In this document: positions 1-60,537 of the stretch, in pieces | Position numbering within the stretch: position 1 is the first letter of the stretch | Layout of the letters: the number at the start of each line of letters is the position of its first letter | Virus record (IMG/VR): IMGVR_UViG_3300022939_000021 | Span: 1 to 60,537 of that record | Reading direction: 5' to 3' (one strand) | DNA from: a virus | Length of the DNA stretch: 60,537 nucleotides | Position numbers and translations under genes: made by a program | The notes under the pieces: generated by a model | The model's input: the letters and a program-made list of their open reading frames with translations, nothing else | Database searches by the model: none | Told to the model about the DNA's origin: nothing

Positions 1-4
1 TCCT

Positions 5-775
5 TTATGTTGGCAATATTAGGTTTTTAAATTCTGTATGCACTTGCTTGTTAAAGTGTCCTTCGCGACGCATACCATAGTTGTGATGTTGTTTTGCCCA
101 TTGACTAAAACTAAACGTATCGAACTTATAGTAATGTTCGTCAAATGCTTTATCTATTAAAATGTTAGGTCTAATTTTAAGTCCTCTGTTCCATTCATGA
201 ACGTTATTATGCATAAAGTATTTGATGTTATTTGATTCACAAAAGTTCTTTACAAGCATTATATAACCAAACCATTTTTCGTGTTCTAGGTCTTCGTCCC
301 AAAGAAACTGAGCACAAAACATTTGTGCATCGTCACCAAAATTACAAACTAGTTCACCGTTGCCGTCTTTCATCCATTTAGTAGTATTCGGGTTAACAAA
401 GTTGGTTCCAAACATTTCAATTTCAGTTGATAGCATACCAAGTGGAGGCCATGCTCCAATCTTTTTTAAATTTTTAATTTCTTCTTTTGCTGTAATTTCT
501 AATCTGTTAATACCACTCCAACCTACTATAACAAATACTTTAGAAAGATCTTGTCCTTCCTGTTGAAGTTTCATTAAATCTAATACAGTTGTACGTGCAA
601 TCCATTCATTAGGCGCACCAGGCAATGCACTGTTCATATTATTTGCAATACCTAGATCATCTGTAATTTGCATTGGATAAGCATGGTATTTGTTTTCTTC
701 GCTAACGTTAGCATCACCTAAAATTTCCATTCCGTGTGTAAAACTATCACCACAAGCATAAACTAAATCAAACAT
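5..775 (-). CDS. SGNH/GDSL hydrolase-like protein
   Basis: The 256-residue product begins with a hydrolase block I, GDSFTHG at residues 9-15, whose Ser11 would be the nucleophile. A GAPNE segment near residue 54 and a C-terminal REGHFNKQVH segment with His240 fit blocks III and V of the SGNH fold. No signal peptide or membrane segment is visible, so it probably acts in the cytoplasm or is carried in the virion. Proteins of this fold in phages with glycan islands are often esterases or acyltransferases acting on sugars; the substrate here cannot be read from the sequence. The block with the usual GxND is not clear, so activity is uncertain. It lies 4 bases downstream of the oxygenase gene and probably shares its message. 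Confidence 0.6.
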   Translation of the reverse strand: MFDLVYACGDSFTHGMEILGDANVSEENKYHAYPMQITDDLGIANNMNSALPGAPNEWIARTTVLDLMKLQQEGQDLSKVFVIVGWSGINRLEITAKEEIKNLKKIGAWPPLGMLSTEIEMFGTNFVNPNTTKWMKDGNGELVCNFGDDAQMFCAQFLWDEDLEHEKWFGYIMLVKNFCESNNIKYFMHNNVHEWNRGLKIRPNILIDKAFDEHYYKFDTFSFSQWAKQHHNYGMRREGHFNKQVHTEFKNLILPT

Positions 776-779
776 TTTT

Positions 780-1304
780 TCACCTATAATTAAACGTTAT
801 TACAAACCTATATCCAGGCTGTCTTGGACTGCTACTGCTATGATATTGTAGTCCGTTAAATGTAATTAGCGTATTTTCTTGTGGCTTAACAGTGTTTTGA
901 ACTGTGTAGTTTTTAGCCGTTGTAGGGTAAAACTCGTTGTAAAACACAGTTGGAGCATCGCTATTGTTTACGTAAAATAAACTAGTTGTATGTTCAGTTT
1001 CAAAGTCAACGTGCGGAGAATGATATTCATTTTCTTTTTGTCCTGAATAAAATATAAATCCTACACGACAACGTATAAGTTGCTTATTATTTAAATGTTC
1101 TAAAATAGGATTTAACAAATATGCTAGACTTGGATTTTCTAATTTATTATCGTCAAACACAGTTGTACTAAACCCATATTCCATATTTCCGCTTCCGTAA
1201 GCAACGTTATGATTAAACGTCCACGGAATAAGATTGCTAGTTAAATTTTGTTGTAGCAATAACAGATCTGTTTTTTCTAGTACGTTTTCCTTAATATCAA
1301 TCAT
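780..1304 (-). CDS. 2OG-Fe(II) oxygenase-like protein
   Basis: This 174-residue protein carries the iron and 2-oxoglutarate ligand pattern of the jelly-roll dioxygenase superfamily: HVD at residues 98-100, a distal His155 in QYHSSSS, and Arg166 in GYRFVITF. Family members hydroxylate proteins, nucleic acids or small molecules using Fe(II), O2 and 2-oxoglutarate. The start overlaps the end of the primase gene by 8 bases, so it is likely translationally coupled to primase. The substrate is unknown. It is one of four such proteins in the window, which are not obviously close paralogues of each other. Confidence 0.75.
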   Translation of the reverse strand: MIDIKENVLEKTDLLLLQQNLTSNLIPWTFNHNVAYGSGNMEYGFSTTVFDDNKLENPSLAYLLNPILEHLNNKQLIRCRVGFIFYSGQKENEYHSPHVDFETEHTTSLFYVNNSDAPTVFYNEFYPTTAKNYTVQNTVKPQENTLITFNGLQYHSSSSPRQPGYRFVITFNYR

Positions 1305-2301
1305 TGAAATATGTCTTTGCTACTACTTCTATTTTAAGTTTATTTGTTTCAATACTGTTTATAATTTGTTTTAGTGTATATATTCTACCATACTTTCTAA
1401 CAGCATCATTAACATCTTTTATGTCTTTATCCCACGGCGGAAAACTAACACACCAACCATAGTGCAATGCACTTTCTACAAGATCCTGTCCTGCTTTATC
1501 TCTATCAGGAACAACAACTACTTGCCGTTGTAAACTGTTAATTAACATTGCTTGTTGATCGCTGATGTCATTACGTAGTACAGCAACACCGTCAATTGAA
1601 ATAGCATCAATTGGTCCTTCAACAACAAAACAATAACGTCTATAATAGTTTTGTCTATCTAAATTAAAAACATACCCCGGTTGGCTATCTGTAATATATT
1701 TGGGGGAGCCGTCTCCTATCTTTCGAGCAGTGTATCCGACTATGTCCCCTTGATAATAGAATGGTATAATCAGCCTTGACTTATATGAACCCTCTGGAGT
1801 CCACATAAAATCATAATCATCTACCATCAGGCCTCTGCCTAAAATATATTCAACGGCTCCTATGAATTCTGATTCTAAGTCTTCAGGTTTAACATCATCT
1901 CGTCTTAACCTGTCTGCTATTAGACTAGCCCCTGACGCAAGTTTCTTAGTTTCAAATGTTGGTGTAATAATTACGTGTTCATCATTTGAATTCTCTTTTA
2001 ATTTTAAAGCCTCAAGACTGATTCTTGTAATCTCAGAATCTGGCATACCTAACCATCCTAATAGTTTACGCATCTTATAAGATATGTTTCTACCAGGAAC
2101 ATAACTGGTTGTATACCCGCAGTTAAAGCAATGATAACTTATAGTACCATCACCATTAAACATCATACCACCACGCTTACGCTTGTCTGCACCTTCGCCA
2201 TTGTGTATACAGCAAGGTGCATCAAAAGAAATCCACCCACTAGGAGTTTGTTTTCTTTTCGAAGGTAATGCGGCGGTGACACTAGATTGAATCGAATTCA
2301 T
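1297..2301 (-). CDS. 61: DNA primase (T4 gp61-like)
   Basis: The 334-residue protein has an N-terminal zinc-binding module (Cys30/Cys31, His33, Cys58, Cys61) followed by a Toprim core with the acidic motif VVEGPIDAISI around residue 228 and the DxD motif VPDRDKAG near residues 266-268. This order is that of T4 gp61, which makes RNA primers for lagging-strand synthesis together with the gp41 helicase. Length matches T4 gp61 (342 residues). A sigma70 promoter lies immediately upstream, and its predicted start point falls at or next to the ATG. The gp41 helicase partner is not in the window. Confidence 0.93.
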   Translation of the reverse strand: MNSIQSSVTAALPSKRKQTPSGWISFDAPCCIHNGEGADKRKRGGMMFNGDGTISYHCFNCGYTTSYVPGRNISYKMRKLLGWLGMPDSEITRISLEALKLKENSNDEHVIITPTFETKKLASGASLIADRLRRDDVKPEDLESEFIGAVEYILGRGLMVDDYDFMWTPEGSYKSRLIIPFYYQGDIVGYTARKIGDGSPKYITDSQPGYVFNLDRQNYYRRYCFVVEGPIDAISIDGVAVLRNDISDQQAMLINSLQRQVVVVPDRDKAGQDLVESALHYGWCVSFPPWDKDIKDVNDAVRKYGRIYTLKQIINSIETNKLKIEVVAKTYFND

Positions 2302-2307
2302 ACTAGT

Positions 2308-2336
2308 ATTTTACGATCTTACGAGGACTTTGTCAA
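2308..2336 (-). promoter_or_regulatory. sigma70-type promoter for primase
   Basis: On the minus strand TTGACA (2336-2331), a 17-bp spacer and TAAAAT (2313-2308) form a near-consensus promoter. It overlaps the 3' end of the upstream structural gene. The predicted transcription start, about 7 bases after the -10 box, coincides with the primase ATG at 2301. Confidence 0.7.
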
Positions 2337-3117
2337 GTGTTCCGGTGTTCGAAATGGAAGGAATATGTTTAATTCTTAGCCAACTATATACTCCATTTAC
2401 ATTTATATAATTGGTTTCTGTAGAATTAGATAGTGCTACACTTTTAACTTCAACCCAATCTGTTCCATTACTAGGTTGTACATCAAGTGTTGCTTCAACG
2501 TATAAAGTTCCGTCATATCCAGTAGTTTCATATTGGATAGTATGCAATGGGTTTGCTCTTTTAAATCTTGCATTTGCATCAATATGACTGCTTGTGTATG
2601 TTGTTATATTTGTATCATAATCTGTAATACCACTAAACGTTGTAATACTATCGCTTTCAGTGTGCGTAGTAAAGCAGTTGTCTACAATAGCAATTCTACC
2701 ACAAGCATCATGATATGTGTTCGTATATGTAGGTTTCTGAACATTATTTACTGTACGTTTGATAGAAAATCTATAAGTTTGTGATACTAGATCAACAGTA
2801 TCGCTTTCGCTTAAATCTATTGTAATTACACCTTTAGTAGAACGTGTACTTCCGTCATCGACAACAGTCATCGACTTATTTAAAAACGTTGATCCTGTTT
2901 CCTTGTCTAGCAACATAAATGTGAATGTGTTTCCTGAACTAATGTCAATAGGTTTTTGGTCTTGATTTTTGACCGTAAATTTAAGGGTATTTGACACCCC
3001 CTTAAACACTTTTAAATCGCTTTGATACATAGGTGCATATCCTTGTTCTACTCCGGAGTCCAAATCACTGTAAATGGTACTACCGGTTTCATAAATATAT
3101 ATTGGTACTTTGAGCAT
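2311..3117 (-). CDS. putative virion structural (tail/baseplate) protein
   Basis: The 268-residue product is rich in Thr, Ser, Asp and beta-strand-like alternation and has no catalytic motif. The N-terminal half (residues about 35-120) resembles the BppU-type beta domains that open many phage baseplate and fibre proteins, a similarity I infer from pattern only. The C-terminal half, rich in short strands, could be a second beta sandwich. A perfect T4-type late promoter TATAAATA lies about 20 bases upstream, which supports a structural role even though the gene sits among replication genes. The ATG at 3117 was chosen because the two closer upstream ATGs are out of frame. Confidence 0.55.
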   Translation of the reverse strand: MLKVPIYIYETGSTIYSDLDSGVEQGYAPMYQSDLKVFKGVSNTLKFTVKNQDQKPIDISSGNTFTFMLLDKETGSTFLNKSMTVVDDGSTRSTKGVITIDLSESDTVDLVSQTYRFSIKRTVNNVQKPTYTNTYHDACGRIAIVDNCFTTHTESDSITTFSGITDYDTNITTYTSSHIDANARFKRANPLHTIQYETTGYDGTLYVEATLDVQPSNGTDWVEVKSVALSNSTETNYINVNGVYSWLRIKHIPSISNTGTLDKVLVRS

Positions 3118-3137
3118 ATCATTGTGTCATCCTACTT

Positions 3138-3146
3138 GTATTTATA
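3138..3146 (-). promoter_or_regulatory. late promoter TATAAATAC
   Basis: The reverse strand reads TATAAATAC, identical to the T4 late promoter consensus, about 20 bases before the ATG of the structural gene at 3117. It lies between that gene and the divergent gene that starts at 3156. Confidence 0.7.
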
Positions 3147-3155
3147 TGAAAGACT

Positions 3156-3527
3156 ATGGCAATTAGAAACGAAGAATTAGAACAATCAATACCGTTTATT
3201 AGCGGTATCAAACACGCAAACAACGAGTACGTTGGGATCATTATTAATCAAGATCACAGCGTCACAAGTATTTACGATCTTGCGAATTGCACTGACGAAG
3301 AAAAAACATTAATCTTACAGTGCGGTGAAGTATGGTGGTGGGAATCAAACAGAAAACTTCCTATTAACATTTTCCTTAAAAGAGAAATGCAGTTGTTCAA
3401 ACACATGATTAAAAGTTTCAATACAAAAGATGTTGAGATACTTTTTGGTCCTGTTGTTAGATTACACGATATTGCACAAAAACGTGTTAAACGCAAAAGC
3501 ATTCAACTAGTTCGTAAATTAAAGTAA
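3156..3527 (+). CDS. hypothetical protein, 123 residues
   Basis: I do not recognise this protein. It is a compact 123-residue product with a tryptophan run (VWWWES, residues about 59-64) and a basic C-terminus (KRVKRKSIQLVRKLK), which could contact nucleic acid. It is the only plus-strand gene in the first 12 kb, divergent from the structural gene at 3117 and converging with the DksA-like gene, whose stop codon is directly adjacent. Its own promoter is not obvious; only a weak purine stretch (GAAAG) precedes the ATG. Confidence 0.7.
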   Translation: MAIRNEELEQSIPFISGIKHANNEYVGIIINQDHSVTSIYDLANCTDEEKTLILQCGEVWWWESNRKLPINIFLKREMQLFKHMIKSFNTKDVEILFGPVVRLHDIAQKRVKRKSIQLVRKLK

Positions 3528-3785
3528 TTAGTTAAACTTTTCGTGTAGGTTAGCACAGTCTACACACAGTTCCACTCCCGGTACTACTTTTCTTCTTGCT
3601 TCAGGAATTTCATTTCCACACTCAATACATTCTTCTAAACTTGGTTTAGATTGCTTTTCACTCATCATATCTCTATGCTTTCGTAATGCGGCTTCGTTTT
3701 CAAATAGTGCGGCAACTTGTGCTACTTCTGCCTCTTCTTCGTTATTGTATTCAAAAATAAAATGTTCTTCGTTGTTATTATTCAT
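3528..3785 (-). CDS. DksA/TraR-type zinc-finger protein
   Basis: The 85-residue protein is acidic at its N-terminus and ends in a four-cysteine zinc finger (CIECGNEIPEARR, then LCVDCANLHE), the signature of the DksA/TraR family. Family members enter the secondary channel of RNA polymerase and modulate initiation; the short TraR forms found on plasmids and phages mimic DksA plus ppGpp. The coiled-coil finger is much shortened here, as in TraR (73 residues). A role in tuning host RNA polymerase is inference. The start codon lies inside the last codons of the polymerase III alpha-like gene, with an 8-base overlap. Confidence 0.8.
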   Translation of the reverse strand: MNNNNEEHFIFEYNNEEEAEVAQVAALFENEAALRKHRDMMSEKQSKPSLEECIECGNEIPEARRKVVPGVELCVDCANLHEKFN

Positions 3786-4347
3786 ATAGTTCTTCGCAAA
3801 TTAAATTCATATGTACCACAATCGCATGAGCATATGCTACTGCGTGTGCTTTTTTAAAATAATAGGATCCGTCTTCAGGTTTCGTCCAAACGTTCTTCAT
3901 CACCGTATCCCACGGTTGTCCAAGCAAACTCCTCTTCGCGGGACGTATAATCGCTAGTACCGCCGCCAGTTGCTCTATGCTCGTTGGTTTCATTTCTTTT
4001 AGAATGTCGCTGTGTTCTGCGACGTGAAATAAGTTGTTGCTGAAGTCTGGCTCGGTAAGTAATTCCCATAACGGTTCCTTTTGTAATAGTGTATTTAAAT
4101 GATTTTCGTCTTTTACTTTCTCATAGATATGAACATTTAACATATCTATTTTAAAATATCCTCTTTCGTCTGCTTCTTTGTGATCGATAGTACAGATATC
4201 TGTAAAAGGATTGACAGGTGCATTATGAAAATAAATTCCTGTGTTGTGCTTTTTAAGAGTTCCTTTTTCTATTCGCGAGGCCTTAATGTGCTTGAAATTT
4301 TCTAGCACTTTTTCACGATCAAAAAAATCTAAATCAACATCAGGCAA
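3778..4347 (-). CDS. condensed DNA polymerase III alpha-like protein
   Basis: The 189-residue protein matches pieces of the bacterial DnaE palm and flanks in the same order. MPDVDLDFFDR (1-11) corresponds to the MPDFDVDF motif that carries two catalytic aspartates in E. coli alpha. KHNTGIYF (33-40) fits the KHAGGVVI region. YFKIDML (64-70) fits KFDFLGL, which holds the third aspartate. LFHVAEHSDILKEMKPTS (106-123) and LAAVLAIIRP (127-136) fit FQLESRGMKDLIKRLQPD and MIALVALFRP. YFKKAHAVAYA (163-173) fits FNKSHSAAYA. PHP, helix-hairpin-helix and OB domains and most of the fingers are missing; E. coli alpha is 1160 residues. Polymerase activity seems unlikely, and the role is unknown. It sits with gp62 and a zinc-finger gene, with overlaps on both sides. 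Confidence 0.7.
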   Translation of the reverse strand: MPDVDLDFFDREKVLENFKHIKASRIEKGTLKKHNTGIYFHNAPVNPFTDICTIDHKEADERGYFKIDMLNVHIYEKVKDENHLNTLLQKEPLWELLTEPDFSNNLFHVAEHSDILKEMKPTSIEQLAAVLAIIRPAKRSLLGQPWDTVMKNVWTKPEDGSYYFKKAHAVAYAHAIVVHMNLICEELYE

Positions 4348-5023
4348 TGTTTGCTTCCTTTATTATTTCTTTTACTAGTTTAACATCATCTTTGTTATTT
4401 GTAAAGTGTTTTTTCCAATATATAATATCTAAAACAGGTTCAATAATATTCAAGTGTTCGTCGTTAAAACTTTCTAAAAGTTGAACACCTTCTGCAGAAT
4501 TTAATAACATCCATGGACTAATACGACCATATCTAATATCATTAACTGCTCTATTATGATTTACATATTTGAAATAATCGTTATATGGTGCTTGGTTTTT
4601 ATCTCCCCAATCCATCATAGTTTCTAACGAACGTTTAACTGCACCCTCTACAGGTTCTACTTTGATCATCTCAAATAGATATGTGTCATACAATTCATCA
4701 CGACACCAATGATCTAATTTAACTCCGCTTTTAATTACAAAGTCAATAAATTTCTCTGGGTATATACAACTTACGTTTGTCACAAAACTACCAAATTTAA
4801 CAAACGCATTATAGTAAGAACTTTTACAAAATTCTTCGTATGTTTTAGGTTTACTCTTTTGTACAGTTTGATAGAACTTATTAAATGTTAAAAAGCCAAC
4901 TTGTACACGCTTTTCATCTTTTTGCAAATGTCGTCTCTTTGGTTCGCACAAGTGAGCAACAAGGGTCTTTTCTTTTTGAAACCCTTTGCCACAATGTACA
5001 CACTCAAAGTCACGTTTATTCAT
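4340..5023 (-). CDS. zinc-finger protein of unknown function
   Basis: The 227-residue product has an N-terminal C2H2-like finger (CVHCGKGF, then a distal His and Cys in LVAHLCEPKRRH) followed by a mostly helical body of about 190 residues. The ATG at 5023 was chosen over an in-frame ATG 69 bases upstream because it gives an 8-base overlap with the preceding gene, as at neighbouring junctions, and starts directly before the finger. Its position between a clamp-loader-like gene and a polymerase-like gene suggests a DNA replication or transcription role, but no known family is recognised. Confidence 0.7.
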   Translation of the reverse strand: MNKRDFECVHCGKGFQKEKTLVAHLCEPKRRHLQKDEKRVQVGFLTFNKFYQTVQKSKPKTYEEFCKSSYYNAFVKFGSFVTNVSCIYPEKFIDFVIKSGVKLDHWCRDELYDTYLFEMIKVEPVEGAVKRSLETMMDWGDKNQAPYNDYFKYVNHNRAVNDIRYGRISPWMLLNSAEGVQLLESFNDEHLNIIEPVLDIIYWKKHFTNNKDDVKLVKEIIKEANIA

Positions 5024-5465
5024 TTGGATCACGTTCTTCCATATATTCTTTTTGTTCGCTTTTTGACATAATAGTTGATAAGGCTGTTGCATCGTCTACC
5101 TTCATATTAGGATTTTTATCTAGTACGTATTGTTCAAATTTATTCTTTGCTTGTTTCTTTGGAGCCGCAACATACTGATGGAAAAAGTTTTCATAAGCAC
5201 CACACATTGCCATTAGTTTCCATAGCAGTCCTTTGTGATTTTTGCTTAATGTCCAATGATGCTTATTGACAAATTCGTTTGTCATTTCTAAATAATGTTC
5301 TTGGAAAAACTGATCGCCTTTTACATTGCTTACATAACGCATTGCAATAAACGGTGCAAATAACTTTTTATCGTCATCACTAAGTTTATTATACCAGTCT
5401 TTGTCTCTACGATCAACTGCTCGTAGCATTGCTTTTAAATCAAGAAACTTTTTCTTTTCAGCCAT
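5016..5465 (-). CDS. 62: clamp-loader small subunit (gp62-like), tentative
   Basis: The 149-residue helical protein resembles the short gp62 of marine T4-like phages in length and pattern: an N-terminal helix (KKKFLDLKAMLRAVDRRD), a FAPFIAMRYVSNV segment and an NKHHWTLSKNHKGLLWKLM segment. In T4, gp62 joins four gp44 ATPases to load the gp45 clamp on DNA. Identity with T4 gp62 itself (187 residues) is too weak to see by eye. gp44 and gp45 are not in the window, so operon context cannot confirm the call. The start overlaps the upstream oxygenase gene by 8 bases. Confidence 0.55.
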   Translation of the reverse strand: MAEKKKFLDLKAMLRAVDRRDKDWYNKLSDDDKKLFAPFIAMRYVSNVKGDQFFQEHYLEMTNEFVNKHHWTLSKNHKGLLWKLMAMCGAYENFFHQYVAAPKKQAKNKFEQYVLDKNPNMKVDDATALSTIMSKSEQKEYMEERDPNE

Positions 5466-6054
5466 GCTTTACTCCTACAATATTCATACTCATTACAATT
5501 CTATTTTCACTTACAGTGTTTTCCTGTACTCTATGTGATAACCAAGCAGGAAATAATAATATATCGTTAGTATTACATTTTACTTCCTGCCAGAAGTCTT
5601 GTCTACTGAAATCTGCATGACTTCTTGGCATATATGTCCAACTTGAATGCAATGGATTTCTAAATTCAATATTTCCACTGTTTTGGGGTTTTTCTAAGTA
5701 GATACTTGCCGCCATATGTGCAGGACTATGATCGTGTTCAATTACGTATCCACCTTTATTAGTTATATTTGTCCAACTGTTCATTACTTCTAACGGAATA
5801 TCTTGCATATCCCATTCTTTCCAAACTGATTCTACAACTGGTTGAAGCCATACCATAAAGTCGTGTAGTTCTTCCCACATATGTGGATCTTGGTCGTTAT
5901 GATTAGCGTTTGTTTTTCCACCACCACGCATACTACCTGCATCTGATGGCATAAGCATTGTTTGTTTAGTAGCACGAACAACCGCAGATGAGAAATCTCC
6001 TGGATAAGTTGCTTTCCATACTAGCGTTGGTGTTGTGCTAATTGGTTGAATCAT
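5458..6054 (-). CDS. 2OG-Fe(II) oxygenase (putative prolyl hydroxylase-like)
   Basis: The 198-residue protein has the dioxygenase ligand set: EHDHSPAH around residue 107 (HxD/H pair), a distal His in LSHRVQ near residue 174, and Arg in SENRIVMSMN near residue 184. The layout, with MNSWTNITNKGG just before the first His, fits the phage and bacterial 2OG family often annotated from TIGR02466. The substrate is not known. It overlaps the 77-residue gene upstream by 17 bases and gp62 downstream by 8, so it belongs to the same operon. Confidence 0.8.
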   Translation of the reverse strand: MIQPISTTPTLVWKATYPGDFSSAVVRATKQTMLMPSDAGSMRGGGKTNANHNDQDPHMWEELHDFMVWLQPVVESVWKEWDMQDIPLEVMNSWTNITNKGGYVIEHDHSPAHMAASIYLEKPQNSGNIEFRNPLHSSWTYMPRSHADFSRQDFWQEVKCNTNDILLFPAWLSHRVQENTVSENRIVMSMNIVGVKHG

Positions 6055-6271
6055 TTTCTTTACTCAAATCATAAACTGTTTTAATTTGTTTGAACATTTT
6101 TTGCAATGTTCTATTACCTTCGTTTGCCATTTCTTGCATTTCAATAAATTCGTAATTATCAATATGCCATTCAGGACAATGTGGTTCGCAAACAAGTACA
6201 CGAGTCCCGGTATCAGTGTCACGTTCATAAACAGTTTCACCACCATCCGGAGACTCGTATATCTTGACCAT
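6038..6271 (-). CDS. hypothetical protein, 77 residues
   Basis: I do not recognise this small acidic protein. It has an N-terminal beta-like part with a Cys-x3-Cys pair (VCEPHCPEW) and a helical C-terminus (residues about 43-77). A Cys-Cys/His cluster could bind a metal, but that is speculation. It is 1 base downstream of the queuosine transporter gene and overlaps the following oxygenase gene, so it is cotranscribed with both. Confidence 0.65.
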   Translation of the reverse strand: MVKIYESPDGGETVYERDTDTGTRVLVCEPHCPEWHIDNYEFIEMQEMANEGNRTLQKMFKQIKTVYDLSKENDSTN

Positions 6272-6272
6272 A

Positions 6273-6893
6273 TTATCCTTGTTCTTTATCTGCTAACTTG
6301 CCCTTAAGGTAGTTAAGTAGAACACCGTATGCTGGTAAGAAAATAATCAAACCAACTACAATTTTAAGAACAACTTGTGAGCCTGCAATTTCAACCCAAT
6401 GTGTTGCCATATATTCATCAGCACTGTTATTAAATGCAACAGCGAAGAATGTATACGTGTCAATTACGTTAGCAACAATAGTTGATAATGCCGGTGCCGC
6501 CCACCATGCTTTTGTATATGCTTCTCTGATATATTGAAAAACATAAACGTCTAAAAATGTACCAATAGCATAAGCAGTTGCTGATGCAAAGCCAATACGT
6601 AGTGCTACACTTTCAGGTGCACCTTCAGCAAGTACTACTGCAATAGATCCAATAATGGCTAAAGGATATGCCGCCGCAATAGTTGCTCGTGCAATTGATT
6701 TACCTAACAATCTAACTGTTAAGTCAGTTGCTAAGATTACTAACGGGAACGTAAATGCCGCCCAAGTTAGTTTAACGCCTGCGATCTCAACTGGAATGTT
6801 GACTAGGGCGTTTGAGATTGTGATAACAACAACATGAAGAAATGCTAATTTCAACATCATTGCTTTATCAACGTCTTTAAAAAGTCCAAACAT
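6273..6893 (-). CDS. queuosine precursor transporter (YhhQ/QPTR family)
   Basis: The 206-residue integral membrane protein has about six hydrophobic helices and the family motifs FPLVILATDLTVRLLG (residues about 49-64), AIGTFLDVYVFQ, WWAAPALSTIVANVIDTYTF and HWVEIA followed by FLPAYGVLLNYL. E. coli YhhQ imports the 7-deazaguanine precursors preQ0 and preQ1 for queuosine in tRNA; viral 7-deazaguanines are also used as DNA modifications that resist restriction. Length matches YhhQ (221). No other queuosine-pathway or transglycosylase gene is in the window, so the end use here is unknown. A cupin gene lies directly upstream. Confidence 0.85.
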   Translation of the reverse strand: MFGLFKDVDKAMMLKLAFLHVVVITISNALVNIPVEIAGVKLTWAAFTFPLVILATDLTVRLLGKSIARATIAAAYPLAIIGSIAVVLAEGAPESVALRIGFASATAYAIGTFLDVYVFQYIREAYTKAWWAAPALSTIVANVIDTYTFFAVAFNNSADEYMATHWVEIAGSQVVLKIVVGLIIFLPAYGVLLNYLKGKLADKEQG

Positions 6894-6894
6894 A

Positions 6895-7260
6895 TTACTT
6901 CTTTCCTTTTACTATGGAGCCGACTGTTCGACGAACAATATCGTCATGATTAAATTCTGCCCAGTATAGTTCAAAAGCGACTCCATCTTCCAAACCTTCA
7001 AACTGGTGAATTTTGCCGGGTTTCACTTGCGTGAACTCCCCTGGACCAAGTATAGTTTCATCAACTAATCCATCTTGGTCATCCTGCCAAACACGGACAA
7101 TCATCTTGCCCGATTCAACAAAGAATCCGTTCCATTTATATTTGTGTTCATGTTCTGAACATTTATACCCTGCCTTATATTCAATGCGATGAAACTCTAG
7201 TACACCATTTGCATGAATAAGTTCTGTTTGTCCCCATATCTTACCTGCCTTCATAGTCAT
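6895..7260 (-). CDS. cupin-domain protein
   Basis: The 121-residue protein is a single cupin barrel with motif 1 around CSEHEHKYKWNGFFVESGK (residues about 34-52) and motif 2 LGPGEFTQVKPGKIHQFE (about 71-88). The histidines HxH and the second-motif His would bind a divalent metal. Sequence gives no substrate; the phage context suggests a sugar isomerase-like or dioxygenase-like role. It overlaps the upstream gene by 1 base and is followed one base later by the transporter. Confidence 0.75.
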   Translation of the reverse strand: MTMKAGKIWGQTELIHANGVLEFHRIEYKAGYKCSEHEHKYKWNGFFVESGKMIVRVWQDDQDGLVDETILGPGEFTQVKPGKIHQFEGLEDGVAFELYWAEFNHDDIVRRTVGSIVKGKK

Positions 7261-7967
7261 TACCCTTTCTCCTTCTGTAATCGTAGACGTTCTTTAAAGT
7301 TATTAATTCTCCATCCTTTGTAGTTGTCTAGGCGATGAAGTTCCTCTGTTGTAATTAAATGATGATTAATTTTAATAGGTCTATTGCTTAAAGGAATTAG
7401 TTGAGCAACAGGTTCTCCTGGTTTAATTGATAATCTACTTCCTTGCGGTAAAAAGAAATTAAACTCAGCAACGTGTGTATATTTAAAATCAATTGTTCCA
7501 GGACTTGACCAATGACTTAAAGGATTTGATTGATGCCATGTTGGTTGTGTCCACAGCCATTCAATACTCTCGCTTGTTTTAATTCTCCAAGGTAGCGGAA
7601 ACTTAATATGATGAAAACCTGGTTTGTGATCAGCATAGTCATCAGATGTATGACTGCTAGGTTGTTTGAATTTTTCAGGTAAGACATCAAAAGCAATTTT
7701 TCCGTCCATAAATCTTTGAACAACAAAACTTGCTGGACTAGGCATAATAATACCTTGTTTCATATAACCAATAATTGCTGGACAGGTTTTCATACCTGCA
7801 ACATCTAGGTCCTGTACATGAACGTGTGGGTGATTGTCTTCTCTACTAGTAGGAAGTTTTTTCCACCACTCAGGAATAAACTTTTTTGATAAGTCTGGTT
7901 TAAACAAATCAAAAGAATGTTGATCGTCAGTATAAAAATCTACTGTTATTGGTTTTTTAAAAAACAT
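7260..7967 (-). CDS. conserved phage protein of unknown function
   Basis: The 235-residue product is rich in aromatic residues, Pro and His (for instance FIPEWWKKLP near residue 30, KTCPAIIGYMKQG near 60, and several histidines in residues 45-135). The pattern, with a WW/KKLP start and a conserved CP motif, is one I associate with uncharacterised proteins of marine T4-like phages; no catalytic site is clear. It overlaps the cupin gene start by 1 base and follows the 167-residue gene with 1 base between. Confidence 0.6.
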   Translation of the reverse strand: MFFKKPITVDFYTDDQHSFDLFKPDLSKKFIPEWWKKLPTSREDNHPHVHVQDLDVAGMKTCPAIIGYMKQGIIMPSPASFVVQRFMDGKIAFDVLPEKFKQPSSHTSDDYADHKPGFHHIKFPLPWRIKTSESIEWLWTQPTWHQSNPLSHWSSPGTIDFKYTHVAEFNFFLPQGSRLSIKPGEPVAQLIPLSNRPIKINHHLITTEELHRLDNYKGWRINNFKERLRLQKEKG

Positions 7968-7968
7968 A

Positions 7969-8472
7969 TTAAAACAATAAACTGTAATCCAATGTTTCGC
8001 AAGACCTTGAAACTTCTTTTACAAAGAAAACACATTCAGGATTTTCTCCGTCATGTAAAGGCGTAGTTAGTAGTTGTCCTGCTTTAAGTTTAGGAAAATA
8101 CCATTTTACATCTTGATAAACATTAACAACGTCTACTGGTGTAAAGTCTGGTCTAAAGCCTGTTAACGGATTAAAAGTATATGCTTCAAACCCTCTATCA
8201 TTTAAACTTGTTAAAGGCAATACTTCTAAATCATTTCCTTCACTGCCACCAATTAGCATTGACCATTCTAACGGCATTTGTACTTGATGTTTACCTATTT
8301 GTAAAACAACTGCTGGCGATGAAAAACTTTCTAAATAGATCAACGGCATAAAGAAATAGTCTGGTTCTTTAGGATCACTGTTGTCTAAGACACTGTACCT
8401 AATATCTTCATTTATTTCTTTAGGAAGATTATTTAGATTAAACATTTTATTTTCTAGTGTTAGTATATTCAT
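7969..8472 (-). CDS. conserved phage protein of unknown function
   Basis: The 167-residue product has a beta-rich pattern (VVLQIGKHQVQMPLEWSML around residues 54-72) and no recognisable catalytic motif. The start is directly adjacent to the UvsW stop codon; an alternative Met is present at residue 9 and neither has a good ribosome-binding site. Linkage to UvsW suggests expression with recombination genes but does not reveal the function. Confidence 0.6.
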   Translation of the reverse strand: MNILTLENKMFNLNNLPKEINEDIRYSVLDNSDPKEPDYFFMPLIYLESFSSPAVVLQIGKHQVQMPLEWSMLIGGSEGNDLEVLPLTSLNDRGFEAYTFNPLTGFRPDFTPVDVVNVYQDVKWYFPKLKAGQLLTTPLHDGENPECVFFVKEVSRSCETLDYSLLF

Positions 8473-9927
8473 TTAATCAATTTCAATCCTTTCTATTGTA
8501 AAGGGGTAATTAGCCTCTTTATAAAACTTTTTACGTTGTGTAAGATGTCGTTTGGCATACTTACATCTGCTTGTAATGTCCCAAATTTGGACATGGTCTT
8601 TGTCCTCAGCCTTTCTAATTCCGCGGCCAATTGACTGAATAACACGTACAAAAGACTTACCAGGCTCAATAAGAATAAGGTTAAAAATGCGAGGAATATT
8701 AATGCCAACTGCGGCAACACCGTAAGTTGCAATAATAACTTTTTTATCAGCAGTTTTAACTTCATCATAATGTTCTTTCCTTGTGTCTGCTTTTGTTTCT
8801 CCACTAATGAAGACACTGTCATTAATATATGATTGTAGCATATTACCTGCAGAAAGTCTATCAACAAGTACCAAAGTATTGCCATTTTCGCTTATTTTGG
8901 CAATTAATTTTGAAACCCATTCCATTCTTTTTTCGTTTGTTGTTAAATATTTTAATTCTTCTTGGTATGATCTAAACTCTTGTACATCTTCAGTTTGAAT
9001 AATGTTTACATCACATTGTGCAAGTACACCCTTTGCTTGTAGATCACTTGCACTAATGTTATTAATAACATCACCTAAACTTGCTCTAATGCCTTGAAAC
9101 TCAAATTGCTCTTTAGGTATAGTACCTGTTAGTCCCCAGCGAATAGGAACGTGTGCAAAGTTTTGTGTAAGCAAGTTTTTAAGTACATCTGCTTTTGCTT
9201 GGTGTACTTCGTCAACAATAATACAACGAACATCTTCCATTGCTTCTTGGAAAGTCACTGCCGCTTCGTGATTCTTAGTTTTCTTGCTAAGAATGTTTAA
9301 ACTTTGCCAAGTACAAATTGTATGAGTGTGACCCAACTCTTTTCTATCACCAAAGTACACACCTACGTCTAGGCCGCAATTGACATAGTCTTCTTCTGTC
9401 TGCGTCACCAACGATTTGTTAGGAACAATAACTAGGCTACGCCCATATGGTTCACATAAACGCGAAAGTGTAGCAGTGATAATAGTTTTACCTGCACCAG
9501 TTGCAACTTCTTGTAGTGCTTGTGGATTAGATAAAAAGTTATTAATAACTTCAAGTTGGTAGTCACGTAAACGAATAGGTTGTCCTTCTGCAGGATGTCC
9601 TTTAGGCCAACAAGTGTCACCCCAAAACTCTTCATCAATTGTTGCAAAGTTAAGTTGTGTTGGTTCACGCAAATCTTCTACTTCTACATATACTCCTTTG
9701 CTATCTAGTTCAACAAGAACTTCTTCAAGCATACTAATATATGTTGTACCACCTAGTCCAAAGAAACTTACAGTACCGTCCCATCGTCCTAGTTTATATG
9801 CAGGCAAATATCTTGCATACGGAATCTCATATTTAAATTTGTTTACAAGATGTTTACGCATTTGAAGATCAAGACCTTCAAACTTTACGTTTACTTCATC
9901 TTTAATAATAAGTTTACAAGATGCCAC
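8473..9927 (-). CDS. uvsW: UvsW DNA/RNA-DNA helicase
   Basis: The 484-residue superfamily 2 helicase has an N-terminal DNA-binding domain, motif I ATGAGKT (residues about 142-148), motif II VDEVH (about 239-243), motif III GLTGT, and C-terminal motifs with SIGRGIRKAED (motif VI). T4 UvsW unwinds branched DNA and R-loops, ends origin-dependent replication and rescues stalled forks. Length is close to T4 UvsW (503). The start overlaps the preceding 401-residue gene by 14 bases, and both probably use the promoter at 11157-11184. Confidence 0.92.
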   Translation of the reverse strand: MASCKLIIKDEVNVKFEGLDLQMRKHLVNKFKYEIPYARYLPAYKLGRWDGTVSFFGLGGTTYISMLEEVLVELDSKGVYVEVEDLREPTQLNFATIDEEFWGDTCWPKGHPAEGQPIRLRDYQLEVINNFLSNPQALQEVATGAGKTIITATLSRLCEPYGRSLVIVPNKSLVTQTEEDYVNCGLDVGVYFGDRKELGHTHTICTWQSLNILSKKTKNHEAAVTFQEAMEDVRCIIVDEVHQAKADVLKNLLTQNFAHVPIRWGLTGTIPKEQFEFQGIRASLGDVINNISASDLQAKGVLAQCDVNIIQTEDVQEFRSYQEELKYLTTNEKRMEWVSKLIAKISENGNTLVLVDRLSAGNMLQSYINDSVFISGETKADTRKEHYDEVKTADKKVIIATYGVAAVGINIPRIFNLILIEPGKSFVRVIQSIGRGIRKAEDKDHVQIWDITSRCKYAKRHLTQRKKFYKEANYPFTIERIEID

Positions 9928-11119
9928 TATTGGTATCCCCTTTGTGTGTAAAATTTACAACTAACGGCTTGTTAGCAATATACGATTGTGTTTTATAATG
10001 ACTTGGTTCCACAGGCAAATCAACTAAAACTAAATTTGGTTTTATATCATTTTTAACAAATGTTTTAGGAATCTTTTCATTTGTAATTAGTATTTTATTT
10101 GTAGGATCAAACAAATTAACACCCTTTTCTTTTATAAACGTGTTTGCTTCGTTGTCTTTTTTGTATCTAAAACACACAGATGTTTTGTTAGTTAAATTAT
10201 GTAGTTCAAACATATTGATCCACTCATACAAACTATCAACATCAGTTGAACTAACAAGAATAACAGTTTGCTTACTTGCTTTGATAATGTTCATCAAGTC
10301 TGAACGTTTATGAACTTTTTTGTTAACAATATATTTGTTTTTATGATCTAACAATATTTTGTTAAGTGGATGGTTTTTTAATTGTACTGCAACGGCATCA
10401 TCATAAACATAACAACCTAGCATTTTACTAAACATAATTGCTTGAGCAGGATCTGTAATACTTGCTAGTTCTGAAGCATACGGTTCAGGTATATTAACAT
10501 TTTTAACAATAAATTTATTATCATGCGTAAGAACAGGATAATAGTCTAATCCGTCGTGCTTAATTTGTTTTGTTTTATCTTCAATTTTTTTAAGTTGAGG
10601 ATCAATGTCAAACCCCTTACCTTTTGTAGCATTTAATAAAAACTGCACGTTTGTTTCATTAAGTTGAAACGACCACGATTTGTTTTCACCGTCATATACT
10701 CCTGCGGTATAACTAGGCTTCTTTCTTTTCTTAAATTTGTTAACTAGGTCAGCAATGAATGGACTTTTACAAACAATATACTCTCCATCAATGTGTAGTG
10801 TTTTTGTTTTATCAATAACTCTAAATGGTTTTGAAAAAGGTTTCTTTGTAAGTAATTCGTCTGTATCAAACCCATATTTTTTAAGAATTGGTTGATAATT
10901 TTTTACAAGTCTAACACCAATAGTTCCTTGTTTCTCAGTCAACGCAAGACCTCTTTCAAGTTGTTCAGAAAGACTTTTTACAATAGGCAAGTCGTATTGA
11001 TTAATTGCTATTGTTGTTATTTCCCAAGAGTTAGTGTATCCAATACCACGTCCTCCAAGAAACATGATTGCGTCGTCGATTGTGTTAGTTGCCCCTTCGG
11101 GTAATGTGGAATTCACCAT
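9914..11119 (-). CDS. unidentified protein coupled to UvsW, possible inactive helicase relative
   Basis: The 401-residue product has no Walker A or DEAD-type box. Residues about 105-160 (with KSPFIADLVNKFKKR and ENKSWSFQLNETN) look like the HARP/annealing-helicase accessory pattern found before SNF2 motors. The last 130 residues have alternating strand/helix segments (TVILVSSTDVDSLYEWINMF, NKILITNEKIPKTF, PNLVLVDLPVEPSHY) reminiscent of a RecA-like helicase C-lobe without its catalytic arginines. This assignment is by pattern only. It lies upstream of UvsW with a 14-base overlap, suggesting they act together. Confidence 0.5.
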   Translation of the reverse strand: MVNSTLPEGATNTIDDAIMFLGGRGIGYTNSWEITTIAINQYDLPIVKSLSEQLERGLALTEKQGTIGVRLVKNYQPILKKYGFDTDELLTKKPFSKPFRVIDKTKTLHIDGEYIVCKSPFIADLVNKFKKRKKPSYTAGVYDGENKSWSFQLNETNVQFLLNATKGKGFDIDPQLKKIEDKTKQIKHDGLDYYPVLTHDNKFIVKNVNIPEPYASELASITDPAQAIMFSKMLGCYVYDDAVAVQLKNHPLNKILLDHKNKYIVNKKVHKRSDLMNIIKASKQTVILVSSTDVDSLYEWINMFELHNLTNKTSVCFRYKKDNEANTFIKEKGVNLFDPTNKILITNEKIPKTFVKNDIKPNLVLVDLPVEPSHYKTQSYIANKPLVVNFTHKGDTNSGIL

Positions 11120-11156
11120 GACTATGTCACCAATGTTTATTAATTATATATCTTAT

Positions 11157-11184
11157 ATTATAACAGATTCCTATGAAAAGTCAA
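11157..11184 (-). promoter_or_regulatory. sigma70-type promoter for the UvsW gene pair
   Basis: On the minus strand TTGACT (11184-11179), a 16-bp spacer and TATAAT (11162-11157) form a near-consensus promoter about 40 bases before the ATG at 11119. Its -35 box overlaps the 3' end of the glycosyltransferase gene. Confidence 0.75.
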
Positions 11185-12016
11185 CCAATTTTGGCATTAA
11201 TCTTTCCAAAGGTTTTCCAGTTGCTATTTCTTCAACTGTCCATTCTGTATGTGCGTAATCGTTGAGCCATTGCTCTCTGTCGGGTTTGATTGGATTTACA
11301 ATAGTATCAAATGTTTGATTAGCAACTGGCCATGCTAAACTACTAGGGCCAACAAAAGCAGGAACTCCACCTATAATACTTTGTATTCCTGGATTACTAG
11401 TCCAACTTACAACTGCGTGAGCATCTTTAAATGAAAAATCAAAATCATCATATGTGCCTGTAATGTGTATTGGTATTTGCCTGTATACATTTTTAAACTC
11501 GTGTTCAATGCCAGGCAATGTACAACGTGGATGTGGTCTAAAGTAAACAGTCATGTCTGTGTGTTTTCTAATTTCGTCAATAACGTTAGAAACCCACGCA
11601 CTCATAGGAGGCATATCTCTCCATTGATGACTCTTATCATGTTGACCACATACAACAATATGTTTTCCAGTTGTCCAGGGTTTTAGTTCTAATCCGAGTC
11701 GTTGAGCCCGACTGCTATCATTACCGCTATTGCCAAAAAAAGCATCTCTATTGATTCCATTTATACCTACCTTCCATGTTGTGCCTCTTTTAATTCCGCC
11801 AACTTCTAAAACAATTACAGGTTTATTATTTTGCTGACAATAATCCCAAATTGGTTTATTCTTTGACATACGACCGTTCCACAGAACACTCCAAATAACA
11901 GCCACATCAAAATCTTCGTGTTCTGTATGGCCTAATTGTGTTAATCCTGTGCTAAATGCATCAAACACAGGTTGACTGTTTAATGCACCATTCTCTCTGA
12001 ATAATTTGAACTTCAT
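11171..12016 (-). CDS. GT-B-type glycosyltransferase (capsule-synthesis-like)
   Basis: The 281-residue protein has two Rossmann-like halves. The C-terminal half holds YFRPHPRC (about 156-163) and a sugar-nucleotide segment AVVSWTSNPGIQSIIGGVPAFV (about 198-219), the pattern of KpsC/KpsS and CDP-glycerol-type transferases that build surface polysaccharides. It shares the layout RPHP, then S/TxNP or equivalent, then GVPAFV and a terminal PDREQW segment with the products of 15076-16002 and 17695-18477, so these appear to be paralogues. The donor and acceptor are unknown. Its promoter overlaps the start of the divergent gene at 12063. Confidence 0.7.
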   Translation of the reverse strand: MKFKLFRENGALNSQPVFDAFSTGLTQLGHTEHEDFDVAVIWSVLWNGRMSKNKPIWDYCQQNNKPVIVLEVGGIKRGTTWKVGINGINRDAFFGNSGNDSSRAQRLGLELKPWTTGKHIVVCGQHDKSHQWRDMPPMSAWVSNVIDEIRKHTDMTVYFRPHPRCTLPGIEHEFKNVYRQIPIHITGTYDDFDFSFKDAHAVVSWTSNPGIQSIIGGVPAFVGPSSLAWPVANQTFDTIVNPIKPDREQWLNDYAHTEWTVEEIATGKPLERLMPKLVDFS

Positions 12017-12040
12017 CTAATACCTACTAAATATACGTAT

Positions 12041-12069
12041 ATTATATTTATTAGAGGATAAAATGTCAA
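12041..12069 (-). promoter_or_regulatory. sigma70-type promoter overlapping a divergent start codon
   Basis: On the minus strand TTGACA (12069-12064), a 17-bp spacer and TATAAT (12046-12041) drive the gene starting at 12016. The -35 hexamer lies in codons 1-3 of the plus-strand gene that begins at 12063. Confidence 0.72.
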
Positions 12070-12878
12070 GAAAATTTGCGGTAGTCACAACGTTCAATGA
12101 AGATGGTATGAACTTGTACGGGCAGAATATGATCGACAGTTTTGAAAAAAATTGGCCCGAAGAAATCGATTTATATGTGTACGCAGAAAACTGTGCACCA
12201 CTACACACTAAAACTAATATTCATATTAGAAACTTGATGGAGAATCCGGGTATTGTAAAGTTTAAAGCAAAATGGAAAGATGTACCTAAAGCAAATGGTA
12301 AAGAAAATCCAAAAGGTAGAGTAGATTCACACAAAGGATTTAAATGGGACGCTATTCGTTTTTGTCATAAAGTTTTTGCAATATTTGATTGTGCAAAAAG
12401 TTTAGAAGGATCAGATGTGGATACATTAATTTGGATGGACGCTGATACACTGTGTCATAGTGCAATGCCAATTAATTTTTTAGAAAACTTTGTTCCAGCA
12501 AACAAACATATTTGTTATTTTAGTAGAGAACCAAAATGGCCAGAATGCGGGTTTTATTCTATGGCAATTAAAGAAGAAGTTGTTAAACGTTTCTTAAGTA
12601 GATTCCAATGGGTTTGGGATCATGCAGAGGAAGGAATTTTTACAATGAAAGAATGGCACGACAGTTTTGTGTTTTATGAAATTGTAAAAGAGTTTAGAAA
12701 TGTAGAAGGCTTTATGGAACATAGTTTAAGTAATGTTTCAATCCAAGGAGAAGGACACCCTATTATCAACAGTAGTATTGGTGCATACATTGACCATATG
12801 AAAGGTAATAGAAAAGTAGATGGAAAATCCTATAATAAAGATCTTAAAGTAGAACGCACTGAGAGTTATTGGAAATGA
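12063..12878 (+). CDS. GT-A-type glycosyltransferase (GT8-like)
   Basis: The 271-residue protein opens with a strand and a TTFNEDG loop and carries a metal-binding DxD in LIWMDADTL near residue 125, as in GT-A retaining transferases. The first 60 residues align in pattern with the gene at 16964-17698 (SFEKNWPEEIDLYVYAEN against SFVKYWPKDVTLHVFAED), so the two are paralogues. A ribosome-binding site AGAGGA sits 5 bases before the ATG, and a late-like ACTAAATA is at 12026-12033. It starts a four-gene plus-strand block and overlaps the next gene by ATGA. Confidence 0.75.
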   Translation: MSRKFAVVTTFNEDGMNLYGQNMIDSFEKNWPEEIDLYVYAENCAPLHTKTNIHIRNLMENPGIVKFKAKWKDVPKANGKENPKGRVDSHKGFKWDAIRFCHKVFAIFDCAKSLEGSDVDTLIWMDADTLCHSAMPINFLENFVPANKHICYFSREPKWPECGFYSMAIKEEVVKRFLSRFQWVWDHAEEGIFTMKEWHDSFVFYEIVKEFRNVEGFMEHSLSNVSIQGEGHPIINSSIGAYIDHMKGNRKVDGKSYNKDLKVERTESYWK

Positions 12879-13507
12879 AAAAACATCTGTTTGTGCCGTG
12901 GATGCAATTACTAGACAAGGTGTTTAGTGACAGCGAAGAACTAACAATTTGTGAAATAGGAACACATAGAGGTAAGACAGCAGAACAATTATGTAAGTAT
13001 GTACTTGATAATCATTCTAGCAAATTACACTATGTTGGCTATGATGCATTTGAACTTGCAGATCAAGATACAGATTTAAAAGAGATTAACGGTAAAGGTC
13101 CGGGCGACTATACTTACGCAAACCATTTATTAAAAAGAATATCTAATAAAAGATTTACATACGAACTTGTTAAAGGATGGACACAAGATACCCTAAAAGA
13201 AAGCAAGTATGATTTAGTTTACATTGATGGCGGACACAGTTATGAATCTGTAAAACACGATCACGAAAAACTTGAGATGAGTAAAGTTGTTGTGTTTGAT
13301 GACTATCAAATTCCTGATGTAAAAAGATATGTAGACGAATATATTCATAAACATAAACTTCCACAAGTTGCTTGGGACTTAAATGCAATTAAAGAATTAA
13401 AAGACGACACAGTGTACACTTTTATGCCACACAAACAAAAAATGAAAAAAGAATTTAAGTTAGGTCAAAAAGTAGATCACATTCAACCAATTATTTTTAG
13501 GACATAA
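12875..13507 (+). CDS. class I SAM-dependent methyltransferase
   Basis: The product has a SAM-binding motif I in CEIGTHRGKT (residues about 26-35) and an acidic motif VYIDGGHSYESVKHD (about 115-129), which fits the Methyltransf_24 group. The ATG at 12875 overlaps the stop codon of the previous gene as ATGA; a TTG start two codons upstream is less likely. The protein is 210 residues with a basic C-terminal segment. In this island it most likely methylates a sugar or a glycan intermediate, which is inference. Confidence 0.78.
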   Translation: MKKHLFVPWMQLLDKVFSDSEELTICEIGTHRGKTAEQLCKYVLDNHSSKLHYVGYDAFELADQDTDLKEINGKGPGDYTYANHLLKRISNKRFTYELVKGWTQDTLKESKYDLVYIDGGHSYESVKHDHEKLEMSKVVVFDDYQIPDVKRYVDEYIHKHKLPQVAWDLNAIKELKDDTVYTFMPHKQKMKKEFKLGQKVDHIQPIIFRT

Positions 13508-13508
13508 T

Positions 13509-14378
13509 ATGATCATTGATGCTTTTCCTTACTTTAACGAAAAAGAGTTGTGTACTATTAGACTTAATTACCTAAGTGATGTAGTAGATAAGTTTATTAT
13601 TGTAGAAAGTAATCAAACATGGAGATGTCGTCCAAACAAACAAAAGTTTTTAGAAGTTTTAGAATCATTACCGCAAACAATTAAAGATAAAATTATATAT
13701 AAATGGGTTGAACATCCTGATGAATATTTAGATAGTGAAGAACACACAAATCTTAAAACAATACAAAATATTACACGTGATCATTTAGTATATGAAGCAC
13801 GTAAAATAACTGATAAAGCAATTTTCTTTTACAGTGACCTAGATGAAATTTGGGATAAAAGAGGATTGGCAGAAATTAAACGTTTGTTAAAAGCAGGCGA
13901 AAAACAAATTGTTTGTGATCAAGATTTAAGAGTTGTATATCTTGATTGGTATGCACGTATGCGTAATTGGCCAGGTACACGAATTACTAATTTAGAAAAC
14001 CTACCAGAAGAAAAGCCATTAAGCACAGGTGCGTTCAAGTACACAAAAGCAGGTGCTTTTAAAAGACACACTGTAATTAAAAACGGTTGGCATTTTAGTT
14101 ATTTTGGAAATGATACACAACGTACAGAAAAAATTGCAAACATTAAAAATGCAATGGACTGGGAACGCAAAGCAGGAATGAGTTATGCACAAATCGCCAC
14201 TAAGGTGCAAACAATACAAGACTGGAATAGAGTGGTTAGAAAAAAGAAAATTCAAGGACGTCAACTGGAAACAGATTTACAAGTAGATTCTTTATTATTA
14301 AAAGAATTTTTAAAATATAACTTGTTTAGTCCTTGGTATAAAGATAGATACGGAAAGCACTTACGAGGAGACAAATAA
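13509..14378 (+). CDS. glycosyltransferase family 17-like
   Basis: The 289-residue protein fits the GT17 (beta-1,4-N-acetylglucosaminyltransferase) pattern: MIIDAFPYFNEKELCTIRL at the N-terminus, IIVESNQTWR near residue 38, the metal-binding SDLDEIW near residue 109, and a GWHFSYFG motif near residue 194. It ends ATAATG-coupled to the next gene (1-base overlap). GT17 members add GlcNAc to glycans in eukaryotes; in bacteria and phages they are found in lipopolysaccharide or glycan clusters, and the acceptor here is unknown. Confidence 0.8.
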   Translation: MIIDAFPYFNEKELCTIRLNYLSDVVDKFIIVESNQTWRCRPNKQKFLEVLESLPQTIKDKIIYKWVEHPDEYLDSEEHTNLKTIQNITRDHLVYEARKITDKAIFFYSDLDEIWDKRGLAEIKRLLKAGEKQIVCDQDLRVVYLDWYARMRNWPGTRITNLENLPEEKPLSTGAFKYTKAGAFKRHTVIKNGWHFSYFGNDTQRTEKIANIKNAMDWERKAGMSYAQIATKVQTIQDWNRVVRKKKIQGRQLETDLQVDSLLLKEFLKYNLFSPWYKDRYGKHLRGDK

Positions 14379-15079
14379 TGAAAAAATCAGGCGATTGGTG
14401 GATATGTGACGAAGAACAAAATATGATGAAGTATACAGAGGTAGCCATGCGTGGTGATCCTAGTTGGCAAGGAAACTTTCCTTTATACTTAAACAAGTTT
14501 GTACCTGAAGATAAACGAGGAGTATTTGTTGACATTGGTGCTAATTATGGATTTATGGCAACTGCTATGTCAAAGTTTTATGACACAGTAGAAGCATTTG
14601 AAGTTATTCCTAAAACATTTGATTGTTTAAAATTAAACTGTGAAGGCTATGATAATATTGTATTACATGACTGTGGCTTAGGTGAAACAAATGATAAGAT
14701 GTATGCTAAACGTAGAAAAAAGACAGCAGGACACAGTCAAATTATTAATGATCCTGAGCAGTTAGAGTTGTATCTAGCAGGTAAACATCCTAAACAACAT
14801 ATGGTAGAAATTGTTGAAATTCCTATTAGAACCCTTGACAGTTTTAATTATGATAGAATTGATTTAATAAAAATTGATGTAGAAGGTTTTGAAGAATTTG
14901 TACTTGCTGGTGCAGAAGAAACTATTAAAAGATGTAAACCTGTAGTTGCACTAGAAGTCACACGAAGCAAGAAAACAACTGTACGACGTAGCAGTATTGA
15001 TACTGTAAAATTAGTTGAAAGTTGGGGGTATAAGTTTGCAGAACAACGTAAAGATGACTTTATGTTGATCCCTAATTAG
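14378..15079 (+). CDS. FkbM-family methyltransferase
   Basis: The 233-residue protein has SAM motif I VFVDIGANYGFMA (residues about 49-61), the acidic residue following VEAFEVIP, and the family hallmark IDLIKIDVEGFEEFVLAGAE near residue 163. FkbM-type enzymes O-methylate sugars or natural products. It is the last gene of the plus-strand block; its stop codon shares four bases (TTAG) with the stop of the convergent gene at 15076. Confidence 0.88.
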   Translation: MKKSGDWWICDEEQNMMKYTEVAMRGDPSWQGNFPLYLNKFVPEDKRGVFVDIGANYGFMATAMSKFYDTVEAFEVIPKTFDCLKLNCEGYDNIVLHDCGLGETNDKMYAKRRKKTAGHSQIINDPEQLELYLAGKHPKQHMVEIVEIPIRTLDSFNYDRIDLIKIDVEGFEEFVLAGAEETIKRCKPVVALEVTRSKKTTVRRSSIDTVKLVESWGYKFAEQRKDDFMLIPN

Positions 15080-16002
15080 ACGTATTTTTTCATATGGCGC
15101 CAACAGTTGCCATTTTTTAGATCGTCTAAGTTCCAATGACTAGCACAAAGTTTCCATAACCACTTTTCTCTATCAGGACGTGTTGGATTTTCAATTTGAG
15201 TAAGGTCTGTATTTGCTAACGGTCCTGCTTGACAATAGTTGCGATCAGTCACAAAGATTGGAACACCGTTCATTAGTGACGCAACTGTTGGACTACTATT
15301 CTTAACAACCATTGCCCAACACTTATCTAAATCATCTAATAAAGAAACTTTTGTGGTATCGCTTACACGAACACCAAATTCTTTTTCAATTTGTTTTCCG
15401 TAATGTAATGCAGTTTTATCTCCCGGATGACAACGAATTTTTATTGGCCTATCAGTATGCTTTCTTAATGTAGATAATGTTTCTCTAAGCCAATCAATTA
15501 CGTGTTCGCCACGCATACTCCAACCACCATTTCTTTGCAAACAAATTAAAACGTGTTTTCCTTTATTAGTATATGGAAGTAATTCTAAACCGTATCTATT
15601 TCTTAATCTATCCCAATGTTCTGGTGTTTCAACATCGTAATTACAGTAGTCACCGGTTGCTGGAAATACACCGTCATAACTAAAACGTATTAGTTCACTA
15701 TCGTTAAACTTTCCAGTAGCATAACTGAACATATTACTATCAATAATAACACAACGTTTAGGTTTTACAGTATTGCGTGTATGTACTAGTTGTCTAAAAG
15801 CCAAATGCGGTGCATTTTTTCCGTGCTCGTGTACAAATCCTTGAAGTACTGCAACATCACACTCTTCGTATGTTGTTCCTTCGTGTGCAATGCCCACGTC
15901 ACCTGCGGCATTTACACCCTGGACATATGCATGAAGCATTGCTGGTTTTGCTGGATTGTTATTTCGAGGCGGAATACCTCCTAAAAAACTTACTACTTTC
16001 AT
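15076..16002 (-). CDS. GT-B-type glycosyltransferase (capsule-synthesis-like)
   Basis: The 308-residue protein resembles the product of 11171-12016: a nucleoside-sugar-binding C-terminal half with IKIRCHPGDK (about 190-200), WAMVVKNSSPTVASLMNGVPIFV (about 228-250) and a terminal TRPDREKWLWKLC segment. These are traits of KpsC-like or CDP-glycerol-type transferases. The N-terminal half is different, which fits a changed acceptor. It overlaps the upstream pyruvyltransferase-like gene by 1 base. Confidence 0.7.
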   Translation of the reverse strand: MKVVSFLGGIPPRNNNPAKPAMLHAYVQGVNAAGDVGIAHEGTTYEECDVAVLQGFVHEHGKNAPHLAFRQLVHTRNTVKPKRCVIIDSNMFSYATGKFNDSELIRFSYDGVFPATGDYCNYDVETPEHWDRLRNRYGLELLPYTNKGKHVLICLQRNGGWSMRGEHVIDWLRETLSTLRKHTDRPIKIRCHPGDKTALHYGKQIEKEFGVRVSDTTKVSLLDDLDKCWAMVVKNSSPTVASLMNGVPIFVTDRNYCQAGPLANTDLTQIENPTRPDREKWLWKLCASHWNLDDLKNGNCWRHMKKYV

Positions 16003-16955
16003 TATAACACTGCCTTGACTCTAGTCCAAAAGTCGTTTGTTGCTTGTCTGCATTCAGCAAGAGCATTAGGATGTGTAGACACTTCATCTAACATTTCTTC
16101 CCAACCGGCTGGTTTGGCTTTTAAGTAAGGTTTGTGTTTTAATGTGTAGAATTTAGAACTCCACGGCGAAAGTACAATAACTTTTTTACCTAAAAGTGTA
16201 CCCCAATATGCTCCGTGATAACTGTTTGTTAAAATAGTATTTGCTGACCCCAGTAATTCAATTGTTTGGTCCATGTTAGCACCAGAATTTACAAATCTTG
16301 GTACTGCACCATTTCCAAAATCATTACCTTTTATTAGTTGTTTCTTGTGTTCGAACACAATTACATCATTCTTAATTTCATATTTTTTATTAAAAGCCGG
16401 ATGCATACAACTTGCACAAGGCACCCAATCAAAAAGTGGATTTCTTGCTTTCCAAGAATCGTCCCAATAATCTCTAATACCAATCATATCGTAATCTTTG
16501 AGTTTTTTAGGGTATCTTGCATCATCACTTGTGCTTGGATTATAATCTCGTTGATTATGTCCTGCACCCCAAACTATTCTTTTAGTTGAAACGTTTTGTT
16601 CAATCTCTCTAATAGCATTTGTAAGATGATCTTTTAAATTTTTGTTAAATGCTTCGTATAACTTTTGATATTTTGTATTACATAATCTCCATCTATGATC
16701 CCACATTTCTTCTAACTGGTTAATATCTGGATGATTAAAAACTAAATCCATTGATTCACCAAAAAATTCATTGGCTAACAAACCACCACCACCAAATATT
16801 ACTGGAAGGTCATCTGGATATTGTTGTCTGCCAATGTTAACAATATCAATTTTTTCATATTCGTCGTCATTTAAAAAATATTGCAACGGATCTGACATAA
16901 TATCGCCAATATTATTTGGGTCTCTACGATGTATTACAACTGCTTTCTTTTTCAT
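16002..16955 (-). CDS. polysaccharide pyruvyl transferase-like protein
   Basis: The 317-residue protein has the start RRDPNNIGDIMSDP (residues about 10-23), a glycine-rich VIFGGGGLLANEF (about 52-64), IVWGAGHNQ and IGIRDYW segments, and the late motif TNSYHGAYWGTLLGKKVI (about 249-266). This is the arrangement of the polysaccharide pyruvyltransferase (CsaB/WcaK) family, which adds ketal pyruvate to sugars. It lies between two sugar-transfer genes and would modify the same glycan. The donor site cannot be confirmed by eye. Confidence 0.82.
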   Translation of the reverse strand: MKKKAVVIHRRDPNNIGDIMSDPLQYFLNDDEYEKIDIVNIGRQQYPDDLPVIFGGGGLLANEFFGESMDLVFNHPDINQLEEMWDHRWRLCNTKYQKLYEAFNKNLKDHLTNAIREIEQNVSTKRIVWGAGHNQRDYNPSTSDDARYPKKLKDYDMIGIRDYWDDSWKARNPLFDWVPCASCMHPAFNKKYEIKNDVIVFEHKKQLIKGNDFGNGAVPRFVNSGANMDQTIELLGSANTILTNSYHGAYWGTLLGKKVIVLSPWSSKFYTLKHKPYLKAKPAGWEEMLDEVSTHPNALAECRQATNDFWTRVKAVL

Positions 16956-16963
16956 ACTAGTAA

Positions 16964-17698
16964 TTATTTCCTTATCTCAAAGTCTTCGCTTTTCTTGACT
17001 TTGCCTTTATAGTGGGTCATGTACTCTGCTAGGATTGTGTGCTTAAAAATGGTGTTATGATGACGATTTCCAAGGTCTCTAAAGATCTTCCCATGGCTTT
17101 CAAACTCACTTACTACTGCACCAAACACATCTCCGTCATAAAAACGTCTTAAACTTTCACCATATCCTCTCATATAGTACTCACGGTAGCGATTTACGAA
17201 GTCTTCGTAATAGTAATGATGTCTATTGATAACATAAAAGCCTGTTTCACCACAAAGAACAGGTTTTATTTTCTTAAATCCTTCGCCTTTTACTTTTTTA
17301 TGGTCATAAACAACAGCCATGTATGTTGCAAGTACATTATCTGGACATAATTTCCATAAAAATTCTTTAGGAATAGGTTTATAGGTAATTACATCACTAT
17401 CAATCCAAATTAAACGATCAGTACCTTCAAATTGACAGGCTCTTAACCAACTAAATGCTTTATAACTAAAAATTTTAACACGTTTTTTGTAATCTTTGGT
17501 TTGAAATTCTCTAAAATCTTCGTCTAGTTCGTCAAAACTGTGATACATTACATTATCGTGATTTTCTAACATAAAGTCTTCAGCAAAAACATGAAGAGTC
17601 ACATCTTTTGGCCAATATTTTACAAAAGAGTCAATACTATCCTTACCTAGTTTATCATAGTATGCTTTATTTTGTGTAGTGACCGCTAAAATTTTCAT
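16964..17698 (-). CDS. GT-A-type glycosyltransferase (GT8-like)
   Basis: The 244-residue protein has a DxD in RLIWIDSDVITY near residue 100 and a conserved GETGFYVINRHHYY segment near residue 148. It is a paralogue of the product of 12063-12878. It overlaps the upstream GT-B gene by 4 bases (ATGA). The sugar donor is unknown. Confidence 0.75.
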   Translation of the reverse strand: MKILAVTTQNKAYYDKLGKDSIDSFVKYWPKDVTLHVFAEDFMLENHDNVMYHSFDELDEDFREFQTKDYKKRVKIFSYKAFSWLRACQFEGTDRLIWIDSDVITYKPIPKEFLWKLCPDNVLATYMAVVYDHKKVKGEGFKKIKPVLCGETGFYVINRHHYYYEDFVNRYREYYMRGYGESLRRFYDGDVFGAVVSEFESHGKIFRDLGNRHHNTIFKHTILAEYMTHYKGKVKKSEDFEIRK

Positions 17699-18477
17699 AA
17701 TTCTAGTATCTTTCTTGCTGTACCGTCTTTTAACTCACTATTATGAAACTGTCCATAGGCTAGATGACACGCCCACTTATAAACAAAGTCTGAGTCTGGG
17801 TATAACGGGTGTTCAATACCTTCTAAACTAGACGACGATAATAATGATGCGGCGTTTGGTGCTAGTGTAAACGCAGGAACACCGTAAAGTATGGCTTCAG
17901 TAGCGGCTACACTTTGCAAAGTGACCACAGCAAATGCATTATCTAGTTCTTCGTAGATAGATTTACTAAGTCTGACTTTTCTCTTTTCTTTTTCTCGAAC
18001 AATAATTGGTCTATCAGTAAACTTTTTTAAATTAGTTAATACAGTGTTCTTCCATTCTTGAAGATTTATATCATAGAATATAGCAGGTTTTTCACTAGGC
18101 ATAACAACAAGAATATTACGCCCATCTTTCTTCCATTTTGGAATTTTATACTTTAATGCTTCCCATCTATCACTCGGGCGTTCAACAATGACGTTATGTT
18201 GTAAATCATTTTTTACAATTCTGTGAAAAATTTTATAACCCATAGGATTAATAGGAGATTTATAATTACCCATATATCCACTATCAATGTAATAAAAGTC
18301 TCGTTTATCTTCCCAACACTTTTTCATAATGTCGTGACGAAGAATTCCTCTTAAAACAATAGGATCAGAAGAATTATTATAATCAAAGTTGTCTAAATTT
18401 ATTGAACCGTGCTGATCAAAACTTGATGCAAACATATTGACATATTCGTCGGTTCCGCCTTTGCTTATAAACTTCAT
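17695..18477 (-). CDS. GT-B-type glycosyltransferase (capsule-synthesis-like)
   Basis: The 260-residue product is the third member of the set with 11171-12016 and 15076-16002. It keeps the central RPIIVREKEKRK region and the donor-site-like AFAVVTLQSVAATEAILYGVPAFTL segment (about 175-200), with LYPDSDFVYKWACHLA near the C-terminus. The HP of the RPHP/RCHP motif is replaced (VREK), so the chemistry may differ or the enzyme may be inactive. It overlaps the genes on either side by 1-4 bases. Confidence 0.65.
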   Translation of the reverse strand: MKFISKGGTDEYVNMFASSFDQHGSINLDNFDYNNSSDPIVLRGILRHDIMKKCWEDKRDFYYIDSGYMGNYKSPINPMGYKIFHRIVKNDLQHNVIVERPSDRWEALKYKIPKWKKDGRNILVVMPSEKPAIFYDINLQEWKNTVLTNLKKFTDRPIIVREKEKRKVRLSKSIYEELDNAFAVVTLQSVAATEAILYGVPAFTLAPNAASLLSSSSLEGIEHPLYPDSDFVYKWACHLAYGQFHNSELKDGTARKILEL

Positions 18478-19169
18478 TAAATTGGTTTCCAGTTAGGATT
18501 TACTTTATTTGCTCTTTCAATCCACTGGTCACCATATTCAACATCTTTACAATTTTCAAACCAAGGACCGCCTTCGGTGTAATGTAATGCTTTAGGTTTG
18601 CCGTCTTTTGACTCGTTATACCAACCGACTAACCAATTCCACTCGTGACTTACTTCGCCTATTTCTTTATCTTTCAACCAACTAAAGCGATGTAAGAATT
18701 GTCCTGTTTCTTTGTTTACCATACTAGGAATAAGTCGTGCGTTGCTAGGATGTCCGCAATTCCAAAGAATCATCGAACTCCAGTTTTTACGTGGATATGG
18801 TAGTTGTGCTTTACCATCCATCTTTGTTCCCTCTTTTACATTATATTCGTGTTTAGCAACCATAACAGCATACTTGTCATCACGTTGTGCAAATAATTTA
18901 TCAATATCTTCTAACCATAAAAAATCACAATCACAAAAAACTGCCCAACCCTTATAGTTCATTAGGAACGGAATAAGAAAACGTGTAAATGTAAATTCAG
19001 TTGAACTTAATTTGTCAACTGATCGTGTGTAAATTCCTTGATTTCTTAACTCGTGTTGTTTTAAATGCTTAACGTCGATTATTTCTTCAGTGCTATGACA
19101 TAAACTATATTCGCAAACATCACTAGCAATAGGTTCACGGCTATCGTAGCCTATAAACACAGTATTCAT
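18477..19169 (-). CDS. glycosyltransferase with GT-A DxD motif
   Basis: The 230-residue protein opens with VFIGYDSREPIASDV and has STEFTFTRFLIPFL followed by the metal-binding AVFCDCDFLWLEDI (about 78-91), the pattern of a GT8/GT-A-like family frequent in marine phages and bacteria. A GEVSHEWNWLVGWY segment and a HYTEGGPWFENC segment near the C-terminus look like acceptor-site elements. The acceptor is unknown. One base separates it from the upstream nucleotidyltransferase-cupin gene. Confidence 0.72.
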   Translation of the reverse strand: MNTVFIGYDSREPIASDVCEYSLCHSTEEIIDVKHLKQHELRNQGIYTRSVDKLSSTEFTFTRFLIPFLMNYKGWAVFCDCDFLWLEDIDKLFAQRDDKYAVMVAKHEYNVKEGTKMDGKAQLPYPRKNWSSMILWNCGHPSNARLIPSMVNKETGQFLHRFSWLKDKEIGEVSHEWNWLVGWYNESKDGKPKALHYTEGGPWFENCKDVEYGDQWIERANKVNPNWKPI

Positions 19170-19170
19170 G

Positions 19171-19971
19171 TTATTTTCCTTCTTTCCCGTAATCGTCGCT
19201 TACACCTATACGACTTATATCATCTTCAATACAATTATCACCGTATTGTATTTCAATAATTCTTAACGGCTTTTTTGTTTTATTTTCTAATTGGTGCCAT
19301 TCCCCAACGCCTATATTTAATTTATCAAATCTATTAAGCGTATCCATTTCTTCTAAGTCAGTTGAGCCGTCAATAGTATTAACTGTTGCAGTTCCTTCAC
19401 TTACAAACCATAGTTCGTTTCTGTGTTTATGTTTTTGCATACTCAACCGTTTACCCGGATCGACTGTAAGTTCTTTTAATTTAACTTCGTTGCCAACACC
19501 AAATAAAACTCTGTAATATCCCCATGGGCGTTCAGTTTTAGGATACTTATAATCTTCTAGTATCCAACTGCTTGAATTCTTTTTATCACTGCCGCCTACA
19601 CCAAATTGAAATGATAGTCTACTATCGTCAATTAACATCTCAGGAATGTTTGTTTTAGTTCTATCTCCACCATTAGCAAAGATAACACTATCGCTTAAAA
19701 AGTTGTGTTCGTTAAGTACTTGCTGAATAGCATCGTTAGCAGTGTTATCGCTATCGTCAAAATCAATAACTTTGTCAACTACTGAAAGGTTTTCAATAAT
19801 AGTTGCACGTTCCTCAAAAGGCATAAATGGCTTGCCTTTTTTACGTGTTAACCAATCATCTGAGTTAACACCAACAACTAGATAATCTCCTAGTTCTTTT
19901 GCGGCTTTAAAATAGGCAATGTGTCCTGAGTGTAAAGGATCAAAGCCTCCTGTGACTAATACTATCTTCAT
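19171..19971 (-). CDS. nucleotidyltransferase-cupin fusion protein
   Basis: Residues 1-130 are a cytidylyltransferase-like nucleotidyltransferase with GGFDPLHSGH (8-17) and GVNSDDWLTRKKG, as in RfaE C-terminal and TagD/GCT enzymes. Residues about 145-245 are a cupin with RPWGYYRVL, ELTVDPGKRLSMQKHKHR and ELWFVSEGTATV, the signature of the type II phosphomannose isomerase (ManC C-terminal) barrel. The two are usually on separate proteins; in ManC the cupin follows a different (GT-A-like) pyrophosphorylase. The fusion suggests sugar-phosphate isomerisation or epimerisation coupled to nucleotide activation. It has its own late promoter module (AATAAATA, five bases, ATG). Confidence 0.8.
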   Translation of the reverse strand: MKIVLVTGGFDPLHSGHIAYFKAAKELGDYLVVGVNSDDWLTRKKGKPFMPFEERATIIENLSVVDKVIDFDDSDNTANDAIQQVLNEHNFLSDSVIFANGGDRTKTNIPEMLIDDSRLSFQFGVGGSDKKNSSSWILEDYKYPKTERPWGYYRVLFGVGNEVKLKELTVDPGKRLSMQKHKHRNELWFVSEGTATVNTIDGSTDLEEMDTLNRFDKLNIGVGEWHQLENKTKKPLRIIEIQYGDNCIEDDISRIGVSDDYGKEGK

Positions 19972-19984
19972 GTTAATATTTATT
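19972..19984 (-). promoter_or_regulatory. late promoter five bases before ATG
   Basis: AATAAATA (19984-19977) is followed by TTAAC and the ATG at 19971. It overlaps the last codons of the gene at 19980-20702. No ribosome-binding site separates it from the start. Confidence 0.6.
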
Positions 19985-20702
19985 TGGTATTAGTTTTGCT
20001 AAGAGCAATGCTGATTATGTCTTCAAATATTTCATTTCCGGTCATATTTTTACGTAATTCTTTAGGAGTTTTGCTACCGTAATGCAAAAACCCTGTATCG
20101 TAATAATGAAACCCTCTTTCACAATCTGTATTTCTTATTTTATATCTTGGATAATCATCAAATAAACTTTCAACAGCATCACCGTCATATGGACGATACA
20201 AGTCAAATATTTTACCACTGTTCCATAAGTTTTCGTATGTATTGATTAACACTTCTGTGTCTTTGCAGTTAGGATCTAACATAATGAATCCGCTGTCGTG
20301 CTTATCTTGTTTAGATGTGCCACACCCCCATAATAATTTTGATTGCTTAAATTGTTCTATCTCATTATATAGTTTTTCTTCATCAAAATTTATAACTTCT
20401 ATGTCAGTATCTAACAAAATTATGTAATCATACTCTTTTAGATTTCGAAATGCCCATACTTGGCTTTGCATTTTTTTCCAAAAGTTTGTAGACTTCCTTA
20501 CTGTACGCGGGTGTTTTAAAAAAGAGCAGTTTCTATCTAAAACAGATTCTAATTCAATTATTTTTGTTTGTTTAAGATTGATCTTATTACTATCATGAAT
20601 AATAAATTTATCTCCAGGCAACTGTTCCCAACTTGGTAAACAATGCTGTGCAATTAGGTTCCAATATCCTTCGTCTGCTAATCCTGACCATGCTATTTTC
20701 AT
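19980..20702 (-). CDS. putative GT-A-type glycosyltransferase
   Basis: The 240-residue protein has a DxD in YIILLDTDIEVI near residue 95 and a GCGTSKQDKHDSGFIML segment near residue 127, consistent with a GT8-like fold. A YRPYDGDAVESLFDDYPRYK segment and HYGSKTP near the C-terminus could be catalytic or acceptor elements. It overlaps the upstream gene by 1 base. Specific activity is unknown. Confidence 0.6.
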   Translation of the reverse strand: MKIAWSGLADEGYWNLIAQHCLPSWEQLPGDKFIIHDSNKINLKQTKIIELESVLDRNCSFLKHPRTVRKSTNFWKKMQSQVWAFRNLKEYDYIILLDTDIEVINFDEEKLYNEIEQFKQSKLLWGCGTSKQDKHDSGFIMLDPNCKDTEVLINTYENLWNSGKIFDLYRPYDGDAVESLFDDYPRYKIRNTDCERGFHYYDTGFLHYGSKTPKELRKNMTGNEIFEDIISIALSKTNTK

Positions 20703-21313
20703 TATATAAACAATTTCCTTTTAAAATATTTTACGTCAAACAGTACACTATTAAACATAACACGCGGTATCATATAACCATACTTAACAACTATATCTAA
20801 TGCTTTTTTACATCCTAACGGGGTTATTAGATATGCATCAAAGTTAGATAAACTTCTAGGAACAAACCCTGCATTATAGTCGTCATGCTGTCCAATATGC
20901 CAGTTATTATGATTTTCTAAACTAACAATACTATTTTCAAATTCCCATTCACCTGCACTTAGATTGAGAACTTCTGTATAATGTTCATTTATGTTTCCAG
21001 GAATTGGCCACTGTTGCCAGCGGTAATCTTCTGTTATTAAAACAGATTTATCTAATTCAATACACTTCTTCCATGCACGAAAGTGATTATAAAACTTTTC
21101 AAAATCAGAATCTGTCTTGTGTTTAGACATTCTGTAGTTTTTGTACTTTCCGTGTGTACTGCTTATTAGATTTTGTGATAAAGGGTTTAGTGTTATTATG
21201 CTTTGAATATTATCTCTATTATAACCTAATTCAACAAAGCGATCATAACAATCTTGATATGTTTTTTCAGTAGTTGTGGTATTGTTAAGTATTATAACAT
21301 CAAATTGATGCAT
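20702..21313 (-). CDS. glycosyltransferase family 25-like protein
   Basis: The 203-residue protein has the elements of lipopolysaccharide GT25 transferases: FDVIILNNTT at the start, a HFRAWKKCIELDKSVLITED segment (about 77-97) and FDAYLITPLGCKKALDIV near residue 160. In bacteria GT25 enzymes add galactose or similar sugars to lipooligosaccharide. The usual EDD is present as EDY, which may alter metal binding. It overlaps uvsY by 14 bases and marks the edge of the glycan island. Confidence 0.65.
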   Translation of the reverse strand: MHQFDVIILNNTTTTEKTYQDCYDRFVELGYNRDNIQSIITLNPLSQNLISSTHGKYKNYRMSKHKTDSDFEKFYNHFRAWKKCIELDKSVLITEDYRWQQWPIPGNINEHYTEVLNLSAGEWEFENSIVSLENHNNWHIGQHDDYNAGFVPRSLSNFDAYLITPLGCKKALDIVVKYGYMIPRVMFNSVLFDVKYFKRKLFI

Positions 21314-21758
21314 CTTCCATTCCTGCTACACGTAGTTTCGTAATATTAGTTATCTGCCATTGCTTTTGATCAAGGCCTTTTAAGATTCCTAACCACTTAT
21401 TACGTAGCAGTGCAAACTCGTTGATAATTTTTTCCATATCAACAACGTCTGATTCACCGTCAACATATTTTTCAACGTCGCGGCTACTTAATGCTCTTTG
21501 ATAAGATTCTAAATATGTTTTAAAGAATTTTGATCGTGTTCTTCGAAGTTCGATGTTTAGGTATTCAAGGATCGCTTCGATCTCTTGTAGTTGTCCAAAA
21601 CGCTTTTCTACAACACCAGGAAGGTTTCCAGCATTCTTTTCAAGGTTTCCCTTTAAAGAACACTCAATTCTGGCTTCTTGCATTTGTTCCTCATACCATA
21701 TAATAGCATCAGGAATGTTAGAAATGTCTTGCGATATCCTTGAATACCAATTTATCAT
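21300..21758 (-). CDS. uvsY: UvsY recombination mediator
   Basis: The 152-residue helical protein matches UvsY in length (T4 137) and pattern: WYEEQMQEARIECSLKGNLEKN near the N-terminus and a middle helix EYLNIELRRTRSKFF. T4 UvsY loads UvsX recombinase on gp32-covered single-stranded DNA. Its place two genes after uvsX supports the call. It ends inside the start of the GT25-like gene. Confidence 0.88.
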   Translation of the reverse strand: MINWYSRISQDISNIPDAIIWYEEQMQEARIECSLKGNLEKNAGNLPGVVEKRFGQLQEIEAILEYLNIELRRTRSKFFKTYLESYQRALSSRDVEKYVDGESDVVDMEKIINEFALLRNKWLGILKGLDQKQWQITNITKLRVAGMEDASI

Positions 21759-22022
21759 CTAATAATCTTCCGAATCGTATCTATCATCATAGTCTTCATC
21801 ATCGTAGTCATTATCGTATACACCTTCTGAGCCGTATACTTCTTCTACGGCTTCTTTAAGGTATGGATCCTGGTCGCCCATAGCATACAAAACGGATTCT
21901 TCAGCACCGTTATCTACACACCAGTTTACAAACTTCATAGCACTGTCTTGTTTATTTTTTACGTCTATAAAGTCAGCAAACGAATCCCATAGGTCAATTA
22001 ACTGTTCTTCACTTAGATTCAC
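21759..22022 (-). CDS. small acidic protein between uvsX and uvsY
   Basis: The 87-residue protein has a helical N-terminus (SEEQLIDLWDSFADFIDV) and a strongly acidic, Tyr/Asp-rich C-terminal tail (residues about 66-87, repeated DYDD-type units). The tail could mimic DNA or compete with gp32-type acidic tails; this is inference. It overlaps uvsX by 14 bases and abuts uvsY, so it is made with the recombinase. Confidence 0.7.
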   Translation of the reverse strand: MNLSEEQLIDLWDSFADFIDVKNKQDSAMKFVNWCVDNGAEESVLYAMGDQDPYLKEAVEEVYGSEGVYDNDYDDEDYDDRYDSEDY

Positions 22023-23127
22023 TTAGAGTCTCCTGTTCAACGGGTTCAACATCATCAACTTGCGATTCTTTTTCTGAATCGTTGTCGAGTTCGTTATACT
22101 TATCACCGTTGGCAGAATAATCTTTCATAATGATTTCAAGTTGTTCACCGTCCCAATCTTTACGATAGTGTAAGTGTTCTTCACCTTGTGAATCTACAAA
22201 TTTAAGTCTATTTCCTTGTTGTTTTAATAGTCCTTGTTTTTCAAACAATTCAACTAATCCACTGTAAGGATTCATACCTGTTTCGTATGGAATCTTTACT
22301 TGTACACCTTCAAAAGGTTTTGCGTATCGTGTTTTCATTACCTTACAAGCGGCTCTGATACCACGTACATCTGTGACCTTTTTACCATCTTCATCTTCTT
22401 TTAGTTTTAGTTTTTTCATTGCTACAACAATTGAAGATGCATAGATAAAGCCTTGACCGCCTGAGATTTTGTCATCTGGGTCAAACATATCTTGCGATGC
22501 GTAAGTGTGGTTAGTTGCTACAAGTCCTACGTTATAACTACCAAACATATTAACACAGTTTCTTACAAGTGCAGTTAGTGCCTTAGGCTTACGGCCCATA
22601 TCACCTTTCAAATCACCTTTATCAAACTGATCAACATCTGTTGGTGTTAGTAGCATACCAAGTGAATCAACTACAAACAATACTTTAGGACGATCCGCTG
22701 GATCCATAGCATCGTAATCATCACGATACTCTTTCATAAAGTTTGAAATAGTTTTTGCTACATCATCGATCATACTCATCGATAACTTTAACAATTTTTC
22801 TTCACTTGTGTCAACATTAAGTGCCTGCAACCATTTTTCATCAAGTGCATTTTCACTATCAATTAGCACAACAAAGATACCTTGTTCTTGTGCCGCTTTA
22901 ACAATGTTAGCACTTGCGAAGTATGATTTACCTGCACCGGATTCACCTGCAAACACTGTGACCTTACCTAGCGGAACACCCTTATGGAAGTCACCACTAA
23001 TAAGATAGTTTAGTGCAAAGTTGCCGGTTGATACCCAATCGGTTGGATCGTTAAAGCCTACACCAAGTCCTTGAATGGACTTGGTCAGACCCTTACGAAA
23101 CTTTGATACATCAAATGGTTTCGCCAT
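22009..23127 (-). CDS. uvsX: UvsX RecA-like recombinase
   Basis: The 372-residue protein has Walker A GESGAGKS (61-68), Walker B in VLFVVDSLGML (about 146-156) and the RecA-fold loop KISGGQGFIYASS. T4 UvsX catalyses strand exchange in replication restart and recombination with gp32 and UvsY. Length is close to T4 UvsX (391). It lies 9 bases downstream of the gp32 gene, with a strong AAGGAG site before the ATG. Confidence 0.95.
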   Translation of the reverse strand: MAKPFDVSKFRKGLTKSIQGLGVGFNDPTDWVSTGNFALNYLISGDFHKGVPLGKVTVFAGESGAGKSYFASANIVKAAQEQGIFVVLIDSENALDEKWLQALNVDTSEEKLLKLSMSMIDDVAKTISNFMKEYRDDYDAMDPADRPKVLFVVDSLGMLLTPTDVDQFDKGDLKGDMGRKPKALTALVRNCVNMFGSYNVGLVATNHTYASQDMFDPDDKISGGQGFIYASSIVVAMKKLKLKEDEDGKKVTDVRGIRAACKVMKTRYAKPFEGVQVKIPYETGMNPYSGLVELFEKQGLLKQQGNRLKFVDSQGEEHLHYRKDWDGEQLEIIMKDYSANGDKYNELDNDSEKESQVDDVEPVEQETLSESK

Positions 23128-23136
23128 GATTACTCC

Positions 23137-24144
23137 TTACGATTGACGTGAACGGATCATGTTCAAAATGTCTTGAGCACGTTCACTTGAAGGTTTATCA
23201 TCAGTATCAGCAGTTGCAGTTGTTTCAACTGTTCCTGTTTCGTCTCTAGTCACTCCAGCATTAGCATCTTCTTCAGGTGCTGTCATCGGAGCAGGCTTAG
23301 ACTCTGCTACTGGTTGAGTTGGTTTAGCACTATTTGGATCACCAGTTGGAGCACTCATGCCTGGAGCACGAAAGTACTGACCCCATTTATCTGGATCATA
23401 TGCTTCGCCATCAACAGATGCTTCAAACATCTCTTGAATAACCTTAACTTCAACTTCAGTTGGTTTCTTAGGAAGGAAATCATTTAGATTGTACAATCCA
23501 TGTGAGTCAACTGCCGCTTTCTCTTCATCAGTTAAAGCACGTTCTCTACGTGACCATTGTGATGTTGAGTAATCAGCATAACCACCTTTAGAAGTTTTCT
23601 TAATGCGGAAGTCTACACCTCGTGCATAATCAGTTGGCAATTCTTCCATCTCAGGATCCATTAATGCACCCTTAATGATTTGGAAAATTTGTGGTCCAAT
23701 GATAAAACGTCTAATTGGATTCTCTGGAGTAGTATCTTCAGAGATAGGATTGTCTGCTACAAAACCTTGGAAGATGTAAGAACGTTTCTTCCAATATTTA
23801 CGACCTTGGTCTTCTAGTGAAGGGTCTTTAAACCAACCACGTACTTCTGAAAGTACAGGGCAAGTTTCGCCATACATTTCCATACATGGAACGTTAACTG
23901 TCACTGGGCGTGAGTCAGTTTGGCCTTTGATTCCCGCAAAAGGAAGTTTGATCATTAAACGTTCTTTCCAAAAGAATACGTTTTCAGGATCAGCGTCAGG
24001 TAAGAAACGAAGTACTGCTTCGCTACCTTCTGCCATATTCCAATGTGGGTAAATTGCGTTGTCGCCGCCGCTTGTTTGATTACCGCCGCCTTTACGATCT
24101 TCTTGTTCACGTAATTTTGCACGGATTTCTGCTAGTGTTGCCAT
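23137..24144 (-). CDS. 32: gp32 single-stranded DNA-binding protein
   Basis: The 335-residue protein has the gp32 layout: a basic N-terminal cooperativity segment (EIRAKLREQEDRKGG), an OB-fold core containing the zinc-region-like CMEMYGETCPVLSEVRGWF, and a disordered acidic C-terminal tail of about 85 residues (from about residue 265) that ends in a short RAQDILNMIRSRQ helix. T4 gp32 coats single-stranded DNA and interacts with polymerase, primase and UvsY via the acidic tail. A sigma70 promoter and a 5' hairpin lie upstream, and the ribosome-binding site is AGGAGG. Confidence 0.93.
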   Translation of the reverse strand: MATLAEIRAKLREQEDRKGGGNQTSGGDNAIYPHWNMAEGSEAVLRFLPDADPENVFFWKERLMIKLPFAGIKGQTDSRPVTVNVPCMEMYGETCPVLSEVRGWFKDPSLEDQGRKYWKKRSYIFQGFVADNPISEDTTPENPIRRFIIGPQIFQIIKGALMDPEMEELPTDYARGVDFRIKKTSKGGYADYSTSQWSRRERALTDEEKAAVDSHGLYNLNDFLPKKPTEVEVKVIQEMFEASVDGEAYDPDKWGQYFRAPGMSAPTGDPNSAKPTQPVAESKPAPMTAPEEDANAGVTRDETGTVETTATADTDDKPSSERAQDILNMIRSRQS

Positions 24145-24178
24145 AATTTAAGCCTCCTATATTTTGCCTTTATGTGCC

Positions 24179-24205
24179 TGTTGTAGATACGTCTTTCTAA
24201 CAACA
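24179..24205 (-). promoter_or_regulatory. 5' terminal hairpin in gp32 leader
   Basis: The arms TGTTG and TAGA on the one side, TCTA and CAACA on the other, with an 8-base loop and a one-base bulge, make a 9-bp stem. It begins within one or two bases of the predicted transcription start (about 24206), so it would cap the gp32-uvsX message. Confidence 0.5.
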
Positions 24206-24212
24206 TATCTAT

Positions 24213-24241
24213 ATTATATTTAGTCTTTATCTAAAAGTCAA
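24213..24241 (-). promoter_or_regulatory. sigma70-type promoter for gp32-uvsX
   Basis: On the minus strand TTGACT (24241-24236), a 17-bp spacer and TATAAT (24218-24213) form a near-perfect promoter about 70 bases before gp32. Confidence 0.8.
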
Positions 24242-24889
24242 CTACTTTTTAAGATAAGTTTGCCAAAAATTCCATGCAGGCATCCAAACCATATTGATTA
24301 CAATACGTCTTGGTACAACTGTTGGTGTTGCACTTGCATGAAATTGGTTTGATGGAAATAGTATTGCTGATCCTTTTTTTGGAACGTTTGCAATCAGTTC
24401 CTTCATATCATCTTGAGGACCTAAATGGTCTGGCTTCCCATATGGATTTGCTCCAACATTTTTATCAAAAATTCTTGTTGGTCCATCTGCTTCATTAACA
24501 TAGTAAACCATACTTAATGATTCTTCATATGGTTGATCAATATGTGGCGGATGAAACATTGTCTCATCTGAACCGTCTGGCGTTAATAAATTGGCCTTAA
24601 TTCGAGTAAGTTCTTTTACAGGAATTCCCGTTTCTTTTTCAAAAAAGTAAAAGATAGGTTTGATCATTTCAAACGTTTGGCTAGCATGGCCAGTTTGAGG
24701 ATTTAGTATGTCATGAACAAACTGTGGACTTTCTTTTATTTTTTCTTTATTTGCTAAGAATTGAAATTCCCAACTAGAAAAGCCACTTGTGTTATCCTGC
24801 CAAGTCCAAGGTAAAGAAGGATCCATAAAGATTGCTTCTAAATGGTCCTGCATACTTTTAGGTATTAAGTCTTCAAATATATGATACAT
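24242..24889 (-). CDS. 2OG-Fe(II) oxygenase-like protein
   Basis: The 215-residue protein has FHPPHIDQPYEESLSMVYYVN (HxD near residue 118), a distal FHASATPTVV near residue 188 and Arg in PRRIVINMVW near residue 198, matching 2OG-Fe(II) dioxygenases. The AFILFPSNQFH-like part (SAILFPSNQFHA) is typical of the family. No ribosome-binding site is visible; a stem-loop covers the start codon. It ends directly before the -35 box of the gp32 promoter. Confidence 0.78.
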   Translation of the reverse strand: MYHIFEDLIPKSMQDHLEAIFMDPSLPWTWQDNTSGFSSWEFQFLANKEKIKESPQFVHDILNPQTGHASQTFEMIKPIFYFFEKETGIPVKELTRIKANLLTPDGSDETMFHPPHIDQPYEESLSMVYYVNEADGPTRIFDKNVGANPYGKPDHLGPQDDMKELIANVPKKGSAILFPSNQFHASATPTVVPRRIVINMVWMPAWNFWQTYLKK

Positions 24890-24910
24890 ACACTTACTTA
24901 TTAAGTATGT
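24886..24910 (-). promoter_or_regulatory. inverted repeat over oxygenase start codon
   Basis: ACATACTTA and TAAG(TG)TATGT form a 9-bp stem with a short loop and a two-base bulge across the ATG at 24889. It could hide the start codon or act as a weak terminator after the upstream structural gene; no T-run follows. Confidence 0.3.
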
Positions 24911-24921
24911 TTATGAGTCAG

Positions 24922-26988
24922 TTATTTTCTGATTCCAGCAAGTGTTTTGATTCTATTTAGATCTTCGTTTGTCTTACGTAGTGCTTTTTTCACACCAGGG
25001 TGATCTGATAAACCTTTTGCAATTTTTTCAATTGTATCAACAGCACCACTATAATTTCCGCCTTTGTAGCGTTTATCGTTTAGCACACCATAAGCCATTT
25101 TAATTTGTTTATCGCTAAACCCGTGGTTGTCTTTTTCAGCACCCTTTTCTTCCTCTACTTCGTCGCCAAGTTGTACCTTATTCCCGGTCAGTTTGGATAC
25201 AAACTTTTCAACTAGATCCCCTACGGAATCACCAAAACGCTTACGAGCGGAAATAACCACACCTGTTTCGCCTTTTGGAAACGCTCCAGTTTCTTTGTCA
25301 TAGAATGAGCGAACAAACTCTAATACTTCTTCTGCAGAAGATTTAGTGTCTTTAGGTTCTTCTTCTTGTCCAGCAAGACTCATAGAACCGTCTTTACCAA
25401 TTACAACATCTGTTGTATCTGCTTCAGACATATCACCAAAGTCTAAGTCATCCATAGCCTCTGGCATATTGTTTTTAACATAAGAGTAAATCAAAGGTTT
25501 AGCATCAGCATCAGCATCTTTTTCTGCTAGTGCTTTGATGTCATTTACAAATGTTATATCATCAATGATTCCTTCTAAACTGCTAATTGCGTTTGTTCCA
25601 TCTGGACCAACTGGTAGGTCTCTTTGTAGAAGTTTGTTTAATACAGCAATACGTTGGTTGTCTAAGTTTTCGTCAACAACATCGTTTGCCCATGATTCAA
25701 ATTCATCAATGTCTTCACCGTGTGCGTATTTGTTATCACGGTTTGCCCATCGATCGTCTGCATCTTCTTGTGCCGCGGCCATAAGTTCGTCTGGATCTTG
25801 CATTTCAAGATCCGTATCAGCATCGTAGCCTAGTTTGCTATTACCGTCCATAGCACAACTTAAATGAAATGACTTTGGATGTACAACTGGTCTGCCGTCA
25901 ACTATTGTTGCTGTGTAATAAAGAGTACAGCCTGTAGTTTCACCGTCATCACCTACACCCTCGAAATCAACTTCACCATCAAAATGCTCTGGATCAAATC
26001 CTTCGTTAGCAAGTTTATCAAGATCTACTGTTGTTTCACTAATACGCTTTTGATGAATACTGTGTAGTAATGGGAACATATCAGTTAGGTCCTCATTAAA
26101 TTGAGGAATAGTAAATGCATTGGTTAGATCGTTTACAACGTCATCACCCAATTGGTTGTCCATATCAGTTGCGACAAAGTTTTCTTTTTGTTGTGTATAG
26201 TATGATTGGGTTTGTAATTTTTTAATGTGTGTTCTTAGGTTTTCAAGTTCAGCATTACTACCTTCAATAATATCATTTGAAGTTTGATTCATAAAGTCTT
26301 TGTTTTGTACATATCTTTTGAACGCTGTTAGTTTAGCAATGTTTGATGAAGTTTCAATAATGTGTTTACCAAACTCATCATGTGGAAGTCCGCCGTTTGC
26401 AACGTGACGTGACATTGCTCTAGCACCTGCTAAGTGATTGTATGGATACTTAAATCTTTCTCCTGCTTCGTTTTCAATAAAAAGTGTTTGAATATTTCTA
26501 GCACGAGCACCCATTTGCTCTGCATTAATTTCCTTTTTATGTCTAATAATTAATCTTGTTCTATCTAAGTTTTCATAACTAGATTTTGTAGTACCATACA
26601 TTGCTGACTCCTGAACTTTATTTCCTAAATATTTATAGTCACGTTTGTCTAAATTACTTTTAGCAATATCCTTAGCATCAAATCCCATCATATGTTTCTT
26701 AGAAAAGAATCTCATATCTTTTAAGAAATCATACCATGCATCTTCTGTTGCTTCGTTAGCGTTTTCGAGCATTCCCTGGCTAAAATACAGTTTTAATGTA
26801 TCAGGATCCTTAATGCTTATGCTTACAGCACCTTGATTCTCTCCATCGACTACATAGTCAAAATCAAAGAATCGTGCCTTGCTCTCCTCGCTAGTAGGAG
26901 CACCGTTTTCGTCACCCATTTCAATGCGTGGAAAACGTGATCTAATTTTCTCAAATAGAGATGATGCTATTGAATCTAAACCCTTCAT
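24922..26988 (-). CDS. large phage protein of unknown function, late-expressed
   Basis: The product (688 residues from the ATG at 26988) has an N-terminal alpha/beta region, a long helical middle (about 240-280) and acidic Asp/Glu-rich linkers with a predicted charged, disordered C-terminal third. No catalytic motif is recognised. I chose the ATG at 26988 over an in-frame ATG at 27018 because a consensus late promoter TATAAATA lies between them, five bases before the chosen start. The late promoter and its place right after terminase suggest a virion or assembly protein. The C-terminal segment SDKQIKMAYGVLNDKRY resembles a small helical DNA- or protein-binding domain. Confidence 0.65.
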   Translation of the reverse strand: MKGLDSIASSLFEKIRSRFPRIEMGDENGAPTSEESKARFFDFDYVVDGENQGAVSISIKDPDTLKLYFSQGMLENANEATEDAWYDFLKDMRFFSKKHMMGFDAKDIAKSNLDKRDYKYLGNKVQESAMYGTTKSSYENLDRTRLIIRHKKEINAEQMGARARNIQTLFIENEAGERFKYPYNHLAGARAMSRHVANGGLPHDEFGKHIIETSSNIAKLTAFKRYVQNKDFMNQTSNDIIEGSNAELENLRTHIKKLQTQSYYTQQKENFVATDMDNQLGDDVVNDLTNAFTIPQFNEDLTDMFPLLHSIHQKRISETTVDLDKLANEGFDPEHFDGEVDFEGVGDDGETTGCTLYYTATIVDGRPVVHPKSFHLSCAMDGNSKLGYDADTDLEMQDPDELMAAAQEDADDRWANRDNKYAHGEDIDEFESWANDVVDENLDNQRIAVLNKLLQRDLPVGPDGTNAISSLEGIIDDITFVNDIKALAEKDADADAKPLIYSYVKNNMPEAMDDLDFGDMSEADTTDVVIGKDGSMSLAGQEEEPKDTKSSAEEVLEFVRSFYDKETGAFPKGETGVVISARKRFGDSVGDLVEKFVSKLTGNKVQLGDEVEEEKGAEKDNHGFSDKQIKMAYGVLNDKRYKGGNYSGAVDTIEKIAKGLSDHPGVKKALRKTNEDLNRIKTLAGIRK

Positions 26989-27001
26989 ATATGTATTTAT
27001 A
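26989..27001 (-). promoter_or_regulatory. late promoter five bases before ATG
   Basis: TATAAATA (27001-26994), then CATAT, then ATG at 26988. This is the best consensus example of the module and lies between the terminase stop and the next gene. Confidence 0.7.
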
Positions 27002-27004
27002 CTA

Positions 27005-28594
27005 TTAGAAAGAAACAAACACCGGCATTGGTGTTATCATTTCTGTGTCTAAGTCCTTCATTTTCTCGTAAATTGCTGGATCCCAATCCGCTAATATTTG
27101 TTGCATTCGAACGTTAAGCAATGTAGCACTAACAAGGTCATCGTGTTCCCCTGTCTTAGCACCAAATGTAGTGCCGTGTGCTACATATGCTTTAAGTTCT
27201 GAAATAAGCGGTTTACTTTTAATTTTTAGTTTGCTTGTTTCTAGCAAGTGCTTAAATTTAGCACAAGCACTCATTTTAGTTTTGTGTGTTGTATTAAATC
27301 CTTTTCTAAACTTTCGCACATGGCCTTTTCTAATAGGCTCACTCAAAAACATACCGTAAATGTTTTCTTCACCGTAGTCATTGATGGTCACTAGTGCGGC
27401 TTCGCCTATGGCGTTATTTTCGACTGAATAATACACCTGAGGCAAACTGCCAGACAGTTCTTCGCATTGTTCTTTTATATTTTTTGTTATATCTGCTAAT
27501 ATCCTGACTTGCCCTTGGATAGGTGTAGTGTTGTGTTGCCACTCTGCTACTTGTTCAAAAGTAGGTAATTCAAATACTTGAATTGCCGCATAGTCTCCTC
27601 CTGTACCTAAACTTGGGTCCATACTTACAACATACGTCATCTTAGGATTACAATCTTTATACCACCTAGTCTGACCCATTCTTTTTGAAGGTTCTAAACC
27701 TTCAAGTTCTGCAAGTCGAACACTGTTGATTAATGTTTCGTCAAAGATTAAGAATTCACATTCGTGTTCTCGACGGAAACGTTCTTCACCAATACGTGAT
27801 TTTTCTTCAGCCGCCCATTGATCATCTCGATCTGGATGTTCACTCCAATGAGCAGTAAACGCATAAAAGCCATTGATACCAACTTCAGTATCATTACCAT
27901 GTTCGTCAAATCTTTTTGTTGCTTCAGTCCAAATAAGTGCAAATTGATCTTCGTCACTGTTTGGTGTTGAAGTAATAATTGCTTTACCACCTGTTGCTAG
28001 TGTAGGTGAAATAGCAGTCCAGAATTCTTTAGCAATAGTAGGATTAACGAATGCAAACTCATCACAGTATAGTAAAGATATTGACATACCTCGTCCCGTG
28101 TTGTCTGTGGTTGTTTGTGATACAATACGTGATCCGTTATCAAATTCCATTGATCCCTTGTTATACGATACAACACCGCAACGTATATGATCTGGACAGT
28201 CTTCATATGCATATCTTATTCTATGCATGATTTCTTGAGCGCCTGCATACTTGTGTGCCGCAATAAGCACAGTCACATCAGGGTTAAACATTGCGTACCA
28301 TAATAGATATCCTGCCGCCGTTGTAGACTTACCTGTCTGTCTTGGTAGCATATTAATATTAAATCTATAACTGTGATATGAATCTACAAGTCTTTCTTGG
28401 AATTCAAAAGGTTGAAACAACAACTTACCTTTAGTAGGATGTTGAATGTAAAAGAAGTTATCCATAAAGTACTTGGGTCCAGTAGTTGGATCCATGCAGG
28501 CTTTAAGGTCTTCAATTTGTTCTTTTGTATATCTTGTCTTACTGTGTGCTTTTTTAACTAGTACACCGTCAAGACTTTTTCCTGTCTGTGCCAT
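27005..28594 (-). CDS. 17: terminase large subunit (T4 gp17-like)
   Basis: The 529-residue protein has the packaging ATPase Walker A RQTGKST (85-91), Walker B LLYCDEFAFV (about 172-181), the coupling motif SVNEDQ-equivalent TSTPNSDEDQ, and a C-terminal RNase H-like nuclease with SMDPSLGTGGDYAAIQ near residue 333. T4 gp17 cuts concatemers and drives DNA into the prohead through the portal. Length is shorter than T4 gp17 (610). A late promoter module precedes the ATG with a five-base gap and no ribosome-binding site. Confidence 0.96.
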   Translation of the reverse strand: MAQTGKSLDGVLVKKAHSKTRYTKEQIEDLKACMDPTTGPKYFMDNFFYIQHPTKGKLLFQPFEFQERLVDSYHSYRFNINMLPRQTGKSTTAAGYLLWYAMFNPDVTVLIAAHKYAGAQEIMHRIRYAYEDCPDHIRCGVVSYNKGSMEFDNGSRIVSQTTTDNTGRGMSISLLYCDEFAFVNPTIAKEFWTAISPTLATGGKAIITSTPNSDEDQFALIWTEATKRFDEHGNDTEVGINGFYAFTAHWSEHPDRDDQWAAEEKSRIGEERFRREHECEFLIFDETLINSVRLAELEGLEPSKRMGQTRWYKDCNPKMTYVVSMDPSLGTGGDYAAIQVFELPTFEQVAEWQHNTTPIQGQVRILADITKNIKEQCEELSGSLPQVYYSVENNAIGEAALVTINDYGEENIYGMFLSEPIRKGHVRKFRKGFNTTHKTKMSACAKFKHLLETSKLKIKSKPLISELKAYVAHGTTFGAKTGEHDDLVSATLLNVRMQQILADWDPAIYEKMKDLDTEMITPMPVFVSF

Positions 28595-28607
28595 ACTAAT
28601 ATTTAGT
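28595..28607 (-). promoter_or_regulatory. late promoter five bases before ATG of gp17
   Basis: ACTAAATA (28607-28600) is followed by TTAGT and the ATG at 28594. The spacing equals that of the other modules in this window. Confidence 0.6.
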
Positions 28608-28621
28608 GAGGTTTTGTGGGG

Positions 28622-28795
28622 TTAAGAGTTTTTCTTTGCCATCTTAGTTGCAGTAGCATACATTACTGCTTCTGCATCTTTGCCATAGCGGTCTTTAAAA
28701 TCGCCTTTGGCTTTTTTCATACCTTTGACGTATTTTTCTTTGGTCTTTTCTTCTTTCTTAGAAAGTTTACGTTCTGTTAGTTCGTATATACGCAT
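28622..28795 (-). CDS. small basic protein, 57 residues
   Basis: This short frame encodes 57 residues, with a lysine-rich helical first half (ERKLSKKEEKTKEKY) and a C-terminal RYGKDAEAVMYATATKMAKK. The ATG overlaps the TAA of the upstream 701-residue gene by one base (TAATG), and it has no stop before 28622. The RYG...MYATATKMA pattern recurs, as I recall, in small proteins of marine T4-like phages near gp17. It may be a DNA-binding or scaffold-like factor; function is unknown. Confidence 0.7.
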   Translation of the reverse strand: MRIYELTERKLSKKEEKTKEKYVKGMKKAKGDFKDRYGKDAEAVMYATATKMAKKNS

Positions 28796-30900
28796 TATGG
28801 AACAAGGGTAATGCCGCTTGGTGACACTCCTCTACTTGCTCCCGGACCTTTTGCCGCAGTTTGAAGAGCCTTCCAAACAGCAGAAACATCGTCAACTTCT
28901 TTTCCAACATTTTTAAGAAGATTAATAACTTCTCTATTTTTTGGATCTAAAAATAGTGATTCGCCAGTTTTTAAGTTTTTAACAACAACTTGTCCTACAT
29001 TATTTAAATCTACCATTAACTCAGATCCTTTAACAGCCTTGTGTGCTTCTGCCGCTTTTGCAGTAAGTTTTTTAACTTCTGCAAGGATTTCAGCACTTGT
29101 TTTTTCTGTTGCTTGTGTTGCTTGAGCAAGTTTTTTTGAATTAACAAGTTCGTCAACAATACCTTTTCCTAAGTCTTGCATTTCTTTTGCTTTTTTTGCT
29201 TTAGCCGATAATGCAAGTTTAGAACCAATTTTTATGCCTCCGCCGCCAACAAAAGTTAACCCAACAAAGAAGTAGAAACTATTAAGTTCACTTTCCATTG
29301 CTGGATCCGGACCGTCGCCATTATCTTGTGTAAATTGACACCAACCTGGTTTAAAGTATTTGTTTTGTTTATAGAATGCACCGCATTGTGCAGATGATTC
29401 TCTAGTGCCACTAAGTCCAAATGGAATAGCATCAACAAAAATGCTAAAGTCGTTTCCGGCTTGTTCGTACATATTAATTGCTTGATCAACTGTAAGATAT
29501 ACGCCGCCGACAAATAATAAAGCGCCAAGGACAAACCAGATCCACTCGGTTAAAATTTCTTCTTCAGTTAAGGTTTCTAGATATTGTTTGTCGTAGCCTG
29601 ACTCAATTAAATTTTTTTTTTGGTCTGCTGTTGACAGTGTTAAACTTTCATTTATGAACGAAATGTAGTCGCTCCTGAGTGCTTCTTCAATATCTTCAAG
29701 TGGGTTATCTCCCTGCTTTGAAAACTTGCGAGGCAATTTCTTAAGTTCTGTCTTACCGTATTCATCTTCTAATTCTTCGTCTGAATACTTTTCGCCTTCT
29801 TTCTCATTGCCCATTGAGTTAGCATAACCTTCTTGTTGTGCAGGATCTTTAACACGTAAGTCTTGTGGATGCTTACTGCCGTTTAGTCCATTAAGTCCTG
29901 CTAGTCTAGTAATGTCTTCAACATCACTGTACTGTTCGTTAGGCTGATTTTCGTATTCTGCTTCTTCTGTGTCTCCACAACCGCAGTTGCCGTTAATGTT
30001 GTCATCACCTTTCATAGTCATGTCAGGTGCATCATCTTGTGGCATCATGTCTTGGCTTACTGGTTTCATTCCAGCAAGTTGCATAATTCTTTGTAGTGCT
30101 GGTAAGTCTTCTGGACTATCAGCAGTAATAGTAATTGCTTCGTTTACTGATTCTTTCATTGCTTTGTTTTTAGCATAGCAATCGCAGTGTTCACAATCTG
30201 GACCGCATTTACATTCTGTGACTGGCTTACCGCAACAAGCCTTTGGACACATCTCAACGCCTTCTTTAACAGGTCCTTTTTTCTTTTTATCTTTAAGTGC
30301 CTTTTTCATAGGCTCTTTTTTGTCGCCATCTTTATCAAAGTCTAAGTAATCTGGTTTTGCTTTCTTACCTTCTTCAACCGACTCGTGTTCAATGCTTTCA
30401 AAGTTCCCTTGATTTAAGTTCCACTTCAAATACTCTTGTGCATTATTGAACTTAATCTTTTGTCCATTAATGTTCATCTCTTGAGGAAATGGAATTGTTT
30501 GATTTTTTCCTGTTGGAGTTTTAAATGTAATGCGTTTTAAATCATCAGCAATGTCTACAATCTCTCCACTGCCGAACACCTTTTTACCAATAAGTTTAGC
30601 AAATCTGCTAGTAGGTGCTTGTGCTTTCTGTGCGTTAGGGTTAGGTTGTACTGGCTTACCTGGTGTTGTTTGTGTTTGTGGTGTTGTTTGTGTGCGTGTA
30701 TTGACAGTAGCCGCATCTAATTCATCAAATGCACCCGCCGCTCTTGCTCTCATTGCATCCGCTTGTTGTTTAGTTAGCGGTGCTTCATTAACACTACCGT
30801 TCATGCGTGTTGTATTATCGATTGCATCCACTACGTTAGGATTCTTTGCATCTAGTTCACGTAATCTTTTTAATACATCATGCATTTCAAATGTTGCCAT
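28795..30900 (-). CDS. multidomain virion-associated protein, function unknown
   Basis: The 701-residue protein is a mosaic. Residues about 98-150 look like an SH3-like barrel (GKKVFGSGEIVDIADD). Residues 185-203 contain an EF-hand-like loop (LDFDKDGDKKEP). Residues 218-241 form a cysteine cluster (CPKACCGKP, CKCGPDCEHCDC). Linkers are acidic. Near residues 450-478 is a strongly hydrophobic segment (TEWIWFVLGALLFVGGVYL), and a second, FFVGLTFVGGGGI, lies near 538. The C-terminal 140 residues are helical. A protein carried in the virion that inserts in or crosses the host membrane is one reading; an assembly or internal head protein is another. It has an AGGGGA ribosome-binding site. Confidence 0.6.
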   Translation of the reverse strand: MATFEMHDVLKRLRELDAKNPNVVDAIDNTTRMNGSVNEAPLTKQQADAMRARAAGAFDELDAATVNTRTQTTPQTQTTPGKPVQPNPNAQKAQAPTSRFAKLIGKKVFGSGEIVDIADDLKRITFKTPTGKNQTIPFPQEMNINGQKIKFNNAQEYLKWNLNQGNFESIEHESVEEGKKAKPDYLDFDKDGDKKEPMKKALKDKKKKGPVKEGVEMCPKACCGKPVTECKCGPDCEHCDCYAKNKAMKESVNEAITITADSPEDLPALQRIMQLAGMKPVSQDMMPQDDAPDMTMKGDDNINGNCGCGDTEEAEYENQPNEQYSDVEDITRLAGLNGLNGSKHPQDLRVKDPAQQEGYANSMGNEKEGEKYSDEELEDEYGKTELKKLPRKFSKQGDNPLEDIEEALRSDYISFINESLTLSTADQKKNLIESGYDKQYLETLTEEEILTEWIWFVLGALLFVGGVYLTVDQAINMYEQAGNDFSIFVDAIPFGLSGTRESSAQCGAFYKQNKYFKPGWCQFTQDNGDGPDPAMESELNSFYFFVGLTFVGGGGIKIGSKLALSAKAKKAKEMQDLGKGIVDELVNSKKLAQATQATEKTSAEILAEVKKLTAKAAEAHKAVKGSELMVDLNNVGQVVVKNLKTGESLFLDPKNREVINLLKNVGKEVDDVSAVWKALQTAAKGPGASRGVSPSGITLVP

Positions 30901-30902
30901 AA

Positions 30903-31397
30903 TTATTCCCCTGATTGTCTTTCTTTTGCTTCTTTAGCAAGACTTTGTAAAAACGTTTCTTTACCTTTTTCTGTGACAACTAACTCATCTTTATTAACAT
31001 CAGGTGCATCTTTGTATTCTGGATCACCAAGTTTTGCTTCGTATGGCTTATTGTCTGATTCTTTTTGCATTTCCTCATAGTCTTCACCTGGCTTACGAAC
31101 TCTTAAGTTCTCAACACTTACATTACAGAAATTTGCAATGTAATGTCTTAGGTGATCCTGTGTTGTAGGATAGTTTAAAGTAGTTTCATAAACTGTGACT
31201 TCTGAGTTTGGATTTTGTGGAAAGTCTAAAGGTAAACTTTGAATAGGAGTTTTTTTACCTGAAGATAGATTAGCAATTTCAAACTTTTTAAGTGCAGTTT
31301 CTAAACGGTCGTCAAACCCTTCAGGTAATTCGCCCGCCAGTTTAATAACAAAATCGTATTGTTTTGATGCTTCTGCAAGATACTTTTTAAAATCCAT
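30903..31397 (-). CDS. conserved phage protein of unknown function
   Basis: The 164-residue product has a short N-terminal helical part resembling the ferredoxin-like fold of small phage tail or head factors (VTVYETTLNYPTTQDHLRHY at about 67-86) and an acidic, probably disordered C-terminal third. It is preceded by a late-type site GATAAATA at 31427-31420 and a ribosome-binding site TAGGAG, so it is made late. Its place between gp16 and the mosaic protein suggests a virion or packaging role. Confidence 0.65.
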   Translation of the reverse strand: MDFKKYLAEASKQYDFVIKLAGELPEGFDDRLETALKKFEIANLSSGKKTPIQSLPLDFPQNPNSEVTVYETTLNYPTTQDHLRHYIANFCNVSVENLRVRKPGEDYEEMQKESDNKPYEAKLGDPEYKDAPDVNKDELVVTEKGKETFLQSLAKEAKERQSGE

Positions 31398-31418
31398 GTT
31401 AACTCCTAATATATACAG

Positions 31419-31910
31419 TTATTTATCTTCTTTCTTATTTAAAATCTCTTCTATGAGCGAGTTGCGATCTATGATAATGCCCTCACTATCAACAGTATTA
31501 GCGCCATCGCCCATTTTTTGGTCTAATGATTGCTTTTTAAGTTGTAATTCAATCATTTTTAACTTTTTATCCATTTTTTGGCTCTTAGCATCAATAGCAT
31601 TTTTAAGCATAGTACCTGCTACTTCAAAAATACGTCCTGCATAGCGGCTTTCTACATTCATACCCAGATCCATTAGATCTTCATATGTAGTTTTGGCTTT
31701 ATCTGCTAGTTCATCTAGTTCTTTATCTGCTAATTCACCAAGTCCTTTAACCATAGGAAGTGCCGCCGATATTTTATCAAACTCTGCAATGCTACGTTCC
31801 ATTTGTTTGGTTTGTTTAATTGTATTAACGTCTGGAGCAGGTTCTTCAACTTGTTCCATTGTTTCTTTAACTTCTGGAAGTTCTAACAACTCTTCTAGTT
31901 TCTTTGTCAT
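31419..31910 (-). CDS. 16: terminase small subunit (gp16-like), tentative
   Basis: The 163-residue helical protein has the gp16 layout: an acidic N-terminus (ELLELPEVKETMEQVEEP), a central coiled-coil pair (residues about 40-115 including ADKELDELADKAKTTYEDL and GRIFEVAGTMLKNAIDAK), and a charged C-terminus. T4 gp16 (164 residues) forms rings that recognise concatemer DNA and regulate gp17. Position in the gp17-gp4-gp19 cluster fits. The absence of a sequence motif makes this moderate. Confidence 0.6.
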   Translation of the reverse strand: MTKKLEELLELPEVKETMEQVEEPAPDVNTIKQTKQMERSIAEFDKISAALPMVKGLGELADKELDELADKAKTTYEDLMDLGMNVESRYAGRIFEVAGTMLKNAIDAKSQKMDKKLKMIELQLKKQSLDQKMGDGANTVDSEGIIIDRNSLIEEILNKKEDK

Positions 31911-31918
31911 ACTATTAC

Positions 31919-32359
31919 TTACCTTCTTTTGCCTTGGTGGAATAAATCTTTTTCTGTCACAATCCTAAAAAACACGCCATTTTGTTTAGCATACTTTGCC
32001 GCGGCTTCCCATTTTGCTTTATTTTTAATAAACTGTGCTTGATTATATGTATTCTTACCAACACTTTCACGTACAGTTTGATTCTCTGGTTTTATTTCAA
32101 TTATTTCTGCTTTTGTTTTTCCTTTTTTATTAGCATACACAATAAAAAAGTCTGGAACATAAATTGTATACTTTCCTGTAAGAGGATCTCTATAAGGTAT
32201 CTTTATACTTTCACTTGCCCATTTTGCAATAGCAGGATGTTCGTCACACATTTTCATAAAGTGCCATTCCCAACTACTGCGGTACATTGGTGTTTTTATC
32301 CCAACATACTTGTCGGGATTTTTCATTTCAAATCTGCCTTGAGCAAACTTTAAGGCCAT
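31919..32359 (-). CDS. 4: head completion protein (T4 gp4-like, TnsA-type nuclease fold)
   Basis: The 146-residue protein matches gp4: GRFEMKNPDKYVGIKTPMYR near the start, RSSWEWHFMKMCDEHP, WASESIKIPY, and YVPDFFIVYANK followed by AEIIEIKPENQ. The E, D and ExK pattern is that of TnsA-like and restriction-type nucleases, although gp4 is known for closing T4 heads rather than for cutting DNA. Length equals T4 gp4 (150). It follows gp16 by 8 bases. Confidence 0.87.
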   Translation of the reverse strand: MALKFAQGRFEMKNPDKYVGIKTPMYRSSWEWHFMKMCDEHPAIAKWASESIKIPYRDPLTGKYTIYVPDFFIVYANKKGKTKAEIIEIKPENQTVRESVGKNTYNQAQFIKNKAKWEAAAKYAKQNGVFFRIVTEKDLFHQGKRR

Positions 32360-32361
32360 AA

Positions 32362-32742
32362 CTACTCACCACTATCAATGATGTTTCTTTTTGCACTGTT
32401 CCAAACACTTACTCGTGCAGTACCTAATGTGCTAGACTTTGGCCTATTAATATTTAAAATTTCTCCTAAGAGATCAGTTAATTCCATATTAGGTGTTTGT
32501 CTAATTTCTTCATAAACTACCATTGGATCAAGTTCATCAATATTACACTGTGTTAAGATAATGTTTGTTGTTTCTTTTGCAGTTTCTTCGCCCATACCTT
32601 TTGATTTTAAAATATTAACAAACGCGGCAACATCTGATGTTTTTAAATTAATTTGCTGTCTATTAAAATTATTAAAAAAGTCAGTTGTTGTATCTGCACT
32701 ATTGGCTGAAACATTATTAGTGTAAATATTTTCTGTTCCCAT
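32362..32742 (-). CDS. virion-cluster protein of unknown function, 126 residues
   Basis: The 126-residue protein is mostly helical with an acidic centre and the C-terminal GTARVSVWNSAKRNIID. It is a small conserved-looking open frame between the gp4 and gp54-type genes in the tail cluster, with 2 bases on one side and 9 on the other. No catalytic motif. A role as an assembly or connector protein is inference from place only. Confidence 0.6.
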   Translation of the reverse strand: MGTENIYTNNVSANSADTTTDFFNNFNRQQINLKTSDVAAFVNILKSKGMGEETAKETTNIILTQCNIDELDPMVVYEEIRQTPNMELTDLLGEILNINRPKSSTLGTARVSVWNSAKRNIIDSGE

Positions 32743-32751
32743 AATTTATTC

Positions 32752-33888
32752 CTATTTTACAGATTCTGTACTTGCAGTAGACGAACTGTTATTTGTACCT
32801 GCGTTATTATTTAATTGTCCGGGTTGAGTTCCTGAAGGATTACCGGCTTCTGCTTTAGTACGTTTTGCTTGATCAAACTTGTCAGCACCTTTTTGATCTA
32901 AAGTTTGTCTTGCAGTATTAGTTAAACTTTGTTCAGTAATAGCAGTGACTTCTCTTTTGATGCCTTCTTTAGTTAAATTTTTAGCATTGTCAATAGTATT
33001 TTTTGCTTTAATAGCAGTACCAATAAAAGCAAAAGGATCAGCGAATGCAGAACCATCTGAGATACTACCAAAAACATCTAAGCCGCCAGCAAGTACTCCA
33101 TTAGCACCAAACAGTCCTCCACTACCTCCGCCCATTACACTTAATGGACTTGGTGTTCTATCATAATGCAGTGTTGCAAATCCTGTAGGATTATCTGTTG
33201 TAATTCTACCTGTTGCATATTTTACACCTTCATAGATCACAGTCATTTGATTTTCTGCAGGCTGTGAACTTCCAGCACTCATGCTTGGTGGATCCCAACT
33301 TTGTATCATTGGATTAATTAATGTAAATTCAAAAAATCTATGTCTACTTAATTGATAAATGCTTACACCTTCGTTTTGGAAAAAGTTTACATTTCTATCA
33401 CTGTTTAAACCAAACTTAACATATTGTTCTGAATTTTGATAAGGTGTTTGCTTATAAAGTTCCTGCCAATATAAACTGTCGTTGTAGTTTGCTTTAAAAT
33501 ACTGTTGCCAAAATGCACTTGTTAATCCGTCATTATCATCATGAAAGTTAATTGTGACTGGTGCATATGTGACTGCTGTTTGATAATTTGTTTTTTTACC
33601 GTATTGATTTTTTGTATCTGTTTGTACCTGTATTCCCGGAAGTTTTACATCTTTAACTAGCATACCACATTCAATTTGTGGACTTGCTTTATTAAAAATA
33701 CCGTCAGGTGATCTTAGTGCCGCATTTTGTATATTAAATGTGACATGATATAAAAATTGTACTTTTGGTGCAAGACGCATATAGTCGTCAGTGAACAAAC
33801 GAGCCGCGTGTTGATAATCACGCATATCGCCTTCACTACCAAAAATACCTCCGAAAACATTTCCTAAAAATTTTGTTAACTTGGCCAT
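32752..33888 (-). CDS. baseplate tail-tube initiator-type protein (gp54/gp48-like)
   Basis: The 378-residue protein has a core that looks like the tail-tube fold shared by gp19, gp48 and gp54: QFLYHVTFNIQN near residue 45, VKLPGIQVQTDTKNQYGKKT near 85, VTINFHDDNDGLTSAFW near 115 and QMTVIYEGVKYATGR near 215. A Gly/Ser-rich linker and about 110 extra C-terminal residues follow. In T4, gp48 and gp54 cap the baseplate and start polymerisation of the gp19 tube. Whether it is gp48 or gp54 cannot be settled by eye. Late promoter with five-base spacing before ATG. Confidence 0.75.
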   Translation of the reverse strand: MAKLTKFLGNVFGGIFGSEGDMRDYQHAARLFTDDYMRLAPKVQFLYHVTFNIQNAALRSPDGIFNKASPQIECGMLVKDVKLPGIQVQTDTKNQYGKKTNYQTAVTYAPVTINFHDDNDGLTSAFWQQYFKANYNDSLYWQELYKQTPYQNSEQYVKFGLNSDRNVNFFQNEGVSIYQLSRHRFFEFTLINPMIQSWDPPSMSAGSSQPAENQMTVIYEGVKYATGRITTDNPTGFATLHYDRTPSPLSVMGGGSGGLFGANGVLAGGLDVFGSISDGSAFADPFAFIGTAIKAKNTIDNAKNLTKEGIKREVTAITEQSLTNTARQTLDQKGADKFDQAKRTKAEAGNPSGTQPGQLNNNAGTNNSSSTASTESVK

Positions 33889-33901
33889 ACTATTATTTAG
33901 T
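33889..33901 (-). promoter_or_regulatory. late promoter five bases before ATG
   Basis: ACTAAATA (33901-33894), ATAGT, ATG at 33888. It begins just after the terminator that ends the gp19 message. Confidence 0.6.
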
Positions 33902-33903
33902 CG

Positions 33904-33939
33904 TAAAAAAAGGCCGGCGATTTTTACGTCACCGACCTT
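33904..33939 (-). terminator. rho-independent terminator after gp19
   Basis: On the minus strand AAGGTCGGTGA (33939-33929), an 8-base loop and TCGCCGGCCTT (33920-33910) form an 11-bp stem with two G-U pairs, followed by a run of seven T. It lies between the gp19 stop and the late promoter of the gp54-type gene. Confidence 0.8.
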
Positions 33940-33957
33940 AAATTTTAATTATAGTTA

Positions 33958-34584
33958 TTAACCAGTTGCTAAAGTTCTAATTGTTCTGCCAATTGCGCCG
34001 CCTAAGCCGCTTGGTTGACCAGCACCATTAGTTTGGATAGCATTATCATACTGAATCTGTAGTTGAATATCAACTGGATTTGAATCACTGTATGCTAATT
34101 GGTTGTAGTTAATGTCTTGTACAAAGCAACCTACTAACTCGAAGGTTTCTAATACGCTAGGAGCATTCGCGCCATTACCACCATCAAGTATTTCGATTCT
34201 ACCTTTAAATTTGTAATCAACACCACTTGCCGCACTTGACTGTTCGAAGAAGTCGAACTGCTTCTGTAGTTGCTCACCACACAGTTTGTTAACTGAGTTG
34301 TTCACATCGTCACGTAGTGTAATTGTAATTGGTTGCCATGTATGTTTACCTGCGTAAAACACTTTTGAGTTGTATACGTCAATTGCAACAGACTCAAAGT
34401 TTACGTTAGGTCTTGTGACATCAATTACCTGCTTTGTTAATTCTACTGTTGGACTTCCAGCACCAAAGTTTTCAAGTGATACTCTAAAGCGATACTTTAG
34501 TTTTGGCATCAACAAGCCTTGTGTACTTGCTGATTGGTCACTTGCTAATGGAACTGTAAATCTACTTAAACTTGAAATTGCCAT
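33958..34584 (-). CDS. 19: tail tube protein gp19
   Basis: The 208-residue protein has the tail-tube barrel pattern: KYRFRVSLENFG near residue 30, VTRPNVNFESVAIDVYNSKV near 52, HTWQPITITLRDDVNNSV near 76 and a C-terminal VDIQLQIQYDNA near 167. It forms the inner tube inside the sheath. T4 gp19 is 163 residues, so this is larger at the ends. A GATAAATA late promoter and an AAAGGAG ribosome-binding site precede it, fitting high late expression; a terminator follows. Confidence 0.9.
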   Translation of the reverse strand: MAISSLSRFTVPLASDQSASTQGLLMPKLKYRFRVSLENFGAGSPTVELTKQVIDVTRPNVNFESVAIDVYNSKVFYAGKHTWQPITITLRDDVNNSVNKLCGEQLQKQFDFFEQSSAASGVDYKFKGRIEILDGGNGANAPSVLETFELVGCFVQDINYNQLAYSDSNPVDIQLQIQYDNAIQTNGAGQPSGLGGAIGRTIRTLATG

Positions 34585-34606
34585 TATCTTGCTCCTTTTA
34601 CAGTTT

Positions 34607-34614
34607 TATTTATC
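34607..34614 (-). promoter_or_regulatory. late promoter GATAAATA for gp19
   Basis: GATAAATA lies about 22 bases before the gp19 ATG, with ribosome-binding site AAAGGAG (34598-34592) in between. It is a late site with a normal leader, unlike the five-base modules. Confidence 0.65.
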
Positions 34615-34618
34615 TTCA

Positions 34619-37600
34619 TTATTGAGCCCCCAAAGTTGCAATTTCACCTGTGTTCTTAAGTCTTAGTGGAATGTAAATAAACTCCACAGCCTTAACTGGT
34701 TCAATCGCTACATCTAAGTATAACTCGTTTCTATCAATTCTTGATGGAGTGTTGTTTGTTTCATCACAAACAACTAAGAAGTCATACAGTGCTCTTTGAC
34801 CTACTAGTTCAAGTAATAAACTTTCAGCCGCTTGTTTGATCTCATCACGTGTAATTTTATCGTTTGGTTCAAACAAGAACGGTTTAGCAAGTAGATTTAA
34901 TTGACGTCTTAAATATGCAGTTAAACGTGCTACGTTAATTCTATCTAACGCACTTGCATTTCTCGCTCTAGTCACCTGACCAAAGTTAACAATACCACTT
35001 CCTGTGATAAACGTAATTGGATTCATTTTAGCACTTTGCATTGTATCTCTAACACCGTCGTTTAGTGATACTGGAGTAAACTCGCTTTCGCTGTTAATGT
35101 ATCCAACACTTGATGCATTGCTAATACCACCGCGTCTTGTTCCTGCTGGTGCAAACCATGGGAACGATACCTGATCGCTAAGTGCAATAGTACGTAGCAT
35201 CATGTGACTTGGTGGAACAACAATGTTGTTTCCATTTAGGTCTGTTGTGAATCCTGATGGATAAAATGTTGCCATATATTCATCGAATGTTAAGAACCCG
35301 TCTTCACCGTCTGCTAGTGCGTTTGCTGAGTTATTACCCCATGCTTGTAATTCTGTTGCACTTGCTTTCAATCTAAACGGAGTATCTGCTACTACAAAGC
35401 CTGTGATACCTCTGTCAATGTTTAGTGATACTAGATTGCTTGTTAACTCTGGATAACCAGGAGCCGATAGCAATGTGTATGCTCTAGTTTCTTCATCTCT
35501 AATATCGTCATTAGTATCAACAATAGACTTCATTGCCGCGACCACTGTCTTACGTTGTGCTTTTCTACCAAATAAGCCTGAACCATCTTCAGCAGTTGTG
35601 TTCCAGCCTACCCATCTATTAACTTTATAAGATGCCATTGACTCTTCAGATCCACCATTAAATGTTGAACCTGTACCTTCAAATCTCTTATTCTTACCAG
35701 AGTTTTCATTGATGTCAATGTGTGTAGTTCTAAAGATTTTAACGTTATTTCCAGAACGTCTTGTGTTCCATAGCAACATACCTCTTGGGTAAAGTGCTGG
35801 GTCTGGAGCATCAGGATCTAAGTAATCTGAAGTTAACATATCTGTAATGTCTGCTTTAGTATCACCTGTTGCACCTGTTTTACCAAAACGTGCATCTGCA
35901 AATAAAATACCATCTTCTGATGTTTGATCAGTTGTGTCAACTGCCACCCATTCTAGATTTAAGCCATCGTACTTGTAAATTTTCTGACCATATGTTTCAG
36001 TATCGCCTGTGTCAATCCAAAGATCACCGTTTACTAATGAAGTACCATCACTTTGTTGTGTTGGCTCAGTAGCACTAATGATTGGACCTTCAGGATCTGA
36101 TTCACTGTAAACATTAATGTAGCCTCTCCAAGTTGTTCCATTGTGTACCATAATGTCAACTTCATCTAAGTTTGTGTTGTACCATAATGTACCATCTTCT
36201 GGATCACTTGTTGGAGCACCAGCACTTGCTTCATATGATAATGGTTTCCAGTTAGAAATTACAAAATCATCTGAACTTTCAGAGCCAGCGTCGTAAACAT
36301 TATCTAGTGAAGAACTAACACCAATCTGTGCAAGTGGTGTACCGCTACCATCTTTTAGTCTAATTTCTCCGCCTAGTGTATGTGAAATTTTAGCCTTACC
36401 ATCTGCTGTCACAGTAGCAGTCACGTTAGTTAAACCTGCTGAACTAATTGCTTCAACAAATGAATCAATATCTGTTCCTGTGAAACTTACACCTGAACTT
36501 GTAAATGTGTCCGAGTTTGCAGTTGTTTCGCTAATTGTAAATGTTTTAGTACCTGCACCAATAGTTGGATTAGCAGTTCCTGTTGTTGCACTTGTAGGAC
36601 TAGGAACTAGTCTTCTGTACAATTTAAAGTCTGCTAAAGGTTTAGTATCTTCTGTTGTGTTCGCTAAAACAAAAACTGTTCCTGTTGGAATATTTTGACC
36701 ACCTTCTGAATCAAGTGCTTTAATTGCTTCTGCTCTTGTGTTATAGATTGGTGCTTCAACAGTTGAGAACAAACCAGTTCCTGAACTGTATAATTTAACT
36801 TTCCAACTTGCACCTACGTTAGGCTCAGTTGTTTTAATGTAAAGTGAACCTGTAGGTCTTAAACCACTGTATGAAGAACCTGCAATTTCAACTCTGTCAG
36901 TTGCTCTCCATAATGGAACTGAACTGTGTGCTGAAATTTGTACTTCAGGTGAGTGATAATAACCAGCATCAATACCTAAGTCAGTTAAAATTGTGCCTGA
37001 CCCCTCTTCAATTAAAATTGCACCGTCAGTTGTTGTACCGTCTGTGCTTGAAGTTCCGTCTGAGTAGATTTTAACTCTATCATTAGAATCAAGTTTAGCA
37101 CCAACACCTGGAATACTAGCATCATTAATTGCTTGTACAAATGTTGCTGGTGTTGCACCTGCATTGTTAACTTGTGTATTGTTAATAATAACGTTTGTGC
37201 TACCTAATGCACTTGGTGTTAGTGTAGCAGTAATTGTTGGCCAACTTGTTTTCCAAGTTGTTGAAGTCCAAGTTGTTGCAGTATCAAAACCAACAGCATC
37301 AAATGCTGATTCATCGTATGTTCCTGCTTGTACCCAAACATTGTCCTCATTTTTGTACCAAATTTTATTTTCTGTGTTCCATACAACAACAGCATAATCA
37401 CCAATAGCACCTACGCTACCTTTAATGCCTGTGTATGTTGCTCCGCTTACACCTGTTAGATCTGATGAAGAACTAATAACAGTTGGTGTTTTGTTAGCAA
37501 AAGTTTGTGTTGAACCATTCCACTGGAAAAGTCCGTATAATGTATCGTCTGTGTCAAACCAGTATGTACCGTCTGCTGGTGCACCTGCAGGAGCATCTGT

Positions 37601-37966
37601 ATCTCCTTCTAGTTGACCTAGGTCTACATCCGCTCTTACTACATACGCTCTGTTAGCCACTCCAAGATATGAATAAGCCGCTTGTAAACCATACTCGTTT
37701 AATTCATTTCCGTGTAGTGGGTTATTAGATGAGTCTGTGTAGAAAGTCGGATTACCAAAAGTTTCTGTCAACTCTCTTTGACTTGTAATTAGGTATACTT
37801 TGTTCTTGTTGGCCGCAGTAGTGCCTGCCGCAGTTCCTGTTCCTGTGCCAGATGGTTTGCTTTCAGCAGTTGCGACAACAATTAAAGGTGTTGTTGCACC
37901 GGCGGCAGGGGTATAGAAACTTTCGTCAATTACACTTACTTCAACGCCTGGTGATGATAGTGCCAT
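34619..37966 (-). CDS. 18: tail sheath protein gp18, enlarged
   Basis: The 1115-residue protein keeps the gp18 ends. The N-terminus is SSPGVEVSVIDESFYTPA. The C-terminal 400 residues include FADARFGKTG, LTAYLRRQLNLLAKPF, DKITRDEIKQAAESLLLELV and KAVEFIYIPLRLKN. T4 gp18 is 659 residues, so about 450 residues are inserted, mainly between residues 115 and 650, where short repeats of the type DGTLWYNT...NGTTW occur (131-155, 189-215 and twice near 600-700). Those insertions would sit on the outside of the contractile sheath. Late promoter CATAAATA and ribosome-binding site AAGGAG precede it. Confidence 0.93.
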   Translation of the reverse strand: MALSSPGVEVSVIDESFYTPAAGATTPLIVVATAESKPSGTGTGTAAGTTAANKNKVYLITSQRELTETFGNPTFYTDSSNNPLHGNELNEYGLQAAYSYLGVANRAYVVRADVDLGQLEGDTDAPAGAPADGTYWFDTDDTLYGLFQWNGSTQTFANKTPTVISSSSDLTGVSGATYTGIKGSVGAIGDYAVVVWNTENKIWYKNEDNVWVQAGTYDESAFDAVGFDTATTWTSTTWKTSWPTITATLTPSALGSTNVIINNTQVNNAGATPATFVQAINDASIPGVGAKLDSNDRVKIYSDGTSSTDGTTTDGAILIEEGSGTILTDLGIDAGYYHSPEVQISAHSSVPLWRATDRVEIAGSSYSGLRPTGSLYIKTTEPNVGASWKVKLYSSGTGLFSTVEAPIYNTRAEAIKALDSEGGQNIPTGTVFVLANTTEDTKPLADFKLYRRLVPSPTSATTGTANPTIGAGTKTFTISETTANSDTFTSSGVSFTGTDIDSFVEAISSAGLTNVTATVTADGKAKISHTLGGEIRLKDGSGTPLAQIGVSSSLDNVYDAGSESSDDFVISNWKPLSYEASAGAPTSDPEDGTLWYNTNLDEVDIMVHNGTTWRGYINVYSESDPEGPIISATEPTQQSDGTSLVNGDLWIDTGDTETYGQKIYKYDGLNLEWVAVDTTDQTSEDGILFADARFGKTGATGDTKADITDMLTSDYLDPDAPDPALYPRGMLLWNTRRSGNNVKIFRTTHIDINENSGKNKRFEGTGSTFNGGSEESMASYKVNRWVGWNTTAEDGSGLFGRKAQRKTVVAAMKSIVDTNDDIRDEETRAYTLLSAPGYPELTSNLVSLNIDRGITGFVVADTPFRLKASATELQAWGNNSANALADGEDGFLTFDEYMATFYPSGFTTDLNGNNIVVPPSHMMLRTIALSDQVSFPWFAPAGTRRGGISNASSVGYINSESEFTPVSLNDGVRDTMQSAKMNPITFITGSGIVNFGQVTRARNASALDRINVARLTAYLRRQLNLLAKPFLFEPNDKITRDEIKQAAESLLLELVGQRALYDFLVVCDETNNTPSRIDRNELYLDVAIEPVKAVEFIYIPLRLKNTGEIATLGAQ

Positions 37967-38006
37967 GTTCTATTCTCCTTGTATGGTTTAATTCTATATC
38001 TAAATG

Positions 38007-38014
38007 TATTTATG
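38007..38014 (-). promoter_or_regulatory. late promoter CATAAATA for gp18
   Basis: CATAAATA lies about 40 bases before the gp18 ATG with ribosome-binding site AAGGAG at 37980-37975. A normal leader of about 35 bases would result. Confidence 0.65.
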
Positions 38015-38070
38015 TATTTGTAGGAAAAAGTACGCTAATAATCACTATCAAAAGGGGTAAAAAAGGGCGT

Positions 38071-38083
38071 GTTAAATACAGTT
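38071..38083 (+). promoter_or_regulatory. late-like site five bases before ATG
   Basis: GTTAAATA (38071-38078), CAGTT, ATG at 38084, on the plus strand. Same spacing as the minus-strand modules but a weaker consensus. Confidence 0.45.
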
Positions 38084-38422
38084 ATGAGTAGACCTTTATG
38101 TAAACAATGCCGGAAACGTCCTGTTGCTATTAACTACTACAAGGGCAAAAAAGCATACTATAGAAGCAAGTGTGACCACTGTGCTAGTGGTAGGGCATCA
38201 GGTATACCACTTTGGAAACAAGCAGGGTATGAACAAAAAGAAAAATGTGATAAGTGCGGGTTTACTAGTAAGCACAAAGAACAGTTTAACGTGTATCATA
38301 TAGATGGAAACTTATCCAACTGTAGACACAGTAATTTAAAAACTATATGTGCTAATTGTCAAAGATTATTGCAAATGCAGGGTGCTATTTGGAAACAGGG
38401 AGACCTAACACCTGATTTCTAA
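38084..38422 (+). CDS. HNH-like zinc protein
   Basis: The 112-residue product has two Cys pairs (CKQCRK near residue 5 and CDHC near 31), a CDKC pair near 60 and the C-terminal block VYHIDGNLSNCRHSNLKTIC followed by NC, which is an HNH-nuclease-like beta-beta-alpha core (His-Asp-Gly-Asn, Asn, Cys-x2-Cys). It may be a homing-type nuclease or a structural relative. A GTG start 15 bases upstream is possible, but the ATG is five bases after a late-like site. It stands alone on the plus strand and its end overlaps the gp1 gene by 38 bases. Confidence 0.65.
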   Translation: MSRPLCKQCRKRPVAINYYKGKKAYYRSKCDHCASGRASGIPLWKQAGYEQKEKCDKCGFTSKHKEQFNVYHIDGNLSNCRHSNLKTICANCQRLLQMQGAIWKQGDLTPDF

Positions 38423-39047
38423 CTTTGTTATGTAGGTCTTCAAGATCACCGTCGTTTTCAATAACATCGTCAACTTTTTCGCCTACCCAAGCATATTCGC
38501 TAATATGTACATCTGGGTGATGTTCTCGCATCTTGTCAACCCATACCATATTTTTAGTAGTTTCTGACATCTTGTTTGCTTCGTTTTGCTTTAATGCATC
38601 TTCAAACCATTCAGGATCAGACCCACGTTTAACACGGAATACTTTACCACGCAAACGTTTGATCATTTTAATTTCGTTGGGAAAACGTACATCGCTAATA
38701 ACAGCATCTTGCTTCATTTGTAATAGTTTGCTTTCTAAACTAGCAATCCATATGTCGTCATGAAATCCTTTACGTAGAACATCTGTACCCCAGTATTGTA
38801 ATACCCAACGCGGAGTAAGTTTAGGCATATCTAGTTTTTCTGCCCACCATTCATCTACTTCTTCACGCCAAGCACGTGACTCTTCTGTATTACCTTCTAG
38901 TGCTTCGCGATCCCAGCCAAATACTGCTGAAACAGCATCTTTAAGAGTAGTAGCAAAACTAACACGTTTAAACCCCCCGTCGCTGACTAGTGTATCAGCA
39001 CAGGTATCTTTTCCAGACCCAATCAGGCCTACGAAACCAATAATCAT
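38385..39047 (-). CDS. 1: deoxynucleoside monophosphate kinase (gp1-like)
   Basis: The 220-residue protein has the P-loop GLIGSGKDT (residues 7-15) and the VSFATTLKDAVSAVFGWDRE segment, matching T4 gp1, which phosphorylates dTMP, dGMP and hydroxymethyl-dCMP. Length is near T4 gp1 (241). It has a nearly perfect sigma70 promoter upstream, so it should be an early gene. The 3' end overlaps the HNH-like gene on the other strand. Confidence 0.9.
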   Translation of the reverse strand: MIIGFVGLIGSGKDTCADTLVSDGGFKRVSFATTLKDAVSAVFGWDREALEGNTEESRAWREEVDEWWAEKLDMPKLTPRWVLQYWGTDVLRKGFHDDIWIASLESKLLQMKQDAVISDVRFPNEIKMIKRLRGKVFRVKRGSDPEWFEDALKQNEANKMSETTKNMVWVDKMREHHPDVHISEYAWVGEKVDDVIENDGDLEDLHNKVRNQVLGLPVSK

Positions 39048-39077
39048 AGTAAGTTTATGTATCCCATGTAAAAGTTT

Positions 39078-39106
39078 ATTATATGCTGTTAGAATGAAAA
39101 AGTCAA
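39078..39106 (-). promoter_or_regulatory. sigma70-type promoter for gp1
   Basis: On the minus strand TTGACT (39106-39101), a 17-bp spacer and TATAAT (39083-39078), about 30 bases before the gp1 ATG. Confidence 0.82.
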
Positions 39107-39112
39107 GTACTT

Positions 39113-39874
39113 TTAGCCAATTATGAACGATAATGGTGTAGAACCATCAACATAATTTGCCAAATCTTGCTCTAATTTTTCAATATCACCTTGTGCATCT
39201 GCTTTAAGGGCATCACCATTTAAACTAGTGCCGCCTTGAGGAGTTGCGATTGTTGCAAATTTACCACGTGCTTCACCAATCATATATTTGCAAGTTGCTA
39301 GAGTATAATCTTTTAACCATTGTCCTGCATAGGGATCACCTAGTAGAACAAAATCTGGTCTTTTATTATACACTGCTAACATCACAGACTCAGCACCCCG
39401 TGGTCTTTGCATAATTGTTAGTTTGTGGTTTACAGGATCAAATTTAAAGTTAATGAATGAGCCAAACATTTTACCTACAAGTTCTTGATAACCAGCAAAA
39501 GCAAAGTATGTTGCTAGTCCTCCCATTTGTGTTGAACTTAATAGATAGGTATTTGTGTATGCAAGGTTAAATGGTTCAAATACAGTACCACCTTGTCCGC
39601 CACCGCTTCTTGATCCAATACTTCTGCGGAATACTTCTTTTACACTTTGAATCTCATCAGGTAAAATATAGTCATTTGTATCTTCCTGAAGTTCTAAAAA
39701 TGCGTATGATTCTTCTACAGAATTCTCTGCTCTTTGTCTATATTTGCCTAATGCTTTTTCTAATGCAACTTCATAGTGATCAACGTCAAGTTCAACATCA
39801 ATCATGCCATCACCTAGCATTTTGCCAACATAGTTAAAAAGTTTTGCTTTTGCGGTATCTAATTGTGTGCTCAT
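39113..39874 (-). CDS. 13: neck protein gp13
   Basis: The 253-residue protein fits the gp13 neck family of marine T4-like phages: ELDVDHYEVALEKALGKYRQ near residue 28, SYAFLELQEDTNDYILPDEI near 55, LAYTNTYLLSSTQMGG near 105 and WLKDYTLATCKYMIGEARGK near 186. T4 gp13 (309) joins gp14 to close the packaged head. The late promoter module (AATAAATA, five bases, ATG) precedes it, and the gene is divergent from gp14. Confidence 0.85.
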   Translation of the reverse strand: MSTQLDTAKAKLFNYVGKMLGDGMIDVELDVDHYEVALEKALGKYRQRAENSVEESYAFLELQEDTNDYILPDEIQSVKEVFRRSIGSRSGGGQGGTVFEPFNLAYTNTYLLSSTQMGGLATYFAFAGYQELVGKMFGSFINFKFDPVNHKLTIMQRPRGAESVMLAVYNKRPDFVLLGDPYAGQWLKDYTLATCKYMIGEARGKFATIATPQGGTSLNGDALKADAQGDIEKLEQDLANYVDGSTPLSFIIG

Positions 39875-39887
39875 GTAATTATTTATT
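39875..39887 (-). promoter_or_regulatory. late promoter five bases before gp13 ATG
   Basis: AATAAATA (39887-39880), ATTAC, ATG at 39874. Confidence 0.65.
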
Positions 39888-39900
39888 CGATCGCACTTCC

Positions 39901-39908
39901 AATAAATA
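39901..39908 (+). promoter_or_regulatory. late promoter for gp14 operon
   Basis: AATAAATA on the plus strand eight bases before the gp14 ATG at 39917. It is divergent to the gp13 site; the two are 13 bases apart. Confidence 0.6.
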
Positions 39909-39916
39909 CATTTGTT

Positions 39917-41032
39917 ATGCCAAGATTGAGTTTATACAAACCAGAGAAATCCGCTGACTATCGCTTTATAGATAAGAACATATATGAAGCATTTCAGATC
40001 GGCGGTACAGACATATTTGTACACAAATACGAAGGCCCTGTTGAGCCAGGCGTAGGTACACCTGCAGAACCAAAAGGTGTTAGTGATATACCTGAAACAA
40101 AAATACAAGATTTGCTATTTTTAGAAAATAGAGATAGAAAATATTCCGACGATGTATATACACTTCGTGGAATTTACAATGTGCAAGATTTAGACTTTGA
40201 TTTATCACAGTTTGGTTTATTTTTACAAAACGATACTGTGTTTATTACATTTCACTTAAACAAGAGTGTTGAAGCAATTGGTAGAAAACTAATGAGTGGC
40301 GATGTTTTAGAATTGCCTCACTTAGTAGATGATTACGCATTAAACGATTTTCAAGTATCACTAAAACGCTTTTATGTTATTGAAGATATAAGTCGTCCAA
40401 GTGAAGGATTTTCACAAACTTGGTATCCACATTTATTACGTGCAAAATGTAAACCTATTATGGATAGTCAAGAATTTAAAGATATTTTTGACAAAGAATC
40501 AGGTGAAGAAGGTAAGACATTACGTGATGTGCTTTCAACATACGAAAAAGAAATGCAAATCAACGAACAAGTTATTGCACAAGCAGAAGCAGACGCACCA
40601 AAAACAGGATACGATACAGAAGAATTTTTTGTTGTTCCAACTGATGATGCAGGTGATGTAAATATTAAAGATGACGGAGTAAACACTCCTACACTACAAA
40701 CACCGGGCGGAAATTATTATATTGCATATGGTGGCGGCGATGGTTTACCTGCTAATGGTTCACCATATACATTTGGTACTTCATATCCAAATAGTCCTGC
40801 TAAAGGTGCATACCATTTAAGAACAGATTACTATCCTAATAGACTGTTTAGATATGATGGCAATCATTGGATTAAAGTTGAAGATGGAGCAAGAATGAGC
40901 CTTACAAATACAGTTCAAAACAGTTATGTCACTGACTTTGTTAATGAAGATGCAACTAGAACTGAAGATGGACAAACAAAAAATGTACGTACTGCATTAA
41001 GTGAAGCACTTAAACCGGAGGCAGATAATTAA
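39917..41032 (+). CDS. 14: neck protein gp14
   Basis: The 371-residue protein begins MPRLSLYKPEKS at the ATG at 39917, which follows the late promoter; an earlier in-frame ATG at 39863 lies upstream of the promoter and was rejected. Conserved parts are QIGGTDIFVHKYEGP near residue 28, IQDLLFLENRDRKYSDDVY near 61 and FDLSQFGLFLQNDTVFITF near 88. T4 gp14 is 256 residues; the extra 100 C-terminal residues contain a KGAYHLRTDYYPNRLF then DGNHWIK module, like those in gp18. The end overlaps the next gene as TAATG. Confidence 0.85.
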   Translation: MPRLSLYKPEKSADYRFIDKNIYEAFQIGGTDIFVHKYEGPVEPGVGTPAEPKGVSDIPETKIQDLLFLENRDRKYSDDVYTLRGIYNVQDLDFDLSQFGLFLQNDTVFITFHLNKSVEAIGRKLMSGDVLELPHLVDDYALNDFQVSLKRFYVIEDISRPSEGFSQTWYPHLLRAKCKPIMDSQEFKDIFDKESGEEGKTLRDVLSTYEKEMQINEQVIAQAEADAPKTGYDTEEFFVVPTDDAGDVNIKDDGVNTPTLQTPGGNYYIAYGGGDGLPANGSPYTFGTSYPNSPAKGAYHLRTDYYPNRLFRYDGNHWIKVEDGARMSLTNTVQNSYVTDFVNEDATRTEDGQTKNVRTALSEALKPEADN

Positions 41033-42453
41033 TGGATCATTTTTATGACGGACAAATAAGAAGATTTGTCACACAGTTTATTCGTGCTTTTTCAAATTTT
41101 TCTTATAAAGACAATGCTGGTACATTGCGTAAAGTTCCTGCTACATACGGAAACTTAACACGTCAAGTAGCACACATTATTCGTGACAATAGTGAAAACA
41201 AAGTTATTAGTGCACCTCGTATTGCTTGTTATATCACAGGATTAGAGTATGCACGTGAGCGTGTACAAAGTCCGACACACGTTGATAAATTACATTTTAG
41301 AAAACGTGATTATAACGAAGCAACACAGCAATACGAAGATGTTCAAGGGGTTGGTAATACTGTTGAACGTTTGATGCCTGTACCATTTACACTAAGAATG
41401 AAGGCAGATATTTGGTCAACTAATACAGATCAAAAATTACAAATTATGGAACAAATACTTGTTCTATATAACCCTGCACTAGAAATACAAACAACAAACA
41501 ACTATGTTGATTGGACTTCACTTAGTTTAATTGAACTAGCAAGTGTAAACTATTCAACTAGAAGTATTCCGCAAGGAACTGAAACAGAAATTGATATAGG
41601 TGAAATGGAATTTACAATGCCTATATGGATTACACCTCCTGCTAAAGTTAAAAAACTTGGAGTCATTGAAAAAATTATTATGAATATTTTTGATGAGTCA
41701 GGAAGTATTAGTGACGGCTTTATTGATGCAACTATTCCAATGGCAACAGTTGTTAAATCTCCAGGCGATTTTAAATTACTTGTATTAAACAATACTGCTA
41801 AACTACTGCATACCGGAGAAGGTGTTTCAGAATCAAATACAGGTATCTTTACTAGAACAGGCGATCCTATTAGTTGGTTTAAACTATTAGATCAATATCC
41901 AGGGAAATTCACTGCCGGTACTAGTAGTATTAGATTACTAAAGAGCGATGGTAATGAAGTTGTTGCTACAATTAGTTTAAACCCTACAGATGACAACGAA
42001 ATGGTTCTTTCAATTGATAGTGATACTGTTCCAGAAAACACAGTATTAGCAGACAGTGTTAATAGTAGAGGAACAATAGATGCTATTATTGATCCTACAA
42101 AATATGCCCCAGACTACTCTACAATAAGTGCTGGAACAAGATATCTAATACTAAATCCAATTAATCCAAATGTAAAAGGTGATAGTTCTGACGCAAATGC
42201 AAATGCCTGGCAAAATGCTGATGGTTCTGTATTTAAAGCAGAAGAAAATGACATTATAGTTTGGACTGGAACACAATGGGAAATTGTGTTAGACGCAAGT
42301 GGCACAAATAGCGGAGCCGATTCTGCTTCCTCACCAGACCCAGTGTATATAACTAATACATATACTGGTATTCAGTACAAGTTAGATAATGGTGCTTGGC
42401 TGAAGAGTTTTGAAGGTGAATATGAGGCAGATGAATGGAGACTAGTTCTGTAA
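41032..42453 (+). CDS. 15: tail sheath stabiliser gp15
   Basis: The 473-residue protein matches gp15 in its first 220 residues: YDGQIRRFVTQFIRAFSNF, TYGNLTRQVAHIIRDNSENK, DIWSTNTDQKLQIMEQIL and YVDWTSLSLIELASVNYSTR. T4 gp15 (272) tops the tail and stabilises the contracted sheath. Here about 230 residues are added at the C-terminus with late modules of WTGTQWEI and LDNGAWLKSF type. It overlaps the gp14 stop by one base. Confidence 0.85.
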   Translation: MDHFYDGQIRRFVTQFIRAFSNFSYKDNAGTLRKVPATYGNLTRQVAHIIRDNSENKVISAPRIACYITGLEYARERVQSPTHVDKLHFRKRDYNEATQQYEDVQGVGNTVERLMPVPFTLRMKADIWSTNTDQKLQIMEQILVLYNPALEIQTTNNYVDWTSLSLIELASVNYSTRSIPQGTETEIDIGEMEFTMPIWITPPAKVKKLGVIEKIIMNIFDESGSISDGFIDATIPMATVVKSPGDFKLLVLNNTAKLLHTGEGVSESNTGIFTRTGDPISWFKLLDQYPGKFTAGTSSIRLLKSDGNEVVATISLNPTDDNEMVLSIDSDTVPENTVLADSVNSRGTIDAIIDPTKYAPDYSTISAGTRYLILNPINPNVKGDSSDANANAWQNADGSVFKAEENDIIVWTGTQWEIVLDASGTNSGADSASSPDPVYITNTYTGIQYKLDNGAWLKSFEGEYEADEWRLVL

Positions 42454-42881
42454 AAGATATAATTTGTAGTGGTGCATTGTTTTATGCAAAGGACACCAGT
42501 CGCTTTTTATTCCTACAAAGAACAAAACATAAAACAGCAGGCCAATGGGGTCTTGTTGGTGGCATGAGTGAAGAAGGCGAAACGCCTTGGAAAGCACTTG
42601 AAAGAGAAATCTTAGAGGAAGTTGGCAAAACTCCAAAATTTGAAAAAATTATTCCTTTAGAATTATATACTTCAAAAGACGAAAAGTTCTTTTTTCACAC
42701 TTATATTGTTGTAGTAGAAAAAGAGTTTATTCCTACATTAAACAACGAGCATTCAGGATATGCATGGACATATGCTAAAGATTATCCAAAACCTTTACAC
42801 GTTGGCTTACGTAATACACTTCAAAGCAAAGTAAATCAAACAAAAATTGAAACAATAGTTGAAGTAGTTAAAAGTTTATGA
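42435..42881 (+). CDS. Nudix hydrolase
   Basis: The 148-residue protein has a Nudix box (residues about 42-64, GGMSEEGE...REILEEVG) for Mg2+-dependent hydrolysis of nucleoside diphosphates linked to another moiety. In this operon a nucleotide-sugar or ADP-sugar substrate is plausible; phage Nudix enzymes also act on ADP-ribose or cap-like structures. It overlaps gp15 by 19 bases and the next gene by ATGA. Confidence 0.9.
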   Translation: METSSVKDIICSGALFYAKDTSRFLFLQRTKHKTAGQWGLVGGMSEEGETPWKALEREILEEVGKTPKFEKIIPLELYTSKDEKFFFHTYIVVVEKEFIPTLNNEHSGYAWTYAKDYPKPLHVGLRNTLQSKVNQTKIETIVEVVKSL

Positions 42882-44113
42882 TCAAAGTTATTGGCGACAT
42901 AATGTTAGATCGATGGATCTATGGTAATGCTGATCGTGTCAGTCCCGAGGCTCCGGTACCTGTATTAAAAGAAGAAAGTCAAGAATACAGTGTAGGTGGT
43001 GCAGGAAATTTAGCACTTAATCTTGCAAATTTAAATGTAGAACTAGACTTGTACTCAGCACTTTCTCAAGATAAAGAAGGGTTTAAAGTCTTAGAATTAT
43101 TAAAAAATTATACAACGTTAAGCAGTAATATTGTTCTTGATTCTAAAACAACTACAACAAAGACTCGTTTAGTTGGCCAAGGTGGACAACATATAATGAG
43201 ATGGGATAGAGAAGAACATTACATTGGCGATTTAAAAAATAGAATAGATTACAATGAAGATTTTTATGTTATAAGCGATTATAATAAAGGTGTTATTGAC
43301 TTAGAATTAATGAGCAAATTAAAGAATAAAAAAGTTTTTGTTGATCCTAAGCAAATGCCACAAATGTATAAAGATGCATTTTTAGTTAAACCAAATATGT
43401 TTGAGTTTAGATCATGGTTTGGAGATTTTTCAGTTTCAAAAGCAAGACAAAAATTAAATGATTTTTATTGGACTTGGTTAGTAGTGACTGACGGTGCTAA
43501 CGGTGTTTACGTTATCAACGAAACAGATGATTGGCATTTTAAAGAAGAAGTAAGAGAAGTGGCTGACGTCACGGGGGCAGGAGATACATTCCTAGCAGTG
43601 TTAGTGTATGCTTATGCTACAAAAAACATGACTATACCTGATGCTTGTAAACTAGCCTGTTATGCTAGTGCTAGGAATGTTGAAAAAAGAGGTGTGCATT
43701 TAGTTTCTTTTGAAGATTTAAATAGAGGAATTGTTTGGACAAACGGTGTATTTGATATACTACACCCTGGACATTTAGAGTTATTAAAATACTCAAAAAG
43801 TCTAGGAAGAAAACTTATTGTTGGTATTAATGATGATGAAAGTGTAAAAAGATTAAAAGGTCCTACAAGACCTATTAATAACTTTTTAATTAGAAAACAA
43901 CAATTAGAAATGCTACCATGGGTCGATGAAGTTGTTGTTTTTACTGAAGATACTCCGCAACAAATATTAGAAGATATTAGGCCTGATATTATTGTTAAAG
44001 GTGGGGACTATACAACAGAAACAACAGTTGGACACGAACTTGCTGAAGTTAAAATTTTTCCAACTATTGAAGGTCACAGTACAACAGATATCATTGGAAG
44101 GATTAAAGAATGA
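42878..44113 (+). CDS. hldE: bifunctional heptose-7-phosphate kinase/heptose-1-phosphate adenylyltransferase (HldE-like)
   Basis: The 411-residue protein has an N-terminal ribokinase-fold sugar kinase with GDIMLDRWIYGNADRVSPEA (6-25), VGGAGNLALN and the catalytic DVTGAGDTF (230-238), then a nucleotidyltransferase with TNGVFDILHPGH (288-299), VGINDDESVKRLKG and IVKGGDY. This order and the VSPEAPVPV motif are those of HldE, which makes ADP-D-glycero-beta-D-manno-heptose for lipopolysaccharide. It is shorter than E. coli HldE (477), mainly in the linker. Active-site residues seem present. The gene overlaps both neighbours by 4 bases. Confidence 0.9.
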   Translation: MIKVIGDIMLDRWIYGNADRVSPEAPVPVLKEESQEYSVGGAGNLALNLANLNVELDLYSALSQDKEGFKVLELLKNYTTLSSNIVLDSKTTTTKTRLVGQGGQHIMRWDREEHYIGDLKNRIDYNEDFYVISDYNKGVIDLELMSKLKNKKVFVDPKQMPQMYKDAFLVKPNMFEFRSWFGDFSVSKARQKLNDFYWTWLVVTDGANGVYVINETDDWHFKEEVREVADVTGAGDTFLAVLVYAYATKNMTIPDACKLACYASARNVEKRGVHLVSFEDLNRGIVWTNGVFDILHPGHLELLKYSKSLGRKLIVGINDDESVKRLKGPTRPINNFLIRKQQLEMLPWVDEVVVFTEDTPQQILEDIRPDIIVKGGDYTTETTVGHELAEVKIFPTIEGHSTTDIIGRIKE

Positions 44114-44601
44114 TTGTTGAAGCATATTTGCCTAACTGGAAAGACTACGAAGAGATTTATAATGAGTGGTCAAACAAATCTTCTGACAACTGGAAAACAC
44201 AGTCAACAACAGTAGGGTTTGATATTGGCCAACCTGGTATTCCTAATTCTTTTGATGTAAAACTAAAAGAAGATTATAATAAAGCAATACAACAAATTAT
44301 TCCTAATTGGTCATTTGGAAAAATATTAAACATTTGGGGTGTTTATTATAGAGATTATGGATATCAAACTGTACATAGGCACAACCAAAACAGTGTAGCA
44401 ACTATTCTTTATTTTGATACACAACCTGAAGAAGATAAGTTGACAACACTTAATGGTTTATTTTATACTATACACGACGATCAACACAAAACAATTAAAC
44501 CAGAACCAGGAAAATTATTATTAATTAATTGGGACGTTTGGCACGGAGTGTATCCTGCTAAAGAACCTAGAAGAAGTTTTATGGTGGATTTTGCTACATG
44601 A
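44110..44601 (+). CDS. 2OG-Fe(II) oxygenase-like protein
   Basis: The 163-residue protein carries VHRHNQNSVATILYF (about 96-110), EPGKLLLINWDVWHGVYP (about 137-154) and RRSFMVDF, that is, a H-x-H/N pair, a distal His and an Arg of a dioxygenase-type jelly roll. The usual HxD is HRHN here, so the iron site is somewhat unusual. In an ADP-heptose operon it may act on a sugar or the glycan; this is inference. Overlaps on both sides are ATGA. Confidence 0.65.
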   Translation: MIVEAYLPNWKDYEEIYNEWSNKSSDNWKTQSTTVGFDIGQPGIPNSFDVKLKEDYNKAIQQIIPNWSFGKILNIWGVYYRDYGYQTVHRHNQNSVATILYFDTQPEEDKLTTLNGLFYTIHDDQHKTIKPEPGKLLLINWDVWHGVYPAKEPRRSFMVDFAT

Positions 44602-45428
44602 ATATTTTAATTACAGGAAACGAAGGATTTATAGGACAAAACTTATCAACGTATTTGGTAAGTAAAGGACACACAGTAGAAGGATTTGAATGGAAAGGAG
44701 ATGGTATTATACCTGACCCAAGTACATATGATTGGGTTATACACCTTGGCGCAATTAGTTCAACAACTGAAACAGATGTTGAAAAGATCATGAAACAAAA
44801 TTACGAATTTACAATGAATCTTTTACAAATTTGTGATAGAATGGGTGTTAATATACAACTTGCAAGTTCAGCAAGTGTGTATGGTCCTGGTTTAGACGGA
44901 TTTAAAGAAGAGTCTAACTGTTTACCAAAAAGTCCATATGCTTGGACAAAGTATCTAATTGATCGTTGGTTAAAAGAAGCAGGAGTAAATGACTTTAATA
45001 TGCTTGTACAAAGTTTTAGATACTTTAATGTTTACGGACCGCACGAAGATCATAAAGGCGACCAAGCAAGTCCTGTGCATAAATTTACACAGCAAGCCAA
45101 AGATAATAAAGTTATTAAATTATTTGAAAACAGTGACAAGTATGTAAGAGATTTTGTTTGTGTTAGCGATGTATGTCGAGTACATGAAGAAATGTTAACA
45201 CAAGACACTAGTGGTATTTTTAATGTAGGCACAGGAACAACTACAAGTTTTAAAGAAGTTGCTGATGTAATTGCAAATAAGTGGGGAGCAAAAGTAGAAA
45301 CTATTCCTATGCCAGAAAATTTAAAAGGACAATATCAAGAATATACTTGTGCAGACTTGACAAATTTAAATAAACATTGTAAAATAAACGATTATATGAC
45401 AGTAAAGGAATATATTAATGCCTACTAA
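44598..45428 (+). CDS. hldD: ADP-heptose 6-epimerase-like SDR (HldD-like)
   Basis: The 276-residue extended short-chain dehydrogenase has GNEGFIGQNL (7-16), the catalytic YAWTK (Tyr114, Lys118), and the HldD-like LGAISSTTETD (50-60), FRYFNVYGPHEDHKG and YVRDFVCVSDVCRVH segments. HldD converts ADP-D-glycero- to ADP-L-glycero-D-manno-heptose. E. coli HldD is 310 residues. Together with HldE it completes the last steps of the pathway; GmhA and GmhB were not seen. An alternative is a related UDP-sugar epimerase. Confidence 0.85.
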   Translation: MNILITGNEGFIGQNLSTYLVSKGHTVEGFEWKGDGIIPDPSTYDWVIHLGAISSTTETDVEKIMKQNYEFTMNLLQICDRMGVNIQLASSASVYGPGLDGFKEESNCLPKSPYAWTKYLIDRWLKEAGVNDFNMLVQSFRYFNVYGPHEDHKGDQASPVHKFTQQAKDNKVIKLFENSDKYVRDFVCVSDVCRVHEEMLTQDTSGIFNVGTGTTTSFKEVADVIANKWGAKVETIPMPENLKGQYQEYTCADLTNLNKHCKINDYMTVKEYINAY

Positions 45429-45810
45429 TGATGAAAATACACCAGAACGTTTAAACGGTAAAGTTGAAAAAGCGTGGGGGTATGAATTAATTTGGGCAAC
45501 CAACGACAAGTATTGTGGCAAAATACTTTTCTTTGAAAAGAAAGGCTCTAAGTTTTCAATGCACTTTCATAAGGAAAAAGACGAAAGTTGGTTTGTTAAT
45601 AATGGAAAATTTCTTTTACGTTATATTGATCCACGCACTGCAACTATGCACACAAAAGAACTTAATCCCGGCGATGTTTGGAGAAACCCGCCATTATTGC
45701 CGCATCAATTAGAAGCATTAGAGGATAACAGTTCAATTACTGAAGTGAGTACTGCTGATAGTGTTGCTGACAACTATAGAATTTTACCAGGCGATTCGCA
45801 AACTACTTAG
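45418..45810 (+). CDS. cupin protein, phosphomannose-isomerase type
   Basis: The 130-residue cupin begins AWGYELIWATNDKYCGK and has MHFHKEKDESWFVNNGKF (about 47-64) and NPGDVWRNPPLLPHQLEAL (about 85-103). This is the barrel type found in type II mannose-6-phosphate isomerases and dTDP-sugar epimerases. Its histidines HxH plus a late His would hold a metal. It is the last gene of the plus-strand operon; its end overlaps the minus-strand 41-residue gene by 8 bases. Confidence 0.75.
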   Translation: MPTNDENTPERLNGKVEKAWGYELIWATNDKYCGKILFFEKKGSKFSMHFHKEKDESWFVNNGKFLLRYIDPRTATMHTKELNPGDVWRNPPLLPHQLEALEDNSSITEVSTADSVADNYRILPGDSQTT

Positions 45811-45820
45811 TTTTCTTTTT
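45800..45820 (+). terminator. weak intrinsic terminator candidate
   Basis: AAACT, a four-base loop, AGTTT, then TCTTTTT on the plus strand at the end of the cupin operon. The stem is only 5 bp and AT-rich, so the strength is doubtful. Confidence 0.3.
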
Positions 45821-45928
45821 AATCCAACGATAGGCCGTATAGCCTAACAATAGTACAATAATAGTACCAATTCCATCTATCCAAGATGTTTCGTTCATTG
45901 CTCTGATTAGATCTGCTGTAATTTCCAT
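45803..45928 (-). CDS. small single-pass membrane protein, 41 residues
   Basis: This short frame encodes a polar N-terminus with a Trp/Asp junction (MNETSWIDGIG), a hydrophobic helix TIIVLLLGYTAY and a basic C-terminus RWIKKKTK. The ATG overlaps the stop of the 1952-residue tail gene as TAATG, so translation is coupled. The N-out, C-in topology predicted by the positive end is plausible. The protein might be a pinholin-like or spanin-like factor, or a small membrane accessory; nothing in the sequence decides. It converges with the cupin gene, overlapping 8 bases. Confidence 0.65.
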   Translation of the reverse strand: MEITADLIRAMNETSWIDGIGTIIVLLLGYTAYRWIKKKTK

Positions 45929-48900
45929 TATGCTTGTGCCTCTGACCAACGTAGAATAAGTTCGCCTGATACAGCACTACCTGATGTTTTATACACGTTA
46001 ATTGCTAGTACGTCTGGACCGTTCGGGAATGTACCTCTACCACCTAGTGTGGTATTAGTTAATTCTTTAATGAACGACAAGTCTAGTGTTGAACGCTCTC
46101 CAGGTCTAGCAACAAAACCAAATATTGTTTCACCTGGTTGTGCATACGGTGGTGCTGTAAAGTCAAATGTCACTGTTGTAGTACCTTTATTAATAGTACT
46201 ACTATCTGTACTTTGTGAGAATGAAACTGCATAATATTCCACGTTGTTCCATTCTTTTAGTTCAACTGTAGAAACAGATGTGTTAGCAGGAAAACGTGTT
46301 TCACTTGATGCTACTGATGTACCTTGTGTTGCGCCTGATGCTTCCCAAGTTGCTTTTGTAAAATACATTTCAGATGTTGGTGCATCTTTGAATGTATTTG
46401 TAATTGTAGTAGTGACTGCTGTATTTTGGCCAACTGTACCGCTTGGTCTTTGACTAATATCCAACCTAACACCATTTACATACTGTCCAGCGACATGGTC
46501 ATATAAAAAGTCACCTGTATTAACTCTTGTAATCGTTGTACCTGCGGCAATATTTGTACCAGTAATTGGTTTACCAATTGAATCATTAATTGTCGCTTGA
46601 TTTGCTAGATAGTCAGTTTCTTTAATATACAGTGTTTGTCTTCTATCTGAAACTGATCTCCAATACGATTGGTTAGTATTATATTTTTGCCATACTTGAA
46701 CGTTAAATGTAATTGGTGCCTGTGTTGTTGCTGTTGTTGTGACTGTTGAAGCGCCGCCGTTCCAGTTAACAGAACCACCCGGTGCAATCTGTGCGAAACT
46801 TGGCTGTCCACCTTGTGCAACACCTGTTAGACCCTGCCAACCAATGTCATCTGGATTGACTGGATAGTTTTGCGGATTAAGCACACCTGCAACAACAATG
46901 TTTCCTGTTTGTCCACTAGCGTTTGGTTCTGTAGTAATTTCAAGACCTTCTAGTAGCAACTGTGCTCTGTTAATAAGTTCTCTTTCGCCCAAGTCACCTG
47001 TTAGTGCATTAGATACACTAGGTGCTAGTCTAATTAGGAAAGACGTAAATGGTGTTGTACTAAACTGTGTACCTGTGGAAGTATATGAGAATAAGAATCC
47101 TCTATCTGAATCAAAACCACCGTCTGTAATAAACGAAGAACCCCAGTGTTGAATAATTGGCGTTGTAGTATTACTTGCTAGTACCATTCCTGTCTTAGCA
47201 CTGTGCGAATCCGCTGGGCCTGCTGTGTATGTTCTGGTTGCACCTGAAGCAAATTGCTGTAATGGTGCTTCACGTGTACACCCGATTAACGTGTTTCCGT
47301 CAATACTTGAATATGTAATTAATTCGTTGTCAATGTATACTGTACCGCCATCTTCAGGAAAATCACTAGCATCTTCTAACTCAATACTTGTGTCACTAAA
47401 ACTGATATTTGATTTTAGTTTACCAATAGCACTTTCGTTAATGACTTCATAACGCACAGGTTGGTTTCCTGTTCTCATATATGCTTCTGTGTTAATATTT
47501 GAATTACGCATTCTATGAGCCATGATAAAATTACCATCACTGCCTCTAAACATATAATCAATAAATCCAGCACCATACCATGAGTATTGAATTCCAATCA
47601 TCTGCATATATGAAATATCTAAATCATAACCCGATTTGCCTGTTCCATCACACTTATCTCTATTCCAATGATCTTGTCTTGCTTTTTTATCAACAACTTT
47701 AGCCATCTTAGCACCACTAATATTGCTAATACCTCTATAGTCAGGCGATACGTTAATACTTGATTGATTGTTAACTTTTGTCACAACGTGAGTCATACCA
47801 CGAATAACAATTCTATCACCAACACTTAATTGGTCTTGAAATCTAGTATTTGTTCCTGTAATTTCGTTTTGATCTTTATATGCTGTACAAGTACCCGATA
47901 ACTGGAAAGTAGCACTTCGTTGTACACAATACAAGTGTTTACCAGTGTATTCAAAGAAGATACCATTTTGATCATCATATGTTCCTGCTCTAACAACAGC
48001 ACCGTGCCATAATCTAGTTTGACACTGTGGATTATCTGTAAGTGTTGCAGTAGTATCACCTAAGATATATTTTGCTCTTACAGTAAAACTACGTTCGTCA
48101 ATAACACTATCTACAGCATACTGCCCGTTATATCCTGCTGTTTCAATACCTTTAATTCGAATAGTTGCTCCAACTTGTAGACCGTGATCTACATCATCTG
48201 TTGTGACTGTAATTGTACTATTAACCGCAGTTCCGTCTGCAGATGCATTTAAAATATCATAACTTGGTGCAAACAAAGCACCAGTTGTGTACATAATACC
48301 TTTACCTGACTGGTATCTAATATATTTTTTACTTTGACGTATTGCCTGTGCGCCATGTACCGGTGAACCTGTTCCTAATTGTACACCACCGTCAAATGGT
48401 CTATGTACAAAGAATGCATCCGGTCTAGGATAAACTGTTCCTCGAATTGGGTTGTCATTATTTGTTCCAGTATCGATAGCACCAACCGACAGTGCTTGAT
48501 ACGAAATTTGATCTAAAGCACTTACTGCCGTTGCAATAAATGATCCTGCCGCTAGGTAGTGATTGTTTCCTGTTCCATCAGTTAAATCATCTCCTGATTC
48601 AACACTAACAATAAATGTTGAACCTGGTAGTAGACCATGAGGACTACCAAACGCAACACTAATTGTTGCTAGAGCATCAAAATCAACATCACTTCCTTGT
48701 GCTAGAGCACCTGTTGTTGATTCAGACATCGAAATTGTACTATAAACACTTATTGTATCACCTGCTTTTGCGGAACCTGTTCCACTTGCTGTTGTAAAAC
48801 CACCAGTACCGTCAACTGTATCAGCAGACACTATTAAATCATTTGCAGGAGACTCTCCACCTAAATTATTGCCTGCAATAGTAATTCTATTTCCAATCTT

Positions 48901-51786
48901 ATAACCACTACCAGGTGTGTTAATAGCACTAATAGTATAAACACCGTTGTTTCTATTAATGTCAAAACTTGCACCATTTCCTGCCGGAGCATCGTTAAAT
49001 CCTTCTACGCTTGTAAATGATCCATTACCACTTACAGCACTACCACTTGCACTTACGTTAATAACGCCACCAATACTGTCAACACTTCCAGTGACTGTTA
49101 ATGTTGCATCGTTAACGCCGTTTGTACCTCCAAGATCACTACCTTGAATTACAATTTCGTCATTAACTGCGTAATCTTGGCCAGCGTCAACTACTGTTGC
49201 ACTGTAATTTCCGCCGCTTGTTGAAATATTAAATAGAGCACCGCTACCAACTAACAGTTCGTAGTTATTATTATCAACACTTTCATATGTTTGACTGTTT
49301 AAACCTGTACCACTTTGTGAAAATGTTTGAATTGTTCCATTAACATCAACACTGTCAACTGTTAATGTTAAATCATTTGTAGGACTTGTACCACCTAATT
49401 GGTCACCTGAAATAACTAGTGTATCACTAACAGCAAAGTTTGAACCACCATCTTGTAAAGTGACAATGTATGTTGTTGCATCTTTTTGTACATCAATACC
49501 AGCAAGTGTTCCAGAACCTCCTGTTGTATAACTTAAACCTGTATAATTTACGTTTGCATCAGTTGCAGTACCACTAACACTAACTGTTAAAATATTACCA
49601 AAACTGTCAACACTAGTCACAGTAATTAAACAGTCATGTGTTCCATCGAGGCCGCCAAGTACACTACCTCTTACATTGATTCTATCGTTTACAATAAAAT
49701 CAGTAGAAGCATTTGGACTAAAAATTTCAACACTGTAAGATCCACTAGTTTTTGTAATATTAAACTGTGCGTTAGTACCATTACCACCTTGTGTTGTACC
49801 GCCTAAGTTATTATATGTAGCAACACCGTCAAAACCTGTTCCACTAGCAACAAAGTTAATAACAGCGCCTGGAGTATCTGAGTCAGTGACTCTAATTTCA
49901 ATATCATGTGTTCCTGACTGGCCGCCAACACTACTTCCGTCAATTATAATATAGTCACCAATTTCATAACCACTACCAGGTTGATTTCCTACGACATTAT
50001 AAGTTCCATTAGTTAATGTGACATCAAATGTTGCTCCAAGACCTTGTGGACTAACATTAAAACCTTCAACTCCAGTATAATCAATATTATCACCAGCATA
50101 GGTTTTTCGTGTTCCGTTTGCAAGGTTAACTTGTGTTCCTGCAATACTATTAATAAAGTTTGCTTGGCTGTCATCGTCTATGGCCATATTTTGTAAAAGA
50201 CCAGTAGCATCAGAAACCGTAATTGTTTGGCTTCCTTGCGGAGCATCTTCTGCAATCGTAAGTGTAAGTTCAGGATTACCACCATCACCAATAACACCTG
50301 TGACTTGCGTTCCTGTTGGAATAAATGCTGAGCCAACATCATCTAGAGGAGCACCTAGTTCTGGAACACTACCATAAAATGGCAATCTACTAGAACTAGT
50401 TGGTGTTGCTAGTGCTAGAGTAAATGTTCCTTGGCTACCGTTTGATGTGACTGTAAACGAAGGTGAATCAGAAATATTTGATCCTGTATAAAATCCGCCT
50501 TGTCTTAGTTGAATGTACGGAGTATACAGTGTTTCTGGATCAGTGACACCAACTTTTGCTTTTGCATAATATTCAAATGTACTATCAGATGGTACGCCTG
50601 TAATAATAAACGAACCTTCTGCTCTGTTAAAACCTTTTACACTTGGTTCTAAACCTTTAATAGTAATTGGTTGTCCAATACTAAATCCATGATTACCTAG
50701 TGTTGTGACTGTAATTTTTGATTGACCAATTCCGCCTGTACCTGACGATACGTCTGAAGTCACGTTTGCAACAGTAGCATCAGTTCCTGGAACTTCATAA
50801 ATTGAAGGATAACCTCTTAGCATTCCAATCGCTTGCCATTTAGTAGGCTGTAGGCCATACTCAAAGTCAGCGTCAAGCATTGATAATGGATTAGCAACAC
50901 GATTACGTTCAATAGCATCAGTACCAAAATCAAATGGTCTTGTAATTGTTTCTTGTTTATCTACAAAAATTTGAATGTTATCAGTTGATGCATTTCCTGT
51001 TGTATCTGCATATAGTTGGATTGTTGTTAAGTAATCTGAAGTTTGTGTATAGTCATAATAATCATCATCGTGTTCAAAGTCTAACTGAGAAAAATCTCTT
51101 TCTCCATTATCAAACTTTTTAAATTTTGTTTCGGCTAATAGGTTGGTATCAGTAAAGTTATATAATACTTTACCCCTTGTGACGTTTGAAATTAATAGAA
51201 TATCTTCTAAATTAACTTTTCCAAGTATCTTAATTCTTGTATATCCGTTATACTCTGTGTCTGGCAGTTGCCCTAGGCCACTAGTAATAACATTGATGAT
51301 AATATCAGCAAGGACTCCAACAGCAGTTGAAGCATCTGCTTCGCCAGTTTCACCTGTTGTGACTTGTGGAACTGCTGATTGATACGGACTGCTTTGAACA
51401 GTTTTTGTAAGAATATTACTTTGAATTAATCCTTTTAAAAACGTATGTGTTTCAATTTCTGGAGTTCTAGAACCGTCTACTTGAGGAGTGTCGCCGTCCC
51501 AATATCTATTAGCAACATATACAGTTTCTTCATTACCGCCATAACGTAAATCGTTTTGATATGCATTGATTACGTATCCAACGTCTCTATCACACTTGGC
51601 TGAATCGTAAGTATATCCATTCCAATCACCCAATCCCTCTGCAACTTTTGCGGAAATAAAGGCTTTGACTTCTGCTTTCATAAAAGCAATGTTAGCATCA
51701 AATAATGTCCAAGCATTTGGATATTTGTTCCCTGCAAAGGATATACCTGGTGTAAATTTATATTCTGTAATTCGGGTTCTTGCCAT
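45928..51786 (-). CDS. giant tail/fibre-associated protein with tandem beta repeats
   Basis: The 1952-residue protein begins MARTRITEYKFTPGISFAGN, a conserved phage tail start. It has a first third of about 570 residues and then five tandem repeats of about 84 residues (about residues 584-1005) with the pattern YxVxDxIxIxGxxLGG followed by NDxxLTV, then beta-rich domains and a C-terminal DLSFIKELTNTTLG-type end. It is likely a long tail fibre or peripheral baseplate part. Threonine, serine, glycine and valine dominate. A GGTAAATA site at 51817-51810 and TAGGAAAA before the ATG serve expression. The adsorption target is unknown. Confidence 0.75.
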   Translation of the reverse strand: MARTRITEYKFTPGISFAGNKYPNAWTLFDANIAFMKAEVKAFISAKVAEGLGDWNGYTYDSAKCDRDVGYVINAYQNDLRYGGNEETVYVANRYWDGDTPQVDGSRTPEIETHTFLKGLIQSNILTKTVQSSPYQSAVPQVTTGETGEADASTAVGVLADIIINVITSGLGQLPDTEYNGYTRIKILGKVNLEDILLISNVTRGKVLYNFTDTNLLAETKFKKFDNGERDFSQLDFEHDDDYYDYTQTSDYLTTIQLYADTTGNASTDNIQIFVDKQETITRPFDFGTDAIERNRVANPLSMLDADFEYGLQPTKWQAIGMLRGYPSIYEVPGTDATVANVTSDVSSGTGGIGQSKITVTTLGNHGFSIGQPITIKGLEPSVKGFNRAEGSFIITGVPSDSTFEYYAKAKVGVTDPETLYTPYIQLRQGGFYTGSNISDSPSFTVTSNGSQGTFTLALATPTSSSRLPFYGSVPELGAPLDDVGSAFIPTGTQVTGVIGDGGNPELTLTIAEDAPQGSQTITVSDATGLLQNMAIDDDSQANFINSIAGTQVNLANGTRKTYAGDNIDYTGVEGFNVSPQGLGATFDVTLTNGTYNVVGNQPGSGYEIGDYIIIDGSSVGGQSGTHDIEIRVTDSDTPGAVINFVASGTGFDGVATYNNLGGTTQGGNGTNAQFNITKTSGSYSVEIFSPNASTDFIVNDRINVRGSVLGGLDGTHDCLITVTSVDSFGNILTVSVSGTATDANVNYTGLSYTTGGSGTLAGIDVQKDATTYIVTLQDGGSNFAVSDTLVISGDQLGGTSPTNDLTLTVDSVDVNGTIQTFSQSGTGLNSQTYESVDNNNYELLVGSGALFNISTSGGNYSATVVDAGQDYAVNDEIVIQGSDLGGTNGVNDATLTVTGSVDSIGGVINVSASGSAVSGNGSFTSVEGFNDAPAGNGASFDINRNNGVYTISAINTPGSGYKIGNRITIAGNNLGGESPANDLIVSADTVDGTGGFTTASGTGSAKAGDTISVYSTISMSESTTGALAQGSDVDFDALATISVAFGSPHGLLPGSTFIVSVESGDDLTDGTGNNHYLAAGSFIATAVSALDQISYQALSVGAIDTGTNNDNPIRGTVYPRPDAFFVHRPFDGGVQLGTGSPVHGAQAIRQSKKYIRYQSGKGIMYTTGALFAPSYDILNASADGTAVNSTITVTTDDVDHGLQVGATIRIKGIETAGYNGQYAVDSVIDERSFTVRAKYILGDTTATLTDNPQCQTRLWHGAVVRAGTYDDQNGIFFEYTGKHLYCVQRSATFQLSGTCTAYKDQNEITGTNTRFQDQLSVGDRIVIRGMTHVVTKVNNQSSINVSPDYRGISNISGAKMAKVVDKKARQDHWNRDKCDGTGKSGYDLDISYMQMIGIQYSWYGAGFIDYMFRGSDGNFIMAHRMRNSNINTEAYMRTGNQPVRYEVINESAIGKLKSNISFSDTSIELEDASDFPEDGGTVYIDNELITYSSIDGNTLIGCTREAPLQQFASGATRTYTAGPADSHSAKTGMVLASNTTTPIIQHWGSSFITDGGFDSDRGFLFSYTSTGTQFSTTPFTSFLIRLAPSVSNALTGDLGERELINRAQLLLEGLEITTEPNASGQTGNIVVAGVLNPQNYPVNPDDIGWQGLTGVAQGGQPSFAQIAPGGSVNWNGGASTVTTTATTQAPITFNVQVWQKYNTNQSYWRSVSDRRQTLYIKETDYLANQATINDSIGKPITGTNIAAGTTITRVNTGDFLYDHVAGQYVNGVRLDISQRPSGTVGQNTAVTTTITNTFKDAPTSEMYFTKATWEASGATQGTSVASSETRFPANTSVSTVELKEWNNVEYYAVSFSQSTDSSTINKGTTTVTFDFTAPPYAQPGETIFGFVARPGERSTLDLSFIKELTNTTLGGRGTFPNGPDVLAINVYKTSGSAVSGELILRWSEAQA
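48774..50037 (-). repeat. five tandem protein repeats of about 84 residues
   Basis: Within the giant tail protein, units start at GATFDV, AQFNI, GIDVQ, ALFNI and ASFDIN and each contains a GSD/GSS/GDQ LGG turn followed by a ND or HD pair and a TV strand. They are diverged at DNA level, so this is an old repeat rather than a recent duplication. Confidence 0.7.
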
Positions 51787-51809
51787 GTGTTTTTCCTATT
51801 ATCTTATAC

Positions 51810-51817
51810 TATTTACC
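51810..51817 (-). promoter_or_regulatory. late-like site GGTAAATA
   Basis: GGTAAATA upstream of the giant tail gene with a leader of about 23 bases. The same variant occurs at 54718-54725 and 58216-58223. Confidence 0.35.
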
Positions 51818-51838
51818 TTTATTTTCCATCTTTAAGAA

Positions 51839-53704
51839 TTAATCGGATTTGCCCGACAGTGTTGTTCCATATCTTGAATTAAATTTATTAAACAAAAATC
51901 TGTTATTGCCACCTAAAAGAGACCTGTTATTTGTATATGAAGCATCATCTCCTGGATTATATATAAGATTTGTTTTTGCATTTCCAGTAATCCAGGCCTT
52001 TACTTCTGCCGGTGTTGCTTCTGGATTAACTTGCAAATATAATGCACACATTCCAGCAACTTGTGGACTGGCCATGCTAGTTCCTGAAATATTTACTTGT
52101 TTAAACTCGCTATTCAAATAATAATCTTGACCGTTGAATCTGTTTGTATTACTACAAGCACTCATAATGTCAGTTCCAGGTGCCCAAACATCTACGCCAG
52201 GGCCGCATTCTGAACTTACATTTTTCTGCTCTTCATCAGAGCCAGCAATTTGAGAGTCAATATTTCCTACAATAATTGCTTCGTCGTCGTATGGAGAAGC
52301 ACCTCTATGATAATACCTAGCACCATAAAATGTTGAATTATAATAGTTGTCATAATCATCTCCTCCAGGAACATCAATTTTTTGGTATGAGTTTCCTGCC
52401 GCAACACAAATATTAATTCCTTCATCAATCATTTCTTGTATTTCTATATCAACTGAACTTACTCTTGTACCATATCTATAACCTGCTAGGCCGTAATAGG
52501 CTCCAACCATGCCATATTGTGTTTCTCTACTTGTTCCTGACCATGGTGTACCTCTATAAGTACCACCATTGATATTTGAAAAATAAGTTCCATATCCCCA
52601 ACTCATATTAACAACTGTTGGTCTAAACTTTTTAGTTGTTGAATAAATTGCTCCAGGCAACGCACTTACAAATTTGTGAGTTGTTGTGTCTGAAGAAATT
52701 CCGATATTAACAGTAATAGTTGTTGACGTAGTTCCGGTGATTGCAACTTCCTTATCATAGTACGGATCGGTTCCAGTACTATTAGGAACACCAACACCCC
52801 TTGGATAATCATGTACTGACGCATCGTTGTCTTTTGCACACGTAAATCTTAAACTTCCTGCTACAATTCTTATTTTGTCACCTACAACAAACGGGTGTGT
52901 TCCTAAAGTTAAACTCATTACTCCGGTGCTTGGAGTATATGTTGCCGCTGTTGGTGTAAATTTACTTTGTTTTCTTCTGTGCCATTCTTTAATAACATCA
53001 AACGCATCTGCTGTTGGAATTCCTGTTCCGCTATCTCCACTTCCTTCTAAACCACCAAGTTTTACACTGTATATTCTAGCATTTTTTGCCCAACCATAAT
53101 TTTTACCTGCTACTGTGCCAGCAACGTGTGTTCCGTGGCCGTCATAATCTCTATAATGATTAGCACTCTGTGTTCCAGTTAGACCACTAGCATCATACCA
53201 ATCAATTTGTTGTAAACGAGTATTACCTTGTGCATCTTCCCATTCAGGGTGATCTACTTCTATTCCGCTATCTTGAATTACAACATCTACTCCTGTTCCG
53301 TCTAAATGATATGTGTATCCTCCAGATACATCTGAACCATCATAAGGATTAGTTGTAGCATTAACTCTTGGCAATCCCCAATTTTGAAAATCGCCTGCAG
53401 ATTCGGTTGTTTTTGTAAAGTTTCCTGTTTGTTCTACTGATAAACCAATTTCAATATCATCTCGTTGATCTGCTGGAAGTTCAACACAGTAGACTCTATT
53501 ATCAGAACGAAGTGTTTCTGCTTCGCTGTCTGTAAGCATATAATGAGTTAGTCTTTGTGAAGCAGGTCTAGGGTTTGCAACAGATACTGCTCTATTAGGA
53601 ATGGCTCCTGAGCCTGTTATTCTAATCATTTCAGCGTTAAACTGTACAAAGTCTACGCCTCTATTAAGACCTACAATATATTCTCTTTCCATACTATGCC
53701 CCAA
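51839..53704 (-). CDS. subtilisin-like (S8) protease with inserted tail domain
   Basis: The 621-residue protein has the S8 triad: Asp145 in IQDSGIEVDH, His190 in YDGHGTHVAGTVAG and Ser543 in ISGTSMASPQVAG, with oxyanion Asn438 in VAAGNSY. An N-terminal 110 residues may be a propeptide-like or tail-binding part. Between His and Asn, about residues 245-345, is an insert (GVMSLTLGTHPFVVGDKIRI, FTCAKDNDASVHDYPR) that resembles the beta domain found repeatedly in marine T4-like tail proteins. No signal peptide. It overlaps the upstream tail gene by 11 bases. A virion protease acting on tail proteins or the cell surface is likely. Confidence 0.85.
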   Translation of the reverse strand: MGHSMEREYIVGLNRGVDFVQFNAEMIRITGSGAIPNRAVSVANPRPASQRLTHYMLTDSEAETLRSDNRVYCVELPADQRDDIEIGLSVEQTGNFTKTTESAGDFQNWGLPRVNATTNPYDGSDVSGGYTYHLDGTGVDVVIQDSGIEVDHPEWEDAQGNTRLQQIDWYDASGLTGTQSANHYRDYDGHGTHVAGTVAGKNYGWAKNARIYSVKLGGLEGSGDSGTGIPTADAFDVIKEWHRRKQSKFTPTAATYTPSTGVMSLTLGTHPFVVGDKIRIVAGSLRFTCAKDNDASVHDYPRGVGVPNSTGTDPYYDKEVAITGTTSTTITVNIGISSDTTTHKFVSALPGAIYSTTKKFRPTVVNMSWGYGTYFSNINGGTYRGTPWSGTSRETQYGMVGAYYGLAGYRYGTRVSSVDIEIQEMIDEGINICVAAGNSYQKIDVPGGDDYDNYYNSTFYGARYYHRGASPYDDEAIIVGNIDSQIAGSDEEQKNVSSECGPGVDVWAPGTDIMSACSNTNRFNGQDYYLNSEFKQVNISGTSMASPQVAGMCALYLQVNPEATPAEVKAWITGNAKTNLIYNPGDDASYTNNRSLLGGNNRFLFNKFNSRYGTTLSGKSD

Positions 53705-54698
53705 ACACTATCGAATAAACAATGTCAGCAGAGTCAACATATTCTCTAGTTGTCACTGATTGTGGATCACTTGATCTTGTAATATTCTCTGACATTAATA
53801 ATTCTGTAAATTTTCCTGTAGAAGGTTTACCCGCTCCTATTCTAGTATTTTCAATTGATGTATTCACAACTGGTAAATTGCTACCAGAGGAAGTAATTCT
53901 TCCTTGTTCAATATCGTTAACAGTAAACACAACAGCATTACCTGCTTTAAATTCTAAATTAGACTGAGATTCTAATGTTGGCTCACCCGCTGAATCAATT
54001 TTAAAACTTTTTGCAATAACATTTCCGCCAACAAATAAGTCTTTTGCAATACCTACGCCGCCAGCAGTAATTAATGATCCAGTAGTAGGACTTGTTGACT
54101 GTGTAGTATTTGTTAGTGTTAATTGTCCACTTTGAGAAATATTTGCATTAACAGCAAGGTCATCTCTAAATTCACTAGTTCCAGTGACTAATAAACTAGT
54201 AAAACTACCAATACCTGTAATTTCTGGATCTACAAAAACAAAATCGCCTCGAATAGCATTTGCTACATCAGCATAATAATATCCACTTGCAGTTGCAGGA
54301 ACTACCCATTCAACATATCCATCTTGTTTATTATGTGCTAAATTACCTGTAGAAACAGTACCGTCTTTAACGTGTTGAATATCTGCTGTGACTAAGTTAT
54401 CGTTTTCGTCTCTAATATTAAAACTAATAGATGTTAGATCTAAATTAAAACGATAAGTTCGGCCTTTTGTTAATGTAATATCTGGATTTCCGTCTGTTCC
54501 ATCAACAGTAAAGTTTCCATTTGATTCACCTATTGCAATTTCAACTGTTGTGAGTGTATCAGAAACCTGTTGAATAATATCTTCAATTGGTGTTTCACTT
54601 GATAAACTTTTTACAGATACATTACCGTCAGCATCAACCGTAAATCCCGGTCCTTTGAAGCCATATTTACTGAAAAATGGATTTAGTGTGACTGCCAT
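53694..54698 (-). CDS. tail fibre/structural protein
   Basis: The 334-residue protein has a short N-terminal FFSKYGFKGPGFTVDADGNV segment, a cupredoxin-like beta region (ITLTKGRTYRFNLD, GYVEWVVPATASGYYY) near residues 75-150, and a fibre-like part with TSPTTGSLITAGGVGIAKDL followed by VGGNVIAKSF, typical of trimeric phage fibre shafts. It ends in YVDSADIVYSIVFGA. It likely connects to the tail baseplate. A GGTAAATA site and TAGGAG ribosome-binding site lie upstream. Confidence 0.75.
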   Translation of the reverse strand: MAVTLNPFFSKYGFKGPGFTVDADGNVSVKSLSSETPIEDIIQQVSDTLTTVEIAIGESNGNFTVDGTDGNPDITLTKGRTYRFNLDLTSISFNIRDENDNLVTADIQHVKDGTVSTGNLAHNKQDGYVEWVVPATASGYYYADVANAIRGDFVFVDPEITGIGSFTSLLVTGTSEFRDDLAVNANISQSGQLTLTNTTQSTSPTTGSLITAGGVGIAKDLFVGGNVIAKSFKIDSAGEPTLESQSNLEFKAGNAVVFTVNDIEQGRITSSGSNLPVVNTSIENTRIGAGKPSTGKFTELLMSENITRSSDPQSVTTREYVDSADIVYSIVFGA

Positions 54699-54717
54699 TT
54701 AAAATCTCCTATACACA

Positions 54718-54725
54718 TATTTACC
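54718..54725 (-). promoter_or_regulatory. late-like site GGTAAATA
   Basis: GGTAAATA about 20 bases before the tail fibre ATG at 54698, with a TAGGAG ribosome-binding site in between. Confidence 0.35.
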
Positions 54726-54741
54726 AAATTGTAGTAAACTG

Positions 54742-55161
54742 TTATACAGGAGGATTAATGGTTTTAAAGTATGTTGCTTGAAATAGCACTTTTGCACCAG
54801 CCATATCTGTGCTATCTTCTTCTTGTGGAGTGACAATTAAGTCTACATAAGAGTTATTGACTGTTGCTTTTACTTCCAAAATATGCTGTCCTAGATTACT
54901 ACGTCCGTATACGGTTAAATCTGCTGTATTTTTACCTGCTGTGACTATACATTTTATAATTTCTCTATTAAATGTGTCATAGTCAGCAACAATTGAATAT
55001 TCAACAGCACAAAACTCTCCTAAATGCCACCTATCTAATCGTGTTTCAATAGGCAGACCCGCAAGTTTTTGCCACGGGCCTACATATGAAAAATTAGTGC
55101 CGTTTTTGAGAGCAAGTGTGTTTTTTGCACCTTTACTGAAAAAATACTTTAACCATTCCAT
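54742..55161 (-). CDS. small beta-rich virion-region protein
   Basis: The 139-residue protein is beta-rich with a middle GEFCAVEYSIVADYDTFNRE and a C-terminal SYVDLIVTPQEEDSTDMAGA segment. It lies between the carbamoyltransferase and the tail fibre gene and has a late promoter module with five-base spacing. It is probably a minor tail component; no family is recognised. Confidence 0.65.
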   Translation of the reverse strand: MEWLKYFFSKGAKNTLALKNGTNFSYVGPWQKLAGLPIETRLDRWHLGEFCAVEYSIVADYDTFNREIIKCIVTAGKNTADLTVYGRSNLGQHILEVKATVNNSYVDLIVTPQEEDSTDMAGAKVLFQATYFKTINPPV

Positions 55162-55174
55162 GTTAGTATTTATT
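55162..55174 (-). promoter_or_regulatory. late promoter five bases before ATG
   Basis: AATAAATA (55174-55167), CTAAC, ATG at 55161. It overlaps the last codons of the carbamoyltransferase gene. Confidence 0.65.
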
Positions 55175-56987
55175 GATTCTTTAACGTAATCAACTTACCA
55201 TGCTCTGGAAGATACAAGTATTCAATATCGCTTTGTTGTAGTGTCCAAAAAGCATCTTCTAGGGTTTCTACTAATGGTTCACCACCTAGATTAAAACTAG
55301 TATTAAAAATAATTGGAACTCCAGTTTTATCTTTAAATGTTTTAATTAAATCATAGTAGTGTTCGTTTTGATCTCTGTTAACACTTTGAATACGGCAAGT
55401 ACCATCTACGTGAATAATTGCCGGAATTTTTTGTTCAACTCCTTCTTGGCAATTTACAGCATACATCATACTAGGCGAACTCTCCATGCCACGTAAATCA
55501 AACCATTCGTGTACATCTTCTTCAAGAATTGTACCAGCAAATGGACGGAAATATTCTCTGCGTTTTACTTGATTAACGTGATCTTTACCTTCAGGATCGC
55601 GTGGATCATAAAGAATACTTCTATTACCTAATGCTCTAGGACCATTTTCTGAACGTCCTTGGAACATTGAAACAATATTTTTATCTGTAATTAAATCAAT
55701 TACTGTTTCGTGTGTAGCATCACTAACTTCTGCTTCATATTCTTCTGCAAGTTTAGAAATATCTTCATTGGTGTATTCGTATTTAGGACCAAGATAAAGT
55801 TTGTGTGTAATAGGAGAAACTGTATTGTCCTGTGTAATACTTCTATGAATAAACATTGCCGCACCCATTGCAGTACCTGCATCGTTTGAAACAGGCTCAA
55901 CATAAATGTTAATTCCTTCATCTTTTAATGCATCTAAGTAGTGATAGTTTGCAACACAATTGAGTGCATAACCTCCTGAAATAACAATATTCTTTTCACC
56001 TGTCATTTCAACAGCACGTCTAATTAGATTAACAACTTGATCTTGTGTTTGTGTTTGCACAGCATAAGCCATATCTCTACGGTTTGTTAAATATGTTCTA
56101 TCTGCCATATTAGATTGTGATTTTTGCATATCAATATCTTCTTCTAAGAAATCGTATGCAAGTCTATTAACCATTGCGCCATTTGGATAGTTAGGAATAA
56201 TCAACTGTCTATTAACAGTTGGATGTTTACCTTCATTACTAAACAATGGTGGAATTTTATCATTCTCTTTACCATATGGAAATAGTCCCATAGTCTTACC
56301 TGCTTCAATAGAACTAAATCCGCAATATTCTGTGACTGCTTCATAAGATTTAGTAATACCTGCTCCGTCAGTAATTACACAAGTATGTGTACCATCTTCG
56401 TTGTACATTGAACTATCAAAGTTTGGATTTACTAAGTGTACACTAGGTTGTTGTACACCAATATGTTTCCAAATAGTTTTAAAGTTTCCTGGGTAGTCAC
56501 AAGTAAAAATACTTTCAGTTTCCCAACCCATAATCATTTCGCCATTAAAGTTTAATGGAATGAAAGTGCCAGCACCGTCAACTACGACTGCTGTTGCTTT
56601 TTCAAAACCTGAACGATAAAACGCCAGTGCCGCGTGTAGTTTGTGGTGAACAAAACTCATGTCAATAACTTGACTATGCTCATATGGGTTATCTTTTCTA
56701 TTGATTAAACCAATTTTTCTTGCAAGACCTGTATAAACATCGTCACCTGTATAATCAACTTTAGGTGCTGTTTCTTTTAGATTTTGCGTATGAGCAACTA
56801 CAAGATAGTCAATTTTATCTGTATACTCTTTAATTTTAATCATTGAGGCAAAAGGGCCGCCGTCATACTTTTGTCTAGAAAGTCTTTCTTCTTCTACAGA
56901 AAAAACTACTTCTCCGTCTTTTAACAAGCATACACCAGAATTATGACCTCTGGCAATACCTGCAATCCATACTGGTTTCTTACTCAT
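55170..56987 (-). CDS. carbamoyltransferase (NodU/CmcH family)
   Basis: The 605-residue protein has an N-terminal Kae1-like ATP-binding domain with GIARGHNSGVCLLKDGEVVF (10-29) and SVEEERLSRQKYDGG, and a VVDGAGTF phosphate loop near residue 135. The C-terminal YrdC-like domain contains ENGPRALGNRSILYDPRDP. The family transfers carbamoyl from carbamoyl phosphate to hydroxyls of sugars or antibiotics. The gene overlaps the GT9-like gene by 1 base with AAGGAG before the ATG, so it may carbamoylate a sugar put in place by that enzyme. Carbamoyltransferases occur in several marine T4-like phages. Confidence 0.9.
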   Translation of the reverse strand: MSKKPVWIAGIARGHNSGVCLLKDGEVVFSVEEERLSRQKYDGGPFASMIKIKEYTDKIDYLVVAHTQNLKETAPKVDYTGDDVYTGLARKIGLINRKDNPYEHSQVIDMSFVHHKLHAALAFYRSGFEKATAVVVDGAGTFIPLNFNGEMIMGWETESIFTCDYPGNFKTIWKHIGVQQPSVHLVNPNFDSSMYNEDGTHTCVITDGAGITKSYEAVTEYCGFSSIEAGKTMGLFPYGKENDKIPPLFSNEGKHPTVNRQLIIPNYPNGAMVNRLAYDFLEEDIDMQKSQSNMADRTYLTNRRDMAYAVQTQTQDQVVNLIRRAVEMTGEKNIVISGGYALNCVANYHYLDALKDEGINIYVEPVSNDAGTAMGAAMFIHRSITQDNTVSPITHKLYLGPKYEYTNEDISKLAEEYEAEVSDATHETVIDLITDKNIVSMFQGRSENGPRALGNRSILYDPRDPEGKDHVNQVKRREYFRPFAGTILEEDVHEWFDLRGMESSPSMMYAVNCQEGVEQKIPAIIHVDGTCRIQSVNRDQNEHYYDLIKTFKDKTGVPIIFNTSFNLGGEPLVETLEDAFWTLQQSDIEYLYLPEHGKLITLKNQ

Positions 56988-58183
56988 TATTTCTCCTTGG
57001 TAGCACTTGGATTAAATTTAGGTGGTACAACACCAAACTGTGAACTCATTGCAGTTGATGCCGCCATTGCTTCATTCATAGCCTGCGGAGGAGCCATCAT
57101 TGGCATACCTTGCTGTGGCATATGATGTTGATGTCCGTGTTCGTGTACTACGCCATGCACAGGACAAACTTCACCTTGCTGTTGCTGGCCTTCACCTTGC
57201 AACTGTGCTTTCATTTTAATTTCTGTTTGTTTTGCTGGATATTTTTTAAGTCCATTTTGTACACTCTTAACAACTTCTTCAACTCGTGCTTCAGACATCT
57301 TCATAATACCGTCATTGATTCTGTCGCACATTTCGTCAGGTGTAATTCTAATAGGAGCATATTCTCTTTCTTTTTCACCTAGATCAATAATATCAAACTT
57401 TTTATGGTTAACGTGTGAAATGTTAATAGGATATGTACTTCCTGTAATTACTGTTGCTGGTGTATCAGTAGCATGGGCAATATGTTGTCCAACACTATCA
57501 CAACCAATAAAATAATCACAGCCTTTGATTAGACCTGCCCATTGTCTTAGTGTAATTCCTTGCGGAATTGGAACCGGGACTTCGATTTTCGCAACACTAA
57601 AATCAATAGGCATTTCGGCCATAACCATCACTGCGTGATTCTTTTTCTGTAATTTTTTAATTAGATTGACTAGATCTTCATATTCAATACTTCTTGATGT
57701 GCTATCATTAAACACACCATCTCTATAACTAACACCTCTACCAAATGGTTGAATAATAATTACTTTTTCTTTTCCTGTAATTTGTCTTACTTCATTAAGT
57801 GTAATTTCACCATTAAGAACTTCTTCTCGATTTAACTTAATTGTAGGTATTGATAGTTCTCTTGGTTCATCAAGATTATTAATAATCATATCAAAGGCTT
57901 GTCCTAAACTTGCCTTTTGATTATAATAATACCAATTTCTGTATGGTTCTGGACTTACACAATTTCTATCTTTGATCTTGTCATTGAATAAGTGTTTGTG
58001 CCACAAATCGTATGCACGTTTGTCTAAGTCCGGGTGTCCTTTGTAAAATTCAGTACCACCCTCACAAACGATAATAAAATCATCGTCTGGATTTGCTTCT
58101 CTAAATTTTTCCAATGCTGGAATAGAAGCAATTACACGGCCAGCGCCACCGTTAATAAAAAATGCTGTTGATCTAGTCGTCAT
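56987..58183 (-). CDS. GT9 heptosyltransferase-like protein with metal-binding tail
   Basis: The first 320 residues fit ADP-heptose:LPS heptosyltransferases (GT9): NGGAGRVIASIPALEKF (11-27), IIIQPFGRGVSYRDG near residue 146, and GCDYFIGCDSVGQHIAHATD followed by PATVITGST near residue 230-260. GT9 enzymes move L-glycero-D-manno-heptose from ADP-heptose to lipid A-core. The C-terminal 70 residues are Gln/Pro/Met/His-rich (CPVHGVVHEHGHQHHM), a likely metal-binding or flexible tail unusual for the family. HldE and HldD in this window could make its donor. Confidence 0.75.
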   Translation of the reverse strand: MTTRSTAFFINGGAGRVIASIPALEKFREANPDDDFIIVCEGGTEFYKGHPDLDKRAYDLWHKHLFNDKIKDRNCVSPEPYRNWYYYNQKASLGQAFDMIINNLDEPRELSIPTIKLNREEVLNGEITLNEVRQITGKEKVIIIQPFGRGVSYRDGVFNDSTSRSIEYEDLVNLIKKLQKKNHAVMVMAEMPIDFSVAKIEVPVPIPQGITLRQWAGLIKGCDYFIGCDSVGQHIAHATDTPATVITGSTYPINISHVNHKKFDIIDLGEKEREYAPIRITPDEMCDRINDGIMKMSEARVEEVVKSVQNGLKKYPAKQTEIKMKAQLQGEGQQQQGEVCPVHGVVHEHGHQHHMPQQGMPMMAPPQAMNEAMAASTAMSSQFGVVPPKFNPSATKEK

Positions 58184-58203
58184 TTAAGCCCCTTGTAAAT
58201 TAC

Positions 58204-58217
58204 TATTCGTACGAATA
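58204..58217. promoter_or_regulatory. 14-bp perfect palindrome upstream of GT9-like gene
   Basis: TATTCGTACGAATA is a perfect palindrome, about 20-34 bases before the ATG at 58183 and overlapping the late-like site GGTAAATA (58216-58223). It is a candidate operator or dimer-binding site; no regulator is proven. Confidence 0.4.
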
Positions 58218-58223
58218 TTTACC
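58216..58223 (-). promoter_or_regulatory. late-like site GGTAAATA
   Basis: GGTAAATA about 33 bases before the GT9-like ATG at 58183; its downstream edge overlaps the palindrome at 58204-58217, and AAGGGG lies closer to the start. Confidence 0.35.
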
Positions 58224-58257
58224 GGGCATATTTTTTAGTGGATTAGAAAGTGGTTAG

Positions 58258-59016
58258 TTAAAACTTACGTTCTGGATCGTTTGCTTCGTCACGCTCAAAA
58301 GGATTACCTTCTAGGATATCACCTCTTGGGTTATCTGGAAAAGGCACCATCCATGGATCCCATTCATCTACAGGAAACTTGTTGCGTAGATTCTTAAGTT
58401 CTGCAATGTGATCAACTACCTTTTGTCTGTGTTCTGCATTAGCAGGATCTGACAGGCTTTCATCATTAATTAATTCTTGTTCACAATGCCAAACTAGATT
58501 ATCGCGGGTTTGTAAGAATAATTCTTCGTTCATTGAAGGTTTTTCCCACGGAAATGGTTTAACAAATTCTTTTTTATCAAAATCGTATTTGATTTCATCT
58601 TGAGCATATGCTTCATTTGGAATAAGAGGTTCTGATTTCCAATAGTATACAGTATCATCGCCATCAATTTTCCATGTTTTACAAGGATAATTTGCTTCAT
58701 CCCCCATGTCCATCCAACATAATGTTGCCAACAAAGGTTCTTTAGTAGCGTCAACTAAAATAGCATCGTGTCCTTGTCCTGCCCAACGTTCAATTTCTTC
58801 TTCTTGACTTTTGTTCTCAGGATCATATGCAAAAGCATCCATGCCCACTTCAAGCAATGATGTTTCTTTGTTAATAAATACCCAAATTTTTTCAGGGCCT
58901 TCGTATGTAAATGTTCCAGTCTTACCTAAGTCATTAGTTTGATATCCAAACTTATCAGGAACATCATATGTAAATTCAACTTTTACTTTAGGTAGCCATG
59001 ATGGATGTTCGCTCAT
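58258..59016 (-). CDS. tail-region protein, paralogue A
   Basis: The 252-residue protein shares its layout with the product of 59016-59747: an opening beta segment FTYDVPDKFGYQTNDLGKTG then TFTYEGPEKIWVFIN, a central DAILVDATKEPLLAT, a Lys/Phe/Pro motif KEFVKPFPWEKPSM, a helical stretch, and a terminal WDPWMVPFPDNPRGD. The conserved PWMVPFPDxPR end is shared. No catalytic residue set is recognised. It is probably a tail-fibre assembly or attachment protein because it sits downstream of a glycine-rich adhesin-like gene. Confidence 0.6.
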   Translation of the reverse strand: MSEHPSWLPKVKVEFTYDVPDKFGYQTNDLGKTGTFTYEGPEKIWVFINKETSLLEVGMDAFAYDPENKSQEEEIERWAGQGHDAILVDATKEPLLATLCWMDMGDEANYPCKTWKIDGDDTVYYWKSEPLIPNEAYAQDEIKYDFDKKEFVKPFPWEKPSMNEELFLQTRDNLVWHCEQELINDESLSDPANAEHRQKVVDHIAELKNLRNKFPVDEWDPWMVPFPDNPRGDILEGNPFERDEANDPERKF

Positions 59017-59747
59017 TATCTATCCTCCTCAGGTACAACACTGTTTTCTGTTGTATCAACTCTTGGATCATCTGGAAATGGAACCATCCATGGATCCCAA
59101 TGTGTTGATGGAAATTTTTCTTCAAGTCCATTTAACTCATCAATGTAGTCATTTAAATCAGCAATAACATCGTCAAATTCACCATCAGCATTATCACGTG
59201 TTAAATCAGTAATACTTGATTGTGCTGAAGCAATAATTGCATCTTTACCGCTCCATAATTCATCCCATGTCATGTGCGGTTTTTTCCACGGATATGGTTT
59301 ATTGAATACTTTATTAATTGGATCATAAGTAATTTCTCCAATTTCGTATGTATGATCTGGAGTAGGATTAGCCGCTCTTGAATAGTATACTGTTGTATCA
59401 CTAGCATCTTGTTGTTCTCTAGTAAATTCTACTTGAGGATAATCTGCTTGATCAATGTTCATACTAAATGCAGAAGCAAGTACAGGATCTGTTTTTGCAT
59501 CTACTAATACTGCATAAGCGCCGGCTCCGGCTTGTAATTCTTGTTGTTCTTGTGTGTTTGGATCACCGTCATCTGCAATCCAGCCATTTTCTGGCATAAC
59601 TCTATTTGTTTCTGAATTGCAAACAATCCATAACTTTGCCGGACCAGTATAGGTAAAAGTAGTAGTCAAACCCAACTCGTTTGTTTGATACAAATACTTG
59701 TCTGGAATATCATATTCAAATGTAAATGTAATTTCTTTAACTGCCAT
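59016..59747 (-). CDS. tail-region protein, paralogue B
   Basis: The 243-residue product is a tandem paralogue of the preceding protein: FEYDIPDKYLYQTNELGLTT then TFTYTGPAKLWIVCNS, YAVLVDAKTDPVLASAF, KVFNKPYPWKKPHM and WDPWMVPFPDDPRVD. The start of one gene overlaps the stop of the other by one base. Divergence in the middle suggests separate partners. Function is not known. Confidence 0.6.
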   Translation of the reverse strand: MAVKEITFTFEYDIPDKYLYQTNELGLTTTFTYTGPAKLWIVCNSETNRVMPENGWIADDGDPNTQEQQELQAGAGAYAVLVDAKTDPVLASAFSMNIDQADYPQVEFTREQQDASDTTVYYSRAANPTPDHTYEIGEITYDPINKVFNKPYPWKKPHMTWDELWSGKDAIIASAQSSITDLTRDNADGEFDDVIADLNDYIDELNGLEEKFPSTHWDPWMVPFPDDPRVDTTENSVVPEEDR

Positions 59748-59767
59748 TTTCTATCCTATATCTTTAA

Positions 59768-60537
59768 TTATGATGTATACCATGTAATTCTAATCATTCC
59801 TGGAGTTCCATATGAACCACAGTGACATCCGCCTGACCATCTTACGTAAGTTGCTCCACCTTGTCCTGGAACATACTGTGAGTGTAGTCTAGCAAAACCT
59901 GTATAGTCTGCCGCCGCACAGTTAACAAATGTACTAAAGCCTCTATCGCCGCCTTGTACACCAACTGTACCACCGCACTTGTTAAATAATCCGCCTGGAT
60001 ATGGGAAGTGAATCTTGTGACAGCAATGTCCGCCACAGGCTCTGTGTTGCATCCATCCACGTACACCACATACCATAAAGTCACCACCACTTGCTTCAGC
60101 AGGGTTATCGTTAATACAACAATTACAGTTCCAAGCACGGCAACAGCAATAACCTGTCACATAACATCCGCAACCTGGGAAACAGAATGAACAGCCTGGT
60201 TTACCACCACCTGCACACATATTAACATTACAACCACTAATTCTTGAACGGCATCCTCTAAATCCATTTCTACCGTTGTGACAACAACTTTGTTGTCCTA
60301 AACATAAATCATAACACCATCCCTGTGATACTGAAATAGTTTTACGTGCATAAGCACCGCCACCACCTGGTGCACCATTCATACAACAACAAGATACACC
60401 ACCTCCGCCTCCGCCTCCGAAGGTTTCAAATGTTGCTCTTACTGCATCTGCAGGAACAATAAATGCAAAACAACAATCAAACTGATAGTTATCGTGTGCA
60501 TTGTCGCCGTTAAAGCAGTGTCTTTTGTATATAAATG
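59768..60537 (-). CDS. cysteine-rich glycine-rich tail/adhesin protein (5' end outside window)
   Basis: The visible 255 residues have no start codon before the window edge and no stop, so the protein is longer. The C-terminal 204 residues begin after a poly-Gly stretch of seven and a Cys triplet. The visible 255 residues contain about 31 cysteines, in clusters such as CHNGRNGFRGC, YCCCRAWNCNCC and GGHCCHKIHF. Short Gly-rich turns and aromatic residues (GGGGAYARKTISVSQGWCYD) resemble the polyglycine or glycine-rich adhesin tips of T4-like phages. An internal ATG at 60382 is only an artefact of the cut. Receptor-binding or metal-bound tip is plausible. Confidence 0.65.
   Translation of the reverse strand, partial: FIYKRHCFNGDNAHDNYQFDCCFAFIVPADAVRATFETFGGGGGGGVSCCCMNGAPGGGGAYARKTISVSQGWCYDLCLGQQSCCHNGRNGFRGCRSRISGCNVNMCAGGGKPGCSFCFPGCGCYVTGYCCCRAWNCNCCINDNPAEASGGDFMVCGVRGWMQHRACGGHCCHKIHFPYPGGLFNKCGGTVGVQGGDRGFSTFVNCAAADYTGFARLHSQYVPGQGGATYVRWSGGCHCGSYGTPGMIRITWYTS

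What the first reader, a model, noticed from the sequence alone, without database searches (positions are those of the whole stretch)
3778..4347. A 189-residue protein built from the catalytic heart of DNA polymerase III alpha
Seen: six short blocks match DnaE in order, including the DxD block (residues 3-7), KID near 68, the FQLE-like helix, the IALVALFRP-like strand and the FNKSHSAAYA-like helix. PHP, most of the fingers, beta-binding and OB parts are absent. Known: in E. coli alpha these blocks hold the three catalytic aspartates and the C-terminal end of the fingers. Inference: a bacterial replicase has been reduced to a mini-palm, either as a regulator or decoy of the host replicase or as a new enzyme. 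It overlaps a DksA-like gene and a zinc-finger gene and is two genes from a gp62-like gene.
Basis: partly seen in the sequence, partly recalled or inferred. Interest (0 to 1): 0.82.

Follow-up and report, generated by a model that had tools for sequence, protein, structure and literature searches.

The report
Half of a split phage polymerase
The small gene encodes one half of the catalytic core of a bacterial-type DNA polymerase that giant phages carry in two separate genes next to their ordinary polymerase; the split enzyme was noticed by comparative genomics in 2021, but its job still seems untested.

Summary
Real, on the minus strand. The 189-residue protein matches E. coli Pol III alpha 400-781 colinearly; the three catalytic Asp are invariant in 59 of 59 aligned rows. 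It is phrog_11778 (E 9.8e-68), and its model aligns over its length with C-family polymerases (14 entries, Z 6.0-9.5; next 3.4).

It is not a stand-alone mini-palm. The other half of the palm, with the GRGS motif, is a second small gene (phrog_11127) 14-224 kb away in 11 of 11 cultured jumbo phages examined, 0.7-2.7 kb from gp44 in 8 of 8 loci viewed. Its model matches E. coli 277-393: the halves meet at 393/400. 59 of 60 listed phage records with the mini-palm have the partner. A family B polymerase is present in 11 of 11 cultured phages and 11 of 11 long contigs.

The window virus's own contigs (about 227 kb) lack the partner and gp44; relatives carry it about 9 kb beyond, so its presence there is inferred.

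Iyer et al. 2021 already described this split minimal Pol III. Added here: a probably marine lineage, the break point, the missing thumb. Most likely an active two-chain accessory polymerase (untested).

The parts
3778..4347 (-). C-terminal half of the split minimal Pol III alpha (189 aa; phrog_11778): metal-binding palm part, index finger and start of the ring finger
4327..4341 (-). codons of D3-x-D5-x-D7 (E. coli D401, D403, D405)
4144..4152 (-). codons of K66-I-D68 (E. coli K553, D555; third catalytic Asp)
3934..3945 (-). codons of R135-P-A-K138 in the fingers block (R135-P136 = E. coli R639-P640)
3832..3858 (-). codons of F164 to Y172 (FKKAHAVAY; H168 and Y172 = E. coli H760 and Y764)
4354..4359 (-). 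AGGAAG, ribosome-binding-site-like, six bases before the TTG start
3528..3785 (-). DksA/TraR-type zinc-finger protein, 85 aa, overlaps the end of the mini-palm gene by 8 bases
   Evidence: PF01258 E 7.9e-13; phrog_54
4340..5092 (-). phrog_11058 protein of unknown function, 250 aa, weak C2H2-like finger; upstream neighbour, also found upstream in 5 of 8 cultured phages scanned
3156..3527 (+). convergent gene, phrog_11637, unknown function; the same family lies beside the mini-palm in 121Q
1297..2301 (-). DNA primase (T4 gp61-type), same module
   Evidence: phrog_47 E 2e-40
8473..9927 (-). UvsW-type DNA helicase, same module
   Evidence: phrog_16 'DNA helicase' E 2.9e-78; UvsW name recalled and from annotated relatives

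Best explanation
The gene encodes the C-terminal half of a two-chain, minimal C-family (Pol III alpha-like) DNA polymerase of a T4-type jumbo phage, probably marine. The N-terminal half (about 180 aa) supplies the helix-rich first part of the palm with the GRGS dNTP-binding motif. The window's half supplies the metal-binding strands (D401, D403, D555 equivalents) and a shortened set of fingers. In cultured relatives the halves are encoded tens to hundreds of kilobases apart. They should assemble without covalent joining, since neither ORF has room for an intein, to form one active site. PHP, thumb, most of the middle finger, (HhH)2, clamp motif and OB parts are absent, so DNA hold and processivity must come from elsewhere. 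All complete genomes and long contigs tested also have a family B polymerase, so the likely role is an accessory polymerase (repair, gap filling or one strand), not the main replicase. Shown: homology, fold, invariant catalytic residues, complementary halves, co-occurrence, replication gene neighbourhoods. Inferred: physical assembly, catalysis, role, and the partner's presence in this very virus.
For: Three catalytic Asp and 18 other positions invariant in 59 of 59 rows (two partial loci dropped; the window row equals one IMG/VR row). Fold: AlphaFold2 pLDDT 92.1, pTM 0.76. VIA-align: 14 C-family entries at Z 6.0-9.5 with 173-189 residues aligned, E. coli 400-781; best unrelated Z 3.4. Partner: PF07733 above its cut-off in 11 of 11 cultured jumbo phages, profile positions 13-98 of 260; the ORF ends 35-41 residues after the start of the GxGRGS motif in 80 of 80 IMG/VR loci kept (the best 80 of at least 589); profile matches E. 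coli alpha 209-392 at E 2.3e-5; model aligns to E. coli 277-393 at Z 10.2-11.5. Co-occurrence: 59 of 60 listed mini-palm records (65 in all) also hit the partner at 1e-10; the exception is a 109.5 kb record. Of the 11 IMG/VR contigs of at least 200 kb among the 160 partner loci kept, 10 have the mini-palm; the eleventh lacks UvsW, primase and gp41 too. Neighbourhoods: mini-palm upstream of gp41-type helicase; partner 0.7-2.7 kb from gp44 in 8 of 8 loci viewed. Family B polymerase in 11 of 11 cultured and 11 of 11 long IMG/VR contigs; motifs A, B, C present in G002. Purifying selection.
Against: No assay and no predicted complex: only monomers could be folded. The partner was not found in the window or in the overlapping contigs G001 and G002 (about 227 kb together); 0 of 27 mini-palm-bearing records searched (the window and 26 contigs, all fragments up to 182 kb) carries the split partner. 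Its presence in this virus rests on gene order in relatives that are 75-91% identical where aligned, with one segment out of order. Thumb and most of the middle finger are missing, so unaided DNA binding may be too weak. Single-sequence matches to DnaE are weak, the profile match of the mini-palm to PDB sequences is only E 0.0099, and Foldseek E is only 1e-3. Of 40 contigs shorter than 200 kb with the partner, 2 also hold the mini-palm, as expected from the distance but not informative. One of 4 MAGs with a mini-palm contig lacks the small partner.
Confidence: 0.75

Rival explanations
1. The two halves assemble, but the thumbless enzyme does something other than templated elongation: for example end-processing, very short gap filling, or primer-related nucleotidyl transfer.
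For: Thumb (79 fewer residues between the DxD block and H34) and most of the middle finger are absent; the active-site residues are kept; the gene lies near primase and helicase genes.
Against: Blocks of the index and ring fingers, which in Pol III contact template and dNTP (recalled), are kept and invariant; PolC and some DnaE3 polymerases already have a strongly reduced thumb (PMC3919608, passage).
Confidence: 0.13
2. The two proteins form a non-catalytic scaffold or dNTP sensor in the phage replisome (polymerase-derived structural subunits).
For: Genes sit in the primase/helicase and clamp-loader neighbourhoods; a family B polymerase is present in the complete genomes and long contigs tested.
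Against: A non-catalytic role does not explain invariance of all three metal ligands, the lysine next to the third, and the GRGS motif across hosts.
Confidence: 0.07
3. One reading: the mini-palm alone is a regulator or decoy that binds the host DnaE or clamp.
For: It is homologous to host alpha and small.
Against: The dedicated phage GS-half co-occurs in 59 of 60 listed records and is the natural partner; catalytic residues are invariant; the fold match ends at E. coli residue 781, before the clamp- and tau-binding regions (places recalled).
Confidence: 0.03
4. The halves are joined by protein splicing, as in cyanobacterial split DnaE.
For: [quoted passage not shown]
Against: Mini-palm ORFs begin one to 18 residues before the DxD block in the 11 cultured phages, and partner ORFs end 35-41 residues after the start of the GS motif: no room for intein halves.
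Confidence: 0.005
5. A decaying relic of a captured host polymerase.
For: Large parts of DnaE are missing.
Against: dN/dS 0.11-0.13 in 6 of 6 comparisons; same two-piece form in phages of hosts from Vibrio to Agrobacterium and in uncultured phages.
Confidence: 0.01

Closest known systems
Split minimal DNA polymerase III alpha of 'group 2.2' jumbo phages (Iyer et al. 2021, PMC7824862; here phrog_11778 + phrog_11127)
   Same: Two separate small proteins from distant genes, an NTP-binding N-terminal part and a Mg/template-binding C-terminal part, together with a family B polymerase.
   Different: The window's member is from an uncultured, probably marine lineage, and its partner lies beyond the available contigs. 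This report adds the break point, the residue conservation, the missing thumb and the clamp-loader neighbourhood; 'thumb' does not occur in the main text of that paper. The supplement was not seen.
DnaE-type Pol III alpha (E. coli DnaE)
   Same: Palm core order and residues D401, D403, D405, H511, G514, K553, D555, R639, P640, H760, Y764. D405 is DnaE-type, Asn in PolC (PMC3919608, passage).
   Different: No PHP, thumb, most of the middle finger, (HhH)2, clamp motif or OB; catalytic core in two chains.
PHP-less single-chain DnaE-like protein of related contigs (L044, L122)
   Same: GS motif, DxD, KxD and ring-finger motifs in a phage protein without PHP.
   Different: One chain of at least 542 aa, longer spacer between DxD and KVD, encoded directly after gp41 in a contig that also carries the mini-palm.
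Intein-split DnaE of cyanobacteria
   Same: Catalytic subunit encoded in two genes.
   Different: Joined by trans-splicing and full length (recalled); no intein here.

Membership tests
Split minimal Pol III alpha of jumbo phages (phrog_11778/phrog_11127) | C-terminal piece: DxD, KxD and fingers blocks, about 190 aa, match to phrog_11778 | tested here: met
Split minimal Pol III alpha of jumbo phages (phrog_11778/phrog_11127) | Separate GS-motif N-terminal piece in the same genome | tested here: inconclusive
   11 of 11 cultured relatives and 10 of 11 IMG/VR contigs of 200 kb or more. For the window's own virus only about 227 kb is available, without the partner and without gp44; relatives with similar gene order have it about 9 kb beyond the end of G002.
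Split minimal Pol III alpha of jumbo phages (phrog_11778/phrog_11127) | Family B DNA polymerase in the same genome | tested here: met
   G002 (contains the whole window at 99.98%) encodes an 890-aa family B polymerase with motifs A, B and C
C-family DNA polymerase (DnaE/PolC) | Three catalytic Asp | tested here: met
   59 of 59 rows; mapping
C-family DNA polymerase (DnaE/PolC) | GS dNTP-binding motif in the same chain | tested here: not met
   The chain starts at the DxD block; the motif is in another gene
C-family DNA polymerase (DnaE/PolC) | PHP, thumb, (HhH)2 with clamp motif, OB | tested here: not met
   The fold alignment ends at E. coli residue 781; no PHP, HhH or OB family in the Pfam scans of 23 and 11 members at E up to 1; 26 residues between D7 and H34 against 105 in E. 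coli, where the thumb lies (thumb place recalled)
C-family DNA polymerase (DnaE/PolC) | Template-dependent DNA synthesis | not testable with these tools
   needs purified proteins
Intein-split DnaE | Intein halves at the break | tested here: not met
   ORF ends

The most novel reading that the evidence does not exclude
A thumbless, two-chain C-family polymerase, about 370 residues in all, is an active enzyme that works beside a family B replicase in jumbo phages, including uncultured, probably marine ones. It would be a far smaller core of the bacterial replicase type than any I know of, and a living model for how the Pol III palm could have been built from two modules. One sub-lineage carries yet another single-chain PHP-less C-family polymerase next to its helicase gene.
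Probability: 0.4. Interest if true: 0.75.

Novelty: new member of a known kind. Interest (0 to 1): 0.5.

Why it matters
Jumbo phages of this group carry two unrelated replicative polymerase types at once, one of them cut into two small proteins that must meet to make one active site. If active, it is a minimal model of the bacterial replicase core and raises the question of why a phage with a family B polymerase keeps it. The exact break, the invariant residues and cultured members on laboratory hosts make it directly testable.

Tried and rejected
Single-sequence comparison with Pfam, NCBIfam and PDB sequences gave only weak matches to DnaE (E 0.01 to about 1, one NCBIfam row 5.4); family profiles and fold comparison were needed.

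The upstream gene (4340-5092) was considered as the missing GS half and rejected: it is phrog_11058 and its translation holds no GRGS motif; the real GS half is elsewhere. It is also not universal: of nine upstream genes from eight cultured phages scanned, phrog_11058 was recognised in 5 phages (121Q, Atu_ph07, Paride, Vibrio 2.275, Phosso) and not in SCTP-2 (2 genes), XacN1 or RAS14.

DnaQ-like exonuclease as an obligate third part: rejected, since PF00929 was found in 9 of 11 cultured phages but 1 of 13 IMG/VR contigs.

The hit of the partner profile in contig G020 proved to be a different, unsplit DnaE-like gene. The weak PF07733 hit in G003 is the mini-palm itself. Contig G031 (359 kb, partner but no mini-palm) looked like a counterexample, but tblastn also finds no UvsW, primase, gp41 or either neighbour gene of the mini-palm there, so the contig seems incomplete in that module.

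Contigs G063, G065 and G067, found by walking from the end of G002, were first taken for the same virus; at 75-91% identity they are relatives. None of the 80 partner loci overlaps G001 or G002 at same-species identity (best 92.1% over 216 bases). tblastn against plasmids: no match. hhalign of the mini-palm profile against E. coli DnaE gave no usable alignment. YN00 failed in 3 of 6 dN/dS comparisons. Paper searches beyond PMC7824862 showed no experimental study in their listings (open-access library only). Thumb, middle-finger, clamp- and tau-binding places in E. coli alpha are recalled.

Full report
OBSERVATION. The ORF lies on the minus strand, 4347 to 3778, 189 aa, TTG start preceded by AGGAAG at six bases. 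Most of the 47 distinct IMG/VR relatives start with ATG at the same place. By sequence alone it gives weak hits to DnaE (PF17657 E 0.011; PDB chains E 0.79 and 1.3), but it is a clear member of phrog_11778 'DNA polymerase' (E 9.8e-68, residues 3-186). tblastn finds it in 65 records of cultured phages, all below 60% identity, 61 of them over at least 80% of its length, and 79 IMG/VR loci were found. In 6 of 6 comparisons with relatives dN/dS (NG86) is 0.11-0.13.

CONSERVED RESIDUES. I aligned 59 rows: 11 cultured phages, 47 distinct IMG/VR proteins from 77 loci (two partial loci were dropped), and the window, which equals one of the 47. Invariant in 59 of 59 are D3, D5, D7, H34, G37, P44, K66, D68, L70, L87, W94, P121, L127, A128, A132, I134, R135, P136, K138, H168 and Y172. 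Adding E. coli DnaE maps D3/D5/D7 to D401/D403/D405, H34 to H511, G37 to G514, K66/D68 to K553/D555, R135/P136 to R639/P640 and H168/Y172 to H760/Y764. Of the other invariant positions several fall on different residues in E. coli in that alignment (for example P44 on G534, K138 on R654). D401, D403 and D555 are the catalytic aspartates and are absolutely conserved in the C-family; D405 is conserved in DnaE but Asn in PolC (PMC3919608, passage). The protein is therefore DnaE-like with an intact metal site.

WHAT IS MISSING. Between D7 and H34 there are 26 residues against 105 in E. coli; between P136 and the ring-finger block about 28 against 116. The first gap is where the thumb lies and the second where most of the middle finger lies (domain places recalled). 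The AlphaFold2 model (pLDDT 92.1, pTM 0.76) aligns with 14 DnaE/PolC entries at Z 6.0-9.5, 173-189 residues, to E. coli 400-781; the next, unrelated row has Z 3.4. Foldseek alone is weaker (best E 1.2e-3, but ranks 1 to 15 are all C-family). No PHP, HhH or OB family appears in the Pfam scan of 23 members.

THE OTHER HALF. Searching 16 genomes or contigs with PF07733 gave a match over the cut-off in 11 of 11 cultured jumbo phages, each in a small ORF away from the mini-palm and covering profile positions within 13-98 of 260; the five IMG/VR fragments gave none over the cut-off. These ORFs carry GxGRGS and stop soon after, near E-F-L/F; this is phrog_11127 (three members scanned). In the 80 IMG/VR loci kept (the best of at least 589), the ORF ends 35-41 residues after the start of that motif in 80 of 80. 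The profile of the cultured set matches E. coli alpha 209-392 at E 2.3e-5. The model of a member from a relative of the window's virus (pLDDT 83.2) aligns with 16 C-family entries at Z 8.2-12.9, E. coli 277-393; the next row is Z 2.5. Its first 70 or so residues are not covered. So the two proteins tile the palm of alpha with a break between residues 393 and 400, with no overlap. In the 11 cultured phages the two genes lie 14 to 224 kb apart (my subtraction from coordinates).

CO-OCCURRENCE. Of 60 listed mini-palm records (65 in all, five not listed, some GenBank/RefSeq duplicates), 59 also hit the partner at 1e-10; the exception is a 109.5 kb record. In IMG/VR, among the 160 partner loci kept, 11 contigs are at least 200 kb long: 7 of 8 and 3 of 3 have the mini-palm; the one without (G031) also shows no UvsW, primase, gp41 or either neighbour gene of the mini-palm. 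Of 40 shorter contigs with a partner that were searched, 2 have both. From the other side, 0 of 27 mini-palm-bearing records searched (the window and 26 contigs, all fragments of 182 kb or less) hold the split partner. Four MAGs that contain a mini-palm contig were searched: 3 of 4 hold the small partner (132-161 bits), while cellular-type dnaE frames of 1137-1147 aa score only 29-36 bits; the mini-palm contigs in MAGs are probably phage contigs binned with them.

THE WINDOW'S OWN VIRUS. G001 and G002 contain the window at 99.98% and together span about 227 kb. They contain neither the partner nor a recognisable gp44. An exact pattern from the end of G002 led to G063, G065 and G067, which carry the partner about 9 kb beyond the point that matches G002's end. 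They are 75-91% identical to G002 where aligned, in the same order except for one 580-base segment, so they are relatives, not the same virus. No partner locus overlapping G001 or G002 at same-species identity was found. The partner's presence in the window's virus is therefore inferred from gene order. That the lineage is marine is also inferred, from relatives in ocean MAGs such as Tara Red Sea and Pelagibacter bins (56-57% identical).

NEIGHBOURHOODS. A gp41/DnaB-type helicase gene (annotated as such, as primase-helicase or DnaB-like) follows the mini-palm within a few kilobases in 9 of 11 cultured phages viewed (Atu_ph07, Paride, RaK2, Phosso, SCTP-2, Vibrio 2.275, GAP32, 121Q, XaC1). A helicase gene, UvsW-type where named, is annotated upstream in seven of these (Paride, RaK2, Phosso, SCTP-2, GAP32, 121Q, XaC1); in Vibrio 2.275 the gene is annotated only as a P-loop NTPase and in Atu_ph07 none is annotated. 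XacN1 and RAS14 have other neighbours. In the window the UvsW-type helicase and the primase flank it. The convergent gene next to it is phrog_11637 in the window and 121Q. The partner lies 0.7-2.7 kb from gp44, with two to five small genes between in the loci laid out, in 8 of 8 loci viewed: 121Q, Atu_ph07, Paride, XacN1, GAP32, G036, G067 and G031. A co-chaperonin gene is among these small genes in 121Q (annotated 'chaperonin') and G036 (PF00166); in Atu_ph07 and GAP32 a gene there is annotated 'head morphogenesis', the PHROG label that the G036 gene also gets. Both halves thus sit in replication modules in most genomes seen.

FAMILY B POLYMERASE. It is present in 11 of 11 cultured phages and in G002 (12 of 16 records, the other four being fragments), and in 11 of 11 long IMG/VR contigs (ten with both halves, and G067 with the partner only). 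In G002 it has a DIE match at 107 and motifs A, B and C. The split enzyme is therefore an addition to a full-length family B polymerase. A DnaQ-like exonuclease is not a constant companion (9 of 11 cultured, 1 of 13 IMG/VR contigs).

LITERATURE. Iyer et al. 2021 (PMC7824862; section 3.4.1 read in full; passages) state that group 2.2 jumbo phages have, beside the family B polymerase, a previously unrecognized minimal Pol III alpha split into separate proteins from distant genes, an NTP-binding and a Mg/template-binding part, perhaps cooperating in synthesis of one strand or repair, and perhaps a model of ancestral versions. The kind is therefore known from comparative genomics. Genome papers had seen single pieces: a 'truncated' 172-aa alpha in CBB (PMC5259590, passage) and gp316 in Atu_ph07 (PMC6102473, passage). 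I saw no experimental work in the listings of this library.

VERDICT. Real, correctly recognised as a Pol III palm, but it is one half of a known two-part enzyme. Most likely an active accessory polymerase when both halves meet; activity and role are untested.

Noticed in passing
L044:14286-15911 (same gene in L122:1471-3096); partial in L048:13696-14868, L055:15158-15334, L061:14069-14365: A contig with the mini-palm (L044) also carries, directly after gp41, an unsplit PHP-less DnaE-like gene of at least 542 aa (phrog_405 E 2e-69); three further mini-palm contigs hold pieces of the same gene at their ends. If these phages also have the family B polymerase and the GS half, they would carry three polymerase systems.
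   Followed up: partly
PHROGs 13169, 11165 and 7513, seen as weak matches of the partner or of the L122 protein: Other phage families match only part of the C-family core, with the GS motif near an end of the profile; they may be further split or trimmed DnaE forms.
   Followed up: no
window 3528-3785 (-): Stand-alone DksA/TraR-type zinc-finger gene overlapping the mini-palm gene by 8 bases.
   Followed up: no
window 5-775 (-) and G001 53344-54108 (-): Two adjacent similar genes with a GDS motif near the start, probably SGNH/GDSL-type hydrolases in tandem (motif recalled, no family search).
   Followed up: no
window 5458-6054 (-): 2OG-Fe(II) oxygenase (PF13759 E 3.4e-17).
   Followed up: no
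window 6273-6893 (-): Multi-pass membrane protein that looks like a YhhQ/VUT-type queuosine-precursor transporter (recalled, not tested; translation).
   Followed up: no
L369-L378: Mini-palm genes in contigs assigned to MAGs of many phyla, even an archaeon; probably jumbo-phage contigs binned with cellular genomes.
   Followed up: partly
L158:6328-6705 and homologues beside the partner gene: A small gene with a conserved NARGD-type stretch follows the GS-half gene in several loci read; the G036 copy matches phrog_14844, unknown function.
   Followed up: no
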